The notes under the pieces: model-generated
What the model was told of the DNA's origin: nothing
The model's input: the letters and a program-made list of their open reading frames with translations, nothing else
The model's database searches: none
Made by a program: the position numbers and the translations under genes
Assembly (NCBI GenBank): GCA_017458825.1
Contig: JAFSZX010000007.1
Coordinates: forward strand, 1 to 46,160
DNA length: 46,160 nt
Source of the DNA: Oscillospiraceae bacterium
Lineage (GTDB): Bacteria; Bacillota; Clostridia; Oscillospirales; Oscillospiraceae
Direction: 5' to 3'
Shown here: positions 1 to 46,160 of the stretch, in pieces
Layout of the letters: the number at the start of each line of letters is the position of its first letter
Position numbering within the stretch: the first letter of the stretch is position 1

Positions 1-12
1 CATAAAAGGAAA

Positions 13-105
13 CCCCTTAAGGGGTAGCCCGAGAAAGAAATGCGGTTGGCAAACCTTTTCGAGCCCCTTAAGGGGCAATGTCCGTAAAAAGCCCTTATAG
101 GGCTT
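13..105. repeat. Cluster of three short perfect palindromes
   Basis: CCCCTTAAGGGG occurs at 13-24 and again at 64-75 (extended by one G:C pair to 63-76). A third palindrome, AAGCCCT-TAT-AGGGCTT, lies at 89-105. No coding frame is convincing here, and no tRNA or known RNA fold is recognised. The block lies just beyond the terminator of the DUF1836 gene, so it may be the end of an element or of a gene that continues outside the window. The palindromes are certain; their function is unknown. Confidence 0.5.
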
Positions 106-109
106 AGTC

Positions 110-134
110 AAACCTCCGGCTTAGCCGGAGGTTT
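110..134 (-). terminator. Intrinsic terminator of the DUF1836 gene
   Basis: Perfect 8-bp stem CCTCCGGC / GCCGGAGG (113-120 and 124-131) with loop TTA. Read on the minus strand it follows the stop codon at 142-144 by a few bases. T-rich sequence is present on the plus side, so the hairpin may work in both directions. Confidence 0.6.
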
Positions 135-141
135 TGATTTT

Positions 142-699
142 CTATTTTTTTCCCTTTTCCTCCGCTGCCGGCGCAGGAAGCCGACCGATCAGCTGACCTG
201 CCAGCATATCGGCAAAGGAGGATACCAGCACACAGCCCCACGCCAAACGGCGGACGGCCTCTTCGCCATCACCGCCTTGCTTTTGCGCCAGCGCGTGGAC
301 CTGTTCCGTGAAAAACTGCGCCGATTTGGAAAACTGCGCCGAGAAATCCTCATAGGCGCTCCGCGTCGCCGCCTCGTCAGCGTCGCCCGGCAGGATGCGG
401 GGCATATCGGCAATGCCCACCGTCTGCTTCATAGGCAGGATCATCAGAAGATGCGCCAGATGCGTTCTGTGATATTTCCGCTTTACCGGCGCCGGCATGA
501 TCTTCAAGCGCACATAATTGTTGATCGCCGAGGCGGACACGATGTGCCCGTCCTTATCCGCAGGGAGGAACCGCAAGTATTGATCCAGCAACGTTATCAC
601 CTGATCCATATACAGCCCGAAATCCGGCAAAGCCTCCCACGACGGCAGTACGGCGGCGTCCGTCAACCCCTCCGGCAGTGTGAATACGTCCTGTTCCAT
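142..699 (-). CDS. DUF1836 domain-containing protein (probable HTH-type regulator)
   Basis: Protein of 185 residues. The middle has the DUF1836 pattern: a short MerR-like helix-turn-helix with S-A-S-A-I-N-N-Y-V-R, then P-A-P-V-K-R-K-Y and H-L-A-H-L-L-M-I. The family is common in Firmicutes and is thought to bind DNA, but its targets are generally unknown. The remainder looks alpha-helical, and the C-terminus ends in charged residues (EEKGKK). I chose ATG 697-699 because AAAGGAG lies about 10 bases upstream. A longer frame from 768 would add 23 unrelated residues without a good ribosome binding site. The gene is transcribed alone and divergently from the SGNH hydrolase. No direct partner is visible. 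Confidence 0.8.
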   Translation of the reverse strand: MEQDVFTLPEGLTDAAVLPSWEALPDFGLYMDQVITLLDQYLRFLPADKDGHIVSASAINNYVRLKIMPAPVKRKYHRTHLAHLLMILPMKQTVGIADMPRILPGDADEAATRSAYEDFSAQFSKSAQFFTEQVHALAQKQGGDGEEAVRRLAWGCVLVSSFADMLAGQLIGRLPAPAAEEKGKK

Positions 700-798
700 G
701 CCGTATCCGCTCCTTTCCGCGCCACTGCGGCGCAACCTCATGGGAGTATTATACCAGAGAAGTGTCATTCCTGCAATAGAATATTATCACAAAATATG

Positions 799-827
799 TT
801 GACACGTCATTACTAATATGCTATATT
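799..827 (+). promoter_or_regulatory. Sigma-A promoter of the SGNH hydrolase gene
   Basis: TTGACA at 799-804, 17-base spacer, TATATT at 822-827. This is nearly consensus and lies 22 bases before the ATG. The ribosome binding site GAGGTGAT follows it. Confidence 0.8.
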
Positions 828-849
828 AGATATAGCGAGGTGATGTATC

Positions 850-1545
850 ATGTCAATCGGCGTTTATATCTACGGTGACTCGTTGATGAAGGCCACCATG
901 CCGGATCAGTCGTTCCGCTATCATTTTCATTTGGCGGAGCTGTTGCCGCGCTACGTGAAAGAGGGGATCGAGCTGGTGAACCGCGCCAAAATGGGCGCCA
1001 CGGTCAGCAAGGGCAGGGCGCTGGTGGCGCACGACGTGGAACGGGGCATGGCGGCGCGCTACGCACTGGTGGCGTACGGCGGCAACGACAGCGACTTTGA
1101 CTGGGCGGCGATCGCGGCGGAGCCGGAGAAGGAGCACCATCCCCGCACGGAGCTGGCGGAGTTTCGGCGGGTGCTGGGCGAAACGGTGGACGAACTGCGC
1201 GGCGCGGCGGTACAGCCGGTGCTGATGACCCTGCCGCCGGTGGATGCCAAGCGATATTTGAATTTTATCTGCCGGAGCGGTTTGGATCGGGAGAACATTC
1301 TCCGCTGGCTGGGGGATGAACAGCGGATCTATCGCTATCAGGAGGCGTATTCGGACACAGTGGCGGATTTTGCCGCCGAGCGCCGCTTGCCGCTGGTTGA
1401 CGTGCGCCGCCCGTTCCTGCTGGATCGGCAGTTGCCGCATTTGATTGCGGAGGATGGGATCCACCTGACCTTGCCGGGGTATACGAAGCTGTACGACATC
1501 CTCACCGGCTGGTTCCGCCGGGAGCTGCAAGCTGCCGCGGTGTAA
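850..1545 (+). CDS. SGNH/GDSL-family hydrolase (lipase/esterase-like)
   Basis: Protein of 231 residues without a signal peptide, so probably cytoplasmic. All four SGNH blocks can be placed: G-D-S at 9-11 with the nucleophilic Ser11, the oxyanion glycine G49, G-G-N-D at 77-80, and D-G-I-H with Asp202 and His205 completing the triad. Such enzymes cleave ester or acetyl groups from lipids, sugars or peptidoglycan; the substrate cannot be told from sequence. It has its own near-consensus promoter and is followed by a terminator, so it is a single-gene unit. The ATG at 850 has GAGGTGAT upstream. Confidence 0.88.
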   Translation: MSIGVYIYGDSLMKATMPDQSFRYHFHLAELLPRYVKEGIELVNRAKMGATVSKGRALVAHDVERGMAARYALVAYGGNDSDFDWAAIAAEPEKEHHPRTELAEFRRVLGETVDELRGAAVQPVLMTLPPVDAKRYLNFICRSGLDRENILRWLGDEQRIYRYQEAYSDTVADFAAERRLPLVDVRRPFLLDRQLPHLIAEDGIHLTLPGYTKLYDILTGWFRRELQAAAV

Positions 1546-1591
1546 GGGGACGGGGGGAGAACATATCGTAATAAGGAAGTAATCATATTGT

Positions 1592-1630
1592 AAAACCGGA
1601 CGCAGATTTCCATGTCTGCGTCCGGTTTTT
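1592..1630. terminator. Bidirectional intrinsic terminator
   Basis: 15-bp stem, left arm 1592-1606 and right arm 1615-1629, with A-run and T-run flanks. It lies between the convergent SGNH hydrolase and EcsC-like genes and can serve both. Confidence 0.85.
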
Positions 1631-1644
1631 ATGTAGGCAATCAG

Positions 1645-2613
1645 TTATTCGCTTTCGGATGACGAATCATTATTGGATTCCTCTGTATATGACGCATCAA
1701 TAATAATGTTTTCACTTTCATCGCTTGTGTGATTCGGATTACTCAACATGGTGTCTTGCAACGACGCTTTTAGCTTATCACAGCAAGGTTTAAACGAAAT
1801 GAAAGTAATTCCACCACCTAATACGCCGCCTACAACAGGGATAGCCTTCTTAAAAAAACCGGCGAAGACCTCCTTTGTCATATGTATGGTAAACCAATTA
1901 GCAACTTTTTTTACAATTGGGTAGATAGTGCCCTTTGTCAGCGCCGCGCGTAAGAGCTTTTTCTCGACTCCGGATGCCAGTGCCTTTGCCATTGCCTTTA
2001 TGGCATTATTTGCACCCGCAACACCATACATGACACCCAGACAGATCGTCAAAACATTGATGGTTTCTGTATCAAATACGGAACTGTTTTCCTGCAGCTC
2101 AATCTGCGGGAAGCCGTACAGATACATGAGCTTTTGCGCGGCGCGGAGCATATAACCATAGTATTGCGCAATATCCGCCGGAATAGTAGCAACCATAGCC
2201 CAACCGCCCGGCATGCCAAGTGCGGTCGAAATACCGGAAACGCAATTCCGCTCGAACTTAATGATCTCATTGGAAATATGGTCTATTGATTCTTTTGTGA
2301 TACCCGCTTGAGCTGGTGTGGTCGCAACAGCCCTGTCCACGATATCTTCCGGATATAGCTTAAAGAGTTCCTTACGCAAAAACTTTTCACGGTCAATACA
2401 GACGCCGGGCACTCGTAAGCCGAGGATGATGACGTCTTCAACGTCAATCTGTCCGTCTCCGTTTTGATCAATTGCATTTAAGACGGCTTCCTTTGAAACC
2501 GTTGTGGCGCTTTTCACCATTGAAGCAGCAGCGCTTGCAAGTTTTCCTGCTTCTTCGGCAAATTGGCTTGCATCTTTTTTGAGTTGTTCGGAATCAATTT
2601 TTTTGTTTTCCAT
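1645..2613 (-). CDS. EcsC-like protein with an N-terminal EF-hand loop
   Basis: Protein of 322 residues. Residues 49-60 form a canonical EF-hand calcium loop, D-Q-N-G-D-G-Q-I-D-V-E-D, with acidic or amide residues at positions 1, 3, 5, 9 and 12. It also resembles one dockerin half-repeat, but there is no signal peptide. From about residue 120 the sequence resembles the EcsC family: a Gly-rich S-G-I-S-T-A-L-G-M-P-G-G segment, then an amphipathic stretch ending L-M-Y-L-Y-G-F. EcsC proteins are membrane-associated and of unclear role. A second Gly-rich hydrophobic segment (A-I-P-V-V-G-G-V-L-G-G-G) lies near residue 265, and the tail is Ser/Glu-rich. AGGAGG precedes the ATG. The gene is clearly more AT-rich than its neighbours, which hints at recent acquisition. 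Confidence 0.6.
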   Translation of the reverse strand: MENKKIDSEQLKKDASQFAEEAGKLASAAASMVKSATTVSKEAVLNAIDQNGDGQIDVEDVIILGLRVPGVCIDREKFLRKELFKLYPEDIVDRAVATTPAQAGITKESIDHISNEIIKFERNCVSGISTALGMPGGWAMVATIPADIAQYYGYMLRAAQKLMYLYGFPQIELQENSSVFDTETINVLTICLGVMYGVAGANNAIKAMAKALASGVEKKLLRAALTKGTIYPIVKKVANWFTIHMTKEVFAGFFKKAIPVVGGVLGGGITFISFKPCCDKLKASLQDTMLSNPNHTSDESENIIIDASYTEESNNDSSSESE

Positions 2614-2696
2614 ATGGTTGCCTCCTGAATATATGTGGGGTTCTACTATATAAAGACGTGAAAAAAATGCGAATCATAAGATGTATTCTAATGGGT

Positions 2697-2725
2697 ATAC
2701 TACCATGAGCGTCTTGCAAATGCAA
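2697..2725 (-). promoter_or_regulatory. Possible promoter of the EcsC-like gene, overlapping a palindrome
   Basis: On the minus strand: TTGCAT (2725-2720), 17 bases, TAGTAT (2702-2697). The -35 box overlaps the first palindrome at 2713-2726, so a protein bound there would block it. The leader would be about 80 bases. Tentative. Confidence 0.4.
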
Positions 2726-2749
2726 GATAAATATACGCAAGTGCGTATA
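2713..2749. promoter_or_regulatory. Two adjacent perfect palindromes, candidate operators
   Basis: CTTGCA-AA-TGCAAG at 2713-2726 and TATACGCA-AG-TGCGTATA at 2732-2749. Both are perfect inverted repeats with 2-base centres, five bases apart. They sit between the divergent EcsC-like gene and the small HTH gene. This is the usual place for an autoregulator to bind; binding itself is inferred. Confidence 0.55.
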
Positions 2750-2793
2750 CGCGCGTGCGGAAGAATTTCTACAATATCCTTGAGGTGAAGGAT

Positions 2794-3036
2794 GTGAGTG
2801 TGAAAGAGGCTGTGGTAGAGCGGTTCCAAGAGCTGTGCGATGAGCGGGGAATCAAGATTAACGAGCTGGCGACACTGTCCGGGGTGACACCATCCACGGC
2901 GTACAGCATGATGGACAGCAGAAGACACGATATTTCGATTGTAACGATCAAAAAATTTTGCGACGGATTGAGTATTACGCTGGGCAAGTTTTTCTCCGGG
3001 ACGGTTTTTGAAGCGTTGGAGCAGGAAATATACTGA
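2794..3036 (+). CDS. Small XRE-family helix-turn-helix regulator
   Basis: Protein of 80 residues and essentially one Cro/C1-type helix-turn-helix domain: F-Q-E-L-C-D-E-R-G-I-K-I-N-E-L-A, then the recognition helix region L-S-G-V-T-P-S-T-A-Y, then I-V-T-I-K-K-F-C-D-G-L. It should bind DNA as a dimer. GTG at 2794 is preferred because GAGGTG ends six bases upstream and the domain starts right after it. GTG 2755 and GTG 2800 are alternatives. The two palindromes just upstream are likely operators for it. The divergent, equally AT-rich EcsC-like gene may be its target. Confidence 0.75.
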   Translation: MSVKEAVVERFQELCDERGIKINELATLSGVTPSTAYSMMDSRRHDISIVTIKKFCDGLSITLGKFFSGTVFEALEQEIY

Positions 3037-3058
3037 CAGGGCGAGGGAAGATAAAACG

Positions 3059-3091
3059 GCGGAAGGGGTCGCATGACCCGTTCCGCCGCTT
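3059..3091. terminator. Hairpin between convergent genes
   Basis: 12-bp stem with one mismatch (3059-3070 and 3075-3086) and loop GCAT. The T-run is weak. It lies between the HTH gene and the phosphosugar mutase, which converge here. Confidence 0.55.
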
Positions 3092-3110
3092 ATCATATCG
3101 CTATGTCGTT

Positions 3111-5147
3111 TTACTCTGTCAGCCCGGCGACCCATTTGCCGTACTTGTCCAAATTGGCGTCCCGCGCGGCGGCGTCGGCGCCGATGGTGAGGATGTAGAC
3201 CTTGATCTTCGGCTCCGTGCCGCTGGGACGTACCAGAATGGTGGTGCCGTCGCACAGCTCATAGCGAAGCACGTTGGAGCCGCGCAGTTCCATCTCGCTG
3301 ACCGCGCCGCTTTGACAGTCCACGACCGAGCCGTCGGTATAGTCCTTGCGCACGCGAACCGACACGCCGGCGATCTCCGCAGGCGGCGTCTGGCGCAAGG
3401 ACGCCATGAGCGCCTTCATTTTCGCTACGCCATCCAGACCCGGCATGACCAGATTGTGGGTCTTCTCGCCGTACCAGCCGTATTTTTCATAGAGGGCGTT
3501 GATGGCGTCATAGAGCGTCATACCACGGGTGGCGTACCACGCAGCCATCTCGGTAAGCAGCATGGAAGCGGTCACCGCGTCCTTATCCCGAACGTAGTCG
3601 CCCAGCATGTAGCCGTAGCTCTCCTCATAGGAGAAGATCACCTTGCCCTCACCACGGCTCTCCAGCGCGTTCTTCTTCTCCGCCATGAACTTGAAGCCGG
3701 TGAAGGTGTCGTAACAGGTGACGCCGTTTTCCTCCGCCACTTTCCGCGCCATCTCTGTGGTGACGATGGTCTTGAGAAGTACGGGGCGCTCCGGCAGCGT
3801 TCCGGCGCGGCGCAGTGCGCCGATCAGATAGTCCGCCAGCAGTACGCCGGTCTGGTTGCCGGTGACGGGGATGAACTTGCCGTCCCGGGCGCGGACCATG
3901 ATGCCCACCCGATCGCTGTCAGGGTCGGTGCCGAGGATGAAATCCGCGCCCACCTTGTCCGCCAGCGCGATGGCAAGATAGAAGCCCTCCGGATTCTCCG
4001 GATTGGGAGATACCACGGTGGGGAAGTCGCCGTCCAGGATCATCTGCTCTTCCACGCAGTACAGATGCTTCACGCCCAGCGCGCGCAACGCCTGGGGCAC
4101 CAGCTTATGTCCGCAACCGTGGAACGGCGTATAGACCATCTTGAAGCTGTCCGCCACCGCCGCCATGGAGGCTCGGTCGTTGATCATGGCGGTAACCTCG
4201 GACATAAACGCCGCGTCCGTCTCCTCGCCCATCCATTCGATCAGACCCTGCGCCATTGCCTCGTCAAAGGGGAGGCGCTTCACGCCGTCAAAAATATCGA
4301 TCTTCTCCAGCGCCTTGGCGATCGCGTCGGCATGGGCAGGGGGGAGCTGTGCCCCGTCCGACCAGTAGACTTTATAGCCGTTATACTCCTTGGGGTTGTG
4401 GCTGGCGGTGACGTTGATACCCGCCTGACAGCCATAGTGCCGCACGGCGTAGCTCAATTCCGGCGTGGGGCGCAGGCTCTCGAAAATGCGTACGTGGATC
4501 CTGTTGGCGGCGCAGACTTCAGCGGCGGCGCGGGCAAACTCCATGGAGTGATTGCGGCAGTCCATGCAGATCGCCACGCCGCGGCGTCTGGCGTCCTCGC
4601 CCTCGGCGGCAATGACCTGGGCAAAGCCCTGGGTCGCCCAGCGGATCACGTATACGTTCATCTGGTGCAGACCCATTTTCATAGTGCCCCGCAGTCCGGC
4701 GGTGCCGAACTCCAGCGGCGCGTAAAACCGGCTCTCGATCTCCTTTTCATCACCTGCGATGGCACGAAGCTCGTCACGCTCCGCTTCGGTGATGGCAGGG
4801 CTCTCCAGCCATTTCTGATACTCCTTGCGATAGTCCATATCCTTATCCTCCTCATCGTCTATGATCTTCGCGCTCAAAAGAGCGATGGCCTCCTCGTGCA
4901 TGCTCTCCGGCACGTACAGCGAGGTGCCGAAGCCGGAAAAACCGTTGATGACCTTGCCGGCGGCGCCTTCACCGGGATAGAACGGAAAGCTGGGGATCCC
5001 GTAAGCGGCAAGAAGCGACACCGTCATATCCACGCTGACAGGATCGTCAAAGGTGTGGCGCAGGATCACCGCACGGTCTTTTTCGCCGTGACTGTCTACG
5101 GGCCAGGCGGGGAGATCGGGGGAAAACGCCCACGTATCCTTGCTCAT
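3111..5147 (-). CDS. Phosphosugar mutase (phosphoglucomutase/phosphomannomutase) with N-terminal DUF2007-like domain
   Basis: Protein of 678 residues. Residues 104-678 form a complete alpha-D-phosphohexomutase: the phosphoserine loop T-A-S-H-N-P, the metal loop D-P-D-S-D-R-V-G, the sugar loop Y-E-E-S-Y-G-Y and the phosphate-binding R-P-S-G-T-E-P. The enzyme interconverts hexose 1- and 6-phosphates for cell-wall and glycan precursors. Residues about 25-93 resemble DUF2007, a small putative signalling domain that is normally separate. Free-standing Clostridial homologues start at the equivalent of Met104 (M-D-Y-R-K-E-Y). Here that internal ATG (4836-4838) has its own AGGAGG about eight bases upstream. 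Both the fusion and a shorter 575-residue enzyme may therefore be made. Last gene of murA-walJ-rlmH-mutase. The ATG at 5147 also has AAGGAGG. Confidence 0.9.
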   Translation of the reverse strand: MSKDTWAFSPDLPAWPVDSHGEKDRAVILRHTFDDPVSVDMTVSLLAAYGIPSFPFYPGEGAAGKVINGFSGFGTSLYVPESMHEEAIALLSAKIIDDEEDKDMDYRKEYQKWLESPAITEAERDELRAIAGDEKEIESRFYAPLEFGTAGLRGTMKMGLHQMNVYVIRWATQGFAQVIAAEGEDARRRGVAICMDCRNHSMEFARAAAEVCAANRIHVRIFESLRPTPELSYAVRHYGCQAGINVTASHNPKEYNGYKVYWSDGAQLPPAHADAIAKALEKIDIFDGVKRLPFDEAMAQGLIEWMGEETDAAFMSEVTAMINDRASMAAVADSFKMVYTPFHGCGHKLVPQALRALGVKHLYCVEEQMILDGDFPTVVSPNPENPEGFYLAIALADKVGADFILGTDPDSDRVGIMVRARDGKFIPVTGNQTGVLLADYLIGALRRAGTLPERPVLLKTIVTTEMARKVAEENGVTCYDTFTGFKFMAEKKNALESRGEGKVIFSYEESYGYMLGDYVRDKDAVTASMLLTEMAAWYATRGMTLYDAINALYEKYGWYGEKTHNLVMPGLDGVAKMKALMASLRQTPPAEIAGVSVRVRKDYTDGSVVDCQSGAVSEMELRGSNVLRYELCDGTTILVRPSGTEPKIKVYILTIGADAAARDANLDKYGKWVAGLTE

Positions 5148-5169
5148 GGTAAATCCTCCTTATTGCAAA

Positions 5170-5652
5170 CTACTTGTGGTATTTACTGCCGCGCTGGATC
5201 TGATAGGCGCGATAGAGCTGTTCTAACAGCATGATCCGCGCCAGATGATGGGGAAACGTCATAGGCGACATGCTGATCCGGCGATCCGCCTGACGCTTGA
5301 GGGATTCATCCAGCCCGAAACTGCCGCCGATGAGAAACGTCACGGCGCTTTGCCCCGTGAGCGCCAGAGCGGACAGGTCAAGCGCAAGCCCTTCACTGGA
5401 ACAGGACTGCCCCTCGATACACAGGGCGATCACAGCGGAGCCTTTGGGAATTTTGGCGCGGATCGCGTCTGCCTCCAGCGAAAGCGCCCGACGGATCTCG
5501 GCAGGGGAGGGGTCGTCCGGCAGACGCTCCTCCGGCAGTTCGATCACAGCGAAGTCACACAGTGGACGCAGGCGTTTTTCATATTCCGCCGCCGCGGCCA
5601 GATAAAACTTCTCTTTCAGTTTTCCCACACAGATCAAACGGATCTTCTGCAT
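5170..5652 (-). CDS. rlmH: 23S rRNA (pseudouridine1915-N3)-methyltransferase RlmH
   Basis: Protein of 160 residues, the family's usual length. It belongs to the SPOUT methyltransferases. The N-terminus I-R-L-I-C-V-G-K-L-K-E and the knot region F-L-I-G-G-S-F-G-L-D are typical, as is the tail with H-H-L-A-R-I-M-L-L-E-Q-L-Y-R-A-Y-Q-I. It N3-methylates pseudouridine 1915 in helix 69 of 23S rRNA on assembled ribosomes. GGGAGG precedes the ATG. The start overlaps the end of walJ by 19 bases, so translation is probably coupled. A walJ-rlmH pairing is common in Firmicutes. Confidence 0.96.
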   Translation of the reverse strand: MQKIRLICVGKLKEKFYLAAAAEYEKRLRPLCDFAVIELPEERLPDDPSPAEIRRALSLEADAIRAKIPKGSAVIALCIEGQSCSSEGLALDLSALALTGQSAVTFLIGGSFGLDESLKRQADRRISMSPMTFPHHLARIMLLEQLYRAYQIQRGSKYHK

Positions 5653-6431
5653 ACAGCGCCTCCCGCGGTGTAAGGATGGCTGATCTCAAATCGGGGCGCT
5701 ACCGATACGGTGGCGTTCGCGCCGCGAAGCGCCGCTTCCATTGCCGCCAGCGCCAGCTCCGGCGTGTTATTCTCACGACTTAAATGCGCCAGAACGAACT
5801 GCCGCGTGCCGGTGGACGCCAGATACGCGGCAAATGCCGCCGCGTCCTCATTGCACAGATGACCGCGCCGACCGGCGATCCGCTCCTTGAGGGGATAGGG
5901 ATAGGGGCCGTTTTCCAGCAGCGTCAGATCATGGTTGCTCTCCAGCAGCAGCAGCTCTACGCCGCAAAGCGCCTGCCGCGCCTCCTCGGTCACATAGCCG
6001 GTATCCGTCAGCGCGCCGAAAGAGGCGCCGCCGCAGTCCACCCGATAATCCACAGCGCCGGCGGCGTCATGGGACAGGGGGAAAACGGTGATCTCCGCAT
6101 CGCCCAGCAGGAAGCGATCCCCGGGCGCGACCGCTGTGATGCGATCATAGAGAGCACCGTTTTTCATGCCGATCTGCGCGGCGGTCATGGCACTGGCGTA
6201 TACAGGGACGGCGCACCGGCGGCACAAAGAGGCGAGACCGGCGGTGTGATCGGTATGGGCGTGGGTCAGCAAAACGCCGTCAAGTGTGTCCACAGGACAG
6301 CGCAGGGACTCCAATGCCTGCAGGATACGGCGGCAGGAGATGCCCACATCCAGCAAGATCCGTGTATCGTTGGCGCACAGCAGCAGGCAGTTGCCCTCCG
6401 AGCCGCTGGCAATGGTGGTTAGCGTGATCAA
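5634..6431 (-). CDS. walJ: MBL-fold metallohydrolase, WalJ/YycJ type
   Basis: Metallo-beta-lactamase-fold protein. The start of the domain, T-I-A-S-G-S-E-G-N, and the metal motif T-H-A-H-T-D-H match YycJ/WalJ. That protein is linked to the WalKR cell-wall system in bacilli and is a putative exonuclease or phosphodiesterase. The second metal region S-H-D and a C-terminal A-H-L-S are present. The start is uncertain. TTG 6429-6431 has GAGGT seven bases upstream and gives the usual N-terminus; ATG 6450-6452 and ATG 6492-6494 are in frame but have weaker ribosome binding sites. It lies between murA and rlmH in one operon. Confidence 0.9.
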   Translation of the reverse strand: MITLTTIASGSEGNCLLLCANDTRILLDVGISCRRILQALESLRCPVDTLDGVLLTHAHTDHTAGLASLCRRCAVPVYASAMTAAQIGMKNGALYDRITAVAPGDRFLLGDAEITVFPLSHDAAGAVDYRVDCGGASFGALTDTGYVTEEARQALCGVELLLLESNHDLTLLENGPYPYPLKERIAGRRGHLCNEDAAAFAAYLASTGTRQFVLAHLSRENNTPELALAAMEAALRGANATVSVAPRFEISHPYTAGGAVCRRSV

Positions 6432-6505
6432 AAGATGTACCTCGCCTATCATAATGCAGCGTCCGTTCGGAAAGAATCGAACGAACGCTGTCATACGTTT
6501 TTGCC

Positions 6506-7798
6506 TTAACTGATATGTGACTCCGACACGGGGGGCTCTTCCAGCTCGACGATCTCGATATCGGCGCCGACGGCACGCAGTTTCCCCACGATGTTTTCAT
6601 AGCCGCGCTCGATATACTGCACGTTGCCCAGACGCGTGGTGCCGGAGGCCGCCAGACCCGCGATCACCAGCGCGGCGCCGGCGCGCAGGTCACACGCCTG
6701 GATCGGCGCGCCCACAAGAGAGTCCACACCCTCGATGACAGCCACCTTGCCGTCCACCGTGATCTGGGCGCCTAAACGCTTCAGCTCGCCCACATACTTG
6801 AAACGGTTGTCCCACACGCCCTCGGTAACCATGCTGGTACCCTGTGCCAGAGACAGTACCACTGTGATCTGGGGCTGCATATCGGTAGGGAAGCCGGGGT
6901 AGGGCAACGTCTTGACGTTGGCGCGCTGGAGAGGCGCGGCACGCCGCACCAGCAACGTATCGTCCTCCTCCATCACTTCTACGCCCATCTCCAGCAGTTT
7001 GCAGGAGATGCACTCCATGTGTTTGGGGATCACATTGCGGATCAGCAGTTGACCGCCGGTTGCCGCCACAGCCGCCATATAGGTTCCGGCTTCGATCTGG
7101 TCGGGAATGATGCTGTAACTGCCGCCTGTCAAACGGCTCACGCCGCGGATCTTGATGGTATCCGTACCGGCGCCCTTTACGTCAGCGCCCATGGCGTTGA
7201 GGAAGTTCGCAAGATCCACGATGTGGGGTTCCTTGGCGGCATTGTCGATAATGGTCATCCCGTCCGCCAGGACCGCCGCCATCATCACGTTCATAGTGGC
7301 GCCTACGCTGACCTGATCCATATAGATATTGGCGCCGTGCAGACGCCCGTTCTTCGCCACGGCGTGGATATCGCCGCCTTCGATGACCTCAGCGCCCATG
7401 GCGGTGAAGCCTTTGACGTGCAGATCAATGGGGCGCACGCCGAAATCACAGCCGCCGGGCATGGCGACGGTCGCCTCACCGAAACGGCCCAACAGAGCGC
7501 CCAGCAGGTAATAACTGGCACGGATCCGCCGCGCCAGCTCATAGGACGGGCGGGTGGAACGGATGGAACGGCAGTCGATCTCCACCGCGTGGCGGTTCAA
7601 AAGCCGCACCTTGGCACCCAAATCGTCCAAAATCGAGAAAAACAGCGTCACGTCGCTGATTTCCGGTACGTTTTCAATGCGGCAAACACCGTCCACCAGC
7701 AGTGCCGCAGGGATAATGGCAACGGCGGCATTTTTCGCGCCGCTGACAACGACCTCGCCGGACAGCGGATGCCCGCCGCGAATTACGTATTCTGTCAA
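6506..7798 (-). CDS. murA: UDP-N-acetylglucosamine 1-carboxyvinyltransferase (MurA)
   Basis: Protein of 430 residues from the chosen TTG start. It transfers enolpyruvate from PEP to UDP-GlcNAc, the first committed step of peptidoglycan synthesis. Lys22-Asn23 (S-G-A-K-N-A-A) and catalytic Cys117 in P-G-G-C-D-F-G are present; the Cys form is the fosfomycin-sensitive type. I chose TTG 7796-7798 because GAGGTG lies seven bases upstream and the protein then starts M-T-E-Y-V-I-R-G-G, as in the family. An upstream ATG at 7846 would add 16 residues without a ribosome binding site. First gene of murA-walJ-rlmH-mutase. Confidence 0.96.
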   Translation of the reverse strand: MTEYVIRGGHPLSGEVVVSGAKNAAVAIIPAALLVDGVCRIENVPEISDVTLFFSILDDLGAKVRLLNRHAVEIDCRSIRSTRPSYELARRIRASYYLLGALLGRFGEATVAMPGGCDFGVRPIDLHVKGFTAMGAEVIEGGDIHAVAKNGRLHGANIYMDQVSVGATMNVMMAAVLADGMTIIDNAAKEPHIVDLANFLNAMGADVKGAGTDTIKIRGVSRLTGGSYSIIPDQIEAGTYMAAVAATGGQLLIRNVIPKHMECISCKLLEMGVEVMEEDDTLLVRRAAPLQRANVKTLPYPGFPTDMQPQITVVLSLAQGTSMVTEGVWDNRFKYVGELKRLGAQITVDGKVAVIEGVDSLVGAPIQACDLRAGAALVIAGLAASGTTRLGNVQYIERGYENIVGKLRAVGADIEIVELEEPPVSESHIS

Positions 7799-7921
7799 AA
7801 CATGACACCTCACTTGTAAATGATCCAACGGGCGTATCATGCCCAAGAAGAAAACGCTTCATGCACCCATGAAACGATACGGTCAAATTTGGCACGGCGA
7901 CAAATACACCGATACAGATTC

Positions 7922-7949
7922 AGTATACCATAATTTTTTCCAAAATCAA
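7922..7949 (-). promoter_or_regulatory. Promoter of the murA operon
   Basis: Minus strand: TTGATT (7949-7944), 16-base spacer, TATACT (7927-7922), with TGG just before the -10 box (extended -10). The leader to the TTG start is about 115 bases; no known riboswitch fold was recognised in it. Confidence 0.65.
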
Positions 7950-7993
7950 TATCAATCCGCCATTGTTGCCAAATATTTTCCGCGCAAAAAACG

Positions 7994-8021
7994 CGGGAGG
8001 ACGGATACGTCCGTCCTCCCG
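7994..8021 (-). terminator. Terminator of the TrkH/DUF1287 operon
   Basis: Perfect 12-bp stem (7994-8005 and 8010-8021) with a 4-base loop. On the minus strand it is followed by CG and a T6 run, and comes about 20 bases after the DUF1287 stop codon. Confidence 0.88.
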
Positions 8022-8042
8022 TGAGGTGCGGGATCGGTAAGC

Positions 8043-8834
8043 TTACGCGCCGCCGTTCCAGCGGTAGTGACCCGTCAACTCGTGGCGGTAGATGTGGTTT
8101 GCCTCGATGGGTCCGTCCTCCAGCGAGCCGTGGTGAATGATGTAAGGCATTCCCGCCAGATTGCGTTTATCGGAGCAGATGGCGATATGATCCCGATCGC
8201 CGAAAATGAGGATATCGCCGGGCTGGAACTGGGAGGGATCGTCAAACTCGCAGGTAAGCGTCTGGGCATAGGCGGAGAAGAAGCAGTCCAGCGTGTTGAC
8301 ACGGCGGAAGTCGATGTTGGGATCCGCCTCCTCCATGTGGGGATAACGCGCCGGATGGGCGGCAACGTCCGCGTCCACCAGATCTTTCAGCTCGTAACCG
8401 GCGGCGCGGAACGCCGCCCAGATCACGTCGGTACACACACCGTACCCGTCGTCGGGATAGCCGCCGGCATAGTACCTGCTTTCATACACGGGACCGGTGG
8501 CGATATAGGCGCGGGCGCCCTGCATAATGTCGTGATAATCGTCAATACCGTCACCGTCGGCGTCAAGTGGGCTGTAGAGCTCCGGATAGCGGGGCGAGGC
8601 GTCGCCCTGATCGCCGCTGTCATCTTGGGGAAGGGTTTGCGCCGGATCCTCCGGCTGTGACGGCGGCGACTGCTTTTGCCGACCGATCACCAGAAACATG
8701 GCGCCGATCAGCAGAACGCTGATGAAAAATCCGGCGGCGCGAAGCCTTGCCTTACGGCGGCGCTGTCTGGCGCGTTTGCGGCGTATGGCGCGGCGACGCT
8801 CATATTCTCTTTGATAAGACGCATCGTCGTACAT
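8043..8834 (-). CDS. Membrane-anchored DUF1287 domain protein
   Basis: Protein of 263 residues. A very basic N-terminus (R/K-rich, residues 9-32) is followed by one membrane helix (about 33-51) and a low-complexity Pro/Asp linker, so the C-terminal domain is outside the cell. The domain from about residue 105 matches DUF1287: G-V-C-T-D-V-I-W-A-A-F-R, D-P-N-I-D-F-R-R-V, and P-G-D-I-L-I-F followed by H-I-A-I-C-S-D. This layout of Cys, His and a late Asp resembles NlpC/P60-like cysteine hydrolases, so a cell-wall or peptide hydrolase is plausible but unproven. D-A-D-G-D-G-I-D-D ahead of the domain resembles a calcium loop. It follows trkH by 67 bases, in the same direction. Confidence 0.8.
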   Translation of the reverse strand: MYDDASYQREYERRRAIRRKRARQRRRKARLRAAGFFISVLLIGAMFLVIGRQKQSPPSQPEDPAQTLPQDDSGDQGDASPRYPELYSPLDADGDGIDDYHDIMQGARAYIATGPVYESRYYAGGYPDDGYGVCTDVIWAAFRAAGYELKDLVDADVAAHPARYPHMEEADPNIDFRRVNTLDCFFSAYAQTLTCEFDDPSQFQPGDILIFGDRDHIAICSDKRNLAGMPYIIHHGSLEDGPIEANHIYRHELTGHYRWNGGA

Positions 8835-8901
8835 AGTCAGATCGCTCCTTTCACCGCCTGAAACAGCGGTCGGATAGACGGCATATCAGGCGTAAAGCGC
8901 C

Positions 8902-10353
8902 TCAATGACGCCGCCACGTGCCGGGTGCCAGCAGGACCAGCAGAGGCATCAGTTCCAGACGGCCCATCAGCATTTCCAGTGATAAAACCGCCTTGCTCAA
9001 GCCGGACAGATAGCTGAAGTTGCCGGACGGACCGACGGCGCCCAGACCCGGGCCTACGTTGCCGATGCAGGTGATGGAGGCGGTGAGCGATTCCACCAGA
9101 CTGGGTCCGTCCCAACTGACCACCAGCGCGCCGGCGATCAGGATCAGCAGATACGCCACCAGAAAACCGTGGCAGGTCGCCACAACGCTCTCGCCCACGT
9201 CCTGCCCGTCGATCCGGATCACGGACACGTGTTTGGGGTGCACGATGCGCCGCAGATCGCGACGCAGGCTCTTGCACCAGATCAGAACGCGGGAGAGCTT
9301 CATGCCGCCGGCGGTGGAGCCGGCGCAGGCACCCGGCAACATCAAGATCACCAGAATCGCCTGGCAGAATACGCTCCATTGACCGAAATCCCGGGTGGTA
9401 TAGCCGGTGGTGGTGACAATGGTGATGACCTGAAACGCCGCGTCTCCTGCGGCACCGGACAGCGGCGCGCCGCCTTGCAGCCAAAGATTCAGCGTAATGG
9501 CGACGGTGCATAGCACGATCAGGGAAACGTAGAGTCGCAGTTCGGCACTGCGAAAGACCTGACGGATACCGCCGCGCAACGCCGCAAACATCAGCGCGAA
9601 GTTGACGCCTGCCAGGAACGTGAATACCGAGATGACCCACGCCACGCCGGGGAGGTAGTCGTAGGCGGCGATACTGGCGTTTTTCACGGAGAAACCGCCG
9701 GTCGCCATGGTGGTAAAGCCGTGGTTTACCGCATCAAACCAAGTCATACCGGCGATACGAAGCGACACGATCTCCAGCACCGTGAGGCTGATATAGATGC
9801 AGTAGAGGATCTTGGCGGTATCGCTGACCTTGGGCATGATCTTGGACTTGATAGGACCGGGGCTTTCCGCACGCATCAGATGCACCGCGCCGGCGCCTGC
9901 TTTGGGCATCAGCGCCAGGAACATCACCAGCACGCCCATGCCGCCGATCCACTGGGTCTCCGAGCGCCAGAACAAAATGCCCTTGGGCAGGCTCTCGATC
10001 TCCTGCAAAATGGTGGCGCCGGTGGTGGTAAGACCCGACACGGTTTCAAACACGGCGTCGATATACCGGGGGATCGCGCCGCTGATCACATACGGCACCG
10101 CACCGAACAGCGTCAGGCTGACCCACGCGGCGGCTACCGCCACGTAACCGTCACGCCCCTGCATGAGCACGTTGTCGCCATGCCGCGGACGCGCCATGAC
10201 GGCGCCCAGCAGTGCGCAGACAGCCGCCACCAGAACAAACACGCGCCATGTGGGCTCGCCGTAATACAGCGATACCACCAGCGGCAGGATCATGCACCCC
10301 GCCTCTACCAGCAGCATATAGCCCACGGTTTTTACGATCAAACGAATATTCAT
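8902..10353 (-). CDS. TrkH-family potassium uptake protein
   Basis: Integral membrane protein of 483 residues with four repeated membrane-pore-membrane units. The four pore loops carry the expected filter glycines: T-T-T-G-A-T, T-M-A-T-G-G-F, T-T-T-G-Y-T-T and N-V-G-P-G. Together with a cytoplasmic TrkA/KtrA-type nucleotide-binding subunit it imports potassium; no such subunit gene lies in this window. The ATG overlaps the stop of the upstream 86-residue gene in an ATGA junction, so the two are probably translationally coupled. TrkH rather than KtrB is suggested by length and by the long N-terminal hairpin. Confidence 0.95.
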   Translation of the reverse strand: MNIRLIVKTVGYMLLVEAGCMILPLVVSLYYGEPTWRVFVLVAAVCALLGAVMARPRHGDNVLMQGRDGYVAVAAAWVSLTLFGAVPYVISGAIPRYIDAVFETVSGLTTTGATILQEIESLPKGILFWRSETQWIGGMGVLVMFLALMPKAGAGAVHLMRAESPGPIKSKIMPKVSDTAKILYCIYISLTVLEIVSLRIAGMTWFDAVNHGFTTMATGGFSVKNASIAAYDYLPGVAWVISVFTFLAGVNFALMFAALRGGIRQVFRSAELRLYVSLIVLCTVAITLNLWLQGGAPLSGAAGDAAFQVITIVTTTGYTTRDFGQWSVFCQAILVILMLPGACAGSTAGGMKLSRVLIWCKSLRRDLRRIVHPKHVSVIRIDGQDVGESVVATCHGFLVAYLLILIAGALVVSWDGPSLVESLTASITCIGNVGPGLGAVGPSGNFSYLSGLSKAVLSLEMLMGRLELMPLLVLLAPGTWRRH

Positions 10354-10610
10354 AGGTGACCCTCCGCCGAAAATGCCTCATAGCGTTCCTGCAACCACTG
10401 CCGCAGGGAAGCCACGCCCTCCTCCGTCCACGGAAAGTCCCGTACTATCACGTCCTGCGCCTTTTCAAAGCAGAGCTTCGTGTATACGGCGGCGTGGATG
10501 GTGGCGGTATCTTCATGGGCAAACCGGTAGCGAAACGCGCCGATACTGCCCGTATAAACGTATGCCCGCAGGAAAAAGCGGACGTTGAGCATTTGGAATT
10601 GCGGATGCAT
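10350..10610 (-). CDS. Small conserved-looking protein coupled to trkH
   Basis: Protein of 86 residues, family not recognised. It is soluble, without a signal peptide or membrane helix, and has mixed aromatic and charged content (V-R-F-F-L-R-A-Y-V-Y-T-G-S near the start, F-P-W-T-E-E-G-V-A-S-L-R-Q-W-L near the end). A strong GAGGAGGG precedes the ATG, it has its own consensus-like promoter, and its stop overlaps the trkH start (ATGA). It is therefore almost certainly real and made together with TrkH. Whether it interacts with TrkH is open. Confidence 0.7.
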   Translation of the reverse strand: MHPQFQMLNVRFFLRAYVYTGSIGAFRYRFAHEDTATIHAAVYTKLCFEKAQDVIVRDFPWTEEGVASLRQWLQERYEAFSAEGHL

Positions 10611-10633
10611 ACCATCCCTCCTCTATTCTGTCG

Positions 10634-10662
10634 ATTATAACACTGAACGACCGATTTGTCAC
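10634..10662 (-). promoter_or_regulatory. Promoter of the small protein-trkH-DUF1287 operon
   Basis: Minus strand: GTGACA (10662-10657), 17-base spacer, perfect TATAAT (10639-10634), 24 bases before the ATG. Confidence 0.78.
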
Positions 10663-10687
10663 GCATATTTCCACAAAAGAAAAGTGC

Positions 10688-10716
10688 TTGCCTGCGGCGG
10701 AAAAATGTGCTATGGT
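10688..10716 (+). promoter_or_regulatory. Promoter of pfkA
   Basis: TTGCCT at 10688-10693, 17-base spacer, TATGGT at 10711-10716. Divergent from the trkH-operon promoter. Confidence 0.65.
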
Positions 10717-10765
10717 GTAAGCGGAAATCATCGGCGCTTTCAGGCGCGTAAGAGAGGGATATGCA

Positions 10766-11749
10766 ATGGAGAAGAAAAGTTCTGTTTCACGGATCGGCGT
10801 ATTGACCAGCGGCGGCGACGCGCCCGGTATGAACGCCGCGATCCGCTCGGTGGTCCGCTCGGCGCTGGCACGGGGGATCGAGGTGGTGGGCATCCGCCGC
10901 GGCTATGCCGGTTTGATCAGCGGCGATATTTTCCCCATGGACGGCAACTCTGTCAGCCGGATCATCAATCGGGGCGGCACCATCCTCTACACCGCGCGGA
11001 GCGATCAGTTCCGCACCGAAGAGGGTATGCAAAAAGCGGTGGCCACCTGCAAACTCCTGGGGCTGGAGGGCATCGTTGCCATCGGAGGCGACGGCACGTT
11101 CCGCGGCGCCAGCGCGCTGGCGAGCTACGGCGTCAGCGTGGTGGGGATCCCCGGCACCATTGATAACGATATTGTTTGCACCGATTATACCATCGGGTTT
11201 GATACCGCCGCCAACACGGCGGTGGAGTGTATCGACCGCCTGCGCGACACCATGCAGTCCCACGAGCGGTGCGCCGTGGTGGAGGTGATGGGGCGTCACG
11301 CCGGATACCTGGCGCTGCAGGTCGGTGTAGCGGTGGGCGCCACCGCCGTACTGGTGCCGGAGCGTCCGTACAGTTTTGAAAGCCACGTGGCGGATAAGAT
11401 CCGCCGTGCCCGGCTGTCCGGCAAGACCAACTTTATTATTGTGGTGGCGGAAGGCGCCGCCAGCGCTGTGGACGTAGGCGAGCAGATCCGCCAGGAGATG
11501 GGGCTCGATCCCAGAGTTACCATCCTGGGACATATCCAGCGGGGCGGCGCGCCTACGGTGAAGGACCGCGTGATGGCGACCCGTATGGGCTACGAGGCGG
11601 TGCGCCTGCTGGCGGAGGGTAAGACCAACCGGGTGGTATGCGCCAAGGGCGAGCAGATCATCAACCGCGACATTATGGAAGGGTTGGCGATGGAAAAGAC
11701 GCTCAATCCGGAGGAATTTGAAGTGATGACGGTGATGACCGGTAAGTAA
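10766..11749 (+). CDS. pfkA: ATP-dependent 6-phosphofructokinase
   Basis: Protein of 327 residues, the normal bacterial PFK-A length. It phosphorylates fructose 6-phosphate to the 1,6-bisphosphate in glycolysis. Visible motifs are the ATP loop L-T-S-G-G-D-A-P-G-M-N-A (13-24), G-G-D-G-T (107-111), the catalytic P-G-T-I-D-N-D (129-135) and the substrate loop M-G-R-H-A-G-Y. G-G-D-G, not G-G-D-D, points to ATP rather than pyrophosphate as donor. It has its own promoter and a strong terminator, so it is a single-gene unit. GAGG precedes the ATG. Confidence 0.97.
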   Translation: MEKKSSVSRIGVLTSGGDAPGMNAAIRSVVRSALARGIEVVGIRRGYAGLISGDIFPMDGNSVSRIINRGGTILYTARSDQFRTEEGMQKAVATCKLLGLEGIVAIGGDGTFRGASALASYGVSVVGIPGTIDNDIVCTDYTIGFDTAANTAVECIDRLRDTMQSHERCAVVEVMGRHAGYLALQVGVAVGATAVLVPERPYSFESHVADKIRRARLSGKTNFIIVVAEGAASAVDVGEQIRQEMGLDPRVTILGHIQRGGAPTVKDRVMATRMGYEAVRLLAEGKTNRVVCAKGEQIINRDIMEGLAMEKTLNPEEFEVMTVMTGK

Positions 11750-11781
11750 CGCGACAAAAGGAACGGCCGGATAAAAAATGA

Positions 11782-11819
11782 CTGCCGCAGAGGGAACACT
11801 TCTGCGGCAGCCTTTTTTT
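11782..11819 (+). terminator. Terminator of pfkA
   Basis: Perfect 10-bp stem CTGCCGCAGA / TCTGCGGCAG (11782-11791 and 11801-11810), then CC and a T7 run. Confidence 0.92.
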
Positions 11820-11835
11820 AATACACGGAAACAAG

Positions 11836-12312
11836 TTACGCCGGATCCGCGTCCTCCGGCTTGACCGGCTCCTCCGGCGGCTCCGGCACGTCGGAGCCGG
11901 TTGCCATGGCGTCCGCCATGCCGGAGGCGTAGGCGTCTTTCCACACGTCCTCTAACTGGCGTTGATGCTCACGCTGTGTTCGGTCGGCACTGCGCGCTTC
12001 GGCGCGGCGGCGGAAAAACCGCTGGACCGTGCGAAACAGCGTCACGGCGGCAAGGAGCAATACCAACGCCATACCCACCCAGCCGGGGGTGCGGATCTGC
12101 CAGAAATCCTTTATGGTGAACACCTCCGCGCCGATGCCGATGAAATAGAGCGCCACACCCAGCACGATACAGCCGATGCCGCCGATCAGATCCAGCACGG
12201 AACGGATGGCATGCTCTTTGCGGCGGATGAAGTACAGCGCCAGCAGGATCACCGCCGAGAGAAAGAGGGTGGGCGACTGGGTATAGAGGATAGCCTCCAA
12301 CGTAATTTTCAT
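11836..12312 (-). CDS. Membrane protein of unknown function downstream of hydA
   Basis: Protein of 158 residues, not recognised. It has three probable membrane helices (about 12-29, 41-62 and 75-93), then a basic, helical cytoplasmic tail (R-R-R-A-E-A-R-S...) with a Pro/Glu-rich end. GAGG precedes the ATG. It starts 18 bases after the hydA stop and is transcribed the same way, so it probably shares the hydA transcript. No transport motif is visible, and a role in purine breakdown is only suggested by position. Confidence 0.7.
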   Translation of the reverse strand: MKITLEAILYTQSPTLFLSAVILLALYFIRRKEHAIRSVLDLIGGIGCIVLGVALYFIGIGAEVFTIKDFWQIRTPGWVGMALVLLLAAVTLFRTVQRFFRRRAEARSADRTQREHQRQLEDVWKDAYASGMADAMATGSDVPEPPEEPVKPEDADPA

Positions 12313-12330
12313 CTGTGATTCCTCGTTTCT

Positions 12331-13707
12331 TTACAGCGTATTTTTGCCCCGCGGGATAAAGACGCCCTGCGCCGCGCCGGTCAGCACACCGCCGTCCACG
12401 GCTTTTACGCCGCGGAGCCACACCTGCCGGATGCCGCCGCGCACGGCAAGACCCTCATAAGGGGTGTACTGTGCCCGACTGACAAGATCGCAGGCACGGA
12501 CGGTGTGATCCGCCGCGGGATCATAGAGCACCAGATCCGCGTCGGCGCCCGCCGCGATGACACCCTTGCGGGGATACATCCCATAGAGCTTGGCGGGATT
12601 TTCCGCCAGCACGCGGCACATGGCGGCAAGGCTGATCTTTCGGGTAGTCACGCCATAGGTATACAGCAGTTCGCCACGGGTCTCCACACCGGGCAAGCCG
12701 CCGGGTATTTTCGTAAAATCGCCGCGCCCCAGATCCTTTTGCGCCGGAGTAAAGGCACAGTGATCGGTGGAAACCGTCTGGATCTCGCCCCGGCGCAGTG
12801 CCGCCCACAGGGCGTTGCGATCCGCCTCGGCGCGGATCGGCGGCGCGCAGACGTATCCGGCGGCTTGAGAATAGTCCGGCAGATCGTATACACTCTCGTC
12901 CAACAGCAGGTATTGGGGGCAGGTCTCCACATAGACGCGCTGACCGCGTTTGCGGGCGTTTTCCACTTCCAAAAGCGCCTCGCGGTTGGTCAGATGCACG
13001 ATGACCACCGGTGTATCCGCCGCCTGGGCGATCCGCAGAAGCCGCGAAACCGCCTCCGCCTCCAGATACGCCGGACGCGTTCTGGGATGACAGCCTACGC
13101 TGTTTTCACCCCGCGCCTTACAATCGGCAACCAGCGCGTCGATCACGCCGCTGTTTTCGCAGTGAACGCCGCAGATCCCACCCTTTTGACGAAGTTTACA
13201 TAAAGCCTCATAGATCTCGCCGTCCGACAGCATCATGGCGGGGTAGGTCATATACATTTTGAACGAGGAGATGCCGGCGGCATACATATCGTCGATCTCC
13301 CGCGCGATGCCGGAATTCCACGTGTCGATGGTCATGTGGAAGCTGTAATCGCACTGACAGCGCCCGTCTGCCTTTTCATGCCATTTGCGCAGTCCGGAGG
13401 CAAGGGTCTCCCCCTTGTCCGGAGCGGCAAAGTCGATCACGGTGGTGGTGCCGCCGCGCAGCGCTGCCCGGGAGCCGCTTTCAAAATCATCACAGGTGGT
13501 GGTGCCCGCCACGTCCAGATCGAAATGGGTATGGGCGTCGATGAAGCCGGGCAGGAGGAGGAGACCGGAGGCGTCGATCACTTCCGCGCCGTCGGGCAGG
13601 GGAAGGGAGCGCCCTACCCGAAGGATCTTCTCGCCCTCCACCAGAACGTCCGCTTTTTTCGTGCCCTTGCCGGATACCACCGTACCGCCGCGAAACAGGA
13701 TCTTCAT
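12331..13707 (-). CDS. hydA: Dihydropyrimidinase/hydantoinase-family amidohydrolase (HydA type)
   Basis: Protein of 458 residues with a TIM-barrel amidohydrolase fold. Metal ligands: H59 and H61 (D-A-H-T-H-F-D), the lysine expected to be carboxylated, K151 (S-S-F-K-M-Y), then G-V-H-C-E-N and V-I-V-H-L-T-N, and the S-T-D-H-C-A-F aspartate. These enzymes open cyclic amides such as dihydropyrimidines, hydantoins and related rings. With ssnA and ygfK nearby, a role in anaerobic purine degradation is likely, as in the Escherichia and gut-Clostridia clusters that carry hyuA/hydA beside ssnA and ygfK. GGGGGAGG precedes the ATG. It is transcribed separately from ssnA-ygfK. Confidence 0.9.
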   Translation of the reverse strand: MKILFRGGTVVSGKGTKKADVLVEGEKILRVGRSLPLPDGAEVIDASGLLLLPGFIDAHTHFDLDVAGTTTCDDFESGSRAALRGGTTTVIDFAAPDKGETLASGLRKWHEKADGRCQCDYSFHMTIDTWNSGIAREIDDMYAAGISSFKMYMTYPAMMLSDGEIYEALCKLRQKGGICGVHCENSGVIDALVADCKARGENSVGCHPRTRPAYLEAEAVSRLLRIAQAADTPVVIVHLTNREALLEVENARKRGQRVYVETCPQYLLLDESVYDLPDYSQAAGYVCAPPIRAEADRNALWAALRRGEIQTVSTDHCAFTPAQKDLGRGDFTKIPGGLPGVETRGELLYTYGVTTRKISLAAMCRVLAENPAKLYGMYPRKGVIAAGADADLVLYDPAADHTVRACDLVSRAQYTPYEGLAVRGGIRQVWLRGVKAVDGGVLTGAAQGVFIPRGKNTL

Positions 13708-13793
13708 AGCCGTTGCCTCCCCCGTATGGGTTTTATACCACTATGATAGCATATTTTTCCGAAAAATCCAGCGCCTCGGCGCATTTTTTTCGC

Positions 13794-13822
13794 TTGCTTT
13801 TACGGCGCGGCGGAGATACAAT
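13794..13822 (+). promoter_or_regulatory. Promoter of the 244-residue anchored protein
   Basis: TTGCTT at 13794-13799, 17-base spacer, TACAAT at 13817-13822, 29 bases before the ATG. Confidence 0.65.
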
Positions 13823-13851
13823 GCAGACAGATCGGAAAAGGAGCCCTGGGT

Positions 13852-14586
13852 ATGGATAAAGAAGAACAAAACGCCATCGGCGGGGATTGTGAGAAACCGG
13901 CGGTCCACGCGCGCAAGAACCGACCGGCGAGGTGGTGGCTGATCCTGATCGGCGCGGCGGTATGCGCGCTTTTGTTACTGGACGGCTTTTTCCTGCGGCG
14001 CGGCACATCCGGCACGCCGGAGGGCGGACAGACGGGAAGCGACCGCCCGGTGGTGTATAACGAGACGTCCCGCATGCCGGAAACGGAAGTGGCATATCGC
14101 TCCGACGTTTCCGCCACGCTCATTACCTCCGACGAGCTGACGCAGATCCTGCCGGAGGTGTGGCCGGAGGAGGCGCCGCCGTATCTCTGGGGCAGTGTGA
14201 AGCGATACAGCTGGGGCGACGTGGCGGAAGTGTATCTGGGGTTTCTCTGTAACGATTGGTCTTCCGGCTTGATCACGGTGACGCTTCACCCGGAGGAGAG
14301 CCGCGAGAGCTTTCCTTTGCCGGAGGTTTCCGACGCCGTTGCTGCCGTGGTGGAGGGGCAGGAGGTCACGTTTTATCGTTTCCGACCGGAAAGCGGCGGC
14401 GAATACCTGTACGCGTTCTTTAACTGCCACGGTACGAATTATCGGATAGATACCAACGTATTGTCCGAGCAGAACGAAGAGGCGGCGGAGCGGGACTTTT
14501 TCCAAACGGCGGTCTGTTTGCTCCGCAGTGCCCGTGACGTGGATTTCACCTCCTGGTCACGGATCGTGACCAGCGCTACACGGTGA
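13852..14586 (+). CDS. Membrane-anchored protein of unknown function
   Basis: Protein of 244 residues, not recognised. A cytoplasmic N-terminus with basic residues just before the membrane is followed by a single helix at about 28-46. The rest, including a short Gly/Thr linker, should lie outside the cell. It has no cysteine pair or obvious catalytic motif, and a folded beta-rich domain is plausible. AAAGGAG precedes the ATG and there is a good promoter, so it is expressed alone. Directly after its stop codon lie a terminator and copy 1 of the 195-base repeat element. Confidence 0.7.
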   Translation: MDKEEQNAIGGDCEKPAVHARKNRPARWWLILIGAAVCALLLLDGFFLRRGTSGTPEGGQTGSDRPVVYNETSRMPETEVAYRSDVSATLITSDELTQILPEVWPEEAPPYLWGSVKRYSWGDVAEVYLGFLCNDWSSGLITVTLHPEESRESFPLPEVSDAVAAVVEGQEVTFYRFRPESGGEYLYAFFNCHGTNYRIDTNVLSEQNEEAAERDFFQTAVCLLRSARDVDFTSWSRIVTSATR

Positions 14587-14600
14587 GGAAAAGAAGAATA

Positions 14601-14636
14601 TAAAACGCTCCGGCGGGATTCCGCCGGAGCGTTTTT
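14601..14636 (+). terminator. Intrinsic terminator, left copy of a duplicated pair
   Basis: GC-rich perfect hairpin (CGCTCCGGCGG... arms) with A-run and T5. It ends the 244-residue gene. The same 36 bases recur without change at 14842-14877, on the other side of repeat-element copy 1. Confidence 0.9.
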
Positions 14637-14641
14637 GAGAC

Positions 14642-14836
14642 TGTCAAAAAAACGGCTTTGCCGTTTTTTGACAAAAGGGTTGCAGCCTACTGCGCGCACT
14701 CATTGTGCGCCAGTGGCGCACAATTCGCACACTTCGTAGTCTGAGCGGTGTCATTTGCCACGTACACGCCGCGGCAAATGACGATTTCATATCTTCGCGC
14801 CGTGCGCGACGCGAACTCTGCGAGGCTTTTTTGACA
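14642..14836 (+). mobile_element. 195-base palindromic repeat element, copy 1 (possible MITE-like element)
   Basis: This non-coding stretch holds one copy of a 195-base element whose second copy is at 22582-22776 in opposite orientation. The copies are about 92% identical by eye. Ends: TGTCAAAAAA (14642) and TTTTTTGACA (to 14836), with GAGAC conserved just outside the left end. Four hairpins follow each other: 14642-14673 (14-bp stem, itself terminator-like, with one extra A), 14702-14724 (11-bp stem, 1-base centre), 14750-14782 (10-bp stem), and 14794-14815. No protein is encoded. The element lies between identical 36-base terminator copies. A transposase acting in trans is inferred, not seen. 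Confidence 0.75.
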
Positions 14837-14841
14837 CGCTG

Positions 14842-14877
14842 TAAAACGCTCCGGCGGGATTCCGCCGGAGCGTTTTT
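14842..14877. terminator. Intrinsic terminator, right copy of a duplicated pair
   Basis: Identical over 36 bases to 14601-14636. On the minus strand it follows the ygfK stop by about 26 bases and so also serves ygfK. Five bases (14837-14841) separate it from the end of the repeat element. Confidence 0.9.
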
Positions 14878-14903
14878 ACAAAGTGCTGTAAAGTTACAAT
14901 GCT

Positions 14904-17849
14904 TTACACAAGGAGATACGCATAGCGTTTCTTTACGGTCAGCAACAGCGTTTCCAGTTCTGACGGAAGATCGTTCACGCCCAGCAGATCGTATTCCTTC
15001 GGCTCACCGAAGGTGCGCACCAGCACGCGCCGCTCGTCCAGGAAGACGGCGCCCGCGTTCTTGGAATCCGCCAGATCTTCGACACAGGCGAAGAGCGTGA
15101 ATTTATCACGACTGGGCGCGGAGTCATAGGGGCAGAAAGCGGTGCAGTTGCCGCACTCGTTGCAAAGACGATCGATATGGAGGATCTGACGCCGCCCGTC
15201 GGACAGGGTAACGGATACGTTGGCGCGGTTGGGACAGGAGTCCACGCAGTTTTCGCACACCGTACTGCACTGGAGACACCGCTCGCCCTCGCAGGGGGCT
15301 TTGGCGCAGAGGAACCCCTTGCGCGCCGACGCCTCGGCGGCGGTGACGCGCGCCGCGGAGGGGATCTCATAGGTGTAATCCCGGCCGATGACCTCACGGG
15401 CAAAGGCGGCGGCATCGGCAATACCTTCTACCACGGTGGCAGGACCGCGTCGGGCGTCGCCCGCGGCGTATACGCCGGAGAGGTTGGTTTGGAACGCCGG
15501 TCTGCCCCGACGGTCGGTCTCGACGCCGTTTGCCCGGAGCAGGGCGCTGTCCACCTGCTCGCCTACGGCGGAGATCACCAGATCGCAGGGAATGTCAAAG
15601 AGCTCGCCGGTACCCACAGGGGAGCGGCGACCGGTTTCATCCGGCTCGCCCAGCACCATCTTTTCACAGCTCAGCACGCCGTCATGCTGGCGCACCGGCG
15701 CGGCAAGCTCGGCAAATTCCACGCCGTCCGCCATTGCCAGCGCAAGCTCATGCTCCTCGGCGGGCATGTACTTTTTCGTGCGGCGATAGACAATGGTCAC
15801 ACGCTGTGCGCCGCTGCGTTTTGCCAGCCGCGCCGCGTCCATGGCGGTATTGCCGCCGCCGACCACCGCCACGTTACCGCCAACGCCGATGGCGCCGGAC
15901 TTCACGCCCTGCATCCAGCCGATCACACCGGCCACGTCGCCGGGGATCTCCAGACGACCGGCCTGCCACGCGCCGGTGGCAAAGAGGATATGGGTATAGC
16001 CAGCGTCCTTCAGCTCGTTCACAGAGGGCGCCGGTGCGCCGCAACGGATGGTAACGCCCAGTTTTTTAAGGAACGACACGTCCTTTTCAATAGCCTCGTC
16101 GCTGATGCGGAAGGCGGGGATCACGTGGCGCACCACGCCGCCCAGAGAGGCTTGCCGCTCAAAGATCGTCACCGCCACGCCGGCGCGGGCGAGGAAATAC
16201 GCCGCCGCCATGCCGGTAGGACCGCCGCCGATCACAGCGGCTTTTTTGCCCGCCACAGGCGCGCCGGGCTGTAAGGCCGCCAGCACCGCCTCGTAGCCGC
16301 GCTCCGCCGCCAACAGCTTCGTATCACGGATCCGTACCGACTCCTCATAGAAGTTACGGGTACACTTGTTCTGACAGCGATGGGCGCAGATGGTGCCGGT
16401 GATGAAGGGCAGGGGATTGCGCTCCATAATGAGCTTGAGCGCCGGCGCGTACAGACCCTTGCGGCACAGCTCCACGTATTCGGGGATGTCCTGCTCGATG
16501 GGACAGCCGCCCTTGCACGGCGCGCTGAAGCAGTCGGTCCAAGGCACGCCCAGCGTGCTCTTGCGCCGGGGCAGAGGTTTGACGCTCTTACGGTAGTGGG
16601 GCTCCTCACGGCAGGAAAGTGCCAGCGATTCCACCGCTTCCACGTCAACGCCCGCAAATTCTGTAAAGGGAATATCCTTTACGGAGTCCGCCATCTGGCG
16701 CAGGCGGTTATAGCCGCCGGGTTTCAAGATGGTGGTGGCAACGGTGATGGGCCAGATACCGGCGGCGAAGAGCTTCGAGGCGCTGAACGCGTCGGCGCCG
16801 CCGGCGTAGGAAAGGCGCAGCCTGCCGTCGAACTGACGGCTGATCCGGCGGCACATCTCCATTGTCAGAGGAAAGAGGGATCTGCCGGACATATACATTT
16901 CGCTTCCCGGCAACTCGCCGCGTGTGGTGTCCACCGGAAAGGTGTTGGACAGCTTCAACCCGAAGCTCAAACCCTCCGACGACGCCAGCGATTCCAAACG
17001 CTCAAACATGGGCACCGCGTCGCTCCACTGAAGGTCTTCCCGGAAATGATGATCGTCAAACACCACGTAATCGTAGCCCATGGAATCGAGAATGGAACGC
17101 GCCGTTTCGTAGCCTAAAATGGTGGGGTTGCACTTGACAAAGGTGTGCAGGTGCTTTTCCCGAATGAGGTAGGAGGCAATACGCTCGATCTCCTGGGGCG
17201 GACAGCCGTGGAGCGTGGAGAGTGTCACCGAACGGCTGACGCAGGGGGAAATGGCGTTGATGTAGTCGGTATGGGCAGGGAAGAGGCGGCGCAGTACGGC
17301 GAGGCACTCACAGAAGATCGCCGTGGAGGAGGCGTCCTTCATGCCTTCGATATACGCGTCGATCTTCGCGCCGCGGATGCCGTCCAGATCGTAGCCCACG
17401 GACATATTGAACACGAAACCGTCCGGCGAGCCAAGGCCGTACACATGGCTGAAGATCTTCAAGGCGCACCACGCCTTGATATATTCCTCCATCGCCTGGG
17501 GTACGGTCAGCTCGGTGGACCATTCCTGGTTATAGCCCTCGTCGTCCGCCAGAATGCAGGGGCGCGGCACACACGCCGCCAGCTCCGCACCGTCCATCTT
17601 CTGCACCGTTTTCAGCTCGAAGAACCGGGCGCCGGCAAAGTAGGCGGCGATGATGTTCTGCGCCATCTGGCTGTTGGGACCGGCGGCGGGACCGAACGGC
17701 GTTTCAATCGTTTCACCGAACAGGGGAAGCGTTCTCCCGTCGCCGCGGAAGGGTTTGCGCACGCCGAAAAGCGTACCGTCGGCGGCGTATTCCGCCAGCG
17801 CCCAGTTCATCAGCGAGGCAAAGGACAGAGGCGTCATTTTCTCGGACAT
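14904..17849 (-). CDS. ygfK: YgfK-type oxidoreductase (putative selenate reductase subunit)
   Basis: Protein of 981 residues. Residues 1-about 420 resemble a dihydroorotate-dehydrogenase-type flavin domain. Residues 430-500 carry GltD-like iron-sulfur cysteines (C440, C445, C449, C488, C492, C496). Then come an FAD site (G-G-G-P-T-G, 541-546) and a second NAD(P)-type site (V-G-G-G-N-T-A). The C-terminus has ferredoxin-like cysteine clusters (C-L-Q-C, C-E-N-C, C-N-E-C-G-N-C). YgfK proteins accompany selenium-dependent molybdenum hydroxylases and ssnA in anaerobic purine and urate degradation; the selenate-reductase name is historic. AAAGGAG precedes the ATG. It starts 18 bases after ssnA and shares its transcript. 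Confidence 0.93.
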   Translation of the reverse strand: MSEKMTPLSFASLMNWALAEYAADGTLFGVRKPFRGDGRTLPLFGETIETPFGPAAGPNSQMAQNIIAAYFAGARFFELKTVQKMDGAELAACVPRPCILADDEGYNQEWSTELTVPQAMEEYIKAWCALKIFSHVYGLGSPDGFVFNMSVGYDLDGIRGAKIDAYIEGMKDASSTAIFCECLAVLRRLFPAHTDYINAISPCVSRSVTLSTLHGCPPQEIERIASYLIREKHLHTFVKCNPTILGYETARSILDSMGYDYVVFDDHHFREDLQWSDAVPMFERLESLASSEGLSFGLKLSNTFPVDTTRGELPGSEMYMSGRSLFPLTMEMCRRISRQFDGRLRLSYAGGADAFSASKLFAAGIWPITVATTILKPGGYNRLRQMADSVKDIPFTEFAGVDVEAVESLALSCREEPHYRKSVKPLPRRKSTLGVPWTDCFSAPCKGGCPIEQDIPEYVELCRKGLYAPALKLIMERNPLPFITGTICAHRCQNKCTRNFYEESVRIRDTKLLAAERGYEAVLAALQPGAPVAGKKAAVIGGGPTGMAAAYFLARAGVAVTIFERQASLGGVVRHVIPAFRISDEAIEKDVSFLKKLGVTIRCGAPAPSVNELKDAGYTHILFATGAWQAGRLEIPGDVAGVIGWMQGVKSGAIGVGGNVAVVGGGNTAMDAARLAKRSGAQRVTIVYRRTKKYMPAEEHELALAMADGVEFAELAAPVRQHDGVLSCEKMVLGEPDETGRRSPVGTGELFDIPCDLVISAVGEQVDSALLRANGVETDRRGRPAFQTNLSGVYAAGDARRGPATVVEGIADAAAFAREVIGRDYTYEIPSAARVTAAEASARKGFLCAKAPCEGERCLQCSTVCENCVDSCPNRANVSVTLSDGRRQILHIDRLCNECGNCTAFCPYDSAPSRDKFTLFACVEDLADSKNAGAVFLDERRVLVRTFGEPKEYDLLGVNDLPSELETLLLTVKKRYAYLLV

Positions 17850-17867
17850 AATAACAGCTCCTTTCTA

Positions 17868-19211
17868 TCAATAGACCCGATGGTTCAGCTCGCCCCAGAG
17901 CTTTTTGGCGGTCTCCAGAATGTGGGCGTTTTCCGCCTCCTCGTCAATGCCGATCAGTTCCCGATCGCGCATGAGCAGGCGGCCGCCGGCGATGGTGGTG
18001 CGGCAGAGCTTGCCGGTCATGCCAAAGAGGATATGCCCGTCGATATTCTCATCGGAGAACGGCGTGTAGGGCTGATAGTCCATCACGATGATGTCCGCCG
18101 CCGCGCCGGGACGCAGAACGCCCAGCGGCTGGGGGAAGTATTTGGCGGCGATCTTGGCGTTGTTGGCAAAGAGCATTTCCGTCACCTCGCACCACGCCAC
18201 GTTTGGCAAACAGGCGTTCAGACGCTGGACGCACAGCGCCGCCTTGAGAGACTCGATCATATCGTTCGTCCACGCGTCGGTGCCCAGACCCAGAAGGATA
18301 CCGGCACGGTGCAGAGGCAGGACGGGGCACACGCCCACCGCGTTGGACATATTGGATTCCGGATTGTTCACCACCATGGTTCCGGTTTGCGCGATCAGGT
18401 CGATCTCGGCAGGATTGACATGGATACAGTGACCCAGCAACGTTTTGGCGCCTAAAATGCCGTGGTCGTGGAGCCGCTGTACCGGACGGCGGCCGTAGTT
18501 GCGAAGACTGTCATACACGTCGTCCATGCCCTCGGAAACGTGGATGTGGAAGCCGGTGCGTCCGTTGTTCGCCGCCACCATCTTTTCAAAGGTGCGGTCG
18601 GACAGGGTGAAGAGGGCATGTCCGCCGAACATGGCCGCCAGCATGGGATCCTTGTTCTTCTCGCAGTAGCTGATCCACTCGGCATTCTCGGCGATCGCCT
18701 GATCGCATTTTTCCTGCCCGTCCCGGTCGCTGACCTCGTAGCACAAACAGGCGCGGATCCCGAACCGTTTGGCGCTCTCGCCGATCTGGAACAGGGAACC
18801 GGGGATCTGAGCGTAGGCGGCGTGGTGATCGAAGATGGTGGTCACACCCTGCTTGATGCAGTCGATCAACAGCGCGTCGGCACTGGCGCGGCTCCCCTCC
18901 AGCGTCAGCTTCCGATCCATCGCCCACCACGTGCCGTCCAGCACTTCGTAGAAATTGGTCGGATTGTTGCCCTCGATGGCAAGTCCGCGCGCCAGCGCGG
19001 AGTAGATGTGGGTATGGGCATTGATCAGCGCGGGCATAATGACGCCGCCCCTGGCGTCGATGATCTCCGCGTCGGGATACCGGGCGCGAAGCTCACGCTC
19101 TTCGCCTACGGCGGTGATGGCGCTTCCCTCATAGGCGACGGCGCCGCGGGCGTAATAGCCTTTCGCCCCACTGTCTCTGGTGATGAGTCGTCCGTTGGTG
19201 ACAAGAACCAT
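17868..19211 (-). CDS. ssnA: SsnA-type amidohydrolase (putative aminohydrolase of purine degradation)
   Basis: Protein of 447 residues of the chlorohydrolase/guanine-deaminase-like amidohydrolases. Metal ligands: N-A-H-T-H-I-Y (H66, H68), H-I-H-V-S-E-G, L-G-H-C-I-H-V and L-G-T-D-A-W-T-N-D. SsnA sits with ygfK, hydA and xanthine-dehydrogenase-like genes in anaerobic purine-degrading clusters, and is expected to deaminate or open a purine-derived ring; the exact substrate is not fixed by sequence. First gene of ssnA-ygfK. AAGGAGGG lies before the ATG. A leader of about 125 bases containing a terminator precedes it, so expression is probably controlled by attenuation. Confidence 0.92.
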   Translation of the reverse strand: MVLVTNGRLITRDSGAKGYYARGAVAYEGSAITAVGEERELRARYPDAEIIDARGGVIMPALINAHTHIYSALARGLAIEGNNPTNFYEVLDGTWWAMDRKLTLEGSRASADALLIDCIKQGVTTIFDHHAAYAQIPGSLFQIGESAKRFGIRACLCYEVSDRDGQEKCDQAIAENAEWISYCEKNKDPMLAAMFGGHALFTLSDRTFEKMVAANNGRTGFHIHVSEGMDDVYDSLRNYGRRPVQRLHDHGILGAKTLLGHCIHVNPAEIDLIAQTGTMVVNNPESNMSNAVGVCPVLPLHRAGILLGLGTDAWTNDMIESLKAALCVQRLNACLPNVAWCEVTEMLFANNAKIAAKYFPQPLGVLRPGAAADIIVMDYQPYTPFSDENIDGHILFGMTGKLCRTTIAGGRLLMRDRELIGIDEEAENAHILETAKKLWGELNHRVY

Positions 19212-19338
19212 AGCGATACCCTCCTTGTAATAAAAAATGTTTCAAATCCTGGCGGATCTGAAACACTGGGGCTTGCGCCCAGTGATAGTTGCAGCCCGTG
19301 CGCGAAGCACTTCGTTACAGCTACCGGTATTCGGTTGT
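19212..19338 (-). promoter_or_regulatory. Structured ssnA leader with terminator (candidate riboswitch/attenuator)
   Basis: Read on the minus strand. After the promoter comes a small hairpin (ACCG...CGGT), then a GTAGC...GCTGC-closed arm with an internal GTGC/GCAC hairpin, then CACTGGGC-GCAA-GCCCCAGTG. The final hairpin, TTTCAGATCC/GGATTTGAAA, is followed by CATTTTTT, a standard intrinsic terminator placed between promoter and start codon. CTGGGCG upstream can pair with CGCCAG in the terminator, which would give an alternative fold. It does not match the purine (guanine/adenine), guanidine, ZTP, THF or preQ1 consensus motifs I know. The ligand is unknown; a purine catabolite would fit the operon. 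Confidence 0.6.
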
Positions 19339-19344
19339 ATCTCC

Positions 19345-19373
19345 ATTATACCCCTGCCGCCGCCGGATTGCAA
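19345..19373 (-). promoter_or_regulatory. Promoter of ssnA-ygfK
   Basis: Minus strand: TTGCAA (19373-19368), 17-base spacer, perfect TATAAT (19350-19345). It places the RNA start near 19338. Confidence 0.8.
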
Positions 19374-19396
19374 CAAAAAAGATGGCACGGCGCGGT

Positions 19397-19426
19397 AAAA
19401 AAACAGGCGGCGCCGGAGCGCCGCCT
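19397..19426 (-). terminator. Terminator of tsaE-tsaB-upp
   Basis: 8-bp GC-rich stem (19405-19412 and 19419-19426) followed on the minus strand by TG and a T7 run, just after the upp stop codon. Confidence 0.88.
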
Positions 19427-19436
19427 TGCGGTATAT

Positions 19437-20087
19437 TTATTTCGTTCCGAAGATACGGTCGCCCGCGTCGCCCAGACCCGGCACGATGTAGCCGTTTTCG
19501 TTCAGGTGATCGTCCAGCGCGCCGGCGTAGATATCCACGTCGGGATGGCGGGAGATGATGTACTCCACGCCCTCCGGCGCCGCCACCAGCACCATGAGCT
19601 TGATATTCTTGCAGCCGCGCTTCTTCATCTCGGCAATCGCCATATCCGCACTGCCGCCGGTCGCCAGCATGGGATCGACGATGATGATGTCACGATCCGC
19701 CACGTCCTTGGGCATTTTGCAGAAGTAGAGATGGGGTTCCAGCGTCTCCTCGTCGCGGAACATACCGATATGCCCCACGCGGGCGGAGGGTACCATGCGC
19801 AGCACGCCGTCCACCAGCCCCAGACCGGCACGCAGGATCGGCACCACGGCGAATTTCTTACCTGCCAAAGTGGGCATATCCGCTTTGCAAAGAGGCGTTT
19901 CAATGGTCTTGGTGGTCAGCGGCAGGTCACGGGTCGCCTCATAGGTGATGAGCATACCAATCTCCGAAACGATCTCACGGAAATCCTTTACGCTGGTGTG
20001 CTTATCCCGCATGATGGTCAGCTTGTGCGCCACCAGCGGATGATCCATGATATGCACCTTCGGGCCGTACTTTGTTTGCTTGCACAT
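19437..20087 (-). CDS. upp: Uracil phosphoribosyltransferase
   Basis: Protein of 216 residues. It salvages uracil by joining it to PRPP to give UMP. The PRPP loop [11 protein letters not shown] is clear, as are P-I-L-R-A-G-L-G and the uracil-binding tail [13 protein letters not shown]. Full length. CGGAGGA precedes the ATG. It starts 35 bases after the tsaB stop, with no obvious promoter between, so it is probably the last gene of tsaE-tsaB-upp. A separate salvage function with no known link to t6A. Confidence 0.97.
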
Positions 20088-20122
20088 AGTGTCGTTCCTC
20101 CGTTATGTTAATTTTTTTGGTT

Positions 20123-20833
20123 TTACTGATTCAAAGGCAGTCCCCGCGCCAGACGCTCCCGTTCCGCCTGGGAAAGGCGCAGATACCGGGGGACAAGCGC
20201 TTGGGGCGAAACGGTTTCACCGCGACGCGCCATCTCCTGCGCCGCCAGCGCCACGCCTACGGCGTTTTGCATCACCAGTTCCGGCGGCGCGATCCGGCAC
20301 GAAACGCCCGCGTCTTTAAGATACGCAAAGCACAGCGCGGCGCCGTCGCCCACGATCACGGGAACAAGACGGGATTCTTTCAGCTCATCGCAAAGGGAGG
20401 CAAGGTCAATGGCGCGGTCGTCACACAGCCGGCGCAGCGAGCCGCCGGCGGCGGAAAACAGCGCGTTGTAGATCTGGTCACGCCGGGCGTCCATGGCGCA
20501 GAGCACCGTGCCGTCCGTATGCCGGAGATTCATCGCCATCGCCTCCAGCGTAGATACGGCGCAACAAGGCTTATCCAGCGCCCACGCCAGACCTTTGGCG
20601 GCGGCAACGCCGATCCGCAGTCCGGTAAAGGAGCCGGGACCTGCCGCCACGGCGACAAGATCGGCGTCCGCGGCGGTGAGACCCGCGTTTTTGAGCATAT
20701 CGTCCAAAAGCGGCATCAGCGTCCGGCTGTGGGTGAGACCCACGTTGAGGTAACTGCGGCACAGCACCGCGCCGTCTTTCGTGACGGCGACAGATACGCT
20801 TTTGGCAGAGGTTTCCAGTGCAAGGATCTTCAA
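20123..20833 (-). CDS. tsaB: tRNA threonylcarbamoyladenosine biosynthesis protein TsaB
   Basis: Protein of 236 residues with the ASKHA fold. The typical start I-L-A-L-E-T-S-A-K-S-V-S-V-A and the conserved G-P-G-S-F-T-G-L-R-I-G are present. TsaB lacks catalysis itself but forms the complex with TsaD and TsaE that adds threonylcarbamoyl to A37 of ANN-decoding tRNAs. The start overlaps the tsaE stop by four bases (ATGA), so the two are coupled. TsaD is not in the window; a TsaC domain is, at 29472. Confidence 0.95.
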   Translation of the reverse strand: MKILALETSAKSVSVAVTKDGAVLCRSYLNVGLTHSRTLMPLLDDMLKNAGLTAADADLVAVAAGPGSFTGLRIGVAAAKGLAWALDKPCCAVSTLEAMAMNLRHTDGTVLCAMDARRDQIYNALFSAAGGSLRRLCDDRAIDLASLCDELKESRLVPVIVGDGAALCFAYLKDAGVSCRIAPPELVMQNAVGVALAAQEMARRGETVSPQALVPRYLRLSQAERERLARGLPLNQ

Positions 20834-21255
20834 AACGCCGTCCCTCCCGTTACGGTGATGATGCGCTCACATTCGCCTTCGCCCCGCCGGATGGAGACAA
20901 ACACCGTATCCGGCGGCAAAGCTTCCGCGGCGTTTTCACTCCACTCCACAGCGCAAACACCGCCACCGCGCAGATAATCGTCCCATCCGATGTCGTAGAG
21001 AGAATCGCTGTCCGGCAAACGGTAGAGATCAAAATGAAAAAGAGGAAGCGAGCCACGGTATTCGTTGACAATGGTAAAGGTGGGGCTGGTGACGCGGCCG
21101 GTATAGCCCAGCCCTCTGGCAAGACCGCGGGTGAAGGCGGTTTTGCCTGCGCCCAGATCGCCGGTAAAGGCCACCACGCTGCCGCTGTGGAGCTGTGCCG
21201 CCAGCGATTGACCCAGCTGTTCCGTTTCCGATTCGCTGTGGGTGAGATACCGCAC
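20830..21255 (-). CDS. tsaE: tRNA threonylcarbamoyladenosine biosynthesis ATPase TsaE
   Basis: Protein of 141 residues from the chosen GTG. Walker A G-D-L-G-A-G-K-T at 32-39, then the family's S-P-T-F-T-I-V-N-E-Y and H-F-D-L-Y-R. TsaE hydrolyses ATP to reset the TsaBD complex during t6A synthesis. GTG 21253-21255 has GAGGAG about five bases upstream and gives a normal-length protein. An in-frame start at 21297 would add 14 residues without a better ribosome binding site. First gene of tsaE-tsaB-upp. Confidence 0.95.
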   Translation of the reverse strand: MRYLTHSESETEQLGQSLAAQLHSGSVVAFTGDLGAGKTAFTRGLARGLGYTGRVTSPTFTIVNEYRGSLPLFHFDLYRLPDSDSLYDIGWDDYLRGGGVCAVEWSENAAEALPPDTVFVSIRRGEGECERIITVTGGTAF

Positions 21256-21407
21256 CGCCGCTCCTCCTCTTTTCGCTATTTTGACACAGTATAACACAAA
21301 AAAACAAAAAAGAAAAGAGCATTGCAGAGGTTTCCGGGGAAAACTTCATATAGTACGCATGAGTCTGTCAGACGGCGGAAAAGACATCTGTGGAGGAGGG
21401 AAGGACA

Positions 21408-22544
21408 GTGCGGCGTTTTTTGGGCAGTCTACGGCGGCAGTCCGATCCGATCCTGTTGGCGCTCTGCTCCGCCGCCACGGCGTTCGGACTTGTGATGATC
21501 GCAAGCGCCACGCGGTATCTGGAAACCCGGAGCTACGTGCTGATCCAGCTTGTGGCGGCGGCGATCGGCGTGGGGGCGTATATGCTCTTTTCCGCGCTGG
21601 ACGTCAGGGAGCTTTCCGGAGGCTGGAAATGGCTGACGCTTGCCGGCACGGTGCTGATCGCGCTCCTTTTTACGCCGCTGGGAGTCGGCGCGGGCGGCAA
21701 TCGGGCCTGGATCAGCATACCGGGCGTTCCGGTAAATCTCCAGCCGGCGGAGCCGATAAAACTGCTGTTTATTCTGGTGCTGGCACGCCAGCTTACGTGG
21801 ATGCGGCAGGAAAAAACGATCCCGCGGTTTCGCAGGGTGCTGTTGCCGGTCGGACATCTGCTGGGTTTGACGGGGCTGTATTACGCCGCCTCCGGCGATA
21901 TGGGCAGTACGCTGGTGTATGTGGTGATCTTTCTCTGTATGGCGTACGCCGCCGGCGTGAAAGGCCGCTGGTTTGCACTCGCCGGCGCGCTGGCGGGCGC
22001 AGGGTGTTATGCGCTGTGGAAAGCGGACGTGATCCGCCCCTATATGAAAGAGCGTTTTTTGATTCTGCTGGATCGCGAGATGGATCCTCTGGGCGTGGGA
22101 TGGCACCAAAATCGCAGTCTTCTGGCGCTGGGCAGTGGAGGGCTGACCGGACAGGGACTGTTCCGCGGCACCCAGACCCAAAGTGAATACAGCAACAGCT
22201 TGCCGGCGCGGCATACGGATTTTATCTTCTCCGCCATCGGCGAGGAGCTGGGCATGATCGGGTGTGTGGCGGTGCTGCTTTTGTTGAGCGCTATCGTGAT
22301 ACGGTGCTTCGTGGCGGCGTATCGCGCCAAGACGCCGCTGGAGACTTACGTATGCGTAGGAGTGGCGGCGACGCTGATGTTCCAGACGGCGGTAAACGTG
22401 GGGATGTGTCTGTTTTTGATGCCGGTCATCGGTTTGACACTGCCGTTTGTCAGCTACGGCGGCTCGTCGCTGGTGGCGCTGTTCGCGGCGGCGGGCATGG
22501 TGTCGGGGATCCATAAACGCTCCTTGCAGGAACGGCTGCGGTGA
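21408..22544 (+). CDS. FtsW/RodA/SpoVE-family peptidoglycan glycosyltransferase
   Basis: Integral membrane protein of 378 residues with about ten membrane helices. SEDS-family signatures are present: N-R-A-W-I, L-Q-P-A-E-P-I-K-L (the usual Q-P-S-E with Ala for Ser), H-T-D-F-I-F-S-A-I-G-E-E-L-G, and near the end F-V-S-Y-G-G-S-S-L. These enzymes polymerise lipid II during elongation, division or spore cortex synthesis. Which of the three roles applies cannot be told; the neighbours ddl and murF fit wall synthesis in general. The GTG at 21408 is preferred over 21390 because GGAGGG lies just before it. A terminator and repeat-element copy 2 follow the stop codon. Confidence 0.9.
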   Translation: MRRFLGSLRRQSDPILLALCSAATAFGLVMIASATRYLETRSYVLIQLVAAAIGVGAYMLFSALDVRELSGGWKWLTLAGTVLIALLFTPLGVGAGGNRAWISIPGVPVNLQPAEPIKLLFILVLARQLTWMRQEKTIPRFRRVLLPVGHLLGLTGLYYAASGDMGSTLVYVVIFLCMAYAAGVKGRWFALAGALAGAGCYALWKADVIRPYMKERFLILLDREMDPLGVGWHQNRSLLALGSGGLTGQGLFRGTQTQSEYSNSLPARHTDFIFSAIGEELGMIGCVAVLLLLSAIVIRCFVAAYRAKTPLETYVCVGVAATLMFQTAVNVGMCLFLMPVIGLTLPFVSYGGSSLVALFAAAGMVSGIHKRSLQERLR

Positions 22545-22549
22545 ATGAA

Positions 22550-22583
22550 AAAAGACCTGCCCGGGGCAGGTCTTTTTTGGTTG
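22550..22583 (+). terminator. Intrinsic terminator, left copy of a duplicated pair
   Basis: Hairpin AAAAGACCTGCC/GGCAGGTCTTTT plus TGGTTG. It ends the FtsW-like gene. The same 34 bases recur with one difference at 22782-22815, beyond repeat-element copy 2. Confidence 0.9.
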
Positions 22584-22776
22584 TCAAAAAAGCCTCGCTT
22601 ACTTTCGCGCCGCACACGGCGCGAAGATATTAAATTGTCATTTGCCGCGGCGTGTACGTGGCAAATGACACCGCTCAGACTACGAAGTGTGCGAATGGTG
22701 CGCCGCTGGCGCACAATGAGTGCGCGCAGTAGGCTGCAACCCTTTTGTCAAAAAACGGCTTTGCCGTTTTTTGACA
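22582..22776 (-). mobile_element. 195-base palindromic repeat element, copy 2 (inverted relative to copy 1)
   Basis: This fills most of the otherwise gene-free stretch 22545-22907. It is exactly 195 bases from TGTCAAAAAA (22582) to TTTTTTGACA (22776), with GTCTC (22777-22781) matching the GAGAC outside the other copy. The same four hairpins are present, and the one next to AAGATATTAAA has a perfect 9-bp stem here. The terminal hairpin has loop AAA where copy 1 has TTT when both are read in the same direction. The element lies between near-identical 34-base terminator copies. No coding frame is credible. Confidence 0.75.
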
Positions 22777-22781
22777 GTCTC

Positions 22782-22815
22782 AAAAGACCTGCCCGGGGCA
22801 GGTCTTTTCTGGTTG
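22782..22815 (+). terminator. Intrinsic terminator, right copy of a duplicated pair
   Basis: 34 bases matching 22550-22583 except for C instead of T in the T-run. It still forms the full stem. The ddl promoter follows at once. Confidence 0.88.
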
Positions 22816-22841
22816 TATTCACGGCGCAATCATGCTATACT
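22813..22841 (+). promoter_or_regulatory. Promoter of the ddl-murF operon
   Basis: TTGTAT at 22813-22818, 17-base spacer, TATACT at 22836-22841. The -35 box overlaps the end of the duplicated terminator segment. Confidence 0.7.
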
Positions 22842-22907
22842 ATACTGGAATGATCAGGCAAAGCAGGCAGTTTTTGCCGCGCCGTCTTGAAAAAGGGGTC
22901 TTGCAGA

Positions 22908-23969
22908 ATGAAAATCGTAGTTTTAGCCGGCGGCTTGAGTACCGAACGGAACGTATCGCTGGTGAGCGGAACGGGTGTGTGCCGCGCACTGCGCCAGCGC
23001 GGACATCAGGCGGTTCTGGTGGATCTTTTTATGGGACTGGAAGCCTACGACGGCGCGCCGGAGGATATTTTCGACGCGCCGGACGGTCTGTGCCGTGACG
23101 TGGCGGTGTCCTCCGCCGCACCGGATCTGGCGGCTGTGCGGGCGCTTCGGAAAGAGCAGGGGCCCTCGGTGCTGGGAAAAGGCGTATTGGCGGTATGCGC
23201 CATGGCGGACGTGGTGTTCCTGGCGCTCCACGGCGAGAGCGGCGAGGACGGACGGATTCAGGCGGCGCTGGATCTGCTGGGCATCCCCTATACCGGCTCC
23301 GGCTACGTCTCCAGCGCCATGGCGATGGATAAATCCATTGCCAAGCGGTTTATGGACAGCGTGGGGATCCGCACGGCGCCGTGGCGCGATCTATACTATA
23401 CCGAGGCGGATATTCCGCGCCTTGCATCGGAACTGCCGGTGCCCTGCGCGGTGAAGATCGTCAACGGCGGCAGCTCCGTGGGCATAGAATTGCCGGATAC
23501 AAGACAGGAGCTGGAGGCGGCGCTTCACAGCGTACTGCGTTACGGCAATCACGTAGTAGTGGAGCAGAAGATCCGCGGCAGGGAAATGACGGTGGCGGTG
23601 CTGGGCGAGCGGTATCTGCCGGCGGTGGAGATCCGTCCCAACGGCGAGTATTTCAACTATGAGACCAAGTACCAGTCCGGCGGCGCCACGGAGCTGTGTC
23701 CCGCGCCGATTTCGGAGGATATCTGGCGCCAGATGGGCGAGGCGGCGCTGAAACTGCATAAGGCACTGGGATTGAGCGTCTATTCCCGCAGTGATTTTAT
23801 TCTGGACGATCAGGGGCGGGCGTGGTGCCTTGAGGTGAACACGTTACCGGGTATGACGCCCACGAGTCTTGTGCCGAAAGAGGCGGCGGCGGTGGGAATG
23901 GATTACGGCACGCTGTGCGAAGAGATCGTGCGATTGTCGCTGGCGCAGAGAAAGGCGGAGCGGAGATGA
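22908..23969 (+). CDS. ddl: D-alanine--D-alanine ligase
   Basis: Protein of 353 residues, an ATP-grasp ligase that makes the D-Ala-D-Ala dipeptide for peptidoglycan. Motifs: V-L-A-G-G-L-S-T-E-R-N-V-S near the start, H-G-E-S-G-E-D-G, a Y-T-G-S-G segment, N-G-G-S-S-V-G-I, and the metal-binding W-C-L-E-V-N-T-L-P-G-M-T. The ATG at 22908 gives the standard N-terminus; AAGGGG lies about nine bases upstream. The stop overlaps the murF start (ATGA). First gene of a long operon to 32500. The Tyr residue in the Y-T-G-S-G region suggests ordinary D-Ala specificity (inference). Confidence 0.95.
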   Translation: MKIVVLAGGLSTERNVSLVSGTGVCRALRQRGHQAVLVDLFMGLEAYDGAPEDIFDAPDGLCRDVAVSSAAPDLAAVRALRKEQGPSVLGKGVLAVCAMADVVFLALHGESGEDGRIQAALDLLGIPYTGSGYVSSAMAMDKSIAKRFMDSVGIRTAPWRDLYYTEADIPRLASELPVPCAVKIVNGGSSVGIELPDTRQELEAALHSVLRYGNHVVVEQKIRGREMTVAVLGERYLPAVEIRPNGEYFNYETKYQSGGATELCPAPISEDIWRQMGEAALKLHKALGLSVYSRSDFILDDQGRAWCLEVNTLPGMTPTSLVPKEAAAVGMDYGTLCEEIVRLSLAQRKAERR

Positions 23970-25321
23970 TCGCGTATTCAGCAAAAACCATCTGCGCCGC
24001 TGTGGGCGGCGTGCTGCTGCAAGACGGCGGCGAGCCGGTTACCGGTGTGATACAGGACAGCCGCGCCGTGCGTTCCGGCGATCTTTACGTGGCATTGCCC
24101 GGTGAGCGGGTGGATGGGCACGACTATGTGGATGCGGCACTGCAACGCGGCGCCGCCGCGGTGCTGATCGCCCGAAAGCCGGAAACGCTGTGCGGCGGTA
24201 AGAGCTATATTCTGGTGCCGGATACGCAGGAGGCGCTCAAGGCGCTGGCATGCTGGTATCGGGAGAAATTTTCCATCCCCTTTGTGCAGATCACCGGCTC
24301 CGCCGGTAAAACCACCACCAAGGAGATGATCGCCGCGGTACTGAACCGGCGGTTTTGCACCCATAAGACCGCGGGCAATCTCAACAGCACCATCGGTACA
24401 CCGCTGACGCTTTTGTCCCTATCGCCGGAGCATCAGGCGGCGGTGATCGAAACCGGCATGAACCACTTCGGGGAGATCGCCTATATGGGTGAGATGGTGC
24501 GCCCTTACGCGGCGGTGATCACCAATATCGGGCAGGCGCACATGGGGAATTTAGGCGGCACGCGGCAGGGCGTTTTGCAGGCAAAATGCGAGATCTTCGC
24601 GCATCTTGCGCCGGACGGTATCGCCGTGCTCAATGGCGACGACGATCTGTTAAGGAGTATCACTTTACAGCAAACCGTTCTCTACTGCGGCACGTCCGAT
24701 GGCTGTCAGGTGCGTGTGACGGAGATTGCGGAACACGGCATTGAGGGGACGGACTGCACCGTTACCACGCCGCGACACGTCTACCGCGTCCATATCGCCG
24801 CGCCCGGCGGGTTTATGATCTATCCCGTGTCCATGGCGATCGCCGTGGGCGAACACTTCGGTTTGACGGAACAGGAGATTCTTGCCGGTATCGGAGAGTA
24901 TCGCAGTGTGGGGAGCCGGATGCGCCTTGTCAAGCTGGCGCGGGACCGCGTGATCATCGACGATTGCTATAATGCCAATCCCCAAGCGATGGCGCAGGCG
25001 CTCAATCTGCTGGTTAAGACGGACCGTCCGCGCCGGACGGCGGTGCTGGGCGACATGGGCGAATTGGGCGAGGGAAGCGAGCAGGCACATCGCGATTTAG
25101 GTAAGCTCACAGCACAGTTGCCGCTGGACGCAGTGATTGCAATTGGTGACAAGGCAAAATACTTGACAGAAGAAAACGGCGCCGTGCAATGGTTCCCCAC
25201 AGTGGCGGCGGCGGAGGACGCGTTGCGCGGTTTGCTCACGCCCGGTACGGCGGTGTTGGTGAAAGCATCCCGCTCCATGGCGTTCGAGCAGGTGGTAGAG
25301 ATTCTGGAACAGAGCGTATGA
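23966..25321 (+). CDS. murF: UDP-N-acetylmuramoyl-tripeptide--D-alanyl-D-alanine ligase (MurF)
   Basis: Protein of 451 residues. It adds the D-Ala-D-Ala made by Ddl to the muramyl tripeptide, the last cytoplasmic step before lipid I. The ATP loop I-T-G-S-A-G-K-T-T-T-K-E-M, the N-L-N-S-T-I-G-T-P-L-T-L-L segment, E-T-G-M-N-H-F-G-E-I and D-D-C-Y-N-A-N-P are all typical. The start ATG overlaps the ddl stop, and the stop overlaps the ABC-F start; both are ATGA junctions. The pairing with ddl is functional, since one makes the substrate of the other. Confidence 0.97.
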   Translation: MIAYSAKTICAAVGGVLLQDGGEPVTGVIQDSRAVRSGDLYVALPGERVDGHDYVDAALQRGAAAVLIARKPETLCGGKSYILVPDTQEALKALACWYREKFSIPFVQITGSAGKTTTKEMIAAVLNRRFCTHKTAGNLNSTIGTPLTLLSLSPEHQAAVIETGMNHFGEIAYMGEMVRPYAAVITNIGQAHMGNLGGTRQGVLQAKCEIFAHLAPDGIAVLNGDDDLLRSITLQQTVLYCGTSDGCQVRVTEIAEHGIEGTDCTVTTPRHVYRVHIAAPGGFMIYPVSMAIAVGEHFGLTEQEILAGIGEYRSVGSRMRLVKLARDRVIIDDCYNANPQAMAQALNLLVKTDRPRRTAVLGDMGELGEGSEQAHRDLGKLTAQLPLDAVIAIGDKAKYLTEENGAVQWFPTVAAAEDALRGLLTPGTAVLVKASRSMAFEQVVEILEQSV

Positions 25322-27216
25322 TCGACATAAGCGTACAGGGGCTTGTCAAGTCCTTCGATCTGGAAAAGCGGATATTGGACGGGCTCACCTTTCAGGTGGA
25401 CAGCGGTGAGCGGGTGGGACTGCTGGGCAGGAACGGCGCCGGAAAGACCACCTTGTTCCGCATTCTCACCGGTGAGCTGACACCGGACGAGGGAGAGGTA
25501 TCTTTGCCCCGTGATCGCCGGATCGGTCTTATTTCACAAATCCCGGTATTTCCGGCGGGATATACGGTGGAGGACGTACTGCGTTCGGCGTTTGCCCGTA
25601 TGGAGGCGCTGAAAGCGGAAACGGATGATCTGGCGCATCGCATGGCGCAGGGTGAGAGCGATCCGGCGGTATTGAAGCGGTACGGTGAGCTGACGGCGCG
25701 GTTTGAGGCGCTGGGCGGCTACGATACCGACACAGCGGTCAATAAGGTGGCGGCGGGATTGCGTATTGACGGTGCCATGCGCCGGCGGCCGTTTTCCCAA
25801 CTTTCCGGCGGTGAAAAGACGCGGGTGAATCTGGGGCGGCTCTTGCTGGAGGACACCGATATTCTTCTGCTGGACGAGCCCACCAATCATCTGGATCTGC
25901 ACGCGGTGGAGTGGCTGGAAACGTATTTGCGCACGTTTCACGGCACGGTGCTGGTGATCTCCCATGACCGGTATTTTCTCGACCGAACCGTTACACGGAT
26001 CGTGGAGATCGAAAACGGCAAAGCCATTTTTTATAGCGGTAATTACAGCTTCTACGCGGTGGAAAAGGAACGCCGTTATGAGGAGAAGTTGAAGCAGTAC
26101 GAAAAGGAACAGGCGAAGATCCGACAGTTGGAAAAGGCGGCGGCACAGCTTCGCGTCTGGGCGTATCAGGGCGCGGACAAGACGTATCGCCGCGCGATAT
26201 CCATGGAAAGGCGGATCGAACGCCTGCGCACTACCGACCGCCCTACGCGCCAAAAGGGCATGACGGCGCAGTTCCGCGAGTCGGAATTTCACGGCGACGA
26301 GGTGCTGTCACTGCACGAGGTGGGGAAAGCCTTCGATACCCGGACGCTGTTTTCCGGCGTTACGCTCCGGATATGCGGCGGTGAGCGGATCGCGCTTCTG
26401 GGCGATAACGGCACGGGAAAGACCACCTTTTTGAATCTGATCGCCGGATGCGATACAGCCTATGACGGTTTGATCCGGCAGGGTCCGGCGGTGCGTATGG
26501 CGTATCTGGAGCAGACGATCCGCTTTGACCATCCGGACCGTTCGGTGCTGGATACCCTGCTCTACGCAAAGCGGGGCGAGACCGCCCAGAGCGCAAGGGA
26601 CCGTCTGGCGCGGTATCAGTTTCGGGGAGAGGACGTATATAAGCCGGTGTCGGCGCTCTCTGGCGGCGAGTTGAGCCGCCTGCGGCTTTGTATGCTGATG
26701 GACGATGAGATTAATTTCCTGCTGCTGGACGAGCCCACCAACCATCTGGACATCGACAGTCGGGAGTGGATCGAATCGGCACTGGCGGCGTATGAGGGCG
26801 CGCTGCTCTTTGTCAGTCACGATCGCTACTTTATCCGGCGGTTTGCCGACAGAGTCTGGGAACTCTCCGACGGGACGGTGACCGATTATCCCATGGATTT
26901 TGACCGCTACCGGACGCTTTCGGAGGAACGATCGAAAAAGGAGATGCCCCGTCCGGCGCATCATAAAGAGGACAGCCGCCCTGTGCGGGGCAGTCGTGTC
27001 CATCAGGCACTGCGGCGGCAGTTGACCATCTGCGAAACGGCGGTGGGGAAGCTGGAGGCGGCGTGCCGGCAGTTGGATGAGGAGCTCGCCCAATGCGGCG
27101 CCGACGCGCAAAAGGCGGCGGAACTGTACGAACGCCGTGTGGAGACGCAGGGCCGTTTGGAAGAAGAGATGACACGCTGGGAGGAGCTTTCCTTGCAGTT
27201 GGAGGAACAGGAGTGA
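25318..27216 (+). CDS. ABC-F family ATP-binding protein
   Basis: Protein of 632 residues with two ABC domains and no membrane helices. Domain 1: G-R-N-G-A-G-K-T, L-S-G-G-E-K-T-R, L-L-L-D-E-P-T-N-H-L-D. Domain 2: G-D-N-G-T-G-K-T, L-S-G-G-E-L-S-R, L-L-L-D-E-P-T-N-H-L-D. The linker between them is long and charged (Y-E-E-K-L-K-Q-Y-E-K-E-Q), and a C-terminal coiled coil ends the protein. ABC-F proteins act on the ribosome E-site and can relieve stalling or protect from antibiotics. Which subtype this is cannot be told; a housekeeping role is likely given the operon. The ATG overlaps the murF stop. Confidence 0.93.
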   Translation: MIDISVQGLVKSFDLEKRILDGLTFQVDSGERVGLLGRNGAGKTTLFRILTGELTPDEGEVSLPRDRRIGLISQIPVFPAGYTVEDVLRSAFARMEALKAETDDLAHRMAQGESDPAVLKRYGELTARFEALGGYDTDTAVNKVAAGLRIDGAMRRRPFSQLSGGEKTRVNLGRLLLEDTDILLLDEPTNHLDLHAVEWLETYLRTFHGTVLVISHDRYFLDRTVTRIVEIENGKAIFYSGNYSFYAVEKERRYEEKLKQYEKEQAKIRQLEKAAAQLRVWAYQGADKTYRRAISMERRIERLRTTDRPTRQKGMTAQFRESEFHGDEVLSLHEVGKAFDTRTLFSGVTLRICGGERIALLGDNGTGKTTFLNLIAGCDTAYDGLIRQGPAVRMAYLEQTIRFDHPDRSVLDTLLYAKRGETAQSARDRLARYQFRGEDVYKPVSALSGGELSRLRLCMLMDDEINFLLLDEPTNHLDIDSREWIESALAAYEGALLFVSHDRYFIRRFADRVWELSDGTVTDYPMDFDRYRTLSEERSKKEMPRPAHHKEDSRPVRGSRVHQALRRQLTICETAVGKLEAACRQLDEELAQCGADAQKAAELYERRVETQGRLEEEMTRWEELSLQLEEQE

Positions 27217-27220
27217 ACGT

Positions 27221-27709
27221 ATGAGCGACGTTTTATGCCTATACTATTCCCGTAGCGGCAACACGCAAAACGCCATGGAGGAGATCGCCTCGGCGCTGGG
27301 CGCGGAGCTGGTGCGTCTGGACGACGGGCGTGACCGTTCCGGCTGGCGCGGTTGGCTTCGGGCGGGGATGGACGCCATGCGCCGCCAGACGCCGGCGTTG
27401 CAGCCCTATGAAACAGAACGCCCGCTGGAGGAATACAGCCTCGTACTGCTGGGGACGCCGGTGTGGGCAGGGCGCTGTGCCGCCCCGATCCGCGGTTTTC
27501 TAAAGGAACAGGGGCGGCGTTTGAAGCGCGTGGGCTACGTGCTGACACGTGCCGGCGAGGGAAAATGCGAGGAGGTCTACGCCCAGATGGATCGCTACAC
27601 CGCCGAAAAACACGATTTGTGCGTATCATTGCGCCCCGATTCGGTGGGGTACGTGTTCTGGCGGGATCAGTTTGTGCAGGAAACCTTGCGGTATTTGGAG
27701 CGTGGATGA
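27221..27709 (+). CDS. Flavodoxin family protein
   Basis: Protein of 162 residues with the flavodoxin fold. The FMN phosphate loop S-R-S-G-N-T lies at 10-15, and the second FMN loop region L-G-T-P-V-W-A-G-R near 80. It is probably an electron carrier or a flavin-dependent reductase-like protein; the partner is unknown. AGGAG precedes the ATG, five bases after the ABC-F stop. Its stop overlaps the prfA start region (ATGATG). No iron-sulfur motif is present. Confidence 0.9.
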   Translation: MSDVLCLYYSRSGNTQNAMEEIASALGAELVRLDDGRDRSGWRGWLRAGMDAMRRQTPALQPYETERPLEEYSLVLLGTPVWAGRCAAPIRGFLKEQGRRLKRVGYVLTRAGEGKCEEVYAQMDRYTAEKHDLCVSLRPDSVGYVFWRDQFVQETLRYLERG

Positions 27710-28782
27710 TGGAACAGAAACTGGAAGGGATCGTTCTGAGATTGCAGGAGATCGAGCGCCAGCTCTCCGATCCGGCGGTATACGGTGATCGGGAGCGCTT
27801 GACAAAACTGCACCGTGAGCAGAAGGAATTGACACCGCTGGCGGAGGCGTTCGCCCTGTGGCGCCGCGCGAAAGAGGACGAGGCGGCGGCGCGTGAGATG
27901 CTCTCCGATCCGGAACTGCGCGAGCTGGGGCAAGAGGAGCTGGAACGCGCCGGAGAAGAGGCGCAGGCACAGGAGGAGACCTTGCGCCGTCTGCTCCTGC
28001 CACGTGATCCCAACGATGATAAAAACGTGATTTTGGAGCTTCGTTCCGGTACCGGCGGAGAGGAAGCGGCGCTTTTTGCCGCGGATCTTTTGCGGATGTA
28101 TACCATGTATGCCGAGCGAAAAGGCTTTTCGCTGACGATCGTCAGCCAGAACGTGACGGAGCTGGGCGGTATCAAAGAAGCGGTGGCGACCGTGGAGGGC
28201 GAGGGCGCCTGGTCACGGTTGAAATTCGAGGCGGGTACCCACCGCGTCCAACGCGTTCCGGAAACGGAGTCTTCCGGCAGGATCCAGACCTCCGCCGCCA
28301 CCGTGGCGGTCATGCCGGAGGCGGAGGAGGTGGAGTTCACCATCGACCCCCGCGATCTGCAGATCGACACATACCGCTCCTCCGGCGCCGGCGGTCAGCA
28401 CGTGAACAAGACGGAATCCGCCATCCGCATCACCCATCTGCCCACCGGTACGGTGGTGGAGTGCCAGGATGAGCGCAGTCAGTATAAAAACAAGGATCGC
28501 GCCATGAAGATCCTGCGCTCGCGCCTTTATGAGGCGGAGCGGGAAAAACAGACGGCGGAACGCTCGGCGGTGCGGAAAAGTCAGGTGGGCACCGGTGATC
28601 GCAGTGGCAAGATCCGCACCTATAACTTTCCCCAAAACCGGCTCACCGACCACCGCTTGAGCGGCGAGGAGAAAAACTTCAACCTCTCCGCGGCGCTGGG
28701 CGGCGATCTGGACGCGCTGGTGGACGCACTGCACATGGCACAACAATCCGCCCTGCTTCGCGGCGAGAGCGGCGAGCTGTAA
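27709..28782 (+). CDS. prfA: Peptide chain release factor 1
   Basis: Protein of 357 residues. It reads UAA and UAG stop codons and triggers peptide release. The codon-reading motif is P-E-T in Q-R-V-P-E-T-E-S (the P-x-T class, hence RF1 and not RF2). The catalytic G-G-Q is in S-G-A-G-G-Q-H-V-N-K. Two ATGs stand in tandem (27706 and 27709); the second gives M-E-Q-K-L-E, and either is possible. It overlaps the flavodoxin stop. No methyltransferase prmC, the usual partner for G-G-Q methylation, is seen next to it; a LUD protein follows instead. Confidence 0.97.
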   Translation: MEQKLEGIVLRLQEIERQLSDPAVYGDRERLTKLHREQKELTPLAEAFALWRRAKEDEAAAREMLSDPELRELGQEELERAGEEAQAQEETLRRLLLPRDPNDDKNVILELRSGTGGEEAALFAADLLRMYTMYAERKGFSLTIVSQNVTELGGIKEAVATVEGEGAWSRLKFEAGTHRVQRVPETESSGRIQTSAATVAVMPEAEEVEFTIDPRDLQIDTYRSSGAGGQHVNKTESAIRITHLPTGTVVECQDERSQYKNKDRAMKILRSRLYEAEREKQTAERSAVRKSQVGTGDRSGKIRTYNFPQNRLTDHRLSGEEKNFNLSAALGGDLDALVDALHMAQQSALLRGESGEL

Positions 28783-28811
28783 ACGAGGCGGACAGAAGGA
28801 GGATGATCCGT

Positions 28812-29447
28812 ATGCTGGAGGCGAAAAAAACGCAGTATGATAAGTCCGGTCCCAGAGTGGCGCAGGCACTGGAGCGGCGGCATTTCGCGGCATATTACTG
28901 CTCTACCGTGTCCCGGGCGGCGCAAAAAATACTGGAGCTGATCGACCCCGCCGCCTCGGTGGGATTCGGCGGCAGTGTGACGCTGGACGAGCTGAATATC
29001 CGCAACGCGCTGCAAGAGCGCGGACAGAAACTGATCGACCGACGGGATGCGCCCCGCGAGGCGTGGGGCGACGTGATGCGCCGGGCACTGACGGCGGACG
29101 TGTTTTTGATGGGCAGTAACGCCGTTACGGAGGACGGTCAGCTTTTCAACATCGACGGTAACGGCAACCGCGTTGCGGCACTGTGCTACGGACCGAAGGA
29201 GGTTATTGTAGCGGTAGGTATGAATAAGGTGGTGCCGGACGCGGCGGCGGCATACGCCCGTGTGCGGCATATTGCCGCGCCGATGAACGCCCAGCGCTTC
29301 GGCGGCAGAACGCCCTGTACCGCCACCGGACAGTGCGGCGACTGTGTAAGCGACGACTGTATCTGCGCCTCGATGGTCCTGACCCGATTTTGTAAGCCTG
29401 CCGGAAAGATCAAGGTGGTGCTCATCGGTGAGGATCTGGGCTTTTAA
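28812..29447 (+). CDS. LUD-domain (lactate-utilization-like) protein
   Basis: Protein of 211 residues. The LUD/DUF162 core is visible: G-F-G-G-S-V-T-L-D-E-L, then G-S-N-A-V-T-E-D-G, then V-G-M-N-K-V-V. A C-terminal segment carries the typical Cys cluster (T-P-C-T-A-T-G-Q-C-G-D-C then C-I-C). LUD proteins include LutC, but this single-domain type is widespread in Clostridia and its substrate is not known, so a link to lactate is uncertain. ATG 28812 is preferred over ATG 28803 because AGGAGG (to 28802) is well spaced for the former. Confidence 0.88.
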   Translation: MLEAKKTQYDKSGPRVAQALERRHFAAYYCSTVSRAAQKILELIDPAASVGFGGSVTLDELNIRNALQERGQKLIDRRDAPREAWGDVMRRALTADVFLMGSNAVTEDGQLFNIDGNGNRVAALCYGPKEVIVAVGMNKVVPDAAAAYARVRHIAAPMNAQRFGGRTPCTATGQCGDCVSDDCICASMVLTRFCKPAGKIKVVLIGEDLGF

Positions 29448-29471
29448 AAGCGGAGGAGAGGGAGCGTTTTC

Positions 29472-31109
29472 TTGAAAACCATTGTACTTCGTCCCTGTCG
29501 GGATGAAAACCTGATCACCGCCGCGGCGGCAATCTTGCGCCGCGGCGGTTTGGTGGGGATCCCTACCGAAACGGTGTACGGGCTGGGAGCGGACGGATTG
29601 AATGAAACGGCGGTGGCGGCGATCTTTACCGCCAAAGGCCGCCCGCAGGATAATCCGCTGATCCTCCATGTGCCGGACGTATCGTGGCTTCCGCGCTGTG
29701 CCCGGGAGATTCCGGCGGCGGCGTATACGCTGGCGGCGCGGTTCTGGCCGGGCCCTTTGACCATGATCCTGCCGCGCCACGGCAGTGTGCCGCTTTCCAC
29801 CACCGGCGGCTTGGACACGGTGGGTGTTCGCTGTCCCGACCACGCGCTGACCCGCGCCATCATCGCCGCGGCGGATACGCCGGTGGCGGCGCCCAGCGGG
29901 AACCTGTCCGGCAGACCCAGCCCCACCACCGCCGCCCACATGCTGGCGGATATGGACGGCAGGATCGACGCCATTGTAGACGGCGGCGACTGCCGTGTGG
30001 GGGTGGAGAGCACCATCGTCGATCTGACGGTCACGCCGCCGCGCCTTCTGCGTCCCGGCGGCATACCGCTGGAGGATCTGGAGGCGGTGCTGGGCGAGGT
30101 GGCGGTAGATCGCGCCGTCGTCGCGCCGCCGGAGGAGGGGGTCCGTCCCCGTGCGCCGGGGATGAAATACCGCCACTATGCGCCACACGCGCCTGTTACC
30201 GTGTTTACCGGCGCGCCGGCTCGCACCGCCGGCGCCATTCGCGCCCGTGCCACAACAGGGGACGGCGTGTTGCTCTTTGAAGAATTCACAGGCGCCTTCG
30301 GGGACTGTACGGCGCGATCCCTCGGCTCTATGTCCGACGGGGAGAGTAACGCCCATCGGGTATTTGACGCGTTGCGCGGCTTTGACGATACGCCGGTGAA
30401 GGAGATCTTTGCCCAGTGCCCCGATGACAGGGGGCTGGGTCTGGCGGTGAGCAACCGGCTGAAAAAGGCGGCGGGATTCCACGTGATCGCCTGCGGTGAT
30501 ACGCCCCGCCTCATCGGACTGACGGGCCCTACCGGCGCCGGAAAGACCACAGCGCTGGCGGCACTGCGGCGTCTGGGCGCCGCCATTGTGGATTGCGACG
30601 CGCTGTATCATGAGATGCTTGCCACGGACGCATCACTGCGGAGCGACGTGGAGAACGCGTTCGGCGCGGTATTTGACGGTACGGTGCTGGATCGAAAGAA
30701 GCTGGGCGAGGCGGTGTTTGCCGACCCTGAGGCGCTGGCACGGCTCAATGCCATCGTCTATGCCCGTCTGCCCCGAGAGGCGATGCGGCGGGCGGAAGCT
30801 TCCGGCGCAACGGTGGTGGGGATCGACGCCATCAACCTCATAGAAAGCGGCATGGGCGCGCTGTGCGATCATACGGTGGCGGTGCTGTCTCCGGCGGAGG
30901 AACGGATCCGCCGCATTATGGCGCGGGACGGCGTGGACGAAGCGTATGCCCGACTGCGGGTAAGCGCCCAGAAGGACGATGCGTTTTACCGGGAAAACTG
31001 CGCCTTTGTGCTGTGGAACGGCGAGAAAACGGAGAGGGAATTTTCTGCGGAGGCGGAGACACTGTTTCGCTCCGTACTGCAAGGAGATAAAGGAGGAAAT
31101 GAGACATGA
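29472..31109 (+). CDS. Fusion of L-threonylcarbamoyladenylate synthase (TsaC/Sua5) and dephospho-CoA kinase (CoaE)
   Basis: Protein of 545 residues. Residues 1-about 340 are a complete Sua5/TsaC: G-I-P-T-E-T-V-Y-G-L-G at 29-39, K-G-R-P-Q-D-N-P-L near 55-63, S-G-N-L-S-G at 142-147, and the Sua5-type C-terminal extension after P-R-A-P-G-M-K-Y-R-H-Y-A-P (227-239). It makes threonylcarbamoyl-AMP for t6A. Residues about 346-540 are CoaE-like: Walker A T-G-P-T-G-A-G-K-T at 351-359, a D-C-D-A-L region, L-I-E-S-G and E-E-R-I-R-R-I-M-A-R-D. CoaE is the last step of coenzyme A synthesis. The frame runs unbroken through the junction. TTG start with a GAG-rich ribosome binding site. The stop overlaps the aminopeptidase start (ATGA). 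Confidence 0.92.
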   Translation: MKTIVLRPCRDENLITAAAAILRRGGLVGIPTETVYGLGADGLNETAVAAIFTAKGRPQDNPLILHVPDVSWLPRCAREIPAAAYTLAARFWPGPLTMILPRHGSVPLSTTGGLDTVGVRCPDHALTRAIIAAADTPVAAPSGNLSGRPSPTTAAHMLADMDGRIDAIVDGGDCRVGVESTIVDLTVTPPRLLRPGGIPLEDLEAVLGEVAVDRAVVAPPEEGVRPRAPGMKYRHYAPHAPVTVFTGAPARTAGAIRARATTGDGVLLFEEFTGAFGDCTARSLGSMSDGESNAHRVFDALRGFDDTPVKEIFAQCPDDRGLGLAVSNRLKKAAGFHVIACGDTPRLIGLTGPTGAGKTTALAALRRLGAAIVDCDALYHEMLATDASLRSDVENAFGAVFDGTVLDRKKLGEAVFADPEALARLNAIVYARLPREAMRRAEASGATVVGIDAINLIESGMGALCDHTVAVLSPAEERIRRIMARDGVDEAYARLRVSAQKDDAFYRENCAFVLWNGEKTEREFSAEAETLFRSVLQGDKGGNET

Positions 31110-32500
31110 GTGAGGAAATGAAACTGCGTAAGGAACAGGTGCTTGCCACCGCCCGCAACGGCTATGATCGGGTGGAGGAGGCGGAGCTGTCCGCCGTGGA
31201 GGCGTACTGCGCCGGCTATAAGAAGTATCTGGACGGCGGAAAGACAGAGCGCTTGTGCCTGAAGGAATCGGTGGCGCTGGCGGAGGCGGCGGGATTCCGC
31301 CCGCTGGATCGCACCAAGCCGGTCCACCGCGGCGATCGGGTCTATTTTGCCAACCGCGGCAAGGAACTGCTGCTGGCGGTGATCGGGGAAAAGCCTCTTG
31401 ATCAGGGCTGCCATATCGCCGCCGCCCATATCGACTCGCCCCGACTGGATCTCAAGCCGGTGCCGCTGTATGAGGACAGTGAGCTGGCGTACTGTAAGAC
31501 CCATTATTACGGCGGTATCCGCAAGTATCAGTGGGTCACCGTGCCGCTGGAGCTTCGCGGCGTCGTGATGCGGCGGGACGGTACGGCGGTGGAGGTGACA
31601 CTGGGCGAGGGAGACGAGCCCAAGTTGGTCATCACCGATCTTTTGCCCCATTTGGGGGCGGAGCAGGGGAAGAAGCCCCTCAACGAGGCCGTCCCCGGCG
31701 AAAACCTCAATATCCTCATCGGCAGCCGTCCGGTAGGCGAAGAGGGAGAGAGCGATCGGGTAAAGCTCCACGTGATGGAACTGCTCCACAAGAAATACGG
31801 CATCACCGAGTGGGACTTCGCCTCGGCGGAGCTGGAGGCGGTGCCGGCATACCGCGCCACCGACATCGGCATTGACGCCAGCCTGATCGGCGCCTACGGG
31901 CAGGACGATCGGGTCTGCGCCTACGCAGCGCTCCGCGCTCTGTTGGATCTGGGTACGCCGGAGGTGACGGCGGTATGTGTGCTGGCGGATAAAGAGGAGA
32001 TCGGCTCCATGGGCGTTACAGGCATGCAGAGCGCCGCCTTTGATACCTTTATGGAGGAGCTGTGTCAGGCGCAGGGCGTGTCGCTTCGGGCGTGCTATGA
32101 AAACGCGTTTTGCCTCAGCGCCGACGTGACCGCCGCTTACGATCCCCTGTATTCCGAGGCGTACGATAAGCGGAACGTTGCCCGCGTCAACTACGGTGTG
32201 GGTCTTTGCAAGTATACCGGCGCCCGGGGCAAATCCGGCGCCAGCGACGCTTCGGCGGAAACGGTGTCCTTTGTACGCCGCACGCTGGACGAGCATAACA
32301 TCCTCTGGCAGATCGGAGAGATGGGCAAGGTGGATCTGGGCGGCGGCGGCACCGTGGCGCAGTACATGGCAAACCGCAACATCACCACGCTGGACGCCGG
32401 CGTGCCGGTCTTGAGCATGCACGCACCCTTTGAGGTGGTGGGCAAGCTGGACTGCTATATGACCTACCGCGCCTGCCGCGCCATCTACGAGGCAAAATAA
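31106..32500 (+). CDS. M18 family aminopeptidase
   Basis: Protein of 464 residues. Two-zinc aminopeptidase of the aspartyl-aminopeptidase type, probably dodecameric and cytoplasmic. Expected ligands: A-A-H-I-D-S-P-R-L-D, G-Q-D-D-R-V, the catalytic and ligand pair in D-K-E-E-I-G-S, and L-S-M-H-A-P-F-E near the end. It removes N-terminal residues during peptide turnover. ATG overlaps the stop of the TsaC-CoaE fusion. Last gene of the operon starting at ddl; the next gene begins 70 bases on with its own ribosome binding site. Confidence 0.95.
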   Translation: MSEEMKLRKEQVLATARNGYDRVEEAELSAVEAYCAGYKKYLDGGKTERLCLKESVALAEAAGFRPLDRTKPVHRGDRVYFANRGKELLLAVIGEKPLDQGCHIAAAHIDSPRLDLKPVPLYEDSELAYCKTHYYGGIRKYQWVTVPLELRGVVMRRDGTAVEVTLGEGDEPKLVITDLLPHLGAEQGKKPLNEAVPGENLNILIGSRPVGEEGESDRVKLHVMELLHKKYGITEWDFASAELEAVPAYRATDIGIDASLIGAYGQDDRVCAYAALRALLDLGTPEVTAVCVLADKEEIGSMGVTGMQSAAFDTFMEELCQAQGVSLRACYENAFCLSADVTAAYDPLYSEAYDKRNVARVNYGVGLCKYTGARGKSGASDASAETVSFVRRTLDEHNILWQIGEMGKVDLGGGGTVAQYMANRNITTLDAGVPVLSMHAPFEVVGKLDCYMTYRACRAIYEAK

Positions 32501-32570
32501 TCGAAACGGCACTCTGATCAGCATAATTCGCCGCACATTGCGCACCCTAACGGAAAAAGGAGGGTGCGCA

Positions 32571-33299
32571 ATGAGCGAAACGACCAAGACCAACGAAACC
32601 GGTGAGACCGAGGTAAACGAGGGGCAGGATTCGCCCCATCAACAGATCGTGGATATGGGCTCGTCGGTGGTGACCAATGGACACGGCACGGTACACTGCC
32701 TGACCATCGTAGGGCAGGTGGAAGGTCACATGCTGCTGCCCGGCAACAGCAAATCCACCAAGTATGAACACGTACTGCCCCTGCTGGCGGCGATCGAGGA
32801 ATCCGACGAGGTGGACGGACTGCTGATCCTTTTGAACACCGTGGGCGGCGATATCGAGGCGGGACTTGCCATCGCGGAGCTGATCGCCGGCATGGAAAAA
32901 CCGGTGGTGACACTGGTGCTGGGCGGCGGACATTCCATCGGGATCCCGCTGGCAGTATCCGGCAAGGTGACGATGATCGCGCCGTCGGCATCTATGACGA
33001 TCCATCCGGTGCGCATGTCCGGCACGGTGATCGCCGTGCCTGCCACCTACCAGTATTTTGACAGGATCCAGGAGCGGATCATCGCCTTTGTGGAGCGCAA
33101 TTCCCACATCAGCGCCGACCGGTTTCGCGCCTTGATGCTGGCGACCGGCGATATGGCCAACGACGTGGGCAGTGTGGTCTACGGGGAGCAGGCGGTGGAG
33201 CTGGGGCTCATTGACCGGATCGGCACGCTGTCCCAGGCGCTTTCCTGCCTGTACGAGATGATCGATCAGCGGAAAAAGGGTGAGTCCTCCGGCGCATAG
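32571..33299 (+). CDS. ClpP-fold protease, TepA/YmfB-like
   Basis: Protein of 242 residues in the ClpP/crotonase fold. V-G-G-D-I-E-A-G-L-A-I is the oxyanion and substrate region. G-G-G-H-S-I-G-I-P-L-A carries the nucleophile position (Ser in G-H-S). P-S-A-S-M-T-I-H-P-V-R holds the catalytic His. TepA-type proteins are cytoplasmic, ClpP-like and found in spore-forming Firmicutes, often near ftsK. The start M-S-E-T-T-K has GGAGGG seven bases upstream; a longer frame from 32538 includes the ribosome binding site itself and is unlikely. Confidence 0.88.
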   Translation: MSETTKTNETGETEVNEGQDSPHQQIVDMGSSVVTNGHGTVHCLTIVGQVEGHMLLPGNSKSTKYEHVLPLLAAIEESDEVDGLLILLNTVGGDIEAGLAIAELIAGMEKPVVTLVLGGGHSIGIPLAVSGKVTMIAPSASMTIHPVRMSGTVIAVPATYQYFDRIQERIIAFVERNSHISADRFRALMLATGDMANDVGSVVYGEQAVELGLIDRIGTLSQALSCLYEMIDQRKKGESSGA

Positions 33300-33315
33300 G
33301 AAACGGGATTTCCTC

Positions 33316-33344
33316 TTGCGTCGGCGCCGGAGGCGTGGTACAAT
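33316..33344 (+). promoter_or_regulatory. Possible promoter before the 92-residue gene
   Basis: TTGCGT at 33316-33321, 17-base spacer, TACAAT at 33339-33344. A perfect TTGACA at 33364-33369 lacks a correctly spaced -10 box. Confidence 0.45.
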
Positions 33345-33457
33345 TTATCAAGAAGCGGAAAAAGTTGACAATTCGTTCATGTTTTCTACCGCGCGGTGTG
33401 GTATCATACCATCAGAAGCTGTCGGCACGATGAGGATGAAGCAAGGGAGGACGAACC

Positions 33458-33736
33458 ATGGATCAATTATTGGACAAGCTGATCACAAGCGGAAGAACGG
33501 CACTGCTTACCGGGTTTGAACTGTTGCGCACGCTGGGCGAGGCGACCATTGAATTAGGCGCGCAAGGCTTTACTCTGCTTCGGGACAAGACAACGGCGGT
33601 GATCCGCTGCGGCGGCGAAAAGCTGGACGAGCTTTCCTGCGACAGTAAGCGCGCGGTGATGCTGGCGGTATCGGTCGGCACGGCGGTACTGGCGATAACG
33701 GCAAGCCTTTTGTTGCTGTTGCGGCGCAAAAAATAA
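33458..33736 (+). CDS. Small tail-anchored membrane protein of unknown function
   Basis: Protein of 92 residues, family not recognised. The N-terminal two-thirds look helical and soluble. One membrane helix lies at about 68-88, followed by R-R-K-K at the very end, so the soluble part should face the cytoplasm (tail anchor). GGGAGG precedes the ATG. It stands alone between TepA and HtpG, with a hairpin after it. Confidence 0.65.
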   Translation: MDQLLDKLITSGRTALLTGFELLRTLGEATIELGAQGFTLLRDKTTAVIRCGGEKLDELSCDSKRAVMLAVSVGTAVLAITASLLLLLRRKK

Positions 33737-33755
33737 GTAACACGGCATAAGCGGT

Positions 33756-33777
33756 GAGGGGCGCGAGGGCGCCCCTC
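33756..33777 (+). terminator. Hairpin after the tail-anchored gene
   Basis: Perfect 9-bp stem GAGGGGCGC / GCGCCCCTC, loop GAGG, no T-run. A weak terminator or an RNA-stability hairpin. Confidence 0.4.
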
Positions 33778-33814
33778 GCTTGTGCGCTGTGGAATGATAA
33801 GAGGGGAACGTTTT

Positions 33815-35698
33815 ATGAAAAAGAGAAAGTTCAAAGCAGAGTCCCAGCGTTTACTGGATCTGATGATCCACTCCATCTACACCCATAAGGAGATCTTCCT
33901 GCGTGAGATCCTCTCCAACGCTTCCGACGCGATCGACAAGCTGAAGTACGTCAGCCTGACCGATCAGGGCGTGGGGCTGAACGCGGGGGATTTTTACATC
34001 CGCATCACAGCGGACGAGCCCGGCCGGACGCTGACCGTCAGCGACAACGGTATCGGCATGAGCGAGGAGGAGCTGGAAAACCATCTGGGTGTGATCGCCA
34101 ACAGCGGATCGCTGCAGTTCCGCAAGGAGCTGGGGGAGGACGAGGACTCCGGCGTGATCGGACAGTTCGGCGTGGGCTTCTATTCGGCGTTCATGGTGTC
34201 CGACCATATCACCGTTATCACCAAAAAATACGGCGAGGCGCAGGCATACCGCTGGGAGTCCGACGGCGTGGACGGTTACACGGTGGAGCCGTGTGAAAAG
34301 GAGCAGGTGGGCACCGACGTCATCATGCACCTGAAGGCGGACGGCGAGGACGAGCCGGAGGAGTACAGCCAATACCTCAAGCCCTACGAGATCCGCGCGC
34401 TGGTGAAAAAATACAGCGATTACATCCGTTTTCCCATTCGGATGGAGATGCCCCATTCCCGCCGAAAAGAGGGAAGCAGTGACGATAAGCCGGAATATGA
34501 GGAGGTCATGGAGGAGGAGACCCTCAACTCCATGGTACCCCTGTGGCAGAGGAAGAAGAGCGACGTTAGCAAGGAGGAGTACGACGAATTCTACCGCCAG
34601 CGGTTCGGTGACTTTGCCGCGCCCCAATCGGTGATCGCCGTGTCGGCGGAAGGCGCGGTGACGTATAAGGCACTGCTGTTTATTCCCTCACGCCGCCCGG
34701 GACTGTACGGCACGGAGGAGTTCCAGCCGGGTCTGCAACTGTACAGCGCCGGCGTGATGATCATGGATAAGTGCGCCGAGCTGTTGCCGGAGTGCTTCAA
34801 CTTCGTCCGCGGTGTGGTGGAGTCGCCGGATCTGAGCCTGAACATCAGCCGCGAGCTGTTGCAGCACGACCGCCAGCTCAAGATCATCTCTGCGAATCTG
34901 GAAAAGAAGATCCGTGCGGAGCTTGCCCGTATGCTTCGGGACGAGAGGGAGGAATATGAGAAACTGTGGCAGAACTTCGGCTTGCAGTTGAAGGTCTCCG
35001 CCTTCAATCACTACGGCGAGAAAAAAGAGCAGCTGCAGGACCTGCTGTTGTTCTACTCCTCACGGGAAAAGAAGCTGGTAACACTGGAGGAGTACGTTTC
35101 CCGTATGCCGGAGAGCCAGAAGTATATCTACTACGCCTCCGGCGACACGGTGGAGGCGGTGGACCACATGCCTCAGACGGAGCTTTTGAAGGATCGGGAG
35201 ATGGAGATCCTCTACTTCACCGAACGGGCCGACGAGTTTTTGGCGGATATTCTGCATGAGTATCACGATAAGCCGTTCCGCTCCGTTGCCAACGGCGATC
35301 TGGAGCTGGAGGGCGATAAGCGGCCGGAGGAAACGGCGTCCGAGCAGGAGACCATCGCCTTCATCAAGGAGACGCTGGGCGATGCGGTGGACGAGGTGAA
35401 AGCGTCAGCGCGACTGAAGACCCATCCGGTGTGCCTCAGCAGCGGCGAGGGTATGACCTTTGAGATGGAGAAGTATTTCTCCGTCGTCCAGCCGGAAATG
35501 GGTATGAAAGCCAAGCGGATCCTGGAAGTGAACGTGGATCACCCTGCCTTTGCGGCGCTGGAAACGGCGCGGATCACCGATCCGGAACGGGCGAAGAAAT
35601 ACGCACAGGTGCTCTATCAGCAGGCGCTTCTGATCGCCGGACTGCCGTTGGCTGATCCCAGCGGCTATACCGATCTTCTCTGCTCGCTGTGGAGCTGA
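33815..35698 (+). CDS. htpG: Molecular chaperone HtpG (Hsp90)
   Basis: Protein of 627 residues. GHKL ATPase motifs: I-F-L-R-E-I-L-S-N-A-S-D-A-I (with the catalytic Glu), D-N-G-I-G-M, and G-Q-F-G-V-G-F-Y-S-A. The middle domain has S-R-E-L-L-Q, and a C-terminal dimerisation domain follows. It assists folding and remodelling of client proteins in the cytoplasm. I placed the start at ATG 33815 (M-K-K-R-K-F-K-A-E-S-Q), where the family begins; GAGGGGA lies upstream. The frame is open for 11 codons before it. It is a single gene with a strong terminator. No HrcA (CIRCE) operator was seen upstream. Confidence 0.96.
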   Translation: MKKRKFKAESQRLLDLMIHSIYTHKEIFLREILSNASDAIDKLKYVSLTDQGVGLNAGDFYIRITADEPGRTLTVSDNGIGMSEEELENHLGVIANSGSLQFRKELGEDEDSGVIGQFGVGFYSAFMVSDHITVITKKYGEAQAYRWESDGVDGYTVEPCEKEQVGTDVIMHLKADGEDEPEEYSQYLKPYEIRALVKKYSDYIRFPIRMEMPHSRRKEGSSDDKPEYEEVMEEETLNSMVPLWQRKKSDVSKEEYDEFYRQRFGDFAAPQSVIAVSAEGAVTYKALLFIPSRRPGLYGTEEFQPGLQLYSAGVMIMDKCAELLPECFNFVRGVVESPDLSLNISRELLQHDRQLKIISANLEKKIRAELARMLRDEREEYEKLWQNFGLQLKVSAFNHYGEKKEQLQDLLLFYSSREKKLVTLEEYVSRMPESQKYIYYASGDTVEAVDHMPQTELLKDREMEILYFTERADEFLADILHEYHDKPFRSVANGDLELEGDKRPEETASEQETIAFIKETLGDAVDEVKASARLKTHPVCLSSGEGMTFEMEKYFSVVQPEMGMKAKRILEVNVDHPAFAALETARITDPERAKKYAQVLYQQALLIAGLPLADPSGYTDLLCSLWS

Positions 35699-35710
35699 AA
35701 AGCGCAATAA

Positions 35711-35751
35711 AACGCGCCGCGCCGTGGATTCTTACGGCGCGGCGCGTTTTT
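35711..35751. terminator. Terminator of htpG
   Basis: 15-bp very GC-rich stem (35711-35725 and 35734-35748), then a T-run. Confidence 0.92.
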
Positions 35752-35764
35752 CGGCCGCCTGCGG

Positions 35765-35793
35765 TTGCGCCGTGATCGCCGGTATGCTATAAT
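35765..35793 (+). promoter_or_regulatory. Promoter of the uridine-kinase-like gene
   Basis: TTGCGC at 35765-35770, 17-base spacer, perfect TATAAT at 35788-35793. Confidence 0.7.
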
Positions 35794-35825
35794 GGCGATA
35801 ACGGTTTGAAAGGAGTGTATCTTCG

Positions 35826-36752
35826 GTGCGAGTGATCGATACGGAAAATATCAAGCTCTCCATGCGCAACGAAACGCTGTTCGTCCTGCGCTGTGAAGAG
35901 GTGTTTCACGACAAGATCAGCGCGGCGGTGGGGACGATTCTCGCCTCGCGCAGTGATAAGCCTTTTGTGGCGCTGACGGGACCGTCCGGCTCCGGCAAGA
36001 CCACCACCGCCATGCGTCTTCGGGATTATCTGGAGAATCTGGGCGTCAAGGTCTGCCTTTTGAGCATGGATAATTTCTTTCTGCCTGCGGCGGAACGCCC
36101 GCCGGAGGCGACCGACTGGGAATCGCCCTACTGCGTGAATGTGGATCTGTTGGTGAACACCTTGAGCCGTCTGGCGGACGGGCAGGAGGTGCAGGTGCCG
36201 TGGTACGATTTCAAGACCGGTACCACCGGCGGCTGGCGCACCATGCAGGGCGACCGCCACGCCATTATTATCGCCGAGGGGATCCACATGCTCAATCCCC
36301 TGATCTTCGATAAGATCCGCGGCGCCGCCAACGGCGTATACGTGGCGCCCCGCACGCGGATCATCACCGACGATGATAAGATCGTCCGACCCGAACAGCT
36401 TCGGGTAGCGCGGCGGCTGATCCGCGATTATAATACGCGGGGTCACTCCCTGCGCCAGACGGTGGAACGGGCGCGCAGTGTGGATCGGGGCGAGGTGAAT
36501 TATATCCGGCCCTTTAAGGATAACGCCGATATCCACATTGACTCATTCCACGATTACGAGCCCTGTATCCTCGCCAAATATTTAGGCGAGATCCCCCAAT
36601 TCCGGCAGGAGCTGACAGCGGAATTTCTGGAGGAGAACGGCTTGACCGATCTGATGAAGGTGGTCAACAGCGTGCCGCCGCTCCACACGCCGTACGTTCC
36701 CGCCAATTCCGTGGTGCGGGAGTTTGTGGGCGGAAGCTGTTACGAATACTGA
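35826..36752 (+). CDS. Uridine kinase-like P-loop kinase
   Basis: Protein of 308 residues, longer than classical uridine kinase (about 210). Walker A G-P-S-G-S-G-K-T-T-T near residue 52, then M-D-N-F-F-L, V-P-W-Y-D-F-K-T-G and I-I-A-E-G-I-H-M-L-N match the phosphoribulokinase/uridine-kinase family. Residues 1-about 40 are an added N-terminal segment and the C-terminus has an extra domain, as in a Clostridial 'nucleoside kinase' subgroup. The phosphate acceptor is probably a nucleoside but is not proven. GTG start with AGGAGTG upstream. Own promoter and terminator. Confidence 0.85.
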   Translation: MRVIDTENIKLSMRNETLFVLRCEEVFHDKISAAVGTILASRSDKPFVALTGPSGSGKTTTAMRLRDYLENLGVKVCLLSMDNFFLPAAERPPEATDWESPYCVNVDLLVNTLSRLADGQEVQVPWYDFKTGTTGGWRTMQGDRHAIIIAEGIHMLNPLIFDKIRGAANGVYVAPRTRIITDDDKIVRPEQLRVARRLIRDYNTRGHSLRQTVERARSVDRGEVNYIRPFKDNADIHIDSFHDYEPCILAKYLGEIPQFRQELTAEFLEENGLTDLMKVVNSVPPLHTPYVPANSVVREFVGGSCYEY

Positions 36753-36756
36753 TAAG

Positions 36757-36794
36757 AAAGGCTTCGCAGAACAGATGGTTCTGTGAAGCCTTTT
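36757..36794. terminator. Bidirectional intrinsic terminator
   Basis: 16-bp stem with one G:U (36757-36772 and 36778-36793), A-run on one side and T-run on the other. Shared by the convergent kinase and rhomboid genes. Confidence 0.9.
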
Positions 36795-36807
36795 CTTTGT
36801 GAAACCG

Positions 36808-37380
36808 TTATGACCGTTTTTTGCCCCGGGCGGCGAAACCGAATACCAGTCCGCACACGCCGCCGATGATATGGGTGAGCTGGGAGATGTTGTCGGCGGT
36901 GAATAGCCCATCCACCACCTCGCCGCCCAGATACAGCGCCACCACCAGTATAAGCGTCAGCGGTATATCGCCCCGTTTGGACGAGGTAAAAGAGGACAGA
37001 ACGATCATCATAAACACGATGCCGGAAGCGCCCAACAGCGCGGTGTGGGGGAACAGGATAAACTGCACCAAGCCGGTGATCAGGGCGGTGATGAGGATGA
37101 AACGAAGCGTTAAGCGGCTTCCGTACCGGTCCTCTACCGCAGGACCTACCAGCAATAATAGGAGCATATTGCCGATATAGTGGCTGTAATTACTGTGCCC
37201 CAGCACGTGGGTAAAAAAGCGCAGATACGTTAAAGGATCGCCTAACGGCGCGCGGTATACACAGAAGTAGCGGTAGGCAAAGCCCTGCCCCAGAACGCCA
37301 TCCAGCAGCAGGACTGCCAGCGATATGCCGGCGAAGGCGAGGATCACCGGCGCGTTGAAACGGATCGTGATCTTTTTCAA
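36808..37380 (-). CDS. Rhomboid-family intramembrane serine protease
   Basis: Protein of 190 residues with about six membrane helices. Catalytic serine in G-A-S-G-I-V-F, catalytic histidine in H-I-I-G-G-V-C-G, and the oxyanion Asn in H-Y-I-G-N-M. It cleaves membrane helices of unknown clients. The start is placed at TTG 37378-37380 (M-K-K-I-T-I), with AGAGGAT upstream. The frame is open another 79 codons upstream, but that part overlaps the divergent gene's promoter and reads as non-coding. Single gene, convergent with the kinase. Confidence 0.88.
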   Translation of the reverse strand: MKKITIRFNAPVILAFAGISLAVLLLDGVLGQGFAYRYFCVYRAPLGDPLTYLRFFTHVLGHSNYSHYIGNMLLLLLVGPAVEDRYGSRLTLRFILITALITGLVQFILFPHTALLGASGIVFMMIVLSSFTSSKRGDIPLTLILVVALYLGGEVVDGLFTADNISQLTHIIGGVCGLVFGFAARGKKRS

Positions 37381-37455
37381 TGAAAAAATCCTCTTTCTAT
37401 TTTGATGATGTTCTATTATAATAGATTTATTCCGAAAAGTAAATGGAGTGAGAAT

Positions 37456-38529
37456 ATGAAAAAAGCAATCAAAATCGTTTTGTGCGTTCTTTTGGCACTG
37501 GTGCTCGCGGTGGGCGGATACTTCGCCTACGTGTTCCTTGCCTATCACCGGATCGGGGACAACGTGCCGCTGGAGGTGACGGAGGAGGGGACGCGTACCG
37601 CGGCGGAATCGGGGCAAACGTACAAGATCGTTTCATGGAACATCGGCTTCGGCGCCTACGAAAGCGACTACGGCTTTTTCATGGACGGCGGCACCCAGAG
37701 CTGGGCGTGGAGTCCGGAACGGCTGGACGCGAACTTGAAGACCATCGGCGATACGCTTGCGGCGCAAGAGGCGGATTTCTGCATCATTCAGGAGGTGGAT
37801 ACCGATTCCACCCGCTCCTATCATCGGGACGAGGCGACTCTTTTGCGCGGGGCGCTTGGAGGGTATGACAGCCTCTGGGCGCAGAACTATGATTCACCGG
37901 TCCTCTTTTATCCGCTGACACAGCCCCACGGACGCTCTGTTTCCGGCATCATGACGTTCTCCCGCTTTGACGTGACCTCCGCCGTCCGGCGGGAACTGCC
38001 CATTGAGGACAGCCTCATGAAGCTGCTGGATCTGGATCGCTGTTACAGCGTCAGCCGTGTGGCGGTGGCGGACGGGAAGGAACTGGTGCTTTACAATATG
38101 CACCTGTCCGCCTATACCTCCGACGGGACCATCGCCACCGAACAGCTCCGGCTTTTGATCGAAGATATGCAGAGCGAGTATGAAAAAGGGAACTACGTGG
38201 TCTGCGGCGGCGATTTCAACAAGGACATTCTGGGAGATTCCAGCGTCTATTTCGGCAAGTCCGACATCGAGTACACATGGGCGCAACCGCTGGATATGAC
38301 GCTCTTTGAGGGAACGGGCCTGCGTCTGGCGGCGCCGCTGAATGAGGCGGATCCCGTTCCGTCCTGCCGCAACGCCGACGGAGCGTACCACGCTGGGCAG
38401 TACGTGCTGACGGTGGACGGCTTCATCGTGTCGGAGAACGTTCGGGTGGACAGTGCCGACGTGCTGGATCTGCAATTCGCCTATTCCGACCACAATCCGG
38501 TGGCGATGACCTTCACACTGGAACCGTAA
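37456..38529 (+). CDS. Membrane-anchored endonuclease/exonuclease/phosphatase-family protein
   Basis: Protein of 357 residues. A short basic N-terminus and one hydrophobic helix (about 7-30) anchor the domain outside the cell. The EEP fold follows: S-W-N-I-G-F-G, I-I-Q-E-V-D, N-M-H-L-S-A-Y, G-G-D-F-N-K-D and the final S-D-H-N-P-V. Catalytic Asn, Glu, Asp and His are all in place, so it should be an active phosphodiesterase, e.g. a nuclease or sphingomyelinase/phosphatase-like enzyme. The substrate is not decided by sequence. ATG 37456 has GGAGTGAG before it. TATAAT at 37417-37422 is a likely -10 box. Confidence 0.88.
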   Translation: MKKAIKIVLCVLLALVLAVGGYFAYVFLAYHRIGDNVPLEVTEEGTRTAAESGQTYKIVSWNIGFGAYESDYGFFMDGGTQSWAWSPERLDANLKTIGDTLAAQEADFCIIQEVDTDSTRSYHRDEATLLRGALGGYDSLWAQNYDSPVLFYPLTQPHGRSVSGIMTFSRFDVTSAVRRELPIEDSLMKLLDLDRCYSVSRVAVADGKELVLYNMHLSAYTSDGTIATEQLRLLIEDMQSEYEKGNYVVCGGDFNKDILGDSSVYFGKSDIEYTWAQPLDMTLFEGTGLRLAAPLNEADPVPSCRNADGAYHAGQYVLTVDGFIVSENVRVDSADVLDLQFAYSDHNPVAMTFTLEP

Positions 38530-38534
38530 CAAGA

Positions 38535-38573
38535 AAAAAGGACTGCGGCGAAAAACGCCGCAGCCCTTTTTTA
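38535..38573. terminator. Bidirectional intrinsic terminator
   Basis: 8-bp stem CTGCGGCG / CGCCGCAG with an AAAAA loop, A-run before and T6 after. Shared by the EEP-family gene and gtrA, which converge. Confidence 0.92.
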
Positions 38574-39014
38574 TGCTTGTGTTTGGGAATTTTCCGTTTG
38601 CTTTCTCGCCGCCTCGTTGGTGTCGATACTGTCGCGGAACACGTAAAAACGCTGATAGAGATATTCGGTAACGAAATTCAGCACCATGTTCAGCAACGTG
38701 ACCAGATATTCGTTCCACAGCGCCGTTTCCGCCAGATAGTTGCCCAGGATCGTGGACAGCGGCGTGAACACGCAGTAGTAGGCAAAGACCTTTGCCATCG
38801 CCACCGGCACGTTGTTGGCGGATTGGAAAGTAAATTTGCGGTTGAGCGTGAAATTCCACAGCACCGACAGCACCAGCGCGATCAGATAACACGGCCAGTA
38901 GGGGAGCTTCAAAAGCTCGTTGAGAAGCGTGAACGATACGATCTCAATGGCGCCGGCGGAGAGGGAAAATCCCACAAATTTCAGCGTGCGGATCAGTTCT
39001 TTTTTCTTTACCAC
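38571..39014 (-). CDS. GtrA-like membrane protein
   Basis: Protein of 147 residues with four membrane helices. F-V-G-F-S-L-S-A-G-A-I-E near the start and N-F-T-L-N-R-K-F-T-F in the middle are the usual GtrA signature. GtrA proteins help move lipid-linked sugars across the membrane for polysaccharide or teichoic acid modification; no partner glycosyltransferase is next to it. The tail is polar (T-E-N-S-Q-T-Q-A). No strong ribosome binding site is seen; the ATG gives the standard N-terminus. Confidence 0.88.
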   Translation of the reverse strand: MVKKKELIRTLKFVGFSLSAGAIEIVSFTLLNELLKLPYWPCYLIALVLSVLWNFTLNRKFTFQSANNVPVAMAKVFAYYCVFTPLSTILGNYLAETALWNEYLVTLLNMVLNFVTEYLYQRFYVFRDSIDTNEAARKQTENSQTQA

Positions 39015-39112
39015 GAAGCGTTACCTCTTTTTCTCGCGGCGCTCTCGCCGCGGATTACGTCGATTGTACTACGGCTTTTTCCAAATTGCAACCGGCGGCG
39101 GCATGTTCGGCG

Positions 39113-39147
39113 CAAAAAAACGGGAAGGCGGTGAAACCGCCTTCCCG
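39113..39147 (-). terminator. Terminator of the Ser/Gly-rich gene
   Basis: 12-bp perfect stem (39121-39132 and 39136-39147), followed on the minus strand by TTTTTTT (39120-39114). Confidence 0.92.
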
Positions 39148-39170
39148 TGGCACTGCATCAATACCGGATG

Positions 39171-39722
39171 TTACAGCAGGGGACCCCACTGCTCACCGGA
39201 GCTGTCACCGCTGCCGGAGCCGCTGGAACTGCCGGAACTGCCGGAGCTGCCGGAACTGCCGGAGCTGCCGGAACTGCCGGAGCCGCTGGAACTGCCGGAG
39301 CTGCCGGAACCGCCGGAACTGCCGGAGCCGCTGGAACTGCCGGAGTTGCCGGAGCTGCCGGAGCCACTGGAACCGCTGGAACCGCCGGAGCCGCTGGAGC
39401 CGCTGGAGCCACTGGAGCCGCCGGAGCCACTGGAAGGCGTGTTACTGTCAAGATCTTCCAGGTCAATGGTCGGCTCATCATTAGGATCCCCCACCGTCAG
39501 GCCGCCTTCGTTGGAGGAATCGGTTCCGCTCTGCTTTCCGTCGTCCTGCTTCTGACCGTCCTCGGTCTGGACCTGCTCGGCCTGTTGGGGATCGTCAGTG
39601 ATATCGGACGAACCGCCCTTATCCTTATTCTTATTAGCCGTTACAATCACAGCGGCCAAAATTGCCGCCGCTACCAGGCAAGCCACGATAATGGCAACAA
39701 TCCAAACAGCTTTCTTTTTCAT
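39171..39722 (-). CDS. Membrane-anchored protein with long Ser/Gly repeat tail
   Basis: Protein of 183 residues, family unknown. M-K-K-K, one membrane helix (about 6-28), an acidic, Gln-rich linker (to about 95), then about 80 residues of almost pure Ser and Gly with repeated S-S-G / G-S-S units, ending E-Q-W-G-P-L-L. The tail should lie outside the cell as a flexible spacer or an adhesin-like brush. There is no LPXTG signal. AGGAGG precedes the ATG at 39720-39722; the frame upstream reads non-coding. The promoter is a near-consensus sigma-A one. Confidence 0.75.
   Translation of the reverse strand: MKKKAVWIVAIIVACLVAAAILAAVIVTANKNKDKGGSSDITDDPQQAEQVQTEDGQKQDDGKQSGTDSSNEGGLTVGDPNDEPTIDLEDLDSNTPSSGSGGSSGSSGSSGSGGSSGSSGSGSSGNSGSSSGSGSSGGSGSSGSSSGSGSSGSSGSSGSSGSSGSSSGSGSGDSSGEQWGPLL
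39200..39440. repeat. Imperfect tandem repeats inside the Ser/Gly-rich gene
   Basis: On the plus strand, 9-base units of the form CTGCCGGAR recur, with CCGCTGGAA and CCGGAGCCG variants. They encode Ser-Gly runs on the minus strand. Such repeats are prone to slippage, so length may vary between strains. Confidence 0.8.
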
Positions 39723-39762
39723 AGGTGGTCCTCCTTGTAAAAAATCCCTGATCTCTATACCC

Positions 39763-39790
39763 ATTATACTGTGAAATCCGCCTTTGTCAA
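39763..39790 (-). promoter_or_regulatory. Promoter of the Ser/Gly-rich gene
   Basis: Minus strand: TTGACA (39790-39785), 16-base spacer, perfect TATAAT (39768-39763). Both boxes match consensus. Confidence 0.85.
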
Positions 39791-39846
39791 CTGCAAAAGA
39801 GGTGGCAGTATTTGCCGCGCCGTGATTTGACACGTTGCATTTTTCA

Positions 39847-39875
39847 TAGACAAAACGGAAAAGCTGTGGTAGAAT
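39847..39875 (+). promoter_or_regulatory. Promoter of tmk
   Basis: TAGACA at 39847-39852, 17-base spacer, TAGAAT at 39870-39875. Confidence 0.6.
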
Positions 39876-39911
39876 GTGGCATATACAAGGACACAAGAGG
39901 GGGAGAGAGGC

Positions 39912-40583
39912 TTGAACGGCAGGCTGATCGTATTTGAAGGGACGGACGGGTCCGGCAAGGCGACCCAGACGGAATTGCTGTGCCGCTATCTGCAACAGCG
40001 GCAGATCCCGTTCAGGAAGCTGACCTTTCCGCGGTATGACCAGCTCTCCTCGGCGCTGATCCGGCTATATCTGGACGGGGCGTTCGGCGATAAGCCGGAC
40101 GCAGTGAACGCCTACGCCGCCGCCTCCTTTTTCGCCATGGACCGGTACGCCTCGTTCCAGCAGGACTGGGGTGATTTTTACCGCGCCGGCGGCTTGCTGG
40201 TGGCGGATCGCTATACCACCTCCAACGCCGTGCATCAAACGGTGAAACTGCCGCCGGCGGAGCGGGACGCGTTTTTGGACTGGCTGTTTGATTACGAATA
40301 CCGCCTGCTGGGTCTGCCGTCGCCGGATCGCGTGCTGTATCTGGACATGCCTACGGAGCTGACGGAGCAGATGATGCGCCGGAGGGAAAAAGATACCCAT
40401 ACCCACGCCGATATCCACGAGCAGGACACGGCATATTTGCGGCAGTGCCGGGATAACGCCGCCTATGTGACGCGCCGGTGCGGCTGGACGCGGATCGAAT
40501 GCGCCGAGGGCGGCGCGATCCGCACGGTGGAGGAGATCCATCGGGAGGTCCTGCGGCATCTTTCCGATCTGCTGCCGCAATAA
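39912..40583 (+). CDS. tmk: Thymidylate kinase
   Basis: Protein of 223 residues. It phosphorylates dTMP to dTDP. P-loop E-G-T-D-G-S-G-K-A-T-Q, with Ala in place of the usual Ser/Thr after Lys; this variant is known in Clostridial TMKs but is worth noting. D-R-Y-T-T-S-N and the lid-like R-R-R-E-K-D follow. TTG 39912-39914 is chosen because GGGAGAGAGG precedes it and the family N-terminus (G-R-L-I-V-F-E-G) starts right after. Single gene with its own promoter. Confidence 0.9.
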   Translation: MNGRLIVFEGTDGSGKATQTELLCRYLQQRQIPFRKLTFPRYDQLSSALIRLYLDGAFGDKPDAVNAYAAASFFAMDRYASFQQDWGDFYRAGGLLVADRYTTSNAVHQTVKLPPAERDAFLDWLFDYEYRLLGLPSPDRVLYLDMPTELTEQMMRRREKDTHTHADIHEQDTAYLRQCRDNAAYVTRRCGWTRIECAEGGAIRTVEEIHREVLRHLSDLLPQ

Positions 40584-40608
40584 AAAAGGAGGGGCGCTTT
40601 CGCGCCCC
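40582..40608. terminator. Terminator between tmk and the Cys-rich gene
   Basis: 7-bp stem GGGGCGC / GCGCCCC (40591-40597 and 40602-40608), loop TTTC. On the minus strand TCC and T6 follow, so it fits the Cys-rich gene best. Confidence 0.7.
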
Positions 40609-40621
40609 GTGCGTAGGTACG

Positions 40622-40765
40622 TTACCGGCTGAACGCGCCGCTCTCGTCGCCGTTACAGCCGCAGTTGTTGCAGCCACAGCCGCAACCGTTGCCTGCCAGC
40701 AGAAGTATCAGAACGATGATGATAATGAGCCAGATGTAGTTGCTGTTGCAGTTGTTAAAACACAT
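40622..40765 (-). CDS. 47-residue Cys/Asn/Gly-rich membrane miniprotein
   Basis: Read directly from the minus strand: start M-C-F-N-N-C-N-S-N-Y, one very hydrophobic helix (W-L-I-I-I-I-V-L-I-L-L-L), then G-C-G-C-G-C-N-N-C-G-C-N-G and a short polar tail to a TAA stop. Seven Cys residues after or around the helix. Similar tiny proteins are common in spore-forming Firmicutes (YjcZ/YydF-like small membrane proteins and Cys-rich coat peptides), but their role is mostly unknown. GAGGTGG precedes the ATG at 40763-40765. A terminator follows. Metal binding or disulfide-based packing is inference. Confidence 0.65.
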   Translation of the reverse strand: MCFNNCNSNYIWLIIIIVLILLLAGNGCGCGCNNCGCNGDESGAFSR

Positions 40766-40873
40766 ACCTTCCACCTCGTTTCATGTTTGACTGTGCCATT
40801 CTATGCGGGCACAAAGCCGGATGTATCTTGTCCGGTAAAAAAAGAGATCGTCCGACGGAAAGGAAAGAGGATT

Positions 40874-42004
40874 ATGGCCAATCGATCCGCTCACAATTCG
40901 GAGAATACCGCCAGATGGGACGCCAAGGACGTGCGCCGCGCCCAGGAGCGCACCGGCGGCACAACGGCGCCCCGCCGGCGCAAGAAAAAGTTTCCGCTGG
41001 GGCTGTACCTTGCCTGTGTGGGGCTGGTGTCCGTCCTGCTGGCGGGAACGGGTTGGCTCCTTATCAACGACCTGTGTTCACTGAATAAAGCACCGGTGGA
41101 AACCGTGGTGGAGATCGAGGAGAACGAGAGTATCTCCTCCATTGCCTCAAAGCTGAAAGACGCGGGACTGATCAACTACAAAGGCTTTTTCTGCTTTGTC
41201 AGCGGTTTTCTGCACGCCGACGAGTTGATCGATCCCGGTACGCACCGGCTCAATTCCGACATGGATTATCGGGCGCTGATCCGCGGGATGCACAGTTATC
41301 AGTCCACCGAAACGGTCACCGTCACCATTCAGGAGGGACTGACGGTGGAGGAGGTCTTTGATATTCTGGTGGAAAACGGCGTGTCGCTCCGTTCCCGCCT
41401 GGAAAACGCCGCCGCCAATGCCGATTATCCGGAGTATCCCTTCCTGCAGGATTCCCTCAAGGGCAGTGTAAACCGTGTGGAGGGGTATCTCTTCCCGGAC
41501 ACGTATGAGTTCTATCAGAATGAAGACCCTGCCGCCGCCATCGGGCGGATGCTCGCCAACTTCAAAACGCGGATCGAGGAGCTGGCGGAGGATATTGAAG
41601 CGGCGCCCTACTCGCTGGAGGAGCTGGTGATCATCGCGTCGCTGGTGGAAAAGGAATCCGGCGTCAACGACGATTATGCGGATTTTTCCTCGGTCATCTA
41701 CAACCGGCTGGGTTCCGGCTGGAAACTGCAGCTTGACTCTACCATCAACTATATCAAAAAGACCAGTACCCTTCACATCAGCTACGACGACATGGAGATC
41801 GACAGCCCGTATAACACCTACCGCTACGCGGGACTGCCGGTGGCGCCCATTTGCAGTCCGAGCCTGAAGTCGTTGGAGGCGGCGGTGCATCCCAACCGCA
41901 CCAATTACTGGTACTGGTACGCCTATGAGGGCGTGAGCTACTTCTTCACCAATGACGCGGACTTCAACTACTTTGCCGCGATGCATCCTTACGACGAGGA
42001 CTGA
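40874..42004 (+). CDS. mltG: Endolytic transglycosylase MltG
   Basis: Protein of 376 residues. A basic cytoplasmic tail (to about 40), one membrane helix (about 41-63), a LysM-like subdomain, then the YceG fold. Catalytic Glu lies in I-I-A-S-L-V-E-K-E-S-G; V-E-G-Y-L-F-P-D-T-Y and the late N-T-Y-R-Y-A-G-L-P-V-A-P-I segment are typical. It cuts new glycan strands and so sets their length at the membrane. AAAGAGG precedes ATG 40874; earlier in-frame codons belong to the intergenic region. The stop overlaps the U32 peptidase start (TGATG). Confidence 0.95.
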   Translation: MANRSAHNSENTARWDAKDVRRAQERTGGTTAPRRRKKKFPLGLYLACVGLVSVLLAGTGWLLINDLCSLNKAPVETVVEIEENESISSIASKLKDAGLINYKGFFCFVSGFLHADELIDPGTHRLNSDMDYRALIRGMHSYQSTETVTVTIQEGLTVEEVFDILVENGVSLRSRLENAAANADYPEYPFLQDSLKGSVNRVEGYLFPDTYEFYQNEDPAAAIGRMLANFKTRIEELAEDIEAAPYSLEELVIIASLVEKESGVNDDYADFSSVIYNRLGSGWKLQLDSTINYIKKTSTLHISYDDMEIDSPYNTYRYAGLPVAPICSPSLKSLEAAVHPNRTNYWYWYAYEGVSYFFTNDADFNYFAAMHPYDED

Positions 42005-43233
42005 TGGAACGAAAGAAACCGAAGCTGCTGGCGCCTGCCGGCGATATGGAAAAACTGAAAATGGCCGTTTTATACGGCGCCGATGCGGTATACCTTGCGG
42101 GTACCGCATTTGGTATGCGCTCCTTTGCCGGAAACTTTACCGACGCGGAGCTGCCGGAAGCGGTGGCGCTTGCCCACAGCCGCGGCGTTGAAGTACACGC
42201 CGCTGTGAACACCATGCCCAGAGGCGATGAGCTTTTGGCGCTTCCGGCCCATTTGGAGCGCCTGGACGAGGCGGGGGTAGACGCACTGATCGTAGCGGAT
42301 CTCGGCGTATTCAAGCTGGCGGAAAAATATGCGCCCCGTTGCCGACGCCACGTTTCCACCCAGCAGTCGGTGGCAAACGCCGCCGCCGCGTCGGCGTGGT
42401 ACGATCTGGGCGCCTCCTGCGTGGTGCTGGCGCGGGAATTGAGCTTGGAGGAGATCCGCGCTATCCGCCGCGACGCGCCGCCTGCGCTGGAACTGGAGGC
42501 GTTTGCCCACGGCGCTATGTGCGTGAGCTATTCCGGGCGCTGTCTTTTGTCCAATTACATGACGGGGCGTGACAGCAACCGCGGCGAGTGCGCCCAGCCG
42601 TGCCGCTATCAGTACGCGCTGATGGAGGAAAAACGGCCGGGAGAATACTTCCCGGTCTTCGAGGATGAGAAGGGGACCTATATCCTCAACTCCCGCGATA
42701 TGTGCATGATCGATCATATCGACGATTTGGCGGCGGCAGGGATCGACTGCTTAAAGATCGAAGGGCGCGCCAAGTCCGCTTACTACGCCGCTATCGTCAC
42801 CGGCGCCTATCGCCACGTGATCGACGACGTGTTTGCCGGCAGGCCGGCGGACCCCGTCTGGCGTGACGAGGTGGAACACGTGAGTCACCGGCACTACTCC
42901 ACCGGTTTTTACTACGGTCAGCCGGGGCAGTACTATCAGAATTCCCGCTATATCCGCGCATGGCAGATCTGCGCCGTGGTACAATCCTGCGACGGAGCGG
43001 GCAGAGCCGTTTTGTCACTGCGAAACAAGTTCTCCGTAGGCGAAACGGTGGAATTGGTGGGGCCTGATGTAAAGCCGATCTCCTTTACAGTGCGGGATTT
43101 ACAGGATATGGAGGGCGTTTCCTGCACCGAGATCCGAACGCCGCAACAACTGTTTTCCATGACGCTGCCCTGCCAGGCACCGCCCATGAGTTTCATCCGC
43201 CACGCGGTGGATTTGAGCGGAAAAGAAGAATAG
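42004..43233 (+). CDS. U32 family peptidase (TrhP-like)
   Basis: Protein of 409 residues. The U32 signature is clear: E-A-F-A-H-G-A-M-C-V-S-Y-S-G-R-C, then the Cys motif G-E-C-A-Q-P-C-R-Y. Such proteins (TrhP/YegQ type) are needed for 5-hydroxyuridine in tRNA anticodons and bind an iron-sulfur cluster through these cysteines; older annotations call them collagenases. Start and stop are coupled with mltG (TGATG), a combination often seen in Clostridia. A bidirectional terminator follows. Confidence 0.92.
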   Translation: MERKKPKLLAPAGDMEKLKMAVLYGADAVYLAGTAFGMRSFAGNFTDAELPEAVALAHSRGVEVHAAVNTMPRGDELLALPAHLERLDEAGVDALIVADLGVFKLAEKYAPRCRRHVSTQQSVANAAAASAWYDLGASCVVLARELSLEEIRAIRRDAPPALELEAFAHGAMCVSYSGRCLLSNYMTGRDSNRGECAQPCRYQYALMEEKRPGEYFPVFEDEKGTYILNSRDMCMIDHIDDLAAAGIDCLKIEGRAKSAYYAAIVTGAYRHVIDDVFAGRPADPVWRDEVEHVSHRHYSTGFYYGQPGQYYQNSRYIRAWQICAVVQSCDGAGRAVLSLRNKFSVGETVELVGPDVKPISFTVRDLQDMEGVSCTEIRTPQQLFSMTLPCQAPPMSFIRHAVDLSGKEE

Positions 43234-43243
43234 CGCAGGATAG

Positions 43244-43290
43244 AAAACCGCACCCTCTTGTCAATGCTTTACGAGAGGGTGCGGTTTTTT
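43244..43290. terminator. Bidirectional intrinsic terminator
   Basis: 15-bp perfect stem (43244-43258 and 43274-43288) with A-run and T6. Shared by the U32 peptidase and mntP, which converge. Confidence 0.92.
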
Positions 43291-43299
43291 GTCGTGGTC

Positions 43300-43887
43300 T
43301 TATGCGCCGAGGAGACTGCGCAACAGGATCTCCGCGCCGATGGCGATCAGGATCACGCCGCCCAGTACGGTGGCTTTGCCGGATAGGATCGTGCCGAACC
43401 GCTTTCCGATGACAAGGCCTACGGTGCATACGGCGAATGTCACCGCGCCAATGATCAGGGATTCGGTCAAAGCGGCGGCGGCATGGTAATCGGCAATGGT
43501 GAAACCGACGGAGAGCGCGTCGATGGAGGTGGCGACGCCCTGTACCAACAGCGCCCGCCAGCCCACCGCCGGAACGCTGTCCTCCACCTTGCGGCGCAGA
43601 CCGTCCCGCAGCATATTGCCGCCGATCCATAAGAGGAGGAGGAACGCGATCCAGGGGATATACCGGTGGACGGCGGAAAAAGCGGCGGCGATCGTATGTA
43701 CACCCAGCCAGCCAAGAAGCGGCATGGCGATCTGGAACGCGGCAAACGTTCCGGCGATCCGGCACATGCGGTGCGGCGGCATATTCGGTTCATTCAGCCC
43801 GTTTGCCATGGAAACGGAAAACGCGTCCATGGCAAGCCCGAAGCCAAACAGGATACTGTTAAAGAAAAACGCGATCGACCATTCCAC
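43300..43887 (-). CDS. mntP: Manganese efflux pump MntP-like
   Basis: Protein of 195 residues with six membrane helices. The two conserved repeats G-L-A-M-D-A-F-S-V-S-M-A-N-G and G-V-A-T-S-I-D-A-L-S-V-G-F hold the metal-coordinating Asp residues of the family. It exports manganese. GTATAAT with TG before it (43949-43944, minus strand) is an extended -10 box, putting the RNA start only about 50 bases from the ATG. That is too short for a manganese riboswitch. Confidence 0.9.
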   Translation of the reverse strand: MEWSIAFFFNSILFGFGLAMDAFSVSMANGLNEPNMPPHRMCRIAGTFAAFQIAMPLLGWLGVHTIAAAFSAVHRYIPWIAFLLLLWIGGNMLRDGLRRKVEDSVPAVGWRALLVQGVATSIDALSVGFTIADYHAAAALTESLIIGAVTFAVCTVGLVIGKRFGTILSGKATVLGGVILIAIGAEILLRSLLGA

Positions 43888-44037
43888 GGCTTGCTCTCCT
43901 GACTGTTATCGTAACAATAAGGTATGATAGACGTTCTGCGGCTATTATACCACGGTGATCGGGAAAGGTACAGCCTTTTTCGCACCGCCGCGGCAACGCC
44001 GTCATAGAATGGCAAAATGGGAAAAGGGGCGGGTTTT

Positions 44038-44439
44038 ATGGAACAGAACACGGCGACACCCTCTGCCACCGCGGGGGAGAGCTACCGACAATTTATCGAG
44101 GAAAACCCCGGGCGGGGTACGTTGCGCGTGCAGGTATCCACGGCGCGCGGCACGTTTCCCGTGCCGGGCGCGCAGGTGGAGGTCAGCCGTGTGTTCAACA
44201 GCGTGCGGCGTATTCTCTACAGCCGCATGACCGATTTATCCGGTATTGCGGGCGCTATGGCGCTTCCGGCACAGGCGACCGGCGCGTCCCTCAACGAGTT
44301 GACGGCGGGCACCAGCGGAACGGTGTATCAAGTCTCCGTGTATCACGCCGGGTATCTTCCGCTGCGCTTGAGCAACGTAGAGATCTATAACGGTATTGAG
44401 ACGATTCTGCCCGTGGCGCTGGAGCCTATGGTGCGATAA
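44038..44439 (+). CDS. Small protein with carboxypeptidase-regulatory-like beta domain
   Basis: Protein of 133 residues. Residues about 28-125 resemble a transthyretin/CarboxypepD-regulatory-type beta sandwich: P-V-P-G-A-Q-V-E-V, T-D-L-S-G, and a closing G-Y-L-P-L-R-L. No signal peptide is seen. I prefer ATG 44038 because of AAAAGGGGCGG upstream; ATG 44017 is in frame. It precedes the peptidoglycan-binding gene by 16 bases and belongs with it. In spore formers such pairs may be made in the mother cell; that is inference. Confidence 0.65.
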   Translation: MEQNTATPSATAGESYRQFIEENPGRGTLRVQVSTARGTFPVPGAQVEVSRVFNSVRRILYSRMTDLSGIAGAMALPAQATGASLNELTAGTSGTVYQVSVYHAGYLPLRLSNVEIYNGIETILPVALEPMVR

Positions 44440-44454
44440 GGAGGGGGGAATAGT

Positions 44455-45795
44455 ATGTCGTTACCCATCGTGCCGGAAAGCATTGTGGTACATCTGGGAT
44501 TGCCGGACGCGCCGGCGGAAAACGTCACCGTACCTTTTGCCGATTATATCCGCAACGTGGCGTCCAGTGAGATCTATCCCACCTGGCCGGAAAATGCCAT
44601 CCGCGCCAATATTTTAGCGCAGACGTCCTATGCGCTTAACCGTGTCTATACGGAATACTATCGCAGTCGCGGCTATGATTTCGACATTACCAATACCACC
44701 CAGTACGATCAGGCGTATACCGACGGCGGCGAAGTGTTTGAAAACGTGGGGCAGATCGTCAGCGAGATCTTTAACAACTATATCGTGCGGCAGGGGCGCG
44801 TGGAGCCGCTGTTCGCCCAGTTCTGCGACGGTGTTCGTTCCCAGTGCAACGGACTTTCCCAATGGGGCACGGTAGATCTGGCACGGCAGGGACTTTCTCC
44901 GTATGAGATATTGCAGTACTACTACGGAGAGGATATCGACATCGTTTCCAACGCGCAGGTAGGCGTAAACGTGCCGTCCTATCCGGGTGTGCCGCTGCGG
45001 CGCGGATCCTTCGGTGAGGAAGTGCGCCAGCTTCAGTTGGAACTCAACCGCATCGGGAAGAATTTTCCGGCGATTCCTGTCATTCCGGCGGTGACCGCCG
45101 TGTTCGATGTGCCGACAGAGCAGGCAGTGATACGGTTTCAGGAGATCTTTAATCTGGCGGTGGACGGCGTGGTGGGGAAGGCGACGTGGTATAAGGTCAA
45201 GGAGATCTATAACGGCGTCAAACGCCTTTCGGAGCTGACCAGCGAGGGGATCAGCTTCAGCGAGGCGGAGCAGATGTATCCCCGTATCCTCCGGCGCGGC
45301 GACAGCGGTATCGCCGTGCGGATCGTGCAGTACTATCTGGCGTTTCTCGGCTACTTCCTGCCGGATCTGCCGCCCATCTCCATCACCGGCGAATTCGGAC
45401 AGGAGACATACGACGCGGTGCTGACGTTCCAAAACAAGTACGGCTTGCAGGTAGACGGTATCGTAGGACGCGATACGTGGAACGAACTCCAGCGCGTGTA
45501 TCGTGACGCGGTATTGGATCTGCCGACAGACTACCGGACGTATTTGGGTGAGATCTATCCGGGGCGCTTTTTGGTGCGCGGTGACGTCGACGCGTACGTT
45601 ACAAGGTTGCAAACCAACCTGCGCGCCATTGCCAGGACCGATCCGGCGATCCCGGATGTGCCCGTCACCGGCGTCTTTGATGAAGCCACGGAACAGGCGG
45701 TCAAAGCCCTGCAGGGACAGCTGGGATTTGAGCCCAACGGCGTGGTGGGCCCGATCTTGTGGAGCGAGATCAGTACGCGCGGACGCGGATATTGA
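44455..45795 (+). CDS. SpoIID-like domain plus three peptidoglycan-binding domains
   Basis: Protein of 446 residues without an evident signal peptide. Residues about 40-155 resemble the SpoIID/LytB core: A-I-R-A-N-I-L-A-Q-T-S-Y-A, then Y-D-F-D-I-T-N-T-T-Q-Y-D-Q-A-Y, and later C-N-G-L-S-Q-W-G. Three PG_binding_1 repeats follow at about 181-252, 280-350 and 371-440, each with an F-x-x-x-T-E/Y-x-A-V-x-x-F/L-Q core and a V-D/N-G-V/I-V-G ending. It should bind and perhaps cut stripped glycan such as spore cortex. AAGGAGGGG precedes the ATG. Confidence 0.85.
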   Translation: MSLPIVPESIVVHLGLPDAPAENVTVPFADYIRNVASSEIYPTWPENAIRANILAQTSYALNRVYTEYYRSRGYDFDITNTTQYDQAYTDGGEVFENVGQIVSEIFNNYIVRQGRVEPLFAQFCDGVRSQCNGLSQWGTVDLARQGLSPYEILQYYYGEDIDIVSNAQVGVNVPSYPGVPLRRGSFGEEVRQLQLELNRIGKNFPAIPVIPAVTAVFDVPTEQAVIRFQEIFNLAVDGVVGKATWYKVKEIYNGVKRLSELTSEGISFSEAEQMYPRILRRGDSGIAVRIVQYYLAFLGYFLPDLPPISITGEFGQETYDAVLTFQNKYGLQVDGIVGRDTWNELQRVYRDAVLDLPTDYRTYLGEIYPGRFLVRGDVDAYVTRLQTNLRAIARTDPAIPDVPVTGVFDEATEQAVKALQGQLGFEPNGVVGPILWSEISTRGRGY

Positions 45796-45863
45796 GAAAA
45801 AAAGCCAAAAATCAACACAAAAAGTACAAGAAAAATTTTTTTCAAAAAAGGGCAAAAAATGGC

Positions 45864-45893
45864 TTGACAAGGGGGTATGGGAGAACGTATAAT
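45864..45893 (+). promoter_or_regulatory. rRNA operon promoter
   Basis: TTGACA at 45864-45869, 18-base spacer, perfect TATAAT at 45888-45893. The region before it is A/T-rich (45800-45860), like an UP element. It drives the 16S gene. Confidence 0.88.
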
Positions 45894-46106
45894 AAGCCTG
45901 TTCCGCCGCGAGGCGGTGGGGGCGTGTACCTTGTAAATTAAACAATGAATGAAAGCACCAGACGGGACGCACGGAAGACGTGCGGACAAAAGGCTCAGGC
46001 GTCGGGGTTCAGTCAATTACCCGGCGGCATGGGCAAGGAATGAAGCTATGGAAGAATAGCTCAAGAAATGGTTAGCGCGGTACGGAGACGTAGCGTGTTG
46101 ATACGA
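45894..46106 (+). other. rRNA leader
   Basis: About 210 bases between promoter and 16S. It contains ACCTTGTAAATTAAACAATG, which resembles rRNA leader sequences of Clostridia. No boxA match was recognised, and no open frame is credible. It probably takes part in RNase III processing with the 16S 3' flank outside the window. Confidence 0.6.
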
Positions 46107-46160
46107 TTGATTGAGAGTTTGATCCTGACTCAGGACGAACGCTGGCGGCGTGCTTAACAC
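46107..46160 (+). rRNA. 16S ribosomal RNA, 5' end only
   Basis: AGAGTTTGATCCTG begins at 46114 and is followed by CAGGACGAACGCTGGCGGCGTGC, the universal 16S start. The gene runs off the window after about 54 bases. It reads CTGACTCAG where nearly all bacteria have CTGGCTCAG (E. coli position 22). Confidence 0.93.

Follow-up and report, generated by a model that had tools for sequence, protein, structure and literature searches.

The window analysed here is a stretch of 46,160 nucleotides from an Oscillospiraceae bacterium, covering positions 1 to 46,160 of contig JAFSZX010000007.1. It carries two copies of what is most likely a short mobile element, each beside a gene and enclosed by a repeated terminator hairpin (Table 1). 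At copy 1, comparison of the window with itself recovers an exact 36-base repeat, 14601-14636 being identical to 14842-14877. The first-pass annotation had described an unchanged 36-base terminator on both sides of a block, and its coordinates are reproduced to the base. It had also given the block a length of 195 bases. A part of that length does run from TGTCAAAAAA (14642) to TTTTTTGACA (14836), but the true spacing between the terminators is 205 bases, the outermost bases beyond the 195-base part being GAGAC and CGCTG. An Rfam scan of the window at gathering thresholds matched the ssnA RNA alone, away from the element. Group IIC introns insert at terminators; a group IIC intron or a known RNA family was considered for the block and rejected, the scan having returned no group II ribozyme in the window.

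Table 1. Features of the window around the two element copies, with two features elsewhere in the window.
Feature	Position	Strand	Remarks
Upstream ORF	13852..14586	+	Stop 14 bases ahead of the copy 1 terminator; no Pfam match
Terminator hairpin, left copy of the 36-bp target duplication, copy 1	14601..14636		Exact repeat; single in the sister genome G017
205-bp MITE, copy 1	14637..14841	+	A-end GAGACTGTCAAAAAA on the left, B-end TTTTTTGACACGCTG on the right
Hairpin H1 (A-end)	14642..14673		Contains the terminal repeat and its complement; 4 pairs changed on both sides
Hairpin H2	14703..14723		5 pairs changed on both sides
Hairpin H3	14750..14782		Stem mostly swapped between species, pairing kept; 10 pairs changed on both sides
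Hairpin H4	14794..14815		Folds in copy 1; partial in the consensus structure, 0 two-sided changes
Terminator hairpin, right copy of the target duplication, copy 1	14842..14877		Exact repeat
Convergent gene, pyridine nucleotide-disulphide oxidoreductase with 4Fe-4S domains	14904..17849	-
ssnA RNA (RF03031)	19283..19330	-	65.8 bits
FtsW/RodA/SpoVE-like gene, upstream of copy 2	21390..22544	+
Terminator hairpin, left, copy 2 (27 bp)	22550..22576		34/35 if extended to 22584
MITE, copy 2	22577..22781	-	95% alike over 169 bases to copy 1
Terminator hairpin, right, copy 2	22782..22808
D-Ala-D-Ala ligase gene, downstream of copy 2	22887..23969	+
Degenerate 9-base tandem repeat	39160..39465

Four hairpins in a row had been proposed inside the block, and all four were located by their coordinates and by folding, with folding z-scores for copy 1 of -4.46 on the plus strand and -5.46 on the minus strand. 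Covariation was followed in an alignment of 34 sequences (A3, which is A2 minus L114 and L050). Among these 34 aligned copies, 19 of the 49 consensus pairs have changed on both sides with the pairing kept, and for each of nine adjacent pairs in H3 the two-sided change is found in 10 to 16 sequences. Because the two-sided changes keep the pairing, H1 to H3 are retained while their sequence turns over. A covariance model of the hairpins had been suggested as a check, and the covariation in this alignment is strong; H4 has no two-sided change and belongs to the consensus structure in part. Compensatory changes of this kind can be produced by selection or by template switching between the arms, and they are therefore not taken as a sign of function.

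Copy 2 lies in the opposite orientation, and the terminator duplicated around it differs from that of copy 1 (27 nt exact, or 34/35 when extended). Its outer 5 bases on the B-end side read TTGGT, the usual form being CAGCn, and TTGGT is similar to the right flank of the target.

The draft genome that holds the window comprises 918 kb in 27 contigs and is 65.5% complete. The element has 41 matches there, spread over 25 loci; the remaining matches are those of inverted parts. We estimate some 20-25 copies, since a contig end truncates 9 of the 25 loci and two such pieces may belong to one copy. Copies that can be read on both sides are mostly flanked by like hairpins, and the hairpin varies from copy to copy. 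By a scripted rule, a hairpin adjoins 34 of the 38 readable flanks in this genome, compared with 42 of 2000 random window positions, and 23 of the 25 loci have at least one hairpin-adjoining flank. At E <= 0.001 the element is matched in 39 of 99 genomes, the source genome included, distributed as 27/32 in the genus and 12/67 elsewhere; several of these matches are short. The search of this genome and its relatives that the first-pass annotation had proposed brought up many copies at many different hairpins. A part corresponding to H3-H4 occurs in other genera, two of its four loci lying in another family, with no recognised MITE ends (L049, L054, L051, L052); in G089 and G066, where 85 and 108 candidates came up at first look, 8 were scored in each. 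One MITE, L132 (G025:C96), is longer by about 65 bases in the H3 loop and is flanked by unlike hairpins.

To follow the flanking repeat beyond the window we compiled 114 loci by script, including 60 further copies among the matches listed. Of the 114, 45 have no recognisable end pair, 69 have ends, and 66 have ends and enough flank. The short-flanked loci L009, L011 and L040 were omitted, L011 carrying a perfect 37-bp duplication. A target duplication passes the score in 42 of the 66 copies among the matches listed, as against 2 of 1304 mismatched flank pairs. When L131, which is another element, is set aside, 41/65 pass, in 37 distinct target clusters among the matches listed; one insertion was seen in two genomes (L006 = L031), and L135 = L140 is probably a second such case. 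Three properties describe the duplicated stretch. First, its length runs from 19 to 37 bp, with a median of 31.5, among the matches listed. Second, it is centred on the dyad of the hairpin to within 2 nt in 42/42 copies among the matches listed, against 117/1000 random intervals put through the same procedure. Third, its length correlates with that of the hairpin (0.69 in the MITE set), and the stretch is not always the full hairpin: A and T tracts often carry the pairing on beyond the cut at either side, for as much as 10 nt. The flanking repeat had been read as an insertion with target duplication, and the score against its control bears that reading out, together with the empty sites described below. 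A terminator belonging to the element itself was rejected, each copy having its own terminator.

Copies with no flanking duplication had been named in advance as evidence against this reading, and in part they exist: 24 of the 66 copies fail the duplication rule among the matches listed. By eye, five of the 24 have diverged or inverted hairpins (L034, L113, L125, L130, L136), five have two unlike hairpins (L038, L111, L142, L148, L149), and 14 have a one-sided hairpin, a remnant, or none. At L130 (G025:C96) the loop of one flanking hairpin is the reverse complement of the other, which looks like an inversion of one of the two. At L164 (G008:C1) the duplicated terminators have diverged, seemingly by paired changes that preserve the stem; such pairing is not seen in the changes at L157 and L159 (all by eye). 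The element excluded above, L131 (G025:C49, ~44-336), has IS1182-type ends, partly masked, and sits inside H1 of a MITE copy; it duplicated the H1 hairpin, so the MITE's own end acts as a target.

To look for empty sites we built queries from 11 insertions, each with its flanks joined over a single copy of the hairpin, and searched 32 genomes of the genus with them. The closest relative, G017, aligns along five of the joined queries: copy 1 at 96% identity, L003 at 92%, L007 at 85%, L005 at 81% and L012 at 79%. At the copy 1 site G017 has one terminator, and the filled site differs from it by the element plus one more 36-base copy. The L003 empty site is as clean as that of copy 1; those of L007, L005 and L012 have diverged further and align less neatly. 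Sites apparently filled in G017 as well are L002 and L006, each with its duplication, and L010, seen from one side only. L004 and L014 yielded no usable counterpart in this search. At the D-Ala-D-Ala ligase gene, 22 of the relatives' 29 loci were inspected by eye, and in 14 of them the end of the FtsW-like gene is followed by a single hairpin and then the ligase gene, the element being absent. The copy 2 site in G017 (L081 / L298, G017:C17:14261-15916) holds another inserted stretch, and only the right half of the terminator remains there. A sister strain with a single terminator had been put forward as the test of insertion, and a relative already carrying both terminators as its refutation; at copy 1 the relative carries one.

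The ends of the element point to a family of transposases. The MITE ends GAGACTGTCAAAAAA / CAGCnTGTCAAAAAA are akin to CAGnCTGTCAAAAAA / CAGnCTGTCAAAGAA of IS elements whose transposases belong to IS1182. Three IS proteins tested score 388-404 bits against the IS1182 profile NF033551 (cut-off 270) and also match PF13751, PF05598 and PF01609. Searches with the PF13751 and NF033551 profiles found no IS1182 transposase in the 65.5%-complete draft genome that holds the window; repeated IS copies are easily lost from incomplete drafts. PF13751 matches occur in 16/99 genomes. Within the genus, a transposase above the cut-off was found in 2/32 genomes, one of the two genes running off its contig. The other, in G011 (L170 / L062, G011:C29), is an open IS1182 frame with a good right end and no recognisable left end; it is perhaps immobile itself and could still move MITEs in trans. 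The ends were examined at eleven transposase loci. L063 and L066 end in cAGnCTGTC(A/G)AAAAA and have a like hairpin on both sides (34 bp and 30 bp, respectively); L068 has a hairpin on the side present in the contig, L069 has unlike hairpins, and L062 and L065 have a right-side hairpin only.

A larger set came from a scan of genome contigs, which gave 80 IS loci, the best among the matches listed, 60 with both ends and 53 with both flanks. They derive mostly from Oscillospiraceae, Lachnospiraceae and more distant Firmicutes, several from complete genomes, and L170, L174, L190 and L193 repeat L062, L065, L068 and L063, respectively. These transposase-bearing elements behave as the MITE does. 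The hairpin is duplicated in 44 of 53 copies among the matches listed (control 0/1043), and 42 of these 44 duplications, again among the matches listed, are centred within 1 nt of the dyad, 37 of them exactly. There are 43 distinct targets among the matches listed, the targets of L217 and L218 being identical. At L177 a 64-bp duplication lies within a 74-bp palindrome. The rule fails in 9/53 copies among the matches listed. For nine copies the left side was sought by means of the right flank, which yielded three more with a duplicated hairpin, in Bacillus, in Alkalithermobacter and, less surely, in Thermoanaerobacter; for L249, one of the three, the left end is doubtful. Two of the failures, L194 and L205 from one complete genome, have a hairpin in common, the pattern to be expected from recombination between copies. 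No shared hairpin emerged when the MITE copies examined were searched in the same way.

Since some duplicated hairpins of the IS set have no T-tract (L173, L184, L191), the target of this IS1182-type MITE is the hairpin rather than the terminator as such. The first-pass annotation had the element recognising terminators; it was right that the hairpin is targeted, not that the terminator as such is. Its suggestion of a non-autonomous element served by an enzyme in trans agrees with the candidate IS1182 family in relatives. Its view of 36 bp as an unusual duplication for a small element needs correction for this family, in which long duplications have precedents: IS1182 target duplications in ISfinder range from 0 to 60 bp.

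We conclude that the block is a 205-bp MITE with no transposase gene and with IS1182-like ends, most likely moved in trans by an IS1182 transposase (probability about 0.87). Movement by that enzyme is what we infer from the elements compared here. Short REP hairpins are moved by a RAYT transposase, which is of the HUH type; a duplicated target speaks for an enzyme of the DDE type. A DDE transposase attaches the element's 3' ends to the two target strands at points offset from each other, leaving gaps that are then filled in by the host. In the mechanism that we consider probable, a palindrome in the target would be extruded as a cruciform, which would bring its two 5' feet side by side at the junction whatever the length of the arms. 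Strand joining would then take place at these two attack points, lying together at the four-way junction. Gap filling would copy the unfolded strands of the hairpin and so duplicate a symmetric stretch of it, usually most or all, and each side of the element would be left with a terminator. Duplications of 19 to 64 bp could arise in this way because the attack points adjoin at the junction; a fixed stagger on a straight duplex would not give them. The geometry of the duplications is our basis for inferring the cruciform step.

The pattern agrees with a published scheme: hairpin duplication figures as pathway b in the possible model for IS1272 drawn by Wan et al. 2017 (PMC5678879, in the text available). 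Our data fit that pathway, in which the folded shape of the target would set the cut sites, and they lend support to a part of the IS1272 model that its authors put forward as a drawing only. More broadly, a large Firmicutes clade of IS1182 elements and their MITEs probably reads the folded shape of the target and not its sequence, with transfer at the 5' feet of the cruciform and a duplication length set by the hairpin.

The same element and enzyme could also act with no cruciform, a transposase dimer reading the inverted repeat as duplex with one arm per subunit. Such a dimer would likewise give dyad-symmetric duplications. We consider it unlikely, given that the sequence of the arms varies between sites and that cuts spaced anywhere from 19 to 64 bp apart seem more than a rigid complex could accommodate on a straight duplex; a stagger of this range that is always symmetric about the palindrome is hard to reach there. 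Less probable still is a different enzyme, with IS1182-like ends arising by convergence. The scarcity of IS1182 transposases in the genus, where 27 of 32 genomes have MITE matches, speaks in its favour, but common ends occur together with a common and unusual hairpin duplication, and in general many genomes are incomplete drafts from which repeated IS are easily lost. Very improbable as the main mode is replacement, in which the target hairpin would be lost and the flanking hairpins would be something else. IS1272, of the same family, does replace hairpins with no target duplication (PMC5678879 and PMC4923244, in the parts available), and some of the copies whose hairpins are unlike, or missing on one side, could have arisen in that way. 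Two like hairpins nevertheless flank 42/66 copies of the MITE set and 44/53 IS copies among the matches listed, and the copy 1 empty site has one; the IS1272 mode is contradicted as the main mode, and single rule-failing copies may be such events. A process without transposition, either local segmental duplication, which the first-pass annotation had named as a refutation, or recombination between terminators, would account for the unit occurring twice in the window at a distance of 8 kb, but its chance is negligible, since nearly every copy has its own, differing hairpin pair around one core and the empty sites are clean.

The MITE and its IS1182 relatives show that a mobile element can insert at the terminator of a gene with the stop signal kept. 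The first-pass annotation had the host gene keep a working terminator by design; the terminator sequence is indeed kept, and the purpose, like terminator function beyond the sequence, was more than this supports. If the mechanism proposed here is right, insertion at a gene end copies the terminator and is near harmless, which could explain the high copy numbers. A target duplication is usually a fixed signature of the transposase. Here its length follows the hairpin of the target itself, a sign that DNA structure at a four-way junction is what is recognised. The 37 MITE and 43 IS target clusters, among the matches listed, supply natural insertions for tests, with several empty sites. They also carry a warning for genome annotation, as doubled terminators may be scars of transposition.

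Among known systems, the IS1202 family makes long target duplications. It resembles the present elements as a group of IS with a strict target, and differs in that the target is of dif type, not a hairpin (see PMC10132070). Bacterial MITEs are alike in being short, intergenic and strongly folding, with terminal inverted repeats; the available text of PMC10969869 describes no duplication set by a hairpin and makes no mention of IS1182 or IS1272, and that of PMC3196728 holds nothing on hairpin targets. Closer are ISCbo5/ISBma2 of the IS1182 family, present in many copies at gene-end hairpins: all insertion sites but one are such hairpins, which the authors take to be likely transcription stops (PMC3098183). 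These are full IS elements, not a MITE, and no hairpin duplication is stated for them in the part of that paper available. Closest is IS1272/TnSha1 of staphylococci, also of the IS1182 family, which targets hairpins with no common sequence, often terminators, and which removes or cuts the hairpin with no duplication, whereas here the hairpin is duplicated (PMC5678879 and PMC4923244, as far as their available text goes). The location of IS1182 elements at hairpins and terminators, and hairpin loss for IS1272, are thus already in print. In the open-licence literature searched, so far as its text was available, whole-hairpin duplication occurs nowhere beyond the model in PMC5678879; what was earlier met only as a proposal is observed here in the MITE and in its transposase-bearing IS1182 relatives.
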